Assembly (NCBI GenBank): GCA_031292145.1
Contig: JARLHR010000221.1
Location: 1-46,146, forward strand
DNA: 46,146 bases
Direction: 5' to 3'
Source: Clostridium sp.
GTDB taxonomy: Bacteria > Bacillota > Clostridia > Clostridiales > Clostridiaceae
Shown here: positions 1 to 46,146 of the stretch, piece after piece
Numbering within the stretch: the stretch's first letter is position 1
Layout of the letters: every line of letters begins with the position of its first letter
Position numbers and translations under genes: made by a program
The notes under the pieces: model-generated
The model's input: only the letters and a program-made list of their open reading frames with translations
Databases searched by the model: none
What the model was told of the DNA's origin: nothing

Positions 1-942
1 AGTGGAATTCTTCAGCTAAAAGATTCTGTAGATTATGATATTACTGAATTAAAAAATTCTATTGATAATGAAGTTTCAACTTTAAAATATTCTATGGAAA
101 CAAAAATTGCTGATATAAAAAATGATGGCATTGATTTAAATAATGCAATTACATCCATACTCAGCCAAGTAAATGAAAACTTTTCAGATGTAAATAGCAA
201 TATAACTTCCTTTAAGGATTCTATTGAAGCTATAAAAAATGAATCAAATCTAATTAGCGAAAATTTTCTTGTAAACTCTTTAAATACTCTAGCTTTAAAC
301 TTAGGTGAATTTACAAAAGATGGAATCCTTCAACTCAAAGATTCTGTAAACTATGATATTACTGAATTAAAAAATTCTATTAATAATAGCATATCTTCAG
401 AATTGAATGAATTAACAAAAAGTGAAATCCTCCAGTTTGAAAATTCTGTAAATAACGATATGGTTGAATTAAAAAATTCAATTTCTAGCTATATTTCAGA
501 TTTTGAAAATTCTATGGAAACGAAAATTGCTTATATAAAAAATGATGAAACTGATTCAAATAATAAAATTATTTCCTTACTCAGCCAAGTAAATCAAATC
601 TTTTCAGATATAAATAACACTCTAACATCCTTAACTGATCATAGTGAGACTGTAAAAAATAGTTCAAATTCAACTAATGAACGTTTTCTTACAAACTCTT
701 TAAATAATTTAGCGTCAGACTTAAATGACTTAACAAAAAATGAAATTCTTCAGCTTAAAAATTCTGTGAATAACGATATGGTTGAATTGAAAAATACTAT
801 TAACAATGATGTTTCAAATCTAAAAAATTCTGTAAATGACCTTAACTATAACTTGTTAGAATTATCAAATGGATTAAATAAATTGTCTGCTGTTATGCAA
901 AATGTGCTACTAGAGCCTATAGATAACCAAGATTATAACTAA
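1..942 (+). CDS. Repeat-rich coiled-coil protein, C-terminal part (5' end outside window)
   Basis: The frame is open from base 1, so the gene starts upstream; the first ATG at 94 is internal. The protein is rich in Asn, Ser, Lys and Leu with heptad-like hydrophobic spacing and no Cys or Trp, as in a long coiled coil. It is built from internal repeats: a GILQLKDSV/EILQLKNSV motif followed by a NSxNND-type stretch recurs at bases 4, 322, 424 and 742, that is 106-aa and 34-aa steps making a 140-aa higher-order unit. The motif METKIAxIKND recurs exactly 140 codons apart (94 and 514). No enzyme domain, signal or anchor is visible in this part. It could be a surface, tail-fibre-like or filament protein; function unknown. 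Confidence 0.8.
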   Translation, partial: SGILQLKDSVDYDITELKNSIDNEVSTLKYSMETKIADIKNDGIDLNNAITSILSQVNENFSDVNSNITSFKDSIEAIKNESNLISENFLVNSLNTLALNLGEFTKDGILQLKDSVNYDITELKNSINNSISSELNELTKSEILQFENSVNNDMVELKNSISSYISDFENSMETKIAYIKNDETDSNNKIISLLSQVNQIFSDINNTLTSLTDHSETVKNSSNSTNERFLTNSLNNLASDLNDLTKNEILQLKNSVNNDMVELKNTINNDVSNLKNSVNDLNYNLLELSNGLNKLSAVMQNVLLEPIDNQDYN

Positions 943-953
943 GCTTAACAGAT

Positions 954-985
954 AAAAACCGGTACGCCCTAACGTACCGGTTTAT
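954..985. terminator. Bidirectional intrinsic terminator
   Basis: Perfect 11-bp stem AAACCGGTACG (956-966) / CGTACCGGTTT (973-983) with a 6-nt loop. It lies between two convergent genes. The T-run is better in the minus direction (GGTTTTTATC), but the site can serve both the coiled-coil gene and the membrane protein gene. Confidence 0.9.
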
Positions 986-1021
986 CATTGCATAACCTTA
1001 GATTCATGTTGGTTCCATATA

Positions 1022-1654
1022 TTATTCCGTAAAGTTGCAAAGAAATGCATATTGTTTTAGTAATTCATCTTTATACCAATCTGTTTTTATCAAACTTATA
1101 TATGCGTCTATAACTTTTCTAACTCGACTTTCCTTTGTAACTTGTATTACTACTGAAAGAGTGAAACAAATTATAATCCCTGCTATAAACACGTTTTTTG
1201 TTGTATTAGTAAAATCAAATAAACATAAAGATATTGCACCAATGACCCCTGTTATTAACGAAGCTAATGTTATGTAATCTATATTATTTTTTGTTTTTAT
1301 TATTTTTTCTTTTAATTTATTAATAGTATTTACATCCTTAAATAACAAATCCAGTTTGTCCTTATATGATTCCATAAATTTAGACAACATAAAGTTATAT
1401 GCTTCAGCATTTTTTAATTCTTGAACCTTCATGCACATTATTAACGAATATTTATATTCTGTTAAACTATTATACACATATTCATTTCTCTTTTCCAAAC
1501 TAGGAATTTTAACATTTAACTCCCCAGTTTCCTTAACTACTAATTCATAATTATCATTTACTAAATTTGTGAAGTTATCTTTAATAATTTCTAATGATTG
1601 TTCCATTAACTTATTTCTTGGATTTATTTTATTCAGCATCTCTATTATTGTCAT
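1022..1654 (-). CDS. Hypothetical two-TM membrane protein
   Basis: A 210-aa protein that I do not recognise. Residues 1-120 are a charged, largely helical cytoplasmic-type region. Two hydrophobic helices at about 126-148 and 154-172 are separated by a short polar turn (DFTNTTKN), followed by a basic segment and a helical tail. The layout (long soluble helix, hairpin membrane anchor, short tail) resembles SLATT-type or other small sensor/anchor proteins, but no diagnostic motif is seen. The ATG is preceded by GGGGGGAG about 7 nt upstream, so the start is good. It is monocistronic, convergent with the upstream coiled-coil gene, and shares its terminator. Confidence 0.75.
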   Translation of the reverse strand: MTIIEMLNKINPRNKLMEQSLEIIKDNFTNLVNDNYELVVKETGELNVKIPSLEKRNEYVYNSLTEYKYSLIMCMKVQELKNAEAYNFMLSKFMESYKDKLDLLFKDVNTINKLKEKIIKTKNNIDYITLASLITGVIGAISLCLFDFTNTTKNVFIAGIIICFTLSVVIQVTKESRVRKVIDAYISLIKTDWYKDELLKQYAFLCNFTE

Positions 1655-1886
1655 AATTTTCTCCCCCCGAAAATATTGTATATATTTAATCTAAAATGAT
1701 AACTCTCTATCAATGCAACATATTAATAATATTAATACTTAATTACTTCTGAAACATTACTTTAGAATTATCATCCAGACTATTTTTTACAATATTCTAA
1801 TAAATACCACATTTATAACAATATTATACCATACTTTTATAGCTTTAGTATATTAAGATTAAACAACGCAAAGTTTAACTATTATT

Positions 1887-3041
1887 TTATGAAATGTGCC
1901 TTAATACTCCAATAGCTAAAGTCATGCCCTTATGTTTTATTTTGCTTGTAATTATCTCAGCACCAGCAATATCTACACATGGTTCACAAACACTTGTTAC
2001 TCCAATAGTTTTTAATACAAATTCACTTTTATCATATTTATCTTGGACTTTTTTTATTTCTTCTCTACTGAAGGTTTTAAAAGGACAATTAAGATTTTCT
2101 GCTAATTTAATAATTCCATCTTCATTTGCTTTTACATCTACTGAAACTACAATTGCGACTGACCTTATATCTAAATTGTATTTTATCAACTTATCAGATA
2201 TGAATTCCTTTAGTTTTTCATAGGGTGTGCCTCTTCTACATCCTATTCCTAAGACTATATCCTTCTTTATAAGTCTTAAAACCTTAGAATAATCTGCCTC
2301 TTCGCTAATGTTTTCCTGGGAATTATCCTTTAAATTATGAGTTATCCAAATACAGTTTTCTCTTAATTTCTCTACGCTTTCATAACCTTTACTAATTAGA
2401 ACCATATTATAATCGTCTTTCACTCCAATTGTTTTTTTATCAACCAATACTGAAGCTATGTGCTTTGCTTTTTTTAAGTCTTCAATTACTAGATTATTTT
2501 GTTTTGCTAAAAGATCCGGTGCAATTATTCCTAAATTGTCACTAGCTGTAGTTATGATAGGCATTACATTTAAAATTTTCGATACCTTAAAGGTAAGTTC
2601 ATTCCCCCCGCCTAGATGTCCACTTAAAATATTTATGGCATATTTACAGGATAAATCTACTACTACTACACCTGGATCTTTATCTTTACCTTTTAAAAAT
2701 GGTGCTATTGCCCTCACTGCTATACCAGTTGAAGATATAAATATAATAGCCTGTGAATTTTTCATAGTTTGCCGTGTGACATCATGCAGCTTAAAATCTT
2801 CACCATATCTATATGTAACTGCTTCCATATAATTTTGTCCATCTTCTTCATTTGATACTTCATTAGTTTTTACTCTAAAATATCTATTAATATCTCTTAA
2901 ACTATTATCATTTTCTTTTATATAAAGTTTTGCATTTAGAATTTTCTGAAGCTTTTTTGCTATTTCTTTCCCATTAGGTGATGGACAAATTATACTTATG
3001 TTTGATTCCACTATATTTTCTATGTTATTTTTTTTATTCAT
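1887..3041 (-). CDS. cbiG: Cobalt-precorrin 5A hydrolase CbiG
   Basis: Opens the ring-contraction lactone of cobalt-precorrin-5A, releasing acetaldehyde, in the anaerobic cobalamin pathway. The N-terminal half has the CbiG motif SGHLGGGNELT and a preceding SSTGIAVRAIAPF. The C-terminal half has LGIGCRRGTPYEKL and ends with CEPCVDIAGAEI. The long open frame extends upstream to 3143, but those codons overlap cbiF. The ATG at 3041 (protein begins MNKKNNIENI, 384 aa) overlaps the cbiF stop by 8 nt, typical of translational coupling, so I chose it. It is the last gene of the operon here. Downstream there is only a weak stem (TTAAAC/GTTTAA) without a clear T-run. Confidence 0.93.
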   Translation of the reverse strand: MNKKNNIENIVESNISIICPSPNGKEIAKKLQKILNAKLYIKENDNSLRDINRYFRVKTNEVSNEEDGQNYMEAVTYRYGEDFKLHDVTRQTMKNSQAIIFISSTGIAVRAIAPFLKGKDKDPGVVVVDLSCKYAINILSGHLGGGNELTFKVSKILNVMPIITTASDNLGIIAPDLLAKQNNLVIEDLKKAKHIASVLVDKKTIGVKDDYNMVLISKGYESVEKLRENCIWITHNLKDNSQENISEEADYSKVLRLIKKDIVLGIGCRRGTPYEKLKEFISDKLIKYNLDIRSVAIVVSVDVKANEDGIIKLAENLNCPFKTFSREEIKKVQDKYDKSEFVLKTIGVTSVCEPCVDIAGAEIITSKIKHKGMTLAIGVLRHIS

Positions 3042-3795
3042 TGGTATCTTCAGCATCTCTAAACATATGTGAAAAGCTCTTGTCATATAATAAGCTTTTT
3101 TCAAAATCACTATCAATAAAATCTCCAACCAAAATTTGAGCACACTTAGTTATATTATTTTCTTTTACCTTTTCTGCTATATCATTTAAATGACCTATTA
3201 TTATTCTTTCATCAGGCCATGTTGCTCTTTCAACTACAGCTATAGGAACATTTTTTTTGTATCCTTTTTTTAATTTATCAATTACTTTATCAATCATAGA
3301 TACAGACAAAAATATTGCCATTGAGGCCCCAATAGATGCCAGCCTCTCTAAATCTTCATTTTCTGGGACAGGAGTTCTGCCTTCCACTCTTGTTAATATA
3401 ACAGTTTGAGATACACCAGGTAAAGTAAATTCTCTATTTATCGCTGCTGCTGCCCCTGTAAAGGAACTAACTCCTGGGACAACCTCATAAGATATACTAA
3501 CCCTATCCAATTCCACCATTTGTTCCCTTATAGCTCCATAAATTGATGGATCACCTGTATGTAATCTTACAACTAACTTTCCCATTTGATCCTCCATTGT
3601 CATAATTTCCATTACATCCTCTAAGGTCATATTTGCAGAGTTATAAATTTGAACATCTGGTCTGCAATATTCTAGGTGTTCCCTAGAAACTAAAGAACCT
3701 GCATATATTACAACATCTGCTCTTTCTAATAAATCACGACCTCTAACAGTTATTAAATCAGCAGCTCCTGGACCTGCACCTATAAAATAAATCAT
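3034..3795 (-). CDS. cbiF: Cobalt-precorrin-4 C11-methyltransferase CbiF
   Basis: SAM-dependent methylation at C11 of the corrin ring (CobM/CbiF family, tetrapyrrole methylase fold). The N-terminal glycine-rich loop YFIGAGPGAADLITVRG, the HTGDPSIYGA motif and GVSSFTGAAA are characteristic. About 253 aa, normal for the family. The frame extends to a TTG at 3816, but GAAAGGGTG sits about 6 nt before the ATG at 3795, giving the family-typical start MIYFIGAG. It follows an unrelated permease-like gene by 28 nt and overlaps cbiG. Confidence 0.95.
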   Translation of the reverse strand: MIYFIGAGPGAADLITVRGRDLLERADVVIYAGSLVSREHLEYCRPDVQIYNSANMTLEDVMEIMTMEDQMGKLVVRLHTGDPSIYGAIREQMVELDRVSISYEVVPGVSSFTGAAAAINREFTLPGVSQTVILTRVEGRTPVPENEDLERLASIGASMAIFLSVSMIDKVIDKLKKGYKKNVPIAVVERATWPDERIIIGHLNDIAEKVKENNITKCAQILVGDFIDSDFEKSLLYDKSFSHMFRDAEDTNE

Positions 3796-3823
3796 ATTTA
3801 ACACCCTTTCTTTCAATTAACAA

Positions 3824-4573
3824 TCAACTCAACTTATTTTGTCTTGTAGATATTTCTTCTTTATTACAAATGTACAAGGATATAAAAATAATAATAGCTG
3901 AAACAATTATACTTAACAATATTAATATAATACTCATGTCATTTTCAACGGAAATCCCAGATACACTATCAGTTATTATAGGCGCTGTATAAAATGGATA
4001 AGCCCATATATCAAAAATCCCAGCTTTCAAAGAGATTCCAACTGAACCTAGTACACCTAAAAAATATCCTATAACACCACTAGCAAATGAAACACCTTTC
4101 TTATTAATAAGCATTAATATTGAGAATTGCAAAGTAAAAAATGGTAGGTAACCAATTAAAGGATAAAAACTTTGTTTCAACATAAGTATATAAGAAAACT
4201 TCATATAACCAAATTTATGAACTAATATTAACAATTCGAAAAAAGTTATGCATGAAGAGAAAATCATTAATTTAAACATATAGATTAACTTACCTATATA
4301 ATCTGATTTCTTAGCACTGGTTGATTCAAGTCCTAACCTTAATTCTTTCCTTATCGGCTCAATATTTACTAGCTTAGAAATTACTAATATAAAAACTACG
4401 ACCATAATAACAAAATTACAAAAATTATGTCCATTTAAAAAATGAATCAAATTTGTTTTTCTTGTGCTGGACGTACTTATAGTAAAAAATACTAATATTT
4501 GGCCAATGAGAACTAATATAAAGAGCCAAATGTTTTTTAATTTTAAAAATACATTTTCAATTAAAGTTTTCAT
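3824..4573 (-). CDS. Orphan ABC-2/lantibiotic-immunity-type permease inside the cbi operon
   Basis: About 249 aa with roughly six hydrophobic segments (near residues 15-35, 50-68, 95-120, 138-155, 165-185 and 215-240). An N-terminal helix is followed by SSTRKTN, and a charged loop EPIRKELRLGLES lies after TM2. This resembles the permease subunits of lantibiotic-immunity/ABC-2 exporters (MutE/EpiE/SpaE-like). No ATPase partner or lantibiotic gene is visible nearby. GGGAG precedes either TTG (4579, 5-nt spacing) or ATG (4573, 11-nt spacing); I give the ATG. It is co-directional with cbi genes, between cbiL and cbiF, and flanked upstream by palindromic repeats. It is likely a later insertion; a role in corrinoid transport cannot be excluded but nothing shows it. 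Confidence 0.7.
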   Translation of the reverse strand: MKTLIENVFLKLKNIWLFILVLIGQILVFFTISTSSTRKTNLIHFLNGHNFCNFVIMVVVFILVISKLVNIEPIRKELRLGLESTSAKKSDYIGKLIYMFKLMIFSSCITFFELLILVHKFGYMKFSYILMLKQSFYPLIGYLPFFTLQFSILMLINKKGVSFASGVIGYFLGVLGSVGISLKAGIFDIWAYPFYTAPIITDSVSGISVENDMSIILILLSIIVSAIIIFISLYICNKEEISTRQNKLS

Positions 4574-4666
4574 ATACAAATTTGCTCCCTTTATTAACTT
4601 AAAATTTTCACATCTTTTGTACTAGTATATTCCCTTAATCCATATTTGTTATAATCAAAGGCAATG

Positions 4667-4891
4667 GCATATTCAAAAAAATAATAAGTCAGCATGCTAG
4701 TCTATTTCTCGTCATAAAGGAAGCTCGACTCGCGTACGCTCGCTGAGTAAGCGATTCACACAAAATCATAGATTTTGGTTCTCTGCTCATCAGTATTTTT
4801 ACCTAATAGGCCCACTATGAGGCAAAAATACTTCCTTGTCTGACGGGAAATATACATCGCATCATCGACTTATTATTTTCTTTCATATGCC
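4667..4891. repeat. 225-bp palindromic (MITE-like) element, copy 1
   Basis: The outer ends form inverted repeats: GGCATATTCAAAAAAATAAT at the left and, inverted at the right, AGGCATATGAAAGAAAATAAT, both continuing AAGTC. The GCATGC(TAG) core next to the left end recurs in other copies. The interior has no ORF. It lies in the 5' untranslated part of the permease gene within the cbi transcript. Confidence 0.75.
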
Positions 4892-4989
4892 TATAATCTC
4901 AAACTCCAACTCTTTATATATTTTTTACTATTTTTAAAAATATATCCTTACTATTCACTTATTTTCAAAATTAATTATATTTTACCTTG

Positions 4990-5152
4990 CTAAGGGAGTT
5001 TCAAAAAAATAACCAGTCAGCTTTTGGTCTATTTTGTGCTATGCTTCATCACCATAATCCTTACATAGTTCACTATGCACGGGTTATGGTTCTTCGCCTA
5101 GCGCAAAATATCCTCAGAATCTTTGACTTGTTATTTTCTTTCAACTCCCTAA
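4990..5152. repeat. 163-bp palindromic element, copy 2
   Basis: Terminal inverted repeats CTAAGGGAGTTTCAAAAAAA and (inverted right end) CTTAGGGAGTTGAAAGAAAA, both continuing to AATAACMAGTC. The inner part TTTTGTGCTATGC...GCCTAGCGCAAAATA also folds back. Related to copy 1 through the CAAAAAAATAA...AGTCAGC ends, but with different tips. Confidence 0.7.
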
Positions 5153-5160
5153 GGTACATG

Positions 5161-5202
5161 AACGAAAATAACAGACAAGCATGCCTGCCTATTATTGTCG
5201 TT
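5161..5202. repeat. 42-bp palindrome with GCATGC centre, copy 3
   Basis: Imperfect palindrome centred at 5181.5. The left arm AACGAAAATAACAGACAAGC and right arm (inverted) AACGACAATAATAGGCAGGC meet at a GCATGC-type core. It begins right after copy 2 and ends 8 bp before the cbiL stop codon, so in RNA it is a hairpin immediately 3' of cbiL. Confidence 0.7.
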
Positions 5203-5210
5203 CAAATCCC

Positions 5211-5876
5211 TTATTCTCTGCTTGCAATAATTAAAGACATATAATCCCTTAACTTTAATATTTCTTCTTTATCAGTTAAAACTGTTTCTCCTTCTCTTCC
5301 AACTCTGCTTGCATAAACATAATCAAAGCCTTTTTCTTCCAAAACATTTAATACCTCTTCTTCACGTTTGTACACTTTCATTATGACAACAAATTTTTCA
5401 TCTGTAATTTCTCCCACCTTAGTTGCTGGCATAACTACTAATCGTTCATCTCCTACTACCAAAGTTTTATTAACTAAACTTGCAGCTGCACAGAAAGATG
5501 TTATCCCTGGAATTGTTTGTACTTCAAACCCACAATCTCTAACATGCTTTAACATATGACTATACGTGCTGTAAACATAAGGATCTCCTATTGTCAAAAA
5601 TGCAACATCTTTTCCCTCCTTAAGTCTTGCTTCTATAAATTCATAAGCTTCCAATGCTTTTATAACTCTATCTTTTTTTCCCATTGGAAAATGTTTTATT
5701 ACTACTTCTGTACCTGGTTTTATGTATTCCTTGGCTGTTTCTAAAGCAATGCTTTCGCCGCCCTCTGTTGCAACTGGTGCAACAATAACTTGGCATTTTT
5801 CTATAGTTCTAACAGCCTTTATTGTTAAAAGTTCTGAGTCTCCAGGTCCTACCCCTATTCCGTATAATGTTGCCAT
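5211..5876 (-). CDS. cbiL: Cobalt-factor II / precorrin-2 C20-methyltransferase CbiL
   Basis: SAM-dependent methylation of C20, an early step of the corrin pathway. 221 aa. Motifs: GIGVGPGDSELLTIKAVRTI at the N-terminus, then FLTIGDPYVYSTY, then IPGITSFCAAASLVNKTLVV. The ATG start MATLYGIG fits the family. The gene is separated from cbiT by about 250 bp that holds another palindromic element, and from the permease by about 630 bp of repeats, so its spacing is unlike the tight spacing of the other cbi genes. Confidence 0.94.
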   Translation of the reverse strand: MATLYGIGVGPGDSELLTIKAVRTIEKCQVIVAPVATEGGESIALETAKEYIKPGTEVVIKHFPMGKKDRVIKALEAYEFIEARLKEGKDVAFLTIGDPYVYSTYSHMLKHVRDCGFEVQTIPGITSFCAAASLVNKTLVVGDERLVVMPATKVGEITDEKFVVIMKVYKREEEVLNVLEEKGFDYVYASRVGREGETVLTDKEEILKLRDYMSLIIASRE

Positions 5877-5920
5877 TTTTTAATTCCTCTCTTCCTAAGT
5901 AACTAATCTACATATTAAGG

Positions 5921-6040
5921 TATATTCAAAAAATAATAAGTTAGCATATTCGCCAATATGTCTGTTATGAGACAAATATATTTCATTGTTTTGCGCGAAA
6001 TATACATCGCATCATGAACTTATTATTTTCTTTCATATGC
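5921..6040. repeat. 120-bp palindromic element, copy 4
   Basis: The left end TATATTCAAAAAATAATAAG and right end CTTATTATTTTCTTTCATATG are inverted copies. The right half ATATACATCGCATCAT...TTATTATTTTCTTTCATATGC is nearly identical to the right end of copy 1 (4846-4890). It appears to be an internally deleted form of copy 1. It lies between cbiT and cbiL. Confidence 0.75.
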
Positions 6041-6095
6041 ATTGTTCTATTAATTTATTAATTAAAGTTACTATATTATGTTAATAAATCATCTC

Positions 6096-6123
6096 GCTAG
6101 TCTATTTTACTTCATAGACTAGC
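6096..6123. repeat. Hairpin abutting the cbiT stop codon
   Basis: Perfect 10-bp stem GCTAGTCTAT (6096-6105) / ATAGACTAGC (6114-6123), 8-nt loop, directly after the cbiT stop. The CTAGTCTATTTT string is shared with palindromic copies 1 and 5. No T-run follows in the minus direction, so it is a 3' RNA hairpin or repeat relic rather than a terminator. Confidence 0.65.
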
Positions 6124-6696
6124 TTACTTTCTTATACATTGAATTATATATATTGGATTATTTGCTATCATCATTAAGGTATTTTCACGATTTTTACTTA
6201 TGTTAACCAATGAAATTTCATATTTATAATCTAAGTTTTTTATTACTTCTAAAGCTCTATATGCATTGTCTAAAGTAATAAAATTCATAACAATGGTGCC
6301 ATGTCTCCTGATGATAGTATTTACTTTAAGTAATATTTCTTCTAAATGTCCACTACTTCCTCCAATGAATATAGAGTCAAACTTTAAACCTTGGTAAATT
6401 AAAGAATCTAGCACTTTGCTTGCTTCCTGTTTAATGGTTTTAATATTTTCACATTCAAATTCTTCAATATTCAATTGAGTAACATTATATGCCTCATCAT
6501 CTTTTTCTATAGCAAGTACTTTTCCTGACTTTGCAATCTTAGAGGCTTGAACTGCAATGGTTCCTGTGCCGCTTCCTATATCTAATACTAAGGAATCATC
6601 TTTTATATTCATTTTTATAACAGAAAGTATTCTAATATCTTCTTTAGTCATTGGACATTTTCCTCTAATAAATTCCTCATCCTTTATAAAAATCAT
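6124..6696 (-). CDS. cbiT: Cobalt-precorrin-6B C15-methyltransferase (decarboxylating) CbiT
   Basis: Methylates C15 and decarboxylates the C12 acetate side chain; works with CbiE (fused as CobL in aerobes). 190 aa. The start region has the family motif GKCPMTKEDIR; SAM motif I is VLDIGSGTGTIAVQAS at about residues 47-62; the acidic ribose contact is AIEKD. ATG is at 6696 with an upstream GGAGG-rich stretch (GAGGAGGTTACC). It lies 43 nt after cbiE. Confidence 0.94.
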   Translation of the reverse strand: MIFIKDEEFIRGKCPMTKEDIRILSVIKMNIKDDSLVLDIGSGTGTIAVQASKIAKSGKVLAIEKDDEAYNVTQLNIEEFECENIKTIKQEASKVLDSLIYQGLKFDSIFIGGSSGHLEEILLKVNTIIRRHGTIVMNFITLDNAYRALEVIKNLDYKYEISLVNISKNRENTLMMIANNPIYIIQCIRK

Positions 6697-6739
6697 GAAG
6701 GTAACCTCCTCATTGTAATTGGTAATTGTATAATTATTT

Positions 6740-7360
6740 TTAACTTCTCACTTCTAAATTTTCAACTATGAAAATATTTAAGGAACTACATGTTTTGCTT
6801 AAAAATTCTTCTGGAATCCCTATACTTATAATTTCATTTTCATAAGATAAATCTTCTCCAATTATGACTTTACAATTAATTCCAGCTTCATATAAGATCT
6901 TACACAAAATAGCAGGATTATTATCTTTATCTGTAAGCCAAATGCTTAATTTATGCTCATGAATTATATCTAAAAACTGCTCTCTTCTTCCATGAAGGCT
7001 TCCTAAATATGCATTATTCCATGGCATACCTAGTTTACAAGTTAAATATTGAAATGAACTTATCCCTGGTATTACTATAATTTCCAAGTCAGTTTTACTT
7101 TTAATATAATTTGTTATTCCATAAAAGGTTGGATCACCAGAAGCAGCAATTGAAATATCACAATCTTGATTTTGTTTCTCATGTATATATTTGTCTACGT
7201 CACTTAATTTACTTATGTATATTTTTTTATTTTCTATAAACTCTAATGAATCTAGTGCTCTTTTAAATCCTATTATAATATGGGATTTTTTCATTATTTC
7301 CAAAGCCTTAGGCATAATGTAGTCCTTATGTCCTGGACCAAGCCCAACAATATAAATCAC
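6740..7360 (-). CDS. cbiE: Cobalt-precorrin-7 C5-methyltransferase CbiE
   Basis: Tetrapyrrole methylase acting at C5. 206 aa. IVGLGPGHKDYIMPKALEIM at the N-terminus is the SAM-binding loop; ASGDPTFYGI and IPGISSFQYL follow the family pattern. ATG 7360 is immediately next to the cbiD stop (7361), so it is translationally coupled to cbiD. Together with CbiT it performs the last ring methylations. Confidence 0.94.
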   Translation of the reverse strand: MIYIVGLGPGHKDYIMPKALEIMKKSHIIIGFKRALDSLEFIENKKIYISKLSDVDKYIHEKQNQDCDISIAASGDPTFYGITNYIKSKTDLEIIVIPGISSFQYLTCKLGMPWNNAYLGSLHGRREQFLDIIHEHKLSIWLTDKDNNPAILCKILYEAGINCKVIIGEDLSYENEIISIGIPEEFLSKTCSSLNIFIVENLEVRS

Positions 7361-8515
7361 TTATACTACACCCCCAGACTTCCAAAGTAAAATTGGCTTT
7401 GATGCTCCATAATACATTACTGTCTCAACTTCTAACTCTCCATAAACGTGCTCTGTGCTTTTTTCAATTATTTTCTTTCCAATATTCTCATAAAGCTCAT
7501 CATATCCACTTCCAAGTAGATTAACTGCACCCTCACAAGTCTTCTCCTGAAGAACTCTTTTAACTAGAGAAATATCATATCCAAGAAGTGCAAGCTCTAA
7601 AGCAATAACTTCAAGCCTTACGCCAGCCACTTTGCTATGAGTATTAAAGCACCCATAAGCTATTTTACTCATTTTACCTATGTGTCCAATTATAATAACA
7701 GACTTAACTTTTGATAAAACACAAGTTTCCAGCGCAAATCCAATGAAATTTGAGCAAATAACAATTTCTTCTTCCCTATACCCTAGCTCCCTAGCATAAT
7801 TATCGCCTAAATTTCCAAAAGTTAATACTAATTTTTTATTATTCAATGCTTTTTGATTAATTTCTAATTTTATTGATGCTTTAAGAGATTCTTCTGACAT
7901 AGGATGAACAATTCCTGTTGTCCCAAGTATTGATATTCCGCCTTCTATGCCAAGTCTAGGGTTAAAAGTCTTTTTTGCAATTTCCCTACCTTCTGGTACT
8001 GAAATAGTTACTTCAACGCTTTCCCCATCAGGTAAAACCTTCAACACCTCTTCTTTTATCATCTTTCTGGGTACTGGATTAATAGCTGGTTGTCCTTTAG
8101 GTATAAAAAGTCCATCTTTAGTAACAACTCCAACACCAAGCCCACCTTTAAGTACAACTCTATGAAACTCCTCAGGTTCTCCCTCCTGAACTGTACAGTA
8201 TGAATTGTTCATTGCGGATTCAGTATTGTTAATTCTTCTAACCTTTGCCTTTATTTCAATCCCATTCGTAACATCAGGATCATCTCCACCATCTTTTAAA
8301 ATGGTACATTCCACATAATCCTCAAATTTTTCTATGTTCTCTATGGGCATTTTTATATTAATTCCTTTTGGAGATGCAATTTCTATTTTCTTTAATGTTT
8401 CAACTTTGTTAAAAAGTATCATGGCTGCAGCCTTTGCAGCTCCAGCACTACAGGCCCCAGTTGTATATCCGCATCTTAGCCTTTTTCCATCGCTATCAAC
8501 ATACATTTCAAACAT
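7361..8515 (-). CDS. cbiD: Cobalt-precorrin-5B C1-methyltransferase CbiD
   Basis: Anaerobic-pathway C1 methyltransferase. The N-terminus carries the family signature LRCGYTTGACSAGAAKAA. Later motifs are ILKDGGDDPDVTNG, LGVGVVTKDG, FNPRLGIEGGISILGTTGIV and IIGHIGKMSKIAYG. The frame is open to 8551, but GAAAGG lies 7 nt before the ATG at 8515 (MFEMYVDSDG, 384 aa) and this leaves only a 4-nt gap to cbiC, so 8515 is the likely start. Confidence 0.94.
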   Translation of the reverse strand: MFEMYVDSDGKRLRCGYTTGACSAGAAKAAAMILFNKVETLKKIEIASPKGINIKMPIENIEKFEDYVECTILKDGGDDPDVTNGIEIKAKVRRINNTESAMNNSYCTVQEGEPEEFHRVVLKGGLGVGVVTKDGLFIPKGQPAINPVPRKMIKEEVLKVLPDGESVEVTISVPEGREIAKKTFNPRLGIEGGISILGTTGIVHPMSEESLKASIKLEINQKALNNKKLVLTFGNLGDNYARELGYREEEIVICSNFIGFALETCVLSKVKSVIIIGHIGKMSKIAYGCFNTHSKVAGVRLEVIALELALLGYDISLVKRVLQEKTCEGAVNLLGSGYDELYENIGKKIIEKSTEHVYGELEVETVMYYGASKPILLWKSGGVV

Positions 8516-8519
8516 AATA

Positions 8520-9158
8520 TTACCTTTCAACCACCATGTACATAAGAGCATTAATTATTGCCGCTGCAACAGTGCTTCCGCCTTTTCTCCCTTTAACTCT
8601 TATATACGGAATATTAAGCTCATCCATATTTTCTTTACTTTCTGCTGCTCCCACAAAACCTACTGGTGCTGCTATAATTAATTTTGGGTTTGCCTTTCCC
8701 TCTTTTATTAATTCCTTCAGTCTAAAAAGTGCAGTTGGCGCATTTCCAAAAACAAAAATATCTACCTGATTACTACAAGCTTTTTCAATCGCTGCCATGC
8801 TTCTAGTTATGTTTTTTTCCTTAGCCTCTTTATGTACAATTTCTTCATTAACATAGCAAATCACTTGACTATTAGTTTTAGACAAGGCCATTTTATTAAT
8901 TCCATTTAAAGCCATATTAGTATCTGTGTAAATCTTAGCACCTTCGCTGAAAATATTTTTTGCAGTTTCAATTGCTGCTTCACTTATTTCTACTAAATCC
9001 TTATATTCGAAATCAGCCGTAGTATGAATAGTTCTCTTAACTATAAGAAGCTCTTCATCTGTAAATGCATGTTGTCCCATCTCCTTACCAATAATCTCAA
9101 AACTTTTTTCTTCAATTCCCATGGGATTCTTTAAATAATCCATGTCTATATAAAACAT
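8520..9158 (-). CDS. cbiC: Cobalt-precorrin-8 methylmutase CbiC
   Basis: Moves the C11 methyl group to C12, giving cobyrinate. About 212 aa. The catalytic His is in VKRTIHTTADFEY (about residue 43). Other motifs: NMALNGINK, GNAPTALFRL and AAPVGFVGAAESKE. The start is uncertain: GAAAGG directly touches the ATG at 9158, whereas the family-typical start MDYLKNPMGIEEKSFEII would be the ATG at 9143, 15 nt from the SD. Both are in frame. Confidence 0.94.
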   Translation of the reverse strand: MFYIDMDYLKNPMGIEEKSFEIIGKEMGQHAFTDEELLIVKRTIHTTADFEYKDLVEISEAAIETAKNIFSEGAKIYTDTNMALNGINKMALSKTNSQVICYVNEEIVHKEAKEKNITRSMAAIEKACSNQVDIFVFGNAPTALFRLKELIKEGKANPKLIIAAPVGFVGAAESKENMDELNIPYIRVKGRKGGSTVAAAIINALMYMVVER

Positions 9159-9270
9159 CCTTTCTATTTAAATCTCAAACTATCAACCTTACTCATAGCT
9201 TAAACTCTAACTTTTTAAGTAATCTATACTTTAGGCACAATCAAGAAAATCAATTCCCTCTTATTTTAAA

Positions 9271-10632
9271 TTATTCCTGTATGCCAAGTATATCATCATT
9301 ATCCATTAAATTCTTTATAAATTCCTTATTAGCAAAAAAATTTACATGAGCATATCCAGCCAATGTATTTTTCTTAAAATATCCGCATTTCCATTTGGTA
9401 ATATCTCCATTATATAGTGTTTTTTCTACTTCATATACATTTTCTTCATTTATATTTACTTGTGATTTATGAAATTCATGAGCATTTATTTCGATTTCAT
9501 TATTAAAACATCTATTGTTTATTTTCAATTTGCAGTATCCAAAATTCTGGAGCTTGTTTGTCATTACACTCTCTCCATCAAAAAAACCAACCATCTTCGC
9601 TCCATCAATTGACTTTGTTAAATACATTAACCCACCACATTCTGCATAACATCTCAGGCCATTTTCCAATGCTTCTTTGATACTCTGCCTCATAGAATAA
9701 TTAGCTTCTAATTCTTCCTTAAATACTTCTGGATATCCTCCGCCTATGTATAGAAAATCTAAACTTTGTGGTAAAACTTGATCCTTAATTGGACTAAAAT
9801 AAACTACTTCACCCAGAGTCTCTAGATATTCTAAGTTATCTTTATAATAAAAGCTAAAAGATTTATCTAATGCAACCCCGATCATTAAAGACTTATTTTC
9901 AGCTTTAATATTAAGAGTGTTAAGTTCACTGTCAATTTTAAAGTTTTCCTTGTCTTCATGAATTTCAATCATTTCATTTATAATCCCATCAACATCAACA
10001 TATGTTTCAATTAATTTTTCACATACAATTAATTTATCCTCAAGATTGAGTACTTCCATACTTTGTATAAGACCTAAATGCCTGCTGCTTAATGTTATAT
10101 CTGAAGTTTTAGGAAGATATCCAAAGACCTTTACTTTGCAGTTTTCTTCTATTGCATACTTTAACAAATTATAATATTTTTCACTGATAGCATTTAATAC
10201 AACTCCAACTATGTTTGCATTTCTATAATTTTTAAAACCATTAATTTCAGCACATATACTTGCACTTTGACCTTTAGGAGACAATATTAATATGATAGGC
10301 ATATTACCTAAAAGTTTTGAAACTTCATAAGTTGAAGCTTTTTCACTTGCTCCCATGCCATCATATAAACCCATTACTCCTTCAATTACTCCAACATCTC
10401 CAGTTCCTTTAAGATAGCTTTGCATTACACCTTCTTCACCCATCAAAAAAGTATCCAAATTCCGTGAAGCTTTTTTTGTGACCTCTTTATGAAATGCTGT
10501 ATCTATGTAATCAGGTCCGACCTTATAACCCTGAACCTCTAGCTGTCTGCTTTTAAGCACCTTCATAAGCCCAAGAGTAAAAGTGGTCTTGCCACCACCA
10601 CTGCAATTTGAAGATATGATTATTGACTTCAT
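9271..10632 (-). CDS. cbiA: Cobyrinate a,c-diamide synthase CbiA
   Basis: ATP- and glutamine-dependent amidation of the a and c carboxylates of cobyrinate. 453 aa. The P-loop SNCSGGGKTTFTLGLM is at residues 8-23, GYKVGPDYIDTAFH follows, and GVMGLYDGMG is the second nucleotide motif. The C-terminal class-I glutaminase domain has the FLYIGGGYPE and CYAECGGLMYL (nucleophile Cys about residue 335) motifs. It lies 56 nt after cbiK, with a short palindromic repeat in the gap, and is followed by a 112-nt spacer to cbiC. Confidence 0.95.
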   Translation of the reverse strand: MKSIIISSNCSGGGKTTFTLGLMKVLKSRQLEVQGYKVGPDYIDTAFHKEVTKKASRNLDTFLMGEEGVMQSYLKGTGDVGVIEGVMGLYDGMGASEKASTYEVSKLLGNMPIILILSPKGQSASICAEINGFKNYRNANIVGVVLNAISEKYYNLLKYAIEENCKVKVFGYLPKTSDITLSSRHLGLIQSMEVLNLEDKLIVCEKLIETYVDVDGIINEMIEIHEDKENFKIDSELNTLNIKAENKSLMIGVALDKSFSFYYKDNLEYLETLGEVVYFSPIKDQVLPQSLDFLYIGGGYPEVFKEELEANYSMRQSIKEALENGLRCYAECGGLMYLTKSIDGAKMVGFFDGESVMTNKLQNFGYCKLKINNRCFNNEIEINAHEFHKSQVNINEENVYEVEKTLYNGDITKWKCGYFKKNTLAGYAHVNFFANKEFIKNLMDNDDILGIQE

Positions 10633-10653
10633 ATTCTTTTCCTTTCTACTTCA

Positions 10654-10707
10654 GCATATTCAACAAAATAATAAGCCAGCATGCTAGTCTATTTTCTTTC
10701 ATATTCC
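10654..10707. repeat. 54-bp palindromic element, copy 5, encoding the end of cbiK
   Basis: GCATATTCAACAAAATAATA...AGCATGCTAG...TCTATTTTCTTTCATATTC: minimal copy of the family with both inverted ends and the GCATGCTAG core but no interior. It overlaps the 3' end of cbiK, whose last codons (YERK-stop) are read from the right terminal repeat. Confidence 0.75.
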
Positions 10708-11528
10708 TTAAGCTTTTTAGTCCTTCCTGCATTTGCATACTTATCTTCAATTGAATCATAAATTCTTTTTATATATAATCCATCAAACTCATCTAATTCA
10801 CCAAGTCCATGCATATGTAATTTAACTTCTATCCCTTCCCTTTGAAGTATGCTCTTTAAGGAATCTTCTTCGTCAGATGCCATATCATTTTTAGCATGGT
10901 CTCCTGCCACAAGTAATAGTGGAACAAGCTTTGTCTTATTTATTTTCTTATTCTTTAACCTCTTTAACACATTATTTATGGTTGGATATCCTTCTACTGT
11001 AGCTACAAAAACATTTTCGTACCCTTCGTATGCCAATACCGTTTGAAGCATTCCATAAACAGCATTAGAAGGATGTTCAGTTCCATGACCAAATAATACT
11101 ACACTTTCCTCTCCTTCTAATACTCCCTTAATACTTTCAATAAACAAAGAGTAATCTTCAGGAAGTCCATTCATTCCTTGATAAAAAAATATTGGTCTTC
11201 CAAGCTTTAAGGCTTCAAACTCTTCCTTTTTACTTTCAACAATACCTTTAATATAATCAAATTCTTCTCCTGGTATTAGATGTAACGGCTGAACTATAAC
11301 TTCTTCATAGCCCTTAACCTTTAAGTCACCTAAAACCCTCTCTGGTGTAAATATATCTAAATTGCATCTTTCCTTCAACTTTTTTATTATAAAGTGAGAC
11401 GTAAAAGCTCTAAATACATCATATTCCTTAAATTCATCCTTAATTTTATTTTCAATTTTTTCAATTGAATTCTTAAGTGCATCTAAATGACTAGTTCCAA
11501 AACTAACCACTATAATAGCCTTTTTCAT
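10689..11528 (-). CDS. cbiK: Sirohydrochlorin cobaltochelatase CbiK
   Basis: Inserts Co2+ into sirohydrochlorin, the committing step of the anaerobic pathway. 279 aa, class II chelatase fold. N-terminus IIVVSFGTSHLDALKNSIEK. Metal-binding histidines lie in LFGHGTEHPSNAVYGML and LLLVAGDHAKNDMASDEED, and the conserved Glu lies in ATVEGYPTIN. No signal peptide, so cytoplasmic. It is the first gene of the operon, 170 nt downstream of the riboswitch terminator. The C-terminal residues come from an inserted palindromic repeat. Confidence 0.95.
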   Translation of the reverse strand: MKKAIIVVSFGTSHLDALKNSIEKIENKIKDEFKEYDVFRAFTSHFIIKKLKERCNLDIFTPERVLGDLKVKGYEEVIVQPLHLIPGEEFDYIKGIVESKKEEFEALKLGRPIFFYQGMNGLPEDYSLFIESIKGVLEGEESVVLFGHGTEHPSNAVYGMLQTVLAYEGYENVFVATVEGYPTINNVLKRLKNKKINKTKLVPLLLVAGDHAKNDMASDEEDSLKSILQREGIEVKLHMHGLGELDEFDGLYIKRIYDSIEDKYANAGRTKKLKEYERK

Positions 11529-11697
11529 ATATTTTCCTCCTAATTTCTATAGACATTATTTAATAATAGATAGTCATTTTCAAATGCCTACTACACAAAA
11601 TATTTATGATTTATAGTATGGATATCTGCTTAGAATCTAGCAAATCTGTTTACGCATGCTACAAAATAAGACTATATGGAAATTGTTTATCTATTTA

Positions 11698-11735
11698 ATA
11701 AAAAAATCCCCCTTACCAACAGATAAAGAGGAAAT
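11698..11735 (-). terminator. Riboswitch expression-platform terminator
   Basis: On the minus strand CCTCTTTATC-TGTT-GGTAAGGGGG forms a 10-bp stem (with G-U pairs), followed by ATTTTTTTATT. It sits between the cobalamin aptamer and cbiK, so B12 binding most likely favours this terminator and shuts the operon off. Confidence 0.85.
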
Positions 11736-11819
11736 ACACAACAAATTAAGAATATATAATTTTACAAACACATTCTATTATTTGCTATTCCCCTCCCCTC
11801 CGAAGGCAGCATTTTAACA

Positions 11820-12010
11820 CTTTTAGGCAGGTCTCCTGACTTTGGCCTCATCCTATATCTCTTCCTTCCCAAGAAAATTTCTCAGTGGATTTTTAGCATA
11901 TTAAAATAACACTTAGGTATTCCTATTTCTATTTTCCGTATGCCCTAGAGATTAGTCTTCCATTACAGTAGCGGGGGCTGTAGTGGCTTTTAACCACTTT
12001 CCCTTTTAAT
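11820..12010 (-). promoter_or_regulatory. Cobalamin (B12) riboswitch aptamer
   Basis: On the minus strand the segment contains GCCACTACAG-CCCCCGCTACTG, then the P-helix region GGAAGACTAATCTC, and ends with the B12 box AAGTCAGGAGACCTGCC. These are the conserved blocks of the adenosylcobalamin-type aptamer. It precedes cbiK and the whole cbi operon. A TATAAT at about 12020-12025 is a candidate -10; its -35 is poor. Confidence 0.93.
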
Positions 12011-12102
12011 CATATAATTATAACATCTTATATGAACCTAAAAATCATTTCTTAAATTATATATGAGAACAATGTTTTATTCAATAAAAAATAATATATT
12101 CA

Positions 12103-12354
12103 TTAATCTTTTTTAGTAGTCTGTTTTATTAATTGGTTGGTATAAACTGCCGCACCAGTTACCAATATCCCCTGAACTACTGAATTTGCACTAATTCCCA
12201 TTATTCCAATAGCGCTTAAAATTCCTATTATTAACAATATTATTGGAATATATTTATCGTTTATTTGTTCTGTATTCTTTATAATCATTCCAATTATATA
12301 CAAAACAGGAATTAAAATCAAAGCATTTTGTGCTATATATTGCGTAAAATCCAT
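12103..12354 (-). CDS. Small holin-like membrane protein (Hol44/phage_holin_5 type)
   Basis: 83 aa. N-terminal DFTQYIAQNALILIPVLYII, then IIKNTEQINDKYIPIILLII, then a third hydrophobic stretch and a basic C-terminal tail (QLIKQTTKKD). This pattern is that of superfamily V phage holins, which release endolysin through the membrane. Strong purine-rich SD (GGAGGAGGGGGAAGGG) before ATG. No endolysin is adjacent; an amidase lies about 31 kb away. It is probably a prophage or tailocin leftover, or a toxin-export holin. The minus transcript would run into the riboswitch region. Confidence 0.8.
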   Translation of the reverse strand: MDFTQYIAQNALILIPVLYIIGMIIKNTEQINDKYIPIILLIIGILSAIGIMGISANSVVQGILVTGAAVYTNQLIKQTTKKD

Positions 12355-12617
12355 AACCCTTCCCCCTCCTCCATCTATTCTATATCTTTATTATGTTATA
12401 TGCTTTATATTGAGTTTTCTTTCCATCTCTTTCGAAATTTAATATTTTTTATTTGCGAGATTGAGCACTCTTATGCGCAAAGTGCTTATTTTATATTTTC
12501 CTTAATTAAAAGAAACCCACAAAATGTGAGTCCACCTAACTATTACTTTATTAAAATACACCAACTAAATGCATGCCACAAAAATAAAGACTGTAGTTAA
12601 TACTAAACGCCATATAC

Positions 12618-12707
12618 TTATTTTTTTAACATCACAAGATTGCCATCGTTTGCTACTAATTCTTCTTTTCCTGATAATACATATTCATCATATTCAGAGT
12701 TTTGATT
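12618..12707 (-). pseudogene. C-terminal remnant of an unknown gene
   Basis: The minus frame reads NQNSEYDEYVLSGKEELVAN then DGNLVMLKK-stop, with codon use and composition of real coding sequence, but it is preceded by in-frame stops and has no start. Family not recognised. Confidence 0.4.
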
Positions 12708-12763
12708 TATTTAATTTCTTTAAATAACTGCAAATAACATTTAATAATATCTCTACAAATTAA

Positions 12764-12787
12764 AAGAACCCTATGTCTAAGGTTCTT
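12764..12787 (-). terminator. Weak terminator after the 104-aa gene
   Basis: Stem AAGAACC (12764-12770) / GGTTCTT (12781-12787), 10-nt loop. In the minus direction it is followed by TTAATTT. Confidence 0.55.
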
Positions 12788-12799
12788 AATTGCTATTTT

Positions 12800-13114
12800 T
12801 TAGCTTTTAAATATTTTTCTATAACTTTCCAGTATTGTTTTAATGCAATATTCTATAGCATTTTCTATTTCAACGAAATCTTTATATTTATCTAAATAAT
12901 AGCATCTGTATATTCCATTTATAGTGCAATTTAGACTACAGTTATTAAATCCATTATCATCGATATACTCATGAAAATGAATGTTTTTTTGATTTGTATT
13001 TATATGAATTCTTATTTCAATATCAGGTGCTATCACGATTTTCTTATCTGAATATAATAATCCATATTTTTCACATAAAACTTGAATATGTTGCTTTACT
13101 ATTTTCTCATCCAC
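12800..13114 (-). CDS. Hypothetical protein, 104 aa
   Basis: Not recognised. A GTG at 13114 is preceded by GGGAGG with 7-nt spacing, so I use it rather than the TTG at 13129. The protein (VDEKIVKQHIQVLCEKYGLL...) is soluble with mixed beta/alpha character. It has a His/Asn-rich middle (NIHFHEYIDDNGFNNC), three Cys between about residues 56 and 70, and a helical C-terminus. Single gene with its own weak terminator. Confidence 0.65.
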   Translation of the reverse strand: MDEKIVKQHIQVLCEKYGLLYSDKKIVIAPDIEIRIHINTNQKNIHFHEYIDDNGFNNCSLNCTINGIYRCYYLDKYKDFVEIENAIEYCIKTILESYRKIFKS

Positions 13115-13263
13115 AATTTTACCTCCCAATATTAATTGGGTATTATTTTATGTACATTCTTTAATTATTATACTTATTTATATTTCTACAATATATAAGT
13201 TTTCATCATAATGACGAACCCCTCAAATTTAAGGAGCGTCATATTTGAATTTTAATGCAACTG

Positions 13264-13302
13264 AAAAAAGCACTCCACCCGACAAAAGATAAGTGCTTTG
13301 CT
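13264..13302 (-). terminator. Intrinsic terminator after the Cys-rich small gene
   Basis: Stem AAAGCACT (13267-13274) / AGTGCTTT (13292-13299). In the minus direction it is followed by a T6 run. Confidence 0.8.
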
Positions 13303-13308
13303 CATTAA

Positions 13309-13494
13309 TTATTTATCCATTTCTTTTATATAATCTTTATACTCACATGTCTCAATAAATTCGCATTTCTCTGTTTTACATTTTATAGAGCTTGTACCAT
13401 CACTATTAATATTTGCGAATGGCAGAATTATGTTTGTTTGTACTCCAAATTTTCTTATGTTTACTTCATAACCTTTTTTACATTCCTTTATCAT
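13309..13494 (-). CDS. Small Cys-containing protein, 61 aa
   Basis: Strong SD AGAGGAGG before ATG. A predicted beta-rich N-terminus is followed by a C-terminal cluster CKTEKCEFIETC (C-x4-C-x5-C), with another Cys at residue 5. The end motif resembles the C-x2-C-x5-C tail of the 80-aa protein at 45190-45432, and such clusters can bind a metal or Fe-S centre. No family recognised. Own terminator downstream. Confidence 0.7.
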   Translation of the reverse strand: MIKECKKGYEVNIRKFGVQTNIILPFANINSDGTSSIKCKTEKCEFIETCEYKDYIKEMDK

Positions 13495-13727
13495 TATTTT
13501 CCTCCTCTGTTTCTATATATAAATATTATAACATATTGTCAGTATATCTGTCGAATTTTATCGATGTTTTATTTTTTTATTTAAGTCTTTAAACTCTGTT
13601 TATTATACAATAAGAAATTCACATGAAACAATTTATACAAAAAGCAACTACCAGAGTGTGTCTTACATTTGACTGGTCAAGTTCCTTTGTCCAAGTTCTC
13701 TTTCCATACTACATCGTTACTATTTGA
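13495..13727. other. Intergenic AT-rich stretch
   Basis: It holds the leader of the minus-strand small gene. Nothing else is recognisable before the promoter at 13728. Confidence 0.5.
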
Positions 13728-13755
13728 TTTACATTATCGCTTATTGGTGTATAAT
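13728..13755 (+). promoter_or_regulatory. Promoter of the His-rich small protein
   Basis: TTTACA (13728-13733), 16-bp spacer, TATAAT (13750-13755). A GAGGTG ribosome site follows before the ATG at 13798. Confidence 0.7.
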
Positions 13756-13797
13756 TTAATTGTATAAACACATATTAAATTCGAAAGAGGTGATTAA

Positions 13798-14115
13798 ATG
13801 TCAGTATATATGGTTACATATTTTATAAGTGATACTCACGGCCATAATCATGACGAAAAATGCGGAAGTGACCAAGAGCACTCTCACACTCATTCAAGTG
13901 GTGATGCTAACATAGTAGGAAAAATAAAATCTTTAGGTGCTTGGGCTCAATTTATGCCAGAAGGTTTTTTTGTAAAAACTTCTTCATCATCTGAAGAAAT
14001 ATTTAATGAAGTTAGCTCAGTATCTAATAAAGGTGATATTATTTTTGTAACAGAAATCAATGCAAAAACTTCCGCATGTGCAAATCCAGATGTCCTAGAA
14101 TGGCTTGCTAATTAA
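13798..14115 (+). CDS. Small His-rich protein, 105 aa
   Basis: Good SD (GAGGTG, 6-nt spacing) and promoter, and a symmetrical terminator, so a single-gene transcript. N-terminal strand VYMVTYFISDT, then a His/Asp-rich loop HGHNHDEKCGSDQEHSHTHS that looks able to bind Zn, Ni or Co, then W-x-QFMPEGFFVKT, a helix, and GDIIFVTEIN. The beta-alpha-beta layout (first strand, W/F strand, xxIIFVxEI strand) is reminiscent of small ferredoxin-fold proteins such as the SinR/Cas2-like family, with the His loop as an insertion. This is inference; no catalytic signature is seen. Confidence 0.75.
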   Translation: MSVYMVTYFISDTHGHNHDEKCGSDQEHSHTHSSGDANIVGKIKSLGAWAQFMPEGFFVKTSSSSEEIFNEVSSVSNKGDIIFVTEINAKTSACANPDVLEWLAN

Positions 14116-14138
14116 AAATCCCTTAAAGGGATTTTTAA
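14112..14138 (+). terminator. Intrinsic terminator (palindromic)
   Basis: AAAAATCCCTT / AAGGGATTTTT around a single central base; the T5 run follows on both strands. It terminates the His-rich gene. Confidence 0.85.
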
Positions 14139-14149
14139 TTCTATTATAT

Positions 14150-14347
14150 TTAAAATATATAGTTATCTTCTACTTGAAACAATACGTGTAATGTAAAGTC
14201 ACCTCCATCTGCTTTCAATAATTCAACATCACCGTTTCTACTTAAAATTCCTGCTTCTTTTAATGTCTTATCCCACATTAACCAGCTTCCAAATACATTT
14301 CTGATGTACCAAAATAGCGATAAGCGTCTAAACTTATAATTACACAA
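14150..14347 (-). pseudogene. Probable C-terminal gene remnant
   Basis: The minus frame of about 65 codons has Trp/Phe-rich coding character (LFWYIRNVFGSWLMWDKTLK, then ILSRNGDVELLKADGGDFTL). There is no ribosome site before its TTG and the start is unlike a natural N-terminus. Not recognised. It could be a small real gene, but I favour a remnant. Confidence 0.35.
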
Positions 14348-14476
14348 AAACTCTTTTACAATAAATCACAAAACAATTGTATACTCTTAAAAAAAATAAT
14401 ACCCATCAAAATTTAGCTGTGTTCAGTTAAATTCTAATGGATATCCCACAAAATATTAAAAAGGAGTCGTAATTTT

Positions 14477-14536
14477 GTATGACTTATTAGTCATACTAGA
14501 GGAGCGATGAGTATATCTAGTAATATACACCTCTTT
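14477..14536 (+). other. Two adjacent RNA hairpins, second terminator-like
   Basis: GTATGAC-ttatta-GTCATAC (14477-14496) is followed by AGAGG...GTATAT-ctagta-ATATAC-a-CCTCT and TTTTT (14499-14536). No gene reads into them on the plus strand. They could be the end of a short RNA or a decayed attenuator. Confidence 0.4.
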
Positions 14537-14712
14537 TTAAATTACTAACTATAATATAGTTTAGCAGATTTTCGTTAAAAAACAAGACTATTTTTTAAAT
14601 ATTTAGAAAATTATGATTTATAAAATAAATTACAAAATTTTGGCATATAGATAAACAATTATTATTGCTTTATCCTATAATTGCCTTATCAAATTTAAAT
14701 ATAAAAAAAATA

Positions 14713-14741
14713 TTGACATAATAGGTAAATAGGAGTAAAAT
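14713..14741 (+). promoter_or_regulatory. tRNA-Glu promoter
   Basis: TTGACA (14713-14718), 17-bp spacer, TAAAAT (14736-14741), 14 bp before the tRNA. Confidence 0.85.
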
Positions 14742-14755
14742 TATATTTGTTGTAA

Positions 14756-14830
14756 GGCCCATTGGTCAAGCGGTCAAGACGCCACCCTCTCACGGTGAAA
14801 TCATGGGTTCGATTCCCGTATGGGTCACCA
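14756..14830 (+). tRNA. tRNA-Glu (anticodon CTC)
   Basis: The 75-nt cloverleaf includes an encoded CCA. Acceptor stem GGCCCAT/ATGGGTC (one G-U), D-arm with GGTCAAGCGGTC, anticodon arm CACC-CTCTCAC-GGTG with anticodon CTC (reads GAG), T-arm GGGTTCGATTCCC. It is a solitary gene with its own promoter and terminator. Confidence 0.95.
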
Positions 14831-14836
14831 TTGTTG

Positions 14837-14877
14837 AAAACACTGACGTTTGAAATGTATAAACGTTGGTGTTTTTC
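14837..14877 (+). terminator. tRNA terminator
   Basis: 15-bp stem AAAACACTGACGTTT / AAACGTTGGTGTTTT (two G-U pairs) followed by T-rich sequence. Confidence 0.85.
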
Positions 14878-15060
14878 TATTTTCCCACACTTTTCCCACA
14901 CTAGTTTTGGATAGATATTGAGAACACTATCTTCTGAGAATTTGTTAGTATTCTATATAAGTCTTTATTTTGATTTATTATTAATTTTTTTAGTAAACTG
15001 CTTTTTTCAATTTATCAAAAAAATTTATTAACAAATTTTTTTAAAATTATTTATTAAAAT

Positions 15061-15092
15061 AAGACATGTATTTTTATTAACCAACATGCCTT
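15061..15092 (-). terminator. Terminator downstream of the dinB region
   Basis: In the minus direction AAGGCATGT / ACATGTCTT pairs over a 14-nt loop and is followed by ATTTTAAT. Confidence 0.6.
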
Positions 15093-15118
15093 AATAAATT
15101 CTAATATTAATTTTTTAG

Positions 15119-15280
15119 TTATTTGAAATTTGGATCATCCAATAATTCTTTATACATTTCAATATATTTTTCTGGTCTAAAATCTGGTGATCCAACTGAC
15201 TCATTATATTTATATAGGAATCTTGTTGCTAAGCTTAAATCGATTGTTTCATAGTCTCCTTTGACGTAATTAATTTTCTT
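15119..15280 (-). pseudogene. C-terminal remnant of an unknown gene
   Basis: 53 codons read KKINYVKGDYETIDLSLATR and then FLYKYNESVGSPDFRPEKYI, ending DDPNFK-stop. Composition is clearly coding, but a stop codon precedes it in frame and there is no start. Family not recognised. It lies between the dinB-associated gene and a terminator. Confidence 0.45.
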
Positions 15281-15338
15281 TTACCAACATTATACATTTG
15301 TTACTTTTAAAATACAATTACCTATTCAATAAACTTTA

Positions 15339-15599
15339 TTAAATTTTATAAAGAATCCAACTACACTTTTCTATATCATACTTAAGTTCAAACACCTTCT
15401 CAACATCTCCAATAACAGCACTGCAAGTAAATACCCACATCTTATTGCCACATAACTTTTCAAGATCAGTACTTATAATCTTGCCTATCTTTATAACCTG
15501 GCATTTGTTTTCTTCTTCTATTTTGAATCTTAAGGGATTTATTTTTCCATCTTCTTTAAAATAAGCTATCATTTCTATTTTCTTAGAAACAATTTTCAT
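15339..15599 (-). CDS. Hypothetical protein downstream of dinB
   Basis: 86 aa. ATG with a GGGAAG/AGAAG purine tract, 14 nt after the dinB stop, so it would be co-transcribed with dinB. Beta-strand-rich (KIVSKKIEMIAYFKEDGKIN, KCQVIKIGKII, MWVFTCSAVIGDVEKVFELK). No domain recognised. Because dinB has lost its promoter to the inserted element, this gene has probably lost SOS control too. Confidence 0.7.
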   Translation of the reverse strand: MKIVSKKIEMIAYFKEDGKINPLRFKIEEENKCQVIKIGKIISTDLEKLCGNKMWVFTCSAVIGDVEKVFELKYDIEKCSWILYKI

Positions 15600-15613
15600 C
15601 TTCTACACTTCCC

Positions 15614-16823
15614 TTACAATAAGCTGCTCATCATTGGATAATATTCATCTGAACCTGTTCCGCCATTTAGCGGTTTTACTCCTGAGTGTAGAAAGGTTGA
15701 TCTTATAACAGCTTCTTTTCCGTATTTATTCCTTAAGTCATCTAAGGTTTTATCGAGCTTTCTTTGTTTCTCACTTTTCTCAAAATCAAATATAGTTTCC
15801 TGCACATATTCATTATTGGAAAGCTTTGTTACTCTTACTCCCAACTGTCTTATTTTTTCACCTTTCCATACTTCCTTGAAAGCTGCTTTTATTCCCTCAA
15901 AAATAGTACTTGTCGAATCAGTAGAACTATTTAATGGTTTCTGATGAGAATAATAAGCAAATTGGTTAGTCTTAACACTTACAACCACAAGACCACATAA
16001 ACTCTTGCTGCCTCTTAGCCTCATGGCAACGCTTTCTGTAAGAGACAAAAGTATTTTCAATGCTTCTTCCATGGTTTCAATATCATAGGCAATTGTTGTT
16101 GAATTTCCTATTCCCTTAACTTCTAAATAGTTTGACTTTCTTACTTCTGAATTATCAATTCCATTGGCATATTCATATAGAAGCTTTCCATGAGAGTGCA
16201 ATTTATTAATCAGAAGGTTTACATCCGTTTTAGCTAATTCACCTATTGTATTAATATTAAATTTATGAAGCTTAGCTGCGCTAGCCCTACCAACCATAAA
16301 TAAATCTTCAACTGGCAAATCCCACATCTTCATTGGGATTTCATTTTTAAATAATGTATGAACAGTATTTTTAGGTTTAAAATCACTTGCCATTTTTGCA
16401 AGCAGCTTATTTGTAGAAATCCCTATATTACAATTAAAGCCAAGTTCTTCACTTATCCTCATTTTAAGCTTCATTGCTATTCTCTTATAATTTTCTTTAA
16501 AATGTGTGCAATCAATAAAACATTCATCAATGCTGTATCTTTGAATCTTAGGAGAATATTCATTAAGTAGTTCATATAATGCATCACTTGATTGTACATA
16601 CCAATTATAATCTGGAGGATACACCACCAGATCTTTGCACTTAAGTTTTGCTGAATATATAGGTTCCCCTGTCTTAATTCCATATTTCTTTGCAGGTATT
16701 GAAGCTGCAAGTATTATTCCCTGCCTATTTTCTTCGCTACCTCCAATTACTGAAGGTATCTCTCGTATATCAAGCTCACTTCCATACTGCAATAACTTAA
16801 CTGCTGTCCATGACAGATATGCT
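15614..16823 (-). pseudogene. dinB: dinB (DNA polymerase IV) 3' fragment, interrupted by a mobile element
   Basis: Y-family translesion polymerase missing its first codons. From 16823 the minus strand reads AGCATAT, then CTGTCATGGACAGCA (A-Y-L-S-W-T-A), and continues in frame through IPSVIGGSEENRQGIILAAS, YSIDECFIDCTHF (catalytic D-E pair), NIGISTNKLLAKMASDFKP (finger/thumb), the helix-hairpin region KFNINTIGELAKT and the little-finger domain. Upstream of the core a TAA stop belongs to the inserted element. The catalytic Asp (FHIDVNS) and the start codon lie at 27199-27285. A TTG at 16792 could start a product, but it would lack that Asp and be inactive. Confidence 0.9.
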
Positions 16824-16850
16824 TATGAGAACTTAGAATATAGTCCGGAT
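16824..16850 (+). repeat. Left terminal inverted repeat of the element
   Basis: Read inward: TATGAGAACTTAGAATATAG, then TCCGGAT. It pairs imperfectly with 27171-27198; the TCCGGATT block is identical and sits 20 bp from the core. Confidence 0.75.
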
Positions 16851-16889
16851 TTTATATATTTATATCCTTAAATAATTAAAAATACAGTA

Positions 16890-16918
16890 TTGACTCTTAA
16901 TTACATTAATACTAAAAT
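16890..16918 (+). promoter_or_regulatory. Promoter of the recombinase operon
   Basis: TTGACT (16890-16895), 17-bp spacer, TAAAAT (16913-16918), 31 bp before the TTG start of the first recombinase. Confidence 0.75.
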
Positions 16919-16948
16919 TATACCAATATATTAGAAAAGGGGATTTAA

Positions 16949-18310
16949 TTGGAGAAAATAGTTGAGATATCAGTATACTCAGGAATAGGGTTCGAAAAAT
17001 ATAAAAATGATAAATTAGTTCAGAAAGTTATGATTGATAGTTTCAAAAAAGTGTTAGGTGAATTTACATATCTATTGCTGATAGATAGTTATGGTAATTT
17101 AATTGAAGAAGCCTATCGCTATTTAAACATAAAATTAAAAGATGAATCATTTAATAAGAGAGAGCAAGCTCTTATAGCATTAAAGCTACTTTATTCATTC
17201 ATAGATTTATATGGACTTTTAGGAGTAACAGATATCGATCAAGATAAAATAAGTAAACTAGATGAATTTTTAGAAGGTTGTGTAAGAGAAGGAAACGGAT
17301 TTATATTTGTTGGTTCAACCATAAGAAGTAATTCAACTATTAATAGATACTATTCAGCTTATAGACAATATTTTAATTTTCTTAAAATTACTGATAATGT
17401 TTTTGATGAAATTAAGGGACTAAGATATGTAAAATCTACTGGCACAGGTTTTCTGGCTCATACTGTTACAACCGAATCATTTATATATGAATCTACAAAA
17501 ATTGAAAATCTATTAAATAATGTACCTAAATTCATTTCACTAACTGAATATAACAAAATTTTAAATATTATAAATACTTACTTTTCAACTAGAGAAGAAA
17601 TAATCGTAATTCTAATGTATGAATATGGAATGAGAATTGGAGAAGTTTTAGGACTTACAGTTGAAGATGTACTTGGAGTAAAATATACAAATGAAAATCA
17701 TGGAATCCTCATCATTAGAAATAGGTTTACTGATAAACGCTACCAGTATGCTAAGGGATGTATGAAGGTTTCCTCAAGAAATATCTACAATAGACCTGAA
17801 TATCATAAAATAGGTCTTGGCAAACACTTTGGATGTGAATATATCAAAATTTCTTCAAAAACTTTATCTAAAATCGAAAATTATATTAAAATAACAAGAA
17901 ATCCAGATCATTGGGGTGCTAAAGCATATAACAATCTAAAGAAAAAAAATATCGCAGATAAAGTTAGTAACAGAAATGATATAAAAAGAAATTCATATCT
18001 ATTTGTAAGTAAAAATGGAACTGCCTTATGTGGCAAACAATGGGACAATATACTAAAACAAATATTCAATAATATTGGAATTAATTGTGATGTTGCTAAA
18101 AAAGAAAATGGCCTTTCGCATCGGTTCAGACATGGTTTCGCGATGTTTAAAGTACTAGTTGAAAAATATAATAGACTAGAGCTACAAAAGGTTTTGCGCC
18201 ATACTAATATCCGTTCATGTGAACGATATTTCTCATTAACTGAAACCCAGAAATCTGAACTTATTAATGCTACATTTACATTGCAAAGAAATGGAGGAAT
18301 GAACATTTGA
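16949..18310 (+). CDS. Tyrosine recombinase 1 (TnpA-like)
   Basis: 453 aa. TTG start with AAAAGGGG 6 nt upstream. N-terminal SAM-like/core-binding region to about residue 190, then the catalytic domain: first Arg in YEYGMRIGEVLGLTVEDV (about residue 229), H-x-x-R as LSHRFRHGFAMF (about 391), and the His/Tyr end LRHTNIRSCERYFS (nucleophile Tyr about 427). All catalytic residues are present. It catalyses strand exchange at the element ends. It is first in an operon of four genes; its stop overlaps the next start (TTGA). Confidence 0.9.
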   Translation: MEKIVEISVYSGIGFEKYKNDKLVQKVMIDSFKKVLGEFTYLLLIDSYGNLIEEAYRYLNIKLKDESFNKREQALIALKLLYSFIDLYGLLGVTDIDQDKISKLDEFLEGCVREGNGFIFVGSTIRSNSTINRYYSAYRQYFNFLKITDNVFDEIKGLRYVKSTGTGFLAHTVTTESFIYESTKIENLLNNVPKFISLTEYNKILNIINTYFSTREEIIVILMYEYGMRIGEVLGLTVEDVLGVKYTNENHGILIIRNRFTDKRYQYAKGCMKVSSRNIYNRPEYHKIGLGKHFGCEYIKISSKTLSKIENYIKITRNPDHWGAKAYNNLKKKNIADKVSNRNDIKRNSYLFVSKNGTALCGKQWDNILKQIFNNIGINCDVAKKENGLSHRFRHGFAMFKVLVEKYNRLELQKVLRHTNIRSCERYFSLTETQKSELINATFTLQRNGGMNI

Positions 18311-20787
18311 AATTAGATTTTATCGAAAAAAAAACAACTAAAATATTTAAACTTATTGAATGTGCATCTCTTGATTTTGAGATAAGCAAAATTCTAGCAT
18401 CATTTGTAATTAAAGAACTACACACTCCTTCATATAAAGTAAATTTATCAAAACTAAAATTTATTTATTTTAACAAAATTCCAGAATTTATTAGTTATAT
18501 ACATAATTTTTCATCGTCTGATATAAGTTGGAGTAATTTCTGTTCCTCTCTGCAAGCTATACGTTCACTAAGTAGTAATTATCCAGCAATGGTTGAGCAC
18601 CTATTTAGAGAATTTTACAAATATATGATAGATGAGATTAATTTAGTTAACCAAAACATTGTAATATTAAGAAATTTTAAAGAATTCTTAGATGTTCCTG
18701 AACGTCCACGAATTAATTTCAAAATTAATATACATCCTAAAATAATTAGTGAAATTTATTTTAACTTTAGTGTAAATAGTTTTCCTTCCCGGTTGTATTT
18801 ATATAAAACTTTAAATCAAGGTAAAATAAAAGGAATTTATACTTCATTAATTAATTTAAATACCGATAACCTTTTCATAAAGAATTTGCTTATAGAATTT
18901 ATCGAATCTTACCCAAAGGATAATTCCAGCAGCAGAACCTCTAGAACCCCTACTTTACTTATTTTCAGACAATTCATATACTATTTTGATAAAAGCTTAT
19001 ACTCAACTAATGATTTGGATAGAACTTCAGAAAATAATGTATCATTAAGACACAGTAACTACAAAACTTACCATTCAATAAATGATTTTGACTATAAAAC
19101 TTTTAGAAAACAATTCAGATTTTATTTCATGCTTGATTGTAAATATCCAGTAACAGAAGAATACAAAAAAAGTTACGGAACATATAGATATAATTTAATA
19201 GACTTATTAAAATCCTTTTACATATTTTTATATAATTACATACAAGAAAGCAATATTAATTATAATCCGTTTAATGGCACTGGCATAGATAAAACGATTT
19301 TATTAAATTCTAATTTTAATACTCTTTTTAAAAAAGGTTACCTCTTTATAAAAGATACAAGATTACAAAGTCCTCCTCAACGAAATAGAGTTGCAGTTAT
19401 AATTACTCAAAACTCACACAGAGCTAAGGGTGCAAAACAGACTTTGTGTTCTTTTGATTTTACCCGACTATTTGATAAAAAATTAAAACATGATTTTGCA
19501 AGTTTTATATGGAACTCTAATGCATCATTATCTTGTCGTAATAAAAGATTCTTATATGTATTAGAATTTCTTAATTTCAAATATAAATTCGATATACGAC
19601 AACAAAATATAATCCCTTTGTACACGAAAAATATTTTCTCCGAAGATTTGATGTTTTCTTATAGATTGCATGTAATGAATAGATACAATACTAACACAGT
19701 TATGGATGCAGCTGTATTAGCAGTAAAGAGCTATCTACAATACTTTAGAAAAAAATATTTTATCAGTGATTTTACATATAAATACTTAAGCTGTTTTCAA
19801 CGAATTAAAAGAGGTGGAAACCCCATACCAGATGATGATTTTAATCTGATTATGGAACAGTTTATAAATATGAGATCAGAATCCTTAAAAAATGAGTTGA
19901 GTTTTATCGTATTTTATCTCTGTTCCACTACTAAACTTCGTCTTGGTTCAATTTTAAACCTCCGAAGAGATTGTATCGTTAGTACTGATGACATACATCA
20001 AGTGGGAACAATAAAATTTTATTCCAAAACTCTAGATCGAAATTATGATACAGAAATAATCCCACTAAGCTGTATAAATCTTATAAATCAAGCAATAAAA
20101 TTAACCGATGAACTTGCTGAAAGAGCAAGCATTGACCATAAAGATTATATTTTTATACTTCCAAGAACTAAAACAAATAATAAGTATAATTATTTAAACA
20201 TTATATTTCTGGGTGCTCAATATAATAAGGTCTTTTTGCTTGCCCAGAAAAAGGCAGGATTGAGTAATAAATATACTCCCTATCAAGTTAGGCATACTCG
20301 AAAGAATAAAATCTATATTGAGGCAAACAAAAAGGGGTACTCTGAACTTGAAATCAATGAGATGCTTGGAGGTTCTCTTCAAGTTAATCTGCAAAACTAT
20401 ATAAAAAAGAATAATACTAAATTATATACAGAGATTTTTACCGGAGTTACAATTTCCAATGTAGATATAAATGGTAAAATAGTTCTTGATGATTTATCAA
20501 CCTCTGAATCTAATCTAGTTGCCAATAACCTTGGCAATTGCGAAAATAAATCATGTAAATACAAAAATACGTCTAATGAAAATATCCAACCATATAATAA
20601 ATATAAATGCTTGATATGTAGCAGTTTTATTACTTGTACTTCTCGCCTTAATTATTTTGAGTATGAAATTAAAATTACTAAAGAAGATTTATATAATTGT
20701 ACAGATTATGACCAAAAGGCCTTTATAAAAGCTAATTTAAAACTTCTCGGAGCATTTTATAAAAGATTATTAGATTTAACAATGTAG
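18307..20787 (+). CDS. Tyrosine recombinase 2 (TnpB-like, large)
   Basis: 826 aa, longer than Tn554 TnpB. TTG start overlaps the previous stop, and GGAGG lies 9 nt upstream. The catalytic domain is in the C-terminal half: TTKLRLGSILNLRRD (first Arg about 542), then TPYQVRHTRKNKIYI, where the usual H-x-x-R is Y-x-x-R, and NLQNYIKKN for the Tyr region. The tail has a Cys cluster (CENKSCKYKN and KCLICSSFITC) that looks like a zinc-binding module, as in TnpB proteins. The degenerate His positions suggest a helper role in the recombination complex. Confidence 0.88.
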   Translation: MKLDFIEKKTTKIFKLIECASLDFEISKILASFVIKELHTPSYKVNLSKLKFIYFNKIPEFISYIHNFSSSDISWSNFCSSLQAIRSLSSNYPAMVEHLFREFYKYMIDEINLVNQNIVILRNFKEFLDVPERPRINFKINIHPKIISEIYFNFSVNSFPSRLYLYKTLNQGKIKGIYTSLINLNTDNLFIKNLLIEFIESYPKDNSSSRTSRTPTLLIFRQFIYYFDKSLYSTNDLDRTSENNVSLRHSNYKTYHSINDFDYKTFRKQFRFYFMLDCKYPVTEEYKKSYGTYRYNLIDLLKSFYIFLYNYIQESNINYNPFNGTGIDKTILLNSNFNTLFKKGYLFIKDTRLQSPPQRNRVAVIITQNSHRAKGAKQTLCSFDFTRLFDKKLKHDFASFIWNSNASLSCRNKRFLYVLEFLNFKYKFDIRQQNIIPLYTKNIFSEDLMFSYRLHVMNRYNTNTVMDAAVLAVKSYLQYFRKKYFISDFTYKYLSCFQRIKRGGNPIPDDDFNLIMEQFINMRSESLKNELSFIVFYLCSTTKLRLGSILNLRRDCIVSTDDIHQVGTIKFYSKTLDRNYDTEIIPLSCINLINQAIKLTDELAERASIDHKDYIFILPRTKTNNKYNYLNIIFLGAQYNKVFLLAQKKAGLSNKYTPYQVRHTRKNKIYIEANKKGYSELEINEMLGGSLQVNLQNYIKKNNTKLYTEIFTGVTISNVDINGKIVLDDLSTSESNLVANNLGNCENKSCKYKNTSNENIQPYNKYKCLICSSFITCTSRLNYFEYEIKITKEDLYNCTDYDQKAFIKANLKLLGAFYKRLLDLTM

Positions 20788-20799
20788 GAGGTTTATTTA

Positions 20800-22749
20800 G
20801 TGGATGATAGAAAAATAACAACAAGTAATGATATAGAGTGGAATATTGAAGCAGTACAAAAATGCATTACAATTAATCGTTTATCTCAAGTATTTCATAA
20901 CGAAAATATTCCCATCACCGATAATTGTAATTTCAACGACGATATTTGGGATTTAAATAGCTTTAATAAAATTGGAAGAGAACGTTATGAATATATATTT
21001 AATTTTAGTAACATAGAATCTCCTTATAAATATTACGCTAAGATTATTATATTAAATACGCTTTTTCTAAAAGGACGTTGTACTCCAAGTTCTGCTCAGA
21101 GTAAACTCATCTCTTTAAGACTTTTCTTTGCATGGCTGTTTAAAAAAAATATAGTTCATTTAGAACTTATAGATATTGACCTAATCACAGAATATTTTGG
21201 CGAATTAGACCTAAAAGAAAATACAATTATAGCAAAAAAATCATATATCAAAGATTTTTTTAAAGAATTAACAAAAGACTTTACATCAGCTGATTTTACA
21301 GAAGAATACGCTTTTTTAGATGTATATGACAGAGATAAATTTTTACAAGAAAAAGAAAATAATAAATTTAAGTTAATTCCTTATGAAACTTCCAAAGAAA
21401 AACTGTCTATATTTGATAAAATCATCTCTTTAGCATTAAATGATTTAAAAAATGATAGTTTATCAAATTTTCATAGAAAAATTGCTTGTATGATAATTTT
21501 ACTTGGAGAAACTGGAATGAGATTAGGCGAATTTGAAAAACTGCAAATTAATAAGCTTGTTAAACTCAAATCTCCTAATGCTAAAGAAGAATACTATCTT
21601 GAATTCTTAACTTATAAAACTTCGCCAGAAATAAATGGTCATTGGACTATTACATATATGACTCCTAATGCAGTATTAGCTTATAAAACACTTATTAAAA
21701 TTCATAAAACTGTTAGAAAAATAAGTAATTCAAAATATCTATATGTTTCAGAGCAATTTGGAGAAAAATATGCTAGTCAGTCTACCCTATGGACACATAA
21801 TGTTATTTTTTTCAGTAATCATCAACATAATTTTGATTTTAAGAACATGACAAAAGATGAGATTGATTCTTTTAAATTCTTAGAGGTAGACAATGAAAAT
21901 GTAGATAGATATGGAAATTTTACAGTCAGAGGAAACATAGGTAAAAATTTATATTATATCACTCCTCATCAGTACAGAGTTACTGTTGCCACTATCCTAT
22001 ACTATAAAAAGTATATTAGCCTAGAATGGATTCGAATGCATATGAATCATTTATCTGAAGAAATGACTCAACACTATATTCGCGATGAAAATTTTAAGAA
22101 AAAACAAATTAACCTTGTTGAAACTCTAATAAGAAGAGCATCTGAAGATGGCAAGTACCTAGAAACTGATTCAACTAAAATTCTAGATCCAAACATAAAA
22201 AAAGAAATTGAAGATGACAATCTGAAAAAAGCTTATATAGAAATAAATTATTTTTTAGATTCCCTACATAAAACAAAAAAACTAAATATATATAAAGATG
22301 TAGGCGAAATAATAAATGTATTATACAAGAAACAGATTCCCCTTTCAGAAAATTTTATGGGGTTCTGTGCTTCTGATGTACTCCTAATGTTATGTGAACA
22401 CCAAGAATATTTAAATGCAATAGAAAATTCTTTTGATTTAGGAATTCAAATTCCTACTCTTGAAGCCCTTTCTTTAGATTTAAAACGCTATAGAGACAAA
22501 GTTGAGGTTATTAAGTATAATGCAACTTTACTTGAAGAAGATGAAATATACTCTGAAATATATATTAAAGAAGTTAATAAATTAAAATATTTCTTAGAAA
22601 AAAGATTTGTGCCTGAACTAAACCTTTTGGAAACAGAACTCAAAATTAAAGGTATTAATAATTTAATCACAAATCATAAGGAACTTATTCCAATTATAAA
22701 AAATATTAATGCAATAAATATGGAGGTTGAAAAATGGATGAGGAACTAA
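20800..22749 (+). CDS. Tyrosine recombinase 3
   Basis: 649 aa. GTG start after TAGGAGG (about 8 nt), 12 nt after the previous gene. Catalytic motifs: GETGMRLGEFEKLQI (first Arg about 243), TPHQYRVTVATILYY (H-x-x-R, about 390), and MHMNHLSEEMTQHYIRD (His and Tyr, about 425). The residues are complete. A C-terminal extension of about 200 residues is helical and charged. Tn554 itself has only two recombinases, so this third one makes the set trio-like. It overlaps the following gene by 16 nt. Confidence 0.88.
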   Translation: MDDRKITTSNDIEWNIEAVQKCITINRLSQVFHNENIPITDNCNFNDDIWDLNSFNKIGRERYEYIFNFSNIESPYKYYAKIIILNTLFLKGRCTPSSAQSKLISLRLFFAWLFKKNIVHLELIDIDLITEYFGELDLKENTIIAKKSYIKDFFKELTKDFTSADFTEEYAFLDVYDRDKFLQEKENNKFKLIPYETSKEKLSIFDKIISLALNDLKNDSLSNFHRKIACMIILLGETGMRLGEFEKLQINKLVKLKSPNAKEEYYLEFLTYKTSPEINGHWTITYMTPNAVLAYKTLIKIHKTVRKISNSKYLYVSEQFGEKYASQSTLWTHNVIFFSNHQHNFDFKNMTKDEIDSFKFLEVDNENVDRYGNFTVRGNIGKNLYYITPHQYRVTVATILYYKKYISLEWIRMHMNHLSEEMTQHYIRDENFKKKQINLVETLIRRASEDGKYLETDSTKILDPNIKKEIEDDNLKKAYIEINYFLDSLHKTKKLNIYKDVGEIINVLYKKQIPLSENFMGFCASDVLLMLCEHQEYLNAIENSFDLGIQIPTLEALSLDLKRYRDKVEVIKYNATLLEEDEIYSEIYIKEVNKLKYFLEKRFVPELNLLETELKIKGINNLITNHKELIPIIKNINAINMEVEKWMRN

Positions 22750-23294
22750 TTGTAGATGTAGTTAAATCTAAAATAATTGCATATAAACTAGAAAATTATC
22801 ACAAAATTAAACCCAAAACCAAAAAGCATTTAATGTTAATTGAAACTTATTTCCAAAATTGCATTACTATATATGAAAACTGCATTTTAGAATTGGATAA
22901 AATTAATCTATCTATAAGAGGAGTTTGTAGTAACTCAAATGTTGGCAAAAGCACAGTTTATGAAAATAAAGATATTCTATATACATATATTCAAAATCGT
23001 ATAAACGAAATGAACGATAAATTTGATATATTCTCAAAGAAAGAAATATTTAATCTAGAAACTAAAAATACACAACTTGAACAAAGATTAAACAATATGA
23101 TTATTAATTATATTGAACTGGCCAATCTTAAGGCTAAAATAGATGATTTGTATAAAGAAAATGAGAAATTAAAAAAACAAAAAGATGCTTTAGCTCAAGA
23201 AAGAATAGAACTTATAAAAACTAACAATGACCTTGCCCTAGAATTGACTAAACTTAGAAACAACATAATAGAATTTCCAAACGAAAATAATTAA
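22734..23294 (+). CDS. TnpC-like accessory protein (DUF6262-like)
   Basis: 186 aa. GGAGG lies 7 nt before ATG, inside the end of the previous gene. It contains a helix-turn-helix-like piece SIRGVCSNSNVGKSTVYENK (about residues 60-80), followed by a long coiled coil with Glu/Lys/Leu heptads (about 95-180). This order is that of TnpC/DUF6262 proteins, which help orient or stimulate Tn554-type transposition. Last gene of the recombinase operon; no terminator immediately after, the next good one is at 23664. Confidence 0.8.
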   Translation: MDEELIVDVVKSKIIAYKLENYHKIKPKTKKHLMLIETYFQNCITIYENCILELDKINLSIRGVCSNSNVGKSTVYENKDILYTYIQNRINEMNDKFDIFSKKEIFNLETKNTQLEQRLNNMIINYIELANLKAKIDDLYKENEKLKKQKDALAQERIELIKTNNDLALELTKLRNNIIEFPNENN

Positions 23295-23354
23295 TTTTTT
23301 ATAAAATAAGTTAGTTCGATTGTGATATTGAGATATTAAAGATTCAAATATTTA

Positions 23355-23380
23355 GAGAGTGTAAAATAGTCTGTGTAAAC
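23355..23380 (+). repeat. IS256-type left end
   Basis: GAGAGTGTAAAATAGTCTGT followed by GTAAAC, just upstream of a transposase N-terminus. An inverted, diverged copy lies at 26404-26431. Confidence 0.6.
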
Positions 23381-23427
23381 TTCATTAAGATGATATAATA
23401 AATTATCGAATGAAGGGAGCACAGACT

Positions 23428-23628
23428 ATGTCTTTATCTAGAGATGAATTAGTAAAATTGATTTTAAATAACTCGGACATAAAAACAGCTGAAGATATAC
23501 AAAATACACTAAAAGATTTATTTGGAGGGCTGCTTCAGCAGATGCTGGAAGGGGTACCGCCAACATTTCCGACAAAACCCACGCTAAGACAAAAAGTGGA
23601 TGAAAAATCAAATTTTCACCCACTCTAA
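23428..23628 (+). pseudogene. IS256-family transposase, N-terminal remnant
   Basis: ATG 23428 with a GAAGGGAG site. The protein starts MSLSRDELVKLILNNSDIKT and continues AEDIQNTLKDLFGGLLQQML, the typical beginning of IS256/mutator transposases (normally about 400 aa). After about 47 residues it changes into an unrelated, more GC-rich stretch (VPPTFPTKPTLRQ) and stops. The DDE catalytic core is gone. Confidence 0.8.
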
Positions 23629-23663
23629 GATATATATTAAATTAGGTAGCTATTATCTCAAAT

Positions 23664-23712
23664 GGAGATGTTGCACTAAAAATAAATTTAGTGTGACACC
23701 TCCTTATTTTAT
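23664..23712 (+). terminator. Terminator-like 17-bp hairpin
   Basis: GGAGATGTTGCACTAAA / TTTAGTGTGACACCTCC pair over a 6-nt loop (mismatches are G-U in RNA), followed by TTATTTTATT. It lies between the recombinase/IS region and the convergent CoA-transferase gene. Confidence 0.7.
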
Positions 23713-23774
23713 TACACAATAGTTCTGCCAATAGTAATTGTTGCTACTTGACTATCAATGATACTTCAAGCCCT

Positions 23775-25277
23775 TTACAGTATCCATTCCGGCTTGGCTG
23801 ACCCCATCGGTCTAAGAATTGGATCATTCCAATATGCAGGTGTGGCTGAATAGGTTACTGCTGGCGCAAGTCTTCTTAATTCTCCCAAAGGAGTATCTCG
23901 AATTATAGCTTCAGCTACAGATAGACGTTCTCCTAAACTTGAAGCAGCTTTCATCAATTCATGTGGGGATAATTTATAAATTTTCTGAAAGGGATTGACA
24001 GCAAATTCGATATCCTTTTTAGGAATTAGTCCCAAACTTTGGTACCACATTGCATTTCTAGTTAGGCTGACAGTTACATGATAACTTCCACCTTCTTTTG
24101 CACGTTTGAGAAGTGCGGCAGTGGCACCTGCTGCTCCCATATACCCTGTAACATAATCATTAATCAAACCTGTCGGAGGCATTGCAGGCATGCCATTTTC
24201 GCCCTCTAACATTGCTAACCCTGATGCAGCAGTTCCTAGCATATCAAAACCACCCCTATCAGACCATGGACCACCATAGCCATAACAACGAACGCTTACC
24301 ACAATAATACCCGGCCTAATTTTTGCAAGCTCTTCAGGCGAAAATCCAAATTCAGCAATCTTCCGGCTTCGATAACTATCTACAAATATATCCGCATTTT
24401 GAACCAATTTTTTGACTCTATCATTGTCCTTTTGATTTTTAAGGTTCAGGTGTGTAGAACGATGCCCAACATTTGCATCATCATAAACCCAATTATGTTC
24501 AAAATCATGAAAATGGTTAAATTGAAGCACCTGGGCTCCTTGTTCTGCTAAAGTTCGGCCTACAACTGGTCCAGCTACTGCATGAGTTGCTTGCAAAACA
24601 TTTATATTGCCGAGTGGTCTTTCTGAAGGTTTAAAAGCTTCTGGTGCACTATCACCAATTTTTCGGATAGCAATTACCGGCTCATTAGATAGATATTGGC
24701 CTTGTGGATGATTAAGCCATTCTTCTGGTGTACGTGCTATACAAGCGGTAAGCCCTTGACTATTAGCTGTATCTTCGAGTTCTTGAGCATTCCATTTTGC
24801 GACACTGGCTGCAATTTTTTTATGATCTGGCCCACAATTAAAGAAATTTAACCAGTCTGACTGTTGGTGTGGATAAACTGCTGAGGTATATATCCACCGT
24901 CCATCTTTTGTTTTATATGGAAATACTCCAAATGGATGAGTTTGTCCCATCCAGTTTGGATATGGGTTACCGTTAATTGTAGGATGAAATGTAAAATCAG
25001 GATTTATACCATGTGCCGCTTTGCGAATATCAATAGAAAGATCTTGCCCTTCACCAGTACGCTCTCGCCAAATAGCTGCTGCTCCAACGGCGGCTGCCAT
25101 TGCCGAAAGTGAAAACGCAGTAGCTAGACGAACAGTACTAGGGAACAATGGATCTTCACCCATAATATTGATTTTTCCACCACAATCGCTTATTGAAAGC
25201 CCTATTGGGTTTATTAATTTCTCAAGATGTTCCAATGGGTTGAACTTTTTACTTATTTCTGAATCTTTATATGTCAT
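23775..25277 (-). CDS. CaiB/BaiF (family III) CoA-transferase
   Basis: 500 aa. GGAGG lies about 9 nt before ATG. Two related halves: the N-terminal half has SMAAAVGAAAIWRERTGEGQ and GVFPYKTKDGRWIYTS; the C-terminal half has VLQATHAVAGPVVGRTLAEQ, LNLKNQKDNDRVKKLVQNAD, then GFSPEELAKIRPGIIVVSVR and GYGGPWSDRGGFDMLGTAAS. This is the fold and motif order of family III CoA-transferases, which move CoA between acyl groups (carnitine, bile acid, formyl/oxalyl types). The substrate is not deducible. It is visibly richer in GC than its neighbours and carried as cargo, so recently acquired. A TetR gene follows upstream in the same direction. Confidence 0.88.
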   Translation of the reverse strand: MTYKDSEISKKFNPLEHLEKLINPIGLSISDCGGKINIMGEDPLFPSTVRLATAFSLSAMAAAVGAAAIWRERTGEGQDLSIDIRKAAHGINPDFTFHPTINGNPYPNWMGQTHPFGVFPYKTKDGRWIYTSAVYPHQQSDWLNFFNCGPDHKKIAASVAKWNAQELEDTANSQGLTACIARTPEEWLNHPQGQYLSNEPVIAIRKIGDSAPEAFKPSERPLGNINVLQATHAVAGPVVGRTLAEQGAQVLQFNHFHDFEHNWVYDDANVGHRSTHLNLKNQKDNDRVKKLVQNADIFVDSYRSRKIAEFGFSPEELAKIRPGIIVVSVRCYGYGGPWSDRGGFDMLGTAASGLAMLEGENGMPAMPPTGLINDYVTGYMGAAGATAALLKRAKEGGSYHVTVSLTRNAMWYQSLGLIPKKDIEFAVNPFQKIYKLSPHELMKAASSLGERLSVAEAIIRDTPLGELRRLAPAVTYSATPAYWNDPILRPMGSAKPEWIL

Positions 25278-25347
25278 TTTGTTACCTCCAATTTATTTTA
25301 TATAACCTTTAATTAACTTAAATTTGGCTGTAGTTTACTGAACTACT

Positions 25348-25926
25348 CTATTTAAATAATCCATATTTTATAAAATCTAAAAACGAATTAATATAATGCT
25401 CTTGCTTATTTTCATCATTAGACAATGAACCAGATTTTGCATAACTTAAAGCTTGGAATAATTTAAAACAAGCATAGGCAATAACAGTTTCATCCACATC
25501 TCTTATCTTTCCCTTGCTTTTCCCTTCTTTAATTACATCTGCAATAATACTTATAATATCCTTTTCAATCATATTGTAGTATTTTACACTAAGGAATGGT
25601 GAACCTTGAACCCCTTCATCTCTCAGAATTTTTGTAAGAAAGTTATCTTCCATAAAATACTCAATAGATACTATGAAAAATTTTTCTATCCATTCAACTG
25701 GATCATTGATATTTTTAACACGTTCAAGAATCATTTTCCTTCCTTTAAGCGTTTCATTTATAACTAAGCTAGTAAATAAATCTTCCTTATCTTTAAAATA
25801 CTTATAGATAGTTTTCTTTGATATGCAACAGTCTTGAGAAATTTCATCTAGTGTGGTTTTTTTAAATCCAAAATGGTTGAATCTTATCTTTGATTTATCA
25901 AGTATTCTAATTTTAATATCATCCAT
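25348..25926 (-). CDS. TetR-family transcriptional regulator
   Basis: 192 aa. The N-terminal HTH is TTLDEISQDCCISKKTIYKYFKDKEDLF (residues about 24-51; shown as one domain, key end KKTIYKYF). The C-terminal ligand/dimer domain is all-helical. CCTCC(on plus)/GGAGG SD before ATG. It lies 70 bp upstream of the CoA-transferase in the same orientation, so it probably controls both genes from the promoter at 25942-25977, which carries a palindromic operator. Confidence 0.9.
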   Translation of the reverse strand: MDDIKIRILDKSKIRFNHFGFKKTTLDEISQDCCISKKTIYKYFKDKEDLFTSLVINETLKGRKMILERVKNINDPVEWIEKFFIVSIEYFMEDNFLTKILRDEGVQGSPFLSVKYYNMIEKDIISIIADVIKEGKSKGKIRDVDETVIAYACFKLFQALSYAKSGSLSNDENKQEHYINSFLDFIKYGLFK

Positions 25927-25941
25927 ACAAAATACCTCCTT

Positions 25942-25977
25942 GGAAACTATAATAGTGTTTTAGTTTCCGAATGTCAA
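25942..25977 (-). promoter_or_regulatory. tetR promoter with overlapping operator
   Basis: Minus strand: TTGACA (25972-25977), 17-bp spacer, TATTAT (25949-25954). The inverted repeat GGAAACTA (25942-25949) / TAGTTTCC (25961-25968) covers the spacer and -10, a classic autorepressor site. Confidence 0.78.
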
Positions 25978-26347
25978 GACTTATTTTACCTGTCGAATGA
26001 TATTTTTTATAAAACCATGAATAGATAATATTATTATCAAGTGGCTCAATTTTACATGTATCTCGGCTGCATCCCAAATTTATAAATATGTGGCTTTTAC
26101 CCCACGTTAAGCATTCCATATAAAAAGTTCTCCGGGAACTTTTTTCTTTTATATAAATTAAGTGTCTAAAATATCAGTACATTAAACGAGCGTTTTTATT
26201 ACTCTTTATATCAATTTTCACTTTGACGAATACAAGCCGTTTGTATGGTAAAACAATTAGGTAAATAAATCAAAGTAAATATATTGACTGAATTAATCGT
26301 TTAATTTACCATTATAGTACTGATTTCCATGGAAGGATGTTAAATTT

Positions 26348-26404
26348 ATGATTTTTGGATATGCAAGGGTAAGTACCCAAGAACAGAACTTAGATAGAAA
26401 GCTG
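26348..26404 (+). pseudogene. Serine resolvase N-terminal remnant
   Basis: ATG then IFGYARVSTQEQNLDRKL, the invariant start of Tn3/Hin-type serine recombinases with the YARVST catalytic Ser. The homology ends where the IS256-type end begins. Confidence 0.75.
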
Positions 26405-26431
26405 TTTTTACAGACTTTTTTACACAGACTC
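26404..26431 (-). repeat. IS256-type right end
   Basis: Read inward from 26431: GAGTCTGTGTAAAAAAGTCTG then TAAAAAC, an inverted relative of the end at 23355-23380. Confidence 0.55.
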
Positions 26432-27162
26432 AAAAAATCCTTTTTATGGTATCTACATTTCAGTACATAACACGGATGCTCCCTTTACCCCTATTTGTGT
26501 TAAGTAGCATTCAATTTAATCTTTTATGGCATTCTAGTGAAAACTCTTGCTATTTAATGAAAGTGAATGTTACCAAAGTACATTGTGTAACATTGGAAAA
26601 GCCTAAAATCAACATGAATAAAATACTTTGCCCTAGGTTACATGGTTGCTGGTATTACCCCTATAACTATTAAAAAAACATAAAAAAAGAATATAATATA
26701 TTTATCGTTATTATATCATATTTTTGTAAATAATACCATTTTTATGATTAATTCCAATATTATTGCATATCTATCATTGAAAATGTCTATAAAAAGATAT
26801 GTTATTTTCATAGACATTTCCAATTAACTTTTATCCTTTATTCACTGTTCACGAAAACAAAATGATTTATAGAGATTGTTGTATATTATGTTAAACTACA
26901 ACTTGATTGTCACTAATATTGTTACTAAAAAATTTTAATCAAGTGCTCGCCTATATCATATGTTAATTTTACAATCTACCAATTTTTAGCATATACATTA
27001 ATTAATATATATAATTTATAACCTGCTAAATTATAGTTTATTTATATAATAGATAATATAAATAAATTTTATTAATATATGAAATATTAAATTAGTTCCA
27101 CAAAAAGTGTCCGAAAACTCAAATAAACAAAAATATTACTTTAGACTTGATTTTACAAAGCC

Positions 27163-27285
27163 TTAGAGTAATCCGGACATATATGCAACTTCTAATAAAT
27201 ATGCTGAATTTACATCAATGTGAAATATTATTTTGTCTTCATTACTAAACATATTATCATTAAACACATAATCATCTCCAAACAT
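27163..27285 (-). pseudogene. dinB: dinB 5' fragment
   Basis: From ATG 27285 (or GTG 27267, which has GGAG 8 nt upstream) the minus strand reads MFGDDYVFNDNMFSNED and then KIIFHIDVNSAY, the start of a DinB polymerase with its catalytic Asp. At 27199 the sequence leaves dinB and enters the mobile element, with a stop at 27163. Joining codons A-Y here to A-Y-L-S-W at 16822 restores one uninterrupted frame of about 423 codons. Confidence 0.9.
27171..27198 (-). repeat. Right terminal inverted repeat of the element
   Basis: Read inward from 27198: TTATTAGAAGTTGCATATAT, G, then TCCGGAT. Counterpart of 16824-16850. Confidence 0.75.
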
Positions 27286-27298
27286 TTGTTCTGTTTTT

Positions 27299-27327
27299 AT
27301 TATAAAGAACAAACGTTCTATTGTAAA
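27299..27327 (-). promoter_or_regulatory. SOS-regulated dinB promoter with LexA box
   Basis: Minus strand: TTTACA (27322-27327), 17-bp spacer, TATAAT (27299-27304). The spacer contains the symmetrical Bacillus/Clostridium LexA site GAAC-AAAC-GTTC (27307-27318). It is intact although it now drives only a truncated dinB. Confidence 0.88.
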
Positions 27328-27488
27328 GAGAGTATATTGTTTTATTGTAATATAAAGGTAATTTATTGATTTTTGTAATCATCCATTAAATAACCCTATG
27401 TCTAAGTAAAACCAAGTAATATAGCCATTTATTTGAGCGGATATTTTATTTTTTGCCCCCTGTAGAATAGTATTAGATAATATATAAG

Positions 27489-27533
27489 AATATGACGATG
27501 TACCGATTTTAAATACATCTTCATATTTTTTTG
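27489..27533 (+). terminator. Orphan intrinsic terminator
   Basis: AATATGACGATGTA / TACATCTTCATATT (one mismatch) over an 11-nt loop, then T6. No gene on the plus strand leads into it. Confidence 0.65.
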
Positions 27534-27537
27534 AGAT

Positions 27538-27639
27538 TTATATAAATTTATAATTAATTTTTACTTTAATAATAATATTCATTTGATTGCCGAGTTCTGT
27601 ATTAGCAACAGCCTGTACCAAATCATATTTTATTGTATT
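27538..27639 (-). pseudogene. C-terminal remnant of an unknown gene
   Basis: 33 codons of coding character, NTIKYDLVQAVANTELGNQM then NIIIKV, ending KFI-stop; bounded upstream by a stop, no start codon. Not recognised. Confidence 0.35.
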
Positions 27640-27828
27640 TTACAATACTCTGAAATATTGATGTTTAGCCACTTTTAATCATAATAATAATTTATCATAT
27701 TCTACTGTATCTTATTGTGTTTTTTCCCTTAAGGGAAAGTTAAGGGAATATCCCCTTATATAGTACCTATATTATTCATACTTACATCTAAAATTGCAAT
27801 TGCCACTTAAAATTAGATGAATGTAAAA

Positions 27829-27878
27829 AGCCTAAAGTAGATAATCTTTAAATTTATTTTCTACTTTAGGCTAATTTT
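27829..27878. terminator. Bidirectional hairpin terminator
   Basis: AGCCTAAAGTAG (27829-27840) / CTACTTTAGGCT (27861-27872), flanked by T/A runs on both sides (AAAAAG before, TAATTTTTT after). Confidence 0.75.
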
Positions 27879-28133
27879 TTAAATCTTTGCAATAAACTAA
27901 ACAACTTGTATTTTCCAAGGCAAGTTCCTTATTCAAAAAATCACTGTTTATTAATTATAAAATTCATCTAATATAACTTTTGATTATATACTTCACATAG
28001 TTTTGAATAGATTCTACTAATCTTATACTTATTCCTTATATCAACTAGTTTATCATTACTCCATACGTTTTCTATAAATCCATTATTTAAGTATTCTAAT
28101 ATTACCTTCCATTTCAAATTGCGCAATTATTAC

Positions 28134-29531
28134 TTATGCTATTCCTCTATTATTTTTTATATCTTTATTTATTTTATTAAGTTCCAATGTGATAAGTATA
28201 ACAGTCACTACAACTGATAATATTTCTGCCCATGGCCCTGAATAAAGTACACCTAAAATTCCAAAAAACTTAGGCAAAATTATCATAAGTGGAATTATAA
28301 AAAAAGTCTGCTTACATAATGTAAGTGCTAGAGCTTTTGCTGGCTTACCTATAGCCTGGAAGAAAACACATGTTGTAAGTTCAAAACCTATGAACATACA
28401 AAGTTTCAAGAATATCCTAAATGACTTTAATGCAAACTCATTATACAGTGGATCATTTTGACCAAATAAATTTATTATGCTTTGTGTAAAAAACTGAAAT
28501 ATAATAAATCCTATTATTGATACAACCGTTGCTATTTTTATAAGCATAAAATATGTATCTTTCACTCGTGTCAAGTTTTTAGCACCGTAATTGTAGCCGA
28601 GTATAGGCTGCCCACCTATAGCTATACCTATTACAACACCCAATAAAAGTTCATTCACTTTCATTACAATACCAATTGCTGATATAGGAATATCACTTCC
28701 ATAAATGGATTGTGCTCCATAATCCTTAAGCATATTATTGCTTACTATTATGATTATTGTTACTGCTACTTGCGTAATTAAACTTGATATCCCAAAAAGA
28801 ATTATTGTCTTACTAAGATTTATATCAATCCTCAAATATTTTCTTTTAAACTTTATATTTTTAAACTTCTTAAGATACATTAGAGAAATTATGCAGGATA
28901 ATATTTGTCCTATTATTGTTGCTATAGCAGAACCTTTAACTCCCATCTCTAAAAGAAATATAAATATAGGATTTAAAATAATATTTGTAACTGCTCCAAG
29001 TATCATAGCTAACATAGAATATTCTGGACTACCATCTGCACGTATTATTGAATTTAAACCTGCTGCCAGAATCATAAAAGGAAATCCTATTAAAATTATT
29101 CTCATATAATCTAGTGCCATAGAAATATTAGTTCTTGTAGCTCCAAAGCTCCATAATAATTTCTCCATAAAAATATATCCAACTATTAAAAATATCAAAC
29201 CTAAAATCACCATCAAAGTGATTGCATTACCTATTGCTTTAGCGCCTTCTTCTTTGTTTTTCTCTCCTAGTTTTATACTGTAGAAAGCAGCAGCTCCATC
29301 TCCTAAAAGCAGTGAAAAACCTAATGCTAAAACCACAAAAGGAAAAGTTATATTCGTAGCTGCATTCCCAATATAACCTACCCCCTGACCAATAAAAATC
29401 TGGTCAACAATACTGTAAAGAGCATTGACTACCATTGCAAGCACGCAAGGAATTGAAAACTTCATAATAAGCTTGCCTATCTTTTCATTTTCAATATAAT
29501 TTTCACTAATTTTTATACTCTCTTCACTCAT
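28134..29531 (-). CDS. MATE-family multidrug efflux transporter
   Basis: 465 aa, about 12 hydrophobic segments in two six-helix bundles. N-terminus KLIMKFSIPCVLAMVVNALY followed by IVDQIFIGQGVGYIGNAA; middle LLGDGAAAFYSIKLGEKNKE; second-half motif VIGIAIGGQPILGYNYGAKN. These are MATE (NorM/DinF/MepA-like) signatures; it exports cationic drugs against Na+ or H+. SD GAGGTG before ATG. It lies 84 nt downstream of a MerR-type gene and has its own MerR-type promoter in the gap. Confidence 0.92.
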   Translation of the reverse strand: MSEESIKISENYIENEKIGKLIMKFSIPCVLAMVVNALYSIVDQIFIGQGVGYIGNAATNITFPFVVLALGFSLLLGDGAAAFYSIKLGEKNKEEGAKAIGNAITLMVILGLIFLIVGYIFMEKLLWSFGATRTNISMALDYMRIILIGFPFMILAAGLNSIIRADGSPEYSMLAMILGAVTNIILNPIFIFLLEMGVKGSAIATIIGQILSCIISLMYLKKFKNIKFKRKYLRIDINLSKTIILFGISSLITQVAVTIIIIVSNNMLKDYGAQSIYGSDIPISAIGIVMKVNELLLGVVIGIAIGGQPILGYNYGAKNLTRVKDTYFMLIKIATVVSIIGFIIFQFFTQSIINLFGQNDPLYNEFALKSFRIFLKLCMFIGFELTTCVFFQAIGKPAKALALTLCKQTFFIIPLMIILPKFFGILGVLYSGPWAEILSVVVTVILITLELNKINKDIKNNRGIA

Positions 29532-29563
29532 TCATATACACCTCTTTCAAACTTCATATTGAA

Positions 29564-29594
29564 AGAATAATGCATCCAGTAACTGGAGAGTCAA
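29564..29594 (-). promoter_or_regulatory. MerR-type promoter of the MATE gene
   Basis: Minus strand: TTGACT (29589-29594), 19-bp spacer, TATTCT (29564-29569). The over-long spacer carries the dyad CTCCAGTTACTGGAT. MerR-family activators untwist exactly such promoters, so the upstream MerR protein likely activates the exporter in response to its ligand. Confidence 0.85.
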
Positions 29595-29614
29595 CACTTA
29601 TTTTAAGTATTTAA

Positions 29615-30451
29615 TTATTTTATCGGAATTATCAATTCAGTTACATAATTTTCTTCATTCGCTGTATTTATTATGTCTACAAGATAATTATCTATAGGCT
29701 CACCACAAATTTCATATCCTTTTTCATAAATGTATTTATACATCTTTCTATAAGTATCTATCATATTCTCATAACTTCCATAATGAATAGACGTTAATCC
29801 TTTAAAACCTCCAAATTTTCTAACTAAACCATCTATTTCTCTTTCTTCAGATACACCTATACAAACTTCAATATCATAATCCATCTTCTCTTTTTCTTCA
29901 AAATTAATACAGTTATCATAATATACAGCCATAGCATTCTTTGTAATGTGGAAATTATTCTTTTCTACTAAGGAAATCAGCTTACAATATCTAACTGTAA
30001 ATTCTTCAATAGTACAAGGACCTTTGCTTCTAAGATATACAACATAAGAAATAGGTATTTGCTTTATCTTTATTTTAAATTCATTTTGTTTTTTCTTTTC
30101 CTTTTTACTTTCTTTTATAAAAAACTGTAACTTTTCTTTGAGCCTTTTTAAATCGTTGATTTTATTATCAATCTCTATACATTTTTCATTAATTTTTATG
30201 GTGTTATATTCCAAGTTTTCTCTGCCTAAAAGCACTTTTATTTCCTTTAATGAAAAACCTGCTTCTTTAAAATGCTTTATTACAAGAACCAAAGCCAACT
30301 GATCATTTGAATAATATCTATAATTACTGCCTGGATCTGTCTTTCTTGGTATTAACAATTTTATTTCATCATAATAACGCAGTGTTTTTATTGGAATATT
30401 GCATATTTTAGATACTTCTCCTATTTGGTAAAATTCTTTACTGCCGCCCAT
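29615..30451 (-). CDS. MerR-family regulator with GyrI-like effector domain
   Basis: About 278 aa. The N-terminal winged HTH is YQIGEVSKICNIPIKTLRYY then DEIKLLIP and SNYRYYSNDQLALVLVIKHF; a coiled-coil dimer helix lies at about 80-118. The C-terminal AraC-binding/GyrI-like domain (about 125-275) has VVYLRSKGPCTIEEF and GGFKGLTSIHYGSYENMIDT. Same architecture as BmrR/BltR-type drug sensors. The frame opens at a TTG touching the GAGGAG site (30463); ATG 30451 is 12 nt from it and more likely. It regulates the MATE gene downstream. Confidence 0.9.
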   Translation of the reverse strand: MGGSKEFYQIGEVSKICNIPIKTLRYYDEIKLLIPRKTDPGSNYRYYSNDQLALVLVIKHFKEAGFSLKEIKVLLGRENLEYNTIKINEKCIEIDNKINDLKRLKEKLQFFIKESKKEKKKQNEFKIKIKQIPISYVVYLRSKGPCTIEEFTVRYCKLISLVEKNNFHITKNAMAVYYDNCINFEEKEKMDYDIEVCIGVSEEREIDGLVRKFGGFKGLTSIHYGSYENMIDTYRKMYKYIYEKGYEICGEPIDNYLVDIINTANEENYVTELIIPIK

Positions 30452-30463
30452 TTTGTTAATCAA

Positions 30464-30930
30464 CTCCTCATATATATTTCTATATGAACGTAATCAACTA
30501 TATTTTACCATAATTATAATCTTTACGAAGTTTTCTTTAGGAAATAGAGAATATAAAACCATTACGCAAATTGCATAGTAGTTTCAACGTGAGGCGTGTG
30601 TTTGAATGGTTTTATTAAATTGTAACTTAGAGCATTTTATTGTATCTAGCTATCATGAAAAATAAATCAAACCTTAGATTAAAAATAACATATTTTACAT
30701 ATTGCATTTTTAAATAATATAACATATCTTGTTGATGGTCGGAAGAAGGGTGGAAATTTTAGTTCTTCCGACCATTTCTTAATTTAAGTGATATCAATAG
30801 TTAACAGAATAATTTATAAATATTATTTTACTTTATTGGGGCCTAGACAATAATTTAATCAGATAACTTGTACCTGAAAATATTTAGAACTCCGAAGTCG
30901 TATTATTACTCATGGGTGCTTGCTAATATG
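30464..30930. other. Intergenic region before the CRISPR array
   Basis: No gene seen. The one clear structure is a perfect 13-bp hairpin, ATGGTCGGAAGAA (30735-30747) / TTCTTCCGACCAT (30763-30775), followed on the plus strand by TTCTTAATTT. It may terminate transcripts or mark an old insertion. Confidence 0.6.
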
Positions 30931-33653
30931 AGAAACATTCCTCTAGTTAAGATAAAACTATACACTTGATTCCTCCTCTTCTTCACTTTTGTTTATTTAC
31001 ATTCCTCTAGTTAAGATAAAACGGATGATCAAGAACATTGTGTTTTAGATTTTACAGCATTTACATTCCTTTAGTTAAGATAAAACTTAACAACCTTTTC
31101 GAGTTCAAGTTCAACATCTTTATTTACATTCCTCTAGTTAAGATAAAACTTATCGATATGAAAATAACTCCACATGTTCTGGTTAGATTTACATTCCTCT
31201 CGTTATGATAAAACCTATTGTATCGAGCAACTTCCACCCTGTAAATGTGAAATTTACATTCCTCTAGTTAAGATAAAACCAAGTGATCTAATGAAAACAG
31301 TATATGACTTTACTAGATTTACATTCCTCTAGTTAAGATAAAACGAGAATCAGAGCTGTTAAACTTTCTTTATGTTTTAAATTTACATTCCTCTAGTTAA
31401 GACAAAACAAGTATTCATCATCTTTTGTAACTTTTCTTGTGCATATTTACATTCCTCTAGTTAAGATAAAACCAATTTGAATTTGTCCTGTCACCGCCTC
31501 TTAACCAATTTACATTCCTCTAGTTAAGATAAAACCATTACGCCATCGCCACTGCAACCTTTTAAGTACTATTTACATTCCTCTAGTTAAGATAAAACGT
31601 ATAGAAAACGGAAATTTCTGAGTAGCTATTTCAAGATTTACATTCCTCTAGTTAAGATAAAACCTTAACAAAATTAGCAGAGGCAAAACTTGAAAAAACA
31701 TTTACATTCCTCTAGTTAAGATAAAACAGGAGAAAACATTCTTCAAATTTGCAAGAAGCTTTAATTTACATTCCTCTAGTTAAGATAAAACTAGAAGGTC
31801 AATTCTTTAACTATAAAGGTGCTGGTGTATTTACATTCCTCTAGTTAAGATAAAACCAAGACCAGGTTAGCATCTATTGAAAGCAATAATGGATTTACAT
31901 TCCTCTAGTTAAGATAAAACGTTCCACCTAACCTTCTAAATAGTCATTTTAAATTGCCTTTACATTCCTCTAGTTAAGATAAAACGTAGATGTATTCGTT
32001 ATTTTGCCTTCATATATTCCTCTTTACATTCCTCTAGTTAAGATAAAACTCCAGGTACCATTGAATATTCTGCTTGATATAATCCCTTTACATTCCTCTA
32101 GTTAAGATAAAACTCATTGAAAAGCTCCTTATAAAAAATACCCACCCGACTTTACATTCCTCTAGTTAAGATAAAACTTATGAGTCCCAACGTGCTTACG
32201 CTGATGGAACTTCCTTTACATTCCTCTAGTTAAGATAAAACGATAGGTAGTTTTATTAATAGTACATTGCCTACTCTCTTTACATTCCTCTAGTTAAGAT
32301 AAAACGTTGTAATCATGTATATGTTTGGTTCTTCGTTGTCGCTTTACATTCCTCTAGTTAAGATAAAACAGTATTCACTGTTTTGTCAGTACCACTATTC
32401 GAAATACCTTTACATTCCTCTAGTTAAGATAAAACGGAATACTTGGTTACGAAAGATTAATGAAAAAAGACTTTACATTCCTCTAGTTAAGATAAAACTA
32501 AAAAATAAGGCATGGTGGATTGCTATTATATCACCTTTACATTCCTCTAGTTAAGATAAAACTTTAATCATAATAAACGACAAATAGGGCAGAATTTTTC
32601 TTTACATTCCTCTAGTTAAGATAAAACTAACAGTAAGTCCAACCATGGGAATAAAAATAGTTTCTTTACATTCCTCTAGTTAAGATAAAACTCGACGGTA
32701 TGTGTAATTTGTCGTATGAAGCTTTAAACTTTACATTCCTCTAGTTAAGATAAAACATTCTTTACCCGCTATATCTTTGAGTTGTGTTTTTGCTTTACAT
32801 TCCTCTAGTTAAGATAAAACCAAGGGGAGCAACATGGTATAACGGAACGTTGATTACCTTTACATTCCTCTAGTTAAGATAAAACCAAAGAGTGCTGTTT
32901 CACGTGAAATGACATATTTCTGCTTTACATTCCTCTAGTTAAGATAAAACATAGGATGGTTTCAATTATCTTCTATATATGCTTACTTTACATTCCTCTA
33001 GTTAAGATAAAACTTTAGATTTTTCTATACAATGAGCTATGTCAATATACTTTACATTCCTCTAGTTAAGATAAAACAGGCTGACATACAAAATAGTAGT
33101 GGTAAATTTTATACTTTACATTCCTCTAGTTAAGATAAAACTGTATGTGTCTTTTCTCTTTATTTAATTTATAAATAACTTTACATTCCTCTAGTTAAGA
33201 TAAAACCTACACTCCACAAACTTACGCTTGCCAGTATGGCTTCTTTACATTCCTCTAGTTAAGATAAAACCTCCTGGTGATTTTTTTATTGGACAGTTTG
33301 ATGATACTTTACATTCCTCTAGTTAAGATAAAACTGTTTTTTATACAAGCACGCTTCGCTTCTATCCTCGCTTTACATTCCTCTAGTTAAGATAAAACTG
33401 AAGAACCAACAGGGTATAGAGCGTATTCAGTAAACTTTACATTCCTCTAGTTAAGATAAAACTAAAGAAGAAAAAAAAGAAGATGATGATATTCATTTCT
33501 TTACATTCCTCTAGTTAAGATAAAACAATTTCATTTGATGATGGTCTTTCAGTTTTAACAATCTTTACATTCCTCTAGTTAAGATAAAACCGTGATACAT
33601 CAATGTATAAAGGTGTAATAAATACCTTTACATTCCTCTAGTTAAGATAAAAC
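30931..33653 (-). CRISPR. Type I-B CRISPR array, 43 repeats / 42 spacers
   Basis: 28-nt repeat; on the minus (transcribed) strand it begins GTTTTATCTTAACTAG and ends GAGGAATGTAAAG. Spacers are about 35-38 nt. Leader and cas2 lie to the right, so the newest unit is at 33626-33653 and the oldest at 30931-30958. The repeats at the old end carry substitutions (30931: three of the last bases changed; 31059: C to T; 31187: two changes; 31381: one change), as expected for leader-distal decay. The last base of the repeat is G in the 27 leader-side copies (31958 onward) and T in the 15 older copies before it (30995-31893). All spacers look unique to me. Confidence 0.98.
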
Positions 33654-33836
33654 CCCGGAAAAACACATAGTTCAAATCACCTATTTTAGCCACGTGAGCG
33701 TGTATTTTTTTATATTATAACATAAATTTTTGCAGTAAAGCTACAGTAATGATTTTTAGTATTTACTAAAGCATTATTAAAATCCAGTCCGCTTCTAGCT
33801 TTAGAAGGATTTGAAATTCCAAATCGCTTACTGCAA
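33654..33836 (-). promoter_or_regulatory. CRISPR leader
   Basis: 183 bp between cas2 and the first repeat, AT-rich and gene-free. Minus strand: two small hairpins next to the cas2 stop (GATTTG/CAAATC at 33808-33825 and CTTCTA/TAGAAG at about 33792-33807), then TATAAT within ATGTTATAATATAAAA at about 33713-33718 as the likely -10 for pre-crRNA. Confidence 0.8.
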
Positions 33837-34100
33837 TTATAAAAATAATTCATCTAGATTCTTTTCTATCCCTATAACTTTCTTTTGTATGTTTTTTGTA
33901 TAAGGAATCCTATAAATGTATAGTGAATCTTCCGAATCCATTAAGTACTTTTTTACTTCTTCTATACATTTTGTTAATTTTCCTTCAGTTATTTCTCCTT
34001 CAAATACTGAATTTTGGCACCATGTTATATATTTTTTTAAGACTTTCCTAACCCTATTTACTCTTTTTTCATTTACATCATAAGTAATTATTACAAACAT
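33837..34100 (-). CDS. cas2: CRISPR-associated protein Cas2
   Basis: 87 aa ferredoxin-fold protein. N-terminal strand MFVIITYDVNEKRVNRVRKV with the conserved Asp (D8), then WCQNSVFEGEI and SLYIYRIPY. With Cas1 it forms the spacer-integration complex. ATG lies 1 nt after the cas1 stop. Last cas gene before the leader and array. Confidence 0.96.
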   Translation of the reverse strand: MFVIITYDVNEKRVNRVRKVLKKYITWCQNSVFEGEITEGKLTKCIEEVKKYLMDSEDSLYIYRIPYTKNIQKKVIGIEKNLDELFL

Positions 34101-34101
34101 A

Positions 34102-35085
34102 TTACCACCAGGCTTTCAAAGGTTTATATTTTTCATCTTTTATTAAATGTTTAATGAGTTTATATGCTTCAAGTTTAATTAATTGTCTATATGATACATT
34201 TCTATTTAATTTCCTGTGTTTAATACTAGTTGACATCTTATTTTCAAATTCCGTTAAAAACTTTTTCTTTCCCTTTTCATTTAAAAAGCATACTCCTTCT
34301 AATGTATCAAAATCGCTATTAGTTAATCTTCTATTATTTATCAATGAAAATATAATACTATCTACTATTAAAGGTTTAAATATTTCTGAAATATCCAAGA
34401 TTAATGAAAATCTTTTGGTTGATGGTTCATGTAAATAACTTATTGTTGGATCAAGCTGTGTTTGATACATTTCACCTAAAATTGCAGTATACATTACTCC
34501 ATTCCCAAATGAAATAAGTGCATTTAAGGGATCTTTAGGCGGTCTTCTATTCCTATGGATAAATCCAAAATCATTTTTAAGCATATACCTAAAACATTCA
34601 TAATACATTTTTCTTACTCTACCTTCTGCTCCCATTAGTTCTTGAATAGTTTTAGAATTCATCATAGTTTCTTTTTCACTTCTTATTTTTTCAAAATATT
34701 CTTTTGGAACTGCTTCATATCTTCTCATATTTCTTAAGATGTGATGAATTGCACTATCTATAAAAGATTTGGCTAAAAATAGCCTCTCATTATTATCTTT
34801 ATAAGCCATAGCCTGCTCAACTATTAAAAATCCAGAAATATTTTTCTTTCTAGGATAATAACTTCCAGAGTAAAATCCATAATAATTATAGAAATTTAAA
34901 ATTATATCATACTGAGAAATGTAATTGATAAATTTACTATTTAAATCAATTTCACTAAAAAAATGAATTCTTTCTATACTTTCAATTGGAATGCCTCTTT
35001 TTTCATCGTCAGCATTAATAAAGTAAATAGTATTATCTTTCCTTTTTATTCTTCCTGGTGAAAAAACATAATAATCTTTTCCCAT
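34102..35085 (-). CDS. cas1: CRISPR-associated endonuclease Cas1 (type I-B)
   Basis: 327 aa integrase of new spacers. The N-terminal beta domain ends near residue 85. Active-site metal ligands are in MGAEGRVRKMYYECF (E154), YLHEPSTKRFSLILD (H219) and ISEIFKP (D231/E234); NALISFGNGVMYTAIL is the family core helix. All are intact, so adaptation should be functional. 2-nt gap from cas4. Confidence 0.97.
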   Translation of the reverse strand: MGKDYYVFSPGRIKRKDNTIYFINADDEKRGIPIESIERIHFFSEIDLNSKFINYISQYDIILNFYNYYGFYSGSYYPRKKNISGFLIVEQAMAYKDNNERLFLAKSFIDSAIHHILRNMRRYEAVPKEYFEKIRSEKETMMNSKTIQELMGAEGRVRKMYYECFRYMLKNDFGFIHRNRRPPKDPLNALISFGNGVMYTAILGEMYQTQLDPTISYLHEPSTKRFSLILDISEIFKPLIVDSIIFSLINNRRLTNSDFDTLEGVCFLNEKGKKKFLTEFENKMSTSIKHRKLNRNVSYRQLIKLEAYKLIKHLIKDEKYKPLKAWW

Positions 35086-35087
35086 CT

Positions 35088-35606
35088 TTACTCTTCCTCC
35101 TCAATATAACAAAATTCATAGTAAGCACACTTTTTGCAAAAAGGTTCATTTATTTTAGAAGGAGGTAACTCTAAATTTTCTATAATTTTAATTTCCTTTA
35201 ATGCTTCTTCTATTTCGATTTTATCTTTATCTTCTAATTCTATCTCTTCAATTCTTCTCTCCTTGACGTAATTAATCTTCCCGTTTCTTTTAATTCCAAG
35301 GACGTTTAAATAGTACAGATAATATAATAACTGCATCCTATCACTTTTTTCCATCTTTGAACTTATCTTTACTTCTCTAACGAAATTTTTGTCAATTATA
35401 TCTAATTTTATATTTCCATCTATCTCTACTTCTTTACTTTTTTCTCTTGTATAGCTATTTTCATGAACTGTTTTTCCTTGCGATACTCTTTCATCATACC
35501 TTTCAAAAGATATACCTTTAGAAAAAAGCCATAACTTTCTTTTACATATGTAGAAATAATTTATCTTAACCCCTTGGGTCTTATAAGCTTCAAAATCAAA
35601 GGACAT
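35088..35606 (-). CDS. cas4: CRISPR-associated exonuclease Cas4
   Basis: 172 aa RecB-like nuclease. GVKINYFYICKRKLWLFSKG holds the first Fe-S Cys; the nuclease core has QGKTVHE, FVREVKISSKMEKSDRMQLL (E-V-K motif and QxxxY helix), and the C-terminal FCKKCAYYEFC gives the remaining Fe-S cysteines. Cas4 sets spacer length and PAM selection with Cas1-Cas2. GGGGG SD before ATG. Confidence 0.96.
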   Translation of the reverse strand: MSFDFEAYKTQGVKINYFYICKRKLWLFSKGISFERYDERVSQGKTVHENSYTREKSKEVEIDGNIKLDIIDKNFVREVKISSKMEKSDRMQLLYYLYYLNVLGIKRNGKINYVKERRIEEIELEDKDKIEIEEALKEIKIIENLELPPSKINEPFCKKCAYYEFCYIEEEE

Positions 35607-35618
35607 AATAATTCCCCC

Positions 35619-37885
35619 TTAAACAAATAAGCATTCTATATCATTTGCATCTTCATTTTTAGGTTTTTGCAAGCCTTTTTCGTCATAAGGAAAGCTAACT
35701 ATTTCTATTTCTTGATACTTTCCTATATCCAATCTCTTAAATATTAATCCCCTCTCAACTGCAAATTCATATTCATATTGTGGTATTGCTACTGTATAAG
35801 CCAAAATGTTATCTCTGCTTTTTATTCTTTCTGAATAGCTGATATTCTCAGATAAATATATATTAAGGTTTTCATTTATAATTTCTAAATTTTTTTCATA
35901 TACTACCTTAGGAATTATAGTTGTAGTAAGAATATCTCTTAACTTGACCTCACTTTTTTGAACTTCAAAACATTTTAAATTATCTATATAATCTATTTTA
36001 GCTTTAACCTCTCTATAAAAATTGCTTTCTCCTAAGTTCTCATAAGTAAAGTATTTATTTATTAAATTCATTTTGTCTATTTCTTTTATTTCTCCATCTC
36101 CAAACTCTTGTATTGCTTTTTTAGATGCAGAATATATCTCATAGTCAATTATTGATCTTTTTGATTTTGTTATACCTGATGGATTCCCAACTCCTCCTGT
36201 ATATATATAAACATTAGTACTATCATCCAGCTCTCTATTTCTATATACTCTCCCCATTCTTTGAAATAATCCCGATACTCTGTATAAAGAACATCAAAAT
36301 CAATATCTAAACTCGCCTCCACAATTTGTGTTGTTATCCAAATTGTTTGAGCTGGATTTTTAGGAATTCCATTAATAACTTCTCCTGCTTTTAATATCTT
36401 CTTTTCAATTTCACTTCTATCCTTCTTAATGTATTTACTATGAAATATATTTATATTAGAAACTTTCTCATTAATTAATTCATCATATAATCTTTGAGCT
36501 TCTTTTACCGTATTAACAATAACCAGAATTCTTTTATTCTCATAATTACTCTTAATATGATTTATATTTATCTTCTCATTTAATACCTTCATTCTATGTC
36601 TTTCAAAAGTATTTCCATTATTATTTTCTTTTAAGAAAGGTTCTTCTGCTTCTTTATAATCTATTCCTAAATACTCCATAAAGCTTTTTAATACAGGCGG
36701 AAACGTAGCTGTGACTATTGCAAATTTTCCTCCCATGTTAGTAATTTCTTTTAATGCTGCTAAAAGATAAGCAAGCATATCTGAGCTATACATTTGTATC
36801 TCGTCTATTACAAGTTTTGAATATGAAAGAGTTGCAAGCTTTAATTCAAAACCTTCACATTTAAAAACAAAATCTAATAGCTGATCTAAAGTGCATACCG
36901 TTAAGGCTTTTGATAATTGCTTCGTTTCATCTAAATGCTCTTTATCTATATCTCCTTCACTTCTCTTCATATATACCGTTGCAGACTCTGAATGCAAAAG
37001 ACCAAGTTTATCATTATTAAATTTTATTTTATCTTTTAATCTATCATAAATTGCATTTAAGGAAACTCTTAATGGAAGCGTAAAGAATCCTTTATTATTT
37101 CCAATCCATAATAATGCTCCTTCTGTTTTCCCAATACCAGTTGATGCAATTGCTATGACGTTATCATCTCTGTTTTCTTTCATAAATTTTTGAAGTTTAT
37201 TAGGTTCAGAATTCATATTATTGAAAAAATCGTGTGTTTTTTCTTCTAATTCATCATTTTTGTATTCTATTGGCACGCCACTTGATGCAGCATAGTCTAT
37301 TTTATTTAGCAACCCTTTTGTCATTATGAACTTTTTATTAGTTAAAATTCTTCTTTCTTCATCATCTTCGCTTTCTTGATCGGGAAGTCTTCTTTTCACA
37401 TACTTCCAGTACTTTGTGTTTAACTCACTTACTTTTCCTATCCTTTCATATGAAAATTCATTTATATATTTTGATAAGTCTTCTTTTATAGTTCTTTTAA
37501 TATTATCTGGATTATCAGGCTTTTCTCTGTTATGGTGATAAAAAATAGATTGGCATAATATCTTTAAATCATCTAGTCCATATTTATCTTGAATGCTTTC
37601 TAAATCTAAAAAGGCTGGACTTAAATAACCATGTGGAATTTCGTTAATATCTTCTAATTCATCTTTAAGATTTGGATAATTTAATTTACTCATAAGCTTA
37701 TTTTGAAATTTAGTATTTAGCTTCCCCATATCATGATATACACATGCTAATTTCAAAAGCTCCCAATCTAGATTTTTGATATCGGGATAATATTTTTTTA
37801 ATAACTTGTAATTTTTTATTAATTCTTCTGTATGACTAATTATAGTTTCTTCATCTTTTGTTTTTGCAAGCGCCTTATTTTCCAT
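35619..37885 (-). pseudogene. cas3: Cas3 helicase-nuclease (I-B), frameshifted
   Basis: The first piece, 36170-37885 (571 codons), has the HD nuclease motif VYHDMGKLN (H51-D52), Walker A STGIGKTE (248-255), DEIQ box (361-364), the TATFPP motif, and IWITTQIVEASLDIDFDVLY. The second piece, 35619-36257 (212 codons), begins MGRVYRNRELDDSTNVYIYT, that is, within helicase motif VI. In the -1 frame just upstream the sequence reads SGLFQRMGRVYRNREL. One lost base near 36270-36282 explains both. As read, the protein ends in 28 foreign residues and lacks motif VI and the C-terminal domain, so target degradation should fail. SD AGGAGG before ATG. Confidence 0.9.
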
Positions 37886-37923
37886 ATATCCTCCTTAAAG
37901 CAAAGGGCATGGAAAACCATACC

Positions 37924-39554
<1,631 letters not shown>

Positions 39555-39562
39555 TCCTCTCT

Positions 39563-41242
39563 CTAAGCTTCATTATTTTCTTCATTTTTATTTGGTATTT
39601 CCATTCCTTGAAGTCCTATTAAAAACGCATAACCTATAGTTTGAAATTTATCAGTATCTTGAAGTGCCTGTATAAAATCTACTGGAATCGCTTGTTTCTT
39701 TGAAGTATATGCATTTAATAATGTATCCATAAATCTAGCTTCATTTTTTACCTTTAATGCATTTTGGAGTCTATATAATATACCAGGAATTTTATTTTCT
39801 CCTTCTTTACCATATACCTTTTTTAAATTCATTCCATAATCCTTAAATTTGTCAATATCTTTGTAATACACTTGGCTTCCTCCCCTCATATCCATACAAT
39901 TATTGTTTAATTTTATTAATAAATAGATAACATAAGAATTCTTATATTCACCACTAATTCGTAACCTGGTTAGAGTATCTAATAAATCAAATAAGTTTTT
40001 TCCATTATAAATTCTATCAAGAACAGATGAATATATATTTAAATAATAATCCTTTGCAAGTTTTACTTTTTTGTTTAAAAGCGCCTCTAAAATCTTTTTA
40101 TTATTTTTTATTATTAAAAGCTTGTCCTTAGATAAAACATTAAAAGTATATGGTCTAGAACCATTATTCTTATCAAATTTAACTACTTGTATATTTTCAA
40201 TTTCTATCTTTGCTTCTTCTACAGATTTTTGCTCCATAGAATCAACTATGTTAAAATAAGTTTCTTCTTCTAATTCTTCCAGTGTTTTATCTCTATTTAA
40301 TACATGTGCATTTGCTGATATTATAGCTTTTATTGACTGATTATTATTTATGAATAAACCTTTTCCATTAATAACACTAAATCCAGCTGGTATACATGAA
40401 TAAACTAAATTACAAACAGGACAAATATTTGCATCACTATAGTAATTCCAAAAATGAGATGATTTTCTGTTTCCATCAACACCCATCTTGGTTATCCATG
40501 TAATATCAAATGCAAAGGGTTTTGATAATTTTTGCATTTTATTATCACATGTAAAACATATATTCTTTGATTTTTCTAAATTAGCTTCAATATAGTTATT
40601 AACTGGCTCAGTAAAATCATTTTTATAGCATTTATACATATCAAACTTACTGTTATTTTTATTTAAGAAACTAACGTCAGACCAAAATCCCTGTATTACA
40701 TCATATATTACATTTTTAGCAGCAATTATTTTTCTTACTTCTGGTTTATTTAGAGATTCTATTATTTCCAAAAGCAAATTACATTGCTCTTTAAAGTCAA
40801 AGGCCGTATCACTTATATTTTGAGTCTTTTTCAGCTTAATTTCTTTTAAGTCTGTTGATTTATCTAATAAGCCACACTCATTATCTCCTAATATTTCATA
40901 TGCACTTTTATAACTTGCTGATTTTAATCTTTCTTTTACATATTTAATATAATTATTAAAACGTTCTAACTCTTTTTCAGTTATTTCTTTATCTAATAGA
41001 CCCTTTATCCACTCTTCTTTACTTACTATTTTTTCAATAGATATAAAAGCTTTATACTTTTTTATTAAGTATTCAAAATATAGTTCATGAAAATTTTCTA
41101 ATTCTGAAGAATCAAATTCTATATAATTCTTGTTTTCATTATATTTTTTTCTAAGCTCACTGCTGCTATCAAATATATTTATTAGCCCTACTAAGCCGGC
41201 ATTTTTCATCCAATCAGACAATTCTATTTTTATTACTGACAT
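39563..41242 (-). CDS. cas8b: CRISPR-associated protein Cas8b (Cst1-type large subunit)
   Basis: 559 aa large subunit that recognises the PAM. Low overall conservation, but the position (between cas6 and cas7), the length, and the two Cys pairs CFTCDNKMQKLSK (about 225) and CPVCNLVYSC (about 267), a zinc-ribbon seen in Cst1, support the call. N-terminus IELSDWMKNAGLVGLINIFD is typical. SD GGAGGTG before ATG. Confidence 0.92.
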   Translation of the reverse strand: MSVIKIELSDWMKNAGLVGLINIFDSSSELRKKYNENKNYIEFDSSELENFHELYFEYLIKKYKAFISIEKIVSKEEWIKGLLDKEITEKELERFNNYIKYVKERLKSASYKSAYEILGDNECGLLDKSTDLKEIKLKKTQNISDTAFDFKEQCNLLLEIIESLNKPEVRKIIAAKNVIYDVIQGFWSDVSFLNKNNSKFDMYKCYKNDFTEPVNNYIEANLEKSKNICFTCDNKMQKLSKPFAFDITWITKMGVDGNRKSSHFWNYYSDANICPVCNLVYSCIPAGFSVINGKGLFINNNQSIKAIISANAHVLNRDKTLEELEEETYFNIVDSMEQKSVEEAKIEIENIQVVKFDKNNGSRPYTFNVLSKDKLLIIKNNKKILEALLNKKVKLAKDYYLNIYSSVLDRIYNGKNLFDLLDTLTRLRISGEYKNSYVIYLLIKLNNNCMDMRGGSQVYYKDIDKFKDYGMNLKKVYGKEGENKIPGILYRLQNALKVKNEARFMDTLLNAYTSKKQAIPVDFIQALQDTDKFQTIGYAFLIGLQGMEIPNKNEENNEA

Positions 41243-41268
41243 ATATTCACCTCCATCTAACTCTTCTC

Positions 41269-41314
41269 ATAAGTTGAGGTATATACCGGCAAGCAAATTT
41301 AACCCTCAACTTAT
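41269..41314 (-). repeat. 11-bp inverted repeat between cas6 and cas8b
   Basis: ATAAGTTGAGG (41269-41279) / CCTCAACTTAT (41304-41314), 24-nt loop, no T-run. It forms a hairpin in the cas mRNA that may set a processing site or uncouple cas6 from the rest. Confidence 0.7.
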
Positions 41315-41321
41315 TCTTTAT

Positions 41322-42053
41322 TTAAACTATTTCTAGACAGCCTCCTCCTGATGAACGTCTTACACCAAGGCCCATCTTATAAATCAGGCTGAGATCTTCT
41401 TTATCTCCTGTTAGCTTAAATATCCCTTCATAACCTGTGATATAATATATCTCTTTCCCTGTCTTCTCTGTGAATTCTGATATTTTTTCTTTTATTACCC
41501 TCTTTTTCATAAGAACAGGTTCAAATTTTAATTCTTGTTTTAAACCATTACCTCTGTAAGATTCAATAACCTTATCAGTTATATAATTTAATTCTTTTTC
41601 ATAATTTAAGTCTTCTATTTTTAAAAATTCTCCTAATTTATTCTTAAGAATAATTGGGGATAAAGTTTTAAAAACAACTTGGTTAGAATTTATATTTTTT
41701 TCTTTTAGAACACTTACTTTTCCGATTTGAAGCTTGTACTTGTTTTGATATTCATAAGATTTTTCTTTAAGAAAGCAATTATATATAACACTTCCAAATA
41801 TGTAGTCACTAGTTGAAATTGTTAATAATGCATGTCTTTCAAGTGTAACCTCATCATCTTTAATTTGAAAATTTTCAAGCTTAACTGAAAAAGTAAAAGG
41901 CTTTGTCCTAAATTCATAATCTTCATTGTCTCCATATAACTTTTGGAATAACATAGGATTTTCTTTTGAAAGATTATTTTTTATTAGACTTAAAATTAAA
42001 TAATTATAGTTTAATGGCAATCTAGTTGTATTAAGCTCTATACAAATTCTCAT
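41322..42053 (-). CDS. cas6: CRISPR pre-crRNA endonuclease Cas6
   Basis: Cuts pre-crRNA inside the repeats. 243 aa from ATG 42053. N-terminal RAMP fold RICIELNTTRLPLNYNYLIL; C-terminal glycine-rich loop MGLGVRRSSGGGCLEIV. ATG 42062 (MINMRIC) sits 3 nt after AAAGGAGGG, ATG 42053 12 nt after; either is possible. It is the first gene of the cas operon, directly behind the promoter at 42084-42112. Confidence 0.94.
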   Translation of the reverse strand: MRICIELNTTRLPLNYNYLILSLIKNNLSKENPMLFQKLYGDNEDYEFRTKPFTFSVKLENFQIKDDEVTLERHALLTISTSDYIFGSVIYNCFLKEKSYEYQNKYKLQIGKVSVLKEKNINSNQVVFKTLSPIILKNKLGEFLKIEDLNYEKELNYITDKVIESYRGNGLKQELKFEPVLMKKRVIKEKISEFTEKTGKEIYYITGYEGIFKLTGDKEDLSLIYKMGLGVRRSSGGGCLEIV

Positions 42054-42083
42054 ATTTATCATATCCCTCCTTTTATTGGTATT

Positions 42084-42112
42084 ATTATAACTCTTATCCA
42101 AATATTAATCAA
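42084..42112 (-). promoter_or_regulatory. cas operon promoter
   Basis: Minus strand: TTGATT (42107-42112), 17-bp spacer, TATAAT (42084-42089), start point near 42077, then AAAGGAGGG and the cas6 ATG. Short leader, strong -10. Confidence 0.85.
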
Positions 42113-42133
42113 CCTATATATTATTGAAAAATA
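42113..42133 (+). promoter_or_regulatory. Predicted Cascade target site next to the cas -35
   Basis: Plus strand: CCT (42113-42115, PAM-like) then ATATATTATTG (42116-42126) and AAAAATA. Positions 1-11 equal the spacer of the mini-CRISPR at 43279-43308; position 12 differs; 13-18 match; later positions do not. The PAM abuts the -35 hexamer of the cas promoter. Confidence 0.7.
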
Positions 42134-42149
42134 AAACATTACCTCTGCT

Positions 42150-42167
42150 AATTATTTATAAATAATT
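42150..42167. promoter_or_regulatory. 18-bp perfect palindrome upstream of the cas promoter
   Basis: AATTATTTA/TAAATAATT. Candidate operator for the WYL protein encoded just upstream. A second inverted repeat, CTAAATAG (42173-42180) / CTATTTAG (42203-42210), lies at the WYL stop. Confidence 0.45.
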
Positions 42168-42206
42168 ATGTTCTAAATAGATTCTTTACTAAAGATTATC
42201 ACCTAT

Positions 42207-43169
42207 TTAGGACTTAATTTGTCCACAATTAAAATTTCCCAAAATTTTTTCCACTTTTTCTTTAATCTCTATTCGTAAAGATTCTGGTGATACAACCTTA
42301 ACGCAATCAGACATACTTAATATCCATGAAATCACTTCAGGTCCCTTCTTTATTCTCGCTTTATAAATTATTTTTCCATCATTTTTCTCAATTATTTCTT
42401 GATTATCTACCCATATTCTCTCTTTAATAGTATTTGCCATTGGAGGCGTTATTTCTAATTCTAAATCAATTTCTTTTCCGTTATATATTCCTATATTATT
42501 TTCTTCTTGCTCCTTTAAAAATTCATCTATATCTATGTTTCGTTCAAATATAAATCCAGTTATTATGTACTCTTTAATTCTCGTTAATTTAAAATATCTT
42601 ATTTCATTCCTTAATAAGCATGTAGAAACTAAATAATATTCACCTCTAAATAATAAAAGTTTATGTGGCTGTACCTTTCTTCTTGAACAGTTTCCATGAT
42701 TATCACAATATTCAAGAATAATTTCATTTCTATTTTCAATAGCTGATGATATTTTATTATATATTTTTGTTATCTCCTCCAATTTTAACTTTGGCTTTGA
42801 ATAGTGTATTACTTCTTCATTATGTAAATAATTCTTTTCATTCTTTAAGATTCTTAAATTTAGTTTATCTACTATTTCCATTAACTCTGAAGAATTTTCA
42901 TAATTTAACGAATTAATTAAAAACTTTAGCTTACTAATCTCATTTTCTGTTAATACATCCTTAAAAGGAAAATAATCATCAATTAATGTATATCCTCCAT
43001 CTGATCCCGTAATTGATTCAATATTAAAATATTTATCAATTTCATTTTTATATCTTCTGACTTGTCTTTCACTTACATCAAGCTCATCTGCTAAAGATTT
43101 TATTTTCACCTTCTTCTTTGTTTTTAGTATAAAAATCATTTTCAATATATTTCCTAACCCATCCATCAT
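42207..43169 (-). CDS. WYL-domain transcriptional regulator
   Basis: 320 aa. N-terminal winged HTH: KKKVKIKSLADELDVSERQV then RRYKNEIDKYFNI (about residues 18-50). The WYL domain runs from about 140 to 225 (EIILEYCDNHGNCSRRKVQP, HKLLLFRGEYYLVSTCLL, RNEIRYFKLTRIKEY), followed by a WCX-type C-terminal extension (KARIKKGPEVISWILSMSDC). WYL regulators commonly sit in CRISPR and other defence loci and respond to nucleic-acid or nucleotide ligands. It is placed between the mini-CRISPR unit and the cas promoter. ATG with AAAGGGG upstream. Confidence 0.9.
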   Translation of the reverse strand: MMDGLGNILKMIFILKTKKKVKIKSLADELDVSERQVRRYKNEIDKYFNIESITGSDGGYTLIDDYFPFKDVLTENEISKLKFLINSLNYENSSELMEIVDKLNLRILKNEKNYLHNEEVIHYSKPKLKLEEITKIYNKISSAIENRNEIILEYCDNHGNCSRRKVQPHKLLLFRGEYYLVSTCLLRNEIRYFKLTRIKEYIITGFIFERNIDIDEFLKEQEENNIGIYNGKEIDLELEITPPMANTIKERIWVDNQEIIEKNDGKIIYKARIKKGPEVISWILSMSDCVKVVSPESLRIEIKEKVEKILGNFNCGQIKS

Positions 43170-43227
43170 AGTTATCCCCTTTAATTAATTTATTAATTAG
43201 AAGTTCTATATAAATCATAACATTTTG

Positions 43228-43332
43228 CATATAAAAATAAGCCACCTAAAAGGTGACTTCCACTAGTTAAGATAAATAAATCATTATCGATATTTTACAA
43301 TAATATATTTTTACATTCTGCTAATTAATATA
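43228..43332 (-). ncRNA. Mini-CRISPR / crRNA-like regulatory RNA (CreR/CreA-like)
   Basis: About 105 nt. Degenerate repeat 1 (43309-43336) matches the array repeat at 20 of 28 positions and keeps the crRNA handle end GAATGTAAA. A 30-nt spacer follows (43279-43308), starting ATATATTATTG. Degenerate repeat 2 (43251-43278) keeps a 14-nt perfect run TTTATCTTAACTAG. Its 3' part becomes an intrinsic terminator (43239-43259). A good promoter lies just upstream with its start point inside repeat 1. The spacer seed matches the cas promoter (42116). No ORF. By design it should be processed by Cas6 and loaded into Cascade. Confidence 0.72.
43239..43259 (-). terminator. Terminator of the mini-CRISPR RNA
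   Basis: Minus strand AAGTCACCT-TTT-AGGTGGCTT folds into 9 bp (one G-U), followed by ATTTTTATAT. The plus-strand copy would have a C-A mismatch, so it is built for the minus direction. Confidence 0.8.
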
Positions 43333-43338
43333 TATTTT

Positions 43339-43367
43339 ATTATACATAAATGTATTTATGCCTTCAA
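43339..43367 (-). promoter_or_regulatory. Promoter of the mini-CRISPR RNA
   Basis: Minus strand: TTGAAG (43362-43367), 17-bp spacer, TATAAT (43339-43344). The predicted start point near 43332 falls at the beginning of degenerate repeat 1. Confidence 0.75.
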
Positions 43368-43453
43368 TGTTTATTATAAAATATAAAATAAAAAATAAAT
43401 ATATTAAATTTGAAATTGTGTTACTTAGAGTTTTTAAATTCATATAGTAATGT

Positions 43454-44344
43454 CTAAATTTCTACCCAACTTCCACTTCCATCAACACTCCAACCGTCAG
43501 GAGTAACACAATCACAGTACATCTTTCCTTTCTCATCAAAAGCATAGCAACAACTGTCTATCCACTTCCACAAAGGCTTTTCCTTGCTTCCTCTAATCAT
43601 CTTACAATTATAATCCAAATAATACCATGCATTATTGTTTTCATCATGATACCAGCAATCCTGAAGGGCATATCCATTACAATCAAATATATACCACTCT
43701 CCATCAATCTCCTGCCATCCATTTTGTGATGTATAATAATATCTATTTTCTAGGTTTGTACAAAACCACCATCCAACATCATTCTGATTCCATCCATGCA
43801 CCCATTCTCCATCACTAGCTCCAACTAATCCACTAACAATAGCTCTTGCAATAACTTCTGGATCATACACATTGGCATCATCACTATCAGCAAATAAACA
43901 TTCAACTAGTATTGCTGGCATAACAGTTTTATTAAGAACAATAAGACTTCTTGTTTTTACACCTCTGTTCGGTAAATTCAAAGCATTTGATAATGAAGTT
44001 GTTACTTTAGCTGCATATTCATTTGCTACCTCTGATTTTCCGGTAACACAAACCTCTGTCCCGGTTCCTCCCCCTGCATTAATATGAATTTCCATATACA
44101 GTTCCACATCTAATGTTTTTGCTATTTCATTAGCTTCATCTGCTCTTTCATAACAGTCTTCGCAGTCATAACTATTACTTTTATCAATTCTTAATAAATC
44201 AACTTCATAACCTTTTTCCTTCAAATACTGTGAAACTAAAACACCAATCTGACGTGTGCAATTACTCTCATCTAACCTAGCAATAACCCCACATCCAACA
44301 TTACCACTTGCAGTATGACCTACAGCTATTATAAAATTACTCAT
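43454..44344 (-). CDS. N-acetylmuramoyl-L-alanine amidase with wall-binding repeats
   Basis: 296 aa. Amidase_3 catalytic domain (1-175): zinc ligands in IIAVGHTASGNVGCG (His), a mid-domain Glu near DEANEIA, MEIHINAGGGTGTEV (His), and AILVECLFADSDDANV (catalytic Glu). The C-terminal part (about 185-296) has aromatic repeats such as VGWWFCTNLENRYYYT, GEWYIFDCNGYA and NAWYYLDYN, like choline/wall-binding repeats, and ends with a Cys- and Trp-rich segment. No signal peptide, as in phage or tailocin endolysins that exit through a holin. ATG 44344 has GAGAGG 9 nt upstream; the upstream ATG at 44362 includes that SD. Confidence 0.92.
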   Translation of the reverse strand: MSNFIIAVGHTASGNVGCGVIARLDESNCTRQIGVLVSQYLKEKGYEVDLLRIDKSNSYDCEDCYERADEANEIAKTLDVELYMEIHINAGGGTGTEVCVTGKSEVANEYAAKVTTSLSNALNLPNRGVKTRSLIVLNKTVMPAILVECLFADSDDANVYDPEVIARAIVSGLVGASDGEWVHGWNQNDVGWWFCTNLENRYYYTSQNGWQEIDGEWYIFDCNGYALQDCWYHDENNNAWYYLDYNCKMIRGSKEKPLWKWIDSCCYAFDEKGKMYCDCVTPDGWSVDGSGSWVEI

Positions 44345-44506
44345 TCTACACTTCCTCTCCATAATCTTTAATTTTTTATATTTACAACTAAGTTATATGT
44401 ATTTTAACCATATATACTATATATAGAGATAAATTTAACATCAAACACAATATATGTAAATTAATCACTTTTATTTATGACTCTTATATTTAAAATGGAG
44501 GTTTAT

Positions 44507-45079
44507 ATGGATTTTAATTATATTGAAGCTTTAGTAACCAGATGTAAAAATAATGATGAAGAAGCAAAAGAAAAATTGGCTATAGAATTTAGGCCATTAA
44601 TTTACAATATTTCTAAAAGAACTTTCATTGATGGATACAATAGCTACGATATTATCCAAGAATGTTATCATTCACTTTTTAAATCTGTTTCCATGTACAA
44701 TTTAGAAAAACATAGATTTGTTGCCTATGCTACTAATGCTATTAAAAATAATATGAATGATTTAATCAAAAGAACCAAAACTAGAAGGTCTACTGAAGGT
44801 AGTGATGCATTAAGCTTACATGATGATGTTGAAAATAATTTTCCTGAACTTGAAATCTCAACAGAAACTTCATTATGTGAAATGTGTGACTATGAAGATT
44901 TAAAATTAGCTCTTAAGAATTTAAATGAAGAGGAACTTGAGCTTATAAATTTTGTATTCTATAGAAATTACACTGTAAAGGAATATGCTTATTTAAAAAA
45001 TATGTGCTACTCAACTGCTATTCTAAAAAAGAAAACTATTTTAATGAAAATCCATAATAATATTTCATTGTATTATTAG
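44507..45079 (+). CDS. Small sigma-70-family factor
   Basis: 190 aa from ATG 44507 (GGAGG 5 nt upstream; the open frame reaches 44477). Region 2: GYNSYDIIQECYHSLFKSVS, MYNLEKHRFVAYATNAIKNN. Region 4: a helical pair LNEEELELINFVFYRNYTVK then EYAYLKNMCYSTAILKKKTI. An acidic linker (SLHDDVENNFPELEIST) joins them. Size and sequence fit alternative/phage-type sigma factors such as the TcdR/BotR/UviA group, which control toxin, bacteriocin or lysis genes. Divergent from the amidase; possible target genes are the amidase and the gene at 45750. Confidence 0.85.
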   Translation: MDFNYIEALVTRCKNNDEEAKEKLAIEFRPLIYNISKRTFIDGYNSYDIIQECYHSLFKSVSMYNLEKHRFVAYATNAIKNNMNDLIKRTKTRRSTEGSDALSLHDDVENNFPELEISTETSLCEMCDYEDLKLALKNLNEEELELINFVFYRNYTVKEYAYLKNMCYSTAILKKKTILMKIHNNISLYY

Positions 45080-45090
45080 GATAAACGTCT

Positions 45091-45130
45091 AACAGCTCCA
45101 AGGTCAATTGAACCTTGGAGCTGTTACTTT
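45091..45130. terminator. Terminator after the sigma-factor gene
   Basis: 14-bp perfect stem AACAGCTCCAAGGT (45091-45104) / ACCTTGGAGCTGTT (45112-45125), 7-nt loop, then ACTTT. Also usable by the convergent small gene. Confidence 0.8.
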
Positions 45131-45189
45131 CCCCATTTTAACATTATAAATAAATGTTTTTGATTTTTATATGTGTATAGTCCATTCGC

Positions 45190-45432
45190 TTATTCAAAAT
45201 TAAAATTATTAACCACTTCTGTAGTTTTTTTGAGATAATCATCTGCCACTTGATCAATGCCATCACAAATATATTTTAAGCTGCATCCTTCACATTTATT
45301 AAGTATTCCATCATCTAATAAAGAACATCTGAGTTCATCATTGAAAGTAGAATTTCTAATGGCAAGAGCTATCTGCTTTTTATCAAAACACTCTCCTTCT
45401 TCTGATCCAATCTTAATTTCATCTCTAATCAT
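45190..45432 (-). CDS. Small Cys-containing protein, 80 aa
   Basis: AAGGTG before ATG. Acidic helical protein with a C-terminal cluster CEGCSLKYIC (C-x2-C-x5-C) plus Cys at about residues 15 and 36. The spacing is that of small Fe-S or zinc knuckles, as in SPASM-like tails. Not recognised. Convergent with the sigma gene. Its end motif resembles the protein at 13309-13494. Confidence 0.65.
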   Translation of the reverse strand: MIRDEIKIGSEEGECFDKKQIALAIRNSTFNDELRCSLLDDGILNKCEGCSLKYICDGIDQVADDYLKKTTEVVNNFNFE

Positions 45433-45749
45433 TTTTAAACACCTTCCATTAATTTATTTGCAGCTTTAAAAATTAATCAGCTGCTATTATGGATATATGT
45501 CTTAAACTTAAACATTACATTAATAATAGTTATTGAATTTATATAAATATACTCCAAACCCGCATTTTATAAGCAAATTCTTATATTCTTAAGTTCTAAA
45601 AAATATATATTCTTATATTATAAAGTTCTAAAATTCTAAAAAATATGTATTCTAAAATTCTTAAGAACTTTAGAATCTTTTATAAATAACCATATATCTT
45701 TTAAGAGGATACATAAAAATACTGCTAGTGCAAAGGAGGTATATAATTT
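45433..45749. other. AT-rich upstream region with short direct repeats
   Basis: From about 45590 to 45680 the motif AGTTCTAAAAAATATATATTC / AATTCTAAAAAATATGTATTC and shorter TTCTTA/TTCTAAA units recur, with an inverted TTCTAAA...TTTAGAA (about 45651-45676). No gene. It lies just upstream of the gene at 45750 and may be its control region. An AAAGGAGG site follows at 45732-45739. Confidence 0.55.
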
Positions 45750-46146
45750 ATGGCTGGGAGAAGAACTGCCAAGATTCCTAACAATGATTTTGAATATGAT
45801 GAAGGTGAAGTATGTGGTTTTACTAGTGACGCTTCTATAGCTGGTGACTGTATATCTTCCTTTTCTTTTGATGATGATCCTGTTACTGAAAACTTTCAAG
45901 TTTATCCTGAATGTAAATCTAATAAAACTACTACTCATGAAGATCCTAAGACTAATACCAAATTTAATACCACTTTAACTGATAACATCAATCTTCAAAA
46001 TAACTCTGCTAATTCTATTTCAATAAAAAATACTTTAAGCTCTACTAAAGAACTATTTGATAACAGAAGAACTCCTCTTCCTAATGGTGCTGCTCCTGCT
46101 ATTGATGGTGAAACTCCAACTATTAAGCGAAGCTATACTCTTAGAA
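45750..46146 (+). CDS. Hypothetical Ser/Thr/Asn-rich protein, N-terminal part (3' end outside window)
   Basis: Excellent SD (AAAGGAGG, 10 nt before ATG). The 132 visible codons read MAGRRTAKIPNNDFEYDEGE, then VCGFTSDASIAGDCISSFSF, and later repeats of Asn/Thr/Ser. No signal peptide or domain. The low-complexity, repeat-prone composition resembles the gene at the left edge of the window, so both may belong to one class of large surface or tail-associated proteins. Function unknown. Confidence 0.8.
   Translation, partial: MAGRRTAKIPNNDFEYDEGEVCGFTSDASIAGDCISSFSFDDDPVTENFQVYPECKSNKTTTHEDPKTNTKFNTTLTDNINLQNNSANSISIKNTLSSTKELFDNRRTPLPNGAAPAIDGETPTIKRSYTLR

Follow-up and report, generated by a model that had tools for sequence, protein, structure and literature searches.

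A candidate creR mini-array beside a clostridial type I-B cas operon and the fit of its guide to the cas promoter across related loci

What is the role of a one-spacer mini-CRISPR that stands apart from the main array, one gene away from a type I-B cas operon? From sequence comparison, we consider it probable (about 0.87) that this mini-array is a creR gene whose RNA would repress its own cas operon through Cascade. The window (i.e. the whole stretch of 46,146 nucleotides that was analysed) is one contig of a 6.34-Mb genome in 282 contigs that is 95.85% complete. NCBIfam family matches identified a type I-B operon in the order cas6-cas8b(Cst1)-cas7(Cst2)-cas5-cas3-cas4-cas1-cas2 on the minus strand, with a canonical array of about 40 repeats and spacers of mostly 35–37 nt downstream of it (Table 1). 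The cas3 gene is frameshifted in the helicase part, with residues 1–534 and 532–754 of the G017 protein matching different frames and a stretch round the break that is, by eye, ~10 nt shorter than in G017. The break may reflect a genuine frameshift or an error in the assembly. No other cas3 in the assembled genome exceeds the family cut-off and, given the frameshift, this copy of the system may be under relaxed selection.

Table 1. Positions in the window of the mini-array, its target and the neighbouring CRISPR-Cas features.
Feature	Coordinates	Strand	Evidence or remark
Canonical CRISPR array, repeat GTTTTATCTTAACTAGAGGAATGTAAAT	30930..33653	-	repeat search
cas4, cas1, cas2	33837..35606	-	family matches
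cas3, two frames (36170-37885, 35619-36257)	35619..37885	-	family match and frame comparison
cas5	37924..38661	-	TIGR01895 just below its cut-off; TIGR02593 over cut-off
cas7 (Cst2)	38667..39554	-	TIGR02585
cas8b (Cst1)	39563..41242	-	TIGR01908
cas6	41322..42101	-	ORF, TIGR01877; by eye, translation probably starts near 42053, after GGAGGG
cas operon promoter TTGATT-17-TATAAT	42084..42112	-	-35 at 42112-42107
PAM CCT of the candidate creR target	42113..42115	+	adjoins -35 of cas promoter
Protospacer in cas promoter region	42116..42145	+	paired part 42116-42133
HTH_11-WYL-WCX regulator gene between candidate creR and cas6	42207..43169	-	Pfam WYL 1.2e-14, WCX 2e-11
Intrinsic terminator	43231..43259	-	hairpin fused to R2 end, stem 43259-43239, then T-tract
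Degenerate repeat R2	43251..43278	-	20/28 vs array repeat, 14-nt perfect run
Mini-array spacer, 30 nt	43279..43308	-	positions 1-18 = guide to cas promoter, 17/18
Degenerate repeat R1	43309..43336	-	20/28 vs array repeat; last 10 nt 9/10 = crRNA 5' handle
Mini-array promoter TTGAAG-17-TATAAT	43339..43367	-	read on sequence; -10 ends 2 nt before R1

The mini-array occupies 43231-43367 of the minus strand and consists, in order, of a promoter, a degenerate repeat (R1), a 30-nt spacer, a second degenerate repeat (R2) and a terminator. All of these elements had been claimed by the original prediction, and every coordinate agreed with the sequence. Absent from that prediction were the WYL gene that separates the mini-array from cas6 and the cas3 frameshift. 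Apart from the array itself, nothing in the window resembles the repeat as closely as R1 and R2, the next best place reaching 18/28, and the pair, 58 nt apart, scored above 60 of 60 shuffles (z 7.8). Conservation of R2 against the array repeat is 83% over the first 18 nt and 50% over the last 10 nt. The terminator hairpin has a folding energy of -11.4 kcal/mol (z -3.6) and, together with the consensus promoter, predicts a separate transcription unit. The mini-array differs from a canonical immune array in having repeats that match at 20/28 positions and a spacer of 30 nt, as against mostly 35–37 nt in the array. A search of Rfam for an identity gave a sole match up to E 1, to isrD, which was rejected at 16.7 bits against the 37 needed.

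The guide agrees with the plus strand from 42116 at positions 1–11 and 13–18 and mismatches at position 12 and at all of positions 19–28. The seed match, both sets of mismatches and a CCT abutting the -35 box, as originally described, can all be read on the sequence. That this arrangement was unlikely by chance, a further part of that description, was borne out by a genome-wide search with CCN plus guide positions 1–11 and 13–17: in 6.34 Mb there was one exact match, at the cas promoter, none at one mismatch and six at two mismatches, one of which was the mini-array itself.

Related loci were collected from two sources. A search for cas7 (TIGR02585) in 225 genomes of the order found the gene in 49 genomes at 51 places, giving 50 loci with the window among them (the second G093 copy falls inside L103). 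A profile of six Cas7 proteins was also run against one genome per species (84,980 species), and the best 80 of 227 relatives were kept. From the 130 pooled loci we dropped 7 named duplicates of survey genomes, 26 without a detectable array and 5 short of upstream sequence, leaving 92 that were tested; a further 11 were dropped for a canonical array upstream, so that 81 were counted. In each locus, repeat-like sites with a handle were located and the next 17 nt were compared with the sequence lying 7.5–1 kb upstream of cas7. The main scoring left positions 6 and 12 free (i.e. 15 informative positions) and did not impose a PAM. Requiring at least 8/9 of the handle gave 83 sites in 52 of the 81 loci. 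As a control, each of the 83 spacers was tried on the other 80 loci (6640 pairs) with positions 1–17 scored alike, a comparison that is conservative because related species are among the controls.

Guides fitted the region upstream of their own cas operons far more often than swapped loci predict. At a score of at least 13/15, there were 30 matches, comprising 21 with CCN (in 20 loci), two with TC and seven with other PAMs, as compared to expectations of 0.27 for CCN and 12.1 for non-CCN (seen: 21 and 9). Raising the score to at least 14/15 left 20 matches, of which 18 had CCN and two TCA, with no other PAM. The excess persisted with positions 1–17 scored alike, where 20 CCN matches in 19 loci reached at least 14/17 against 0.42 expected and 16 reached at least 15/17 against 0.05 expected. 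Without CCN there was no excess at this level (at least 14/17: 20 seen vs 17.7 expected from swapped loci). CCN matches of only 13/17 (e.g. L100 and a second one in L098) are near chance, the totals for at least 13/17 being 25 seen and 2.98 expected, and with looser handles (at least 6/9) non-CCN matches outnumbered CCN matches, most of them being runs of N. The original prediction had named covariation of seed and promoter as a check; when this was run across related species, those with a mini-array of this kind differed in seed and in promoter, yet each seed fitted its own locus. Together with the CCN PAM and the positions of the mismatches, this excess supports the CreR-like reading put forward at the outset.

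Mismatches were unevenly spread along the guide. Among the 25 CCN matches scoring 13/17 or more, the numbers at positions 1–17 were 0, 0, 2, 1, 0, 12, 0, 1, 1, 1, 3, 14, 0, 3, 4, 5 and 10, i.e. peaks of 12, 14 and 10 at positions 6, 12 and 17 with 0–5 elsewhere. The peaks at 6 and 12 coincide with bases left unpaired by type I Cascade, in keeping with the initial description of position 12 as flipped out. A position-6 mismatch had no effect on binding in the T. maritima type I-B system, and the I-B PAM is given as YCN for C. difficile and as CCN for P. furiosus (PMC13199841). Beyond the guide, agreement per position in 19 matches of at least 14/17 was 11–42% at positions 18–30, with at most 21/30 in total.

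The 20 loci comprise the window, G017, G001, G035, G166, G165 (Clostridium sp. ZS2-4), G187 (Clostridium paridis), G197, G189, Sporolactobacillus sp. THM19-2, Rummeliibacillus suwonensis, a Clostridiaceae MAG (L147), Tissierella creatinophila, Peptoniphilus stercorisuis, P. asaccharolyticus, P. indolicus, Clostridiales DTU070, Faecalicatena contorta, Listeria grandensis and a Lachnospiraceae MAG (L206); L209 (Clostridiaceae BRH_c20a) lies just below the cut. No mini-array/promoter pair was found at the chosen cut-offs in the remaining 61 of the 81 counted loci, which indicates that the system can do without the mini-array. In L086, L118 and L125, repeat pairs scored above the shuffles and had no CCN match at the counted cut-offs; those in L086 and L118 may be chance. 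In G203 (L091), three degenerate repeats with two spacers form a mini-array that lies ~3.9 kb upstream of cas7. No CCN target was detected for it in the 4.5-kb region searched, there was no genome-wide match within two mismatches except its own spacer, and the second spacer had no target in the upstream region. Two matches with a TCA PAM, of 15/15 in L123 (G175) and 14/15 in L128 (G147), lie upstream of cas7 in loci with a different repeat type (GTTGAACC...). These were left uncounted; they fit the YCN PAM of C. difficile and are possible creR units.

The position of the targets was examined for the 20 loci and L209, with cas6 in the relatives presumed from position and N-terminal sequence rather than from a family search. 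The gene directly behind the target was this presumed cas6 in 17 of the 21 loci, the other four being a WYL gene (G166 and G165), a 128-aa gene before cas6 (G197) and a 72-aa ORF before cas6 (L. grandensis). With promoters assigned by consensus only, several loci, among them the window, G001, G035, P. asaccharolyticus and P. indolicus, have a 17-nt match that stops immediately short of the -35 box, and in others, such as G017 and T. creatinophila, it lies over or just behind the -10 box. In G189 (L117), the guide match is 16/17 with a CCT PAM and, at oriented positions 3660-3735, the target covers a TATAAT just upstream of the mini-array, with cas6 behind the mini-array, so that one promoter may serve both. 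The mini-array of G165 (L094) also has a second target, with a CCA PAM (oriented 2194), before an 84-aa DUF4351 remnant, which is not a cas gene.

The build of the unit was compared over 20 mini-arrays, i.e. 19 of those above plus L209, without G189. A -10 box (at least 5/6) accompanied by a -35 box ended 1–7 nt before R1 in 14; for the remaining six the -10 box was inside R1 in two, 11–12 nt before it in two and not found in two. An exact TATAAT at 1–7 nt before R1 was present in 8/20 against 0.7 expected from shuffles, and a -10 box matching at 5/6 or more positions in 15/20 against 6.4 expected, half of the weak-box excess being chance. With the -10 box ending just before R1, the RNA would start at or in R1. 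Conservation of R1 across mini-arrays had a mean of 96% over the last 10 nt, a value inflated because sites were chosen by the handle, and 59% over the rest. R2 was conserved at 72% in its front part and 54% in the last 10 nt, and R1 was often better kept than R2; these values come from an ungapped fit, with R1 or R2 misplaced in some loci such as G001, whose mini-array carries an indel. The better-kept pieces of R1 and R2 are those retained on a mature crRNA. For H. hispanica, the last 8 nt of the repeat are described as the handle and the first 12 nt as needed for a stable complex (PMC9458426).

From these features we infer a course of transcription, processing, loading, repression and relief. 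A short RNA would run from at or inside R1 to the terminator in R2, and Cas6 or simple trimming would turn it into a crRNA-like RNA comprising the R1 handle, the spacer and the front of R2. Loaded into I-B Cascade, this RNA would direct the complex to the cas promoter, with CCT as PAM and pairing over about 17 bases. Complementarity of this length would prevent cleavage, and as pairing ends after position 18 the R-loop is probably too short for Cas3 to be licensed. Bound Cascade would cover the -35 side and lower transcription of cas6-cas8b-cas7-cas5-cas3-cas4-cas1-cas2. Repression would ease once Cascade is occupied by crRNAs from the array or blocked by anti-CRISPR proteins, a relief model that comes from the CreR literature (PMC12737573).

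CreR (cas-regulating RNA) was reportedly described by Liu et al. in 2023 in Cell Host Microbe for types I-B, I-E and V-A. The novelty of the present unit is lower than first thought because CreR is a published kind. CreR is a mini-CRISPR RNA with a guide partly complementary to its own cas promoter that acts through Cascade or Cas12a and is reported for type I and V-A systems (PMC12737573, PMC12948488). The window unit resembles this description in having repeats cognate to the neighbouring CRISPR and a guide fitting its own cas promoter at 17/18 with CCT, and also in the shortness of the complementarity. It differs in lying one gene from cas and before a WYL gene and in its host (Bacillota, Clostridium group). 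Among the publications listed, judged by title or the opening of the abstract and mostly outside subscription papers, none dealt with CreR in Clostridium or other Bacillota. CreA of the haloarchaeal I-B CreTA module shares ectopic degenerate repeats (one or two), partial promoter complementarity and action via Cascade; it differs in that the window target is cas rather than a toxin RNA, no toxin target having been seen, and in that its R1 is more diverged than R2 while both match at 20/28 in the window and R1 is often better kept in relatives (PMC9458426). The RNA anti-CRISPRs (Racr) are likewise repeat-like RNAs outside arrays but are virus-encoded solitary repeats, whereas the window unit lies beside a cas operon with a guide that fits the cas promoter (PMC10651486). 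A phage RNA anti-CRISPR was set aside on this location and guide fit.

Several other explanations were weighed against autorepression. The mini-array could be a functionless leftover of an old array whose spacer came by accident from the cas promoter, an idea that the degenerate repeats, the unmatched 3' half of the spacer and the frameshifted cas3 all favour. Decay would not, however, keep a -10 box before R1 at a frequency so far above the shuffles, a terminator and a handle, nor does it sit well with a CCN match whose mismatches fall at unread bases and which recurs in many species, or with a spacer shorter than the canonical ones; we regard a decayed remnant as improbable. Even less probable is a shared operator at which the spacer and the cas promoter both bind the neighbouring WYL regulator. 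The WYL gene does sit between the two sites, and TCTGCTAATTA occurs at both (42144 and 43317, plus strand), but the match starts precisely where repeat meets spacer and leaves out positions 6 and 12, CCN is present at the target and absent at the array, and such matches recur with unrelated sequences and in loci whose mini-array adjoins no WYL gene.

Two further readings are very improbable, each to a similar degree. The first makes the RNA a CreA antitoxin of a CreTA/CrePA module that represses a toxin gene. The anatomy of two degenerate repeats with partial complementarity is indeed creA-like (PMC9458426); yet a guide to a neighbouring toxin promoter, the mark of CreTA, was not found, the sole exact genomic target being the cas promoter, and presumed cas6 follows the target directly in most loci. 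The other is a leader attenuator of the WYL gene, in which cleavage of R2 and the terminator by Cas6 would control how much transcription reads through into the regulator gene. The terminator lies ~60 nt before the WYL gene start on the same strand, and mini-arrays stand directly before a WYL gene also in G017, G187, G166 and G165; against this, 9 of the 20 mini-arrays are directed away from the cas operon, several lack a WYL gene downstream, and the promoter match would be left unexplained.

Within autorepression by a creR gene, the loci with a WYL gene invite a more tentative, and on balance doubtful, extension, i.e. that Clostridium-like creR genes before a WYL gene re-aim in evolution, that RNA and protein regulation form one circuit and that Cascade in the window is mainly an RNA-guided repressor. 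G017 and the window have mini-arrays at an equal place before the WYL gene with targets in different parts of the cas6 promoter, which suggests re-fitting and not mere common descent. Under such re-aiming, the guides of the window, G017 and G187 would fit the cas6 promoter beyond the regulator, those of G166 and G165 the promoter region belonging to the regulator or to an operon of regulator and cas genes, and that of G189 a promoter upstream of the mini-array itself. In G165, only 84 nt separate the WYL gene from cas6, so cas may be transcribed from the WYL promoter in that locus. In the window strain, with its sole over-cut-off cas3 frameshifted, Cascade could persist mainly as an RNA-guided repressor.

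The combination of a CCN PAM, pairing over ~17 bases with positions 6 and 12 free, a -10 box immediately ahead of R1 and a kept R1 handle provides a sequence signature for finding cas autorepression in genomes without experiments. The survey suggests that about a quarter of the I-B loci examined (20/81), in several Bacillota groups, carry this signature. Such candidate units are relevant to the use of endogenous I-B systems as editing tools and to understanding responses to anti-CRISPRs, and the RNA switch may be linked to a WYL regulator.

Additional features were noted around the WYL gene and the mini-array. A WYL gene 51% identical to that of the window is found in L034 (G009), near an array with a very different repeat, and GAAATGTAAAT occurs upstream of it. 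Upstream of the mini-array in the window, 43454-44362 (minus strand) encodes an Amidase_3 protein with a choline-binding-type repeat and 44477-45079 (plus strand) a small protein with sigma-70 region 2.
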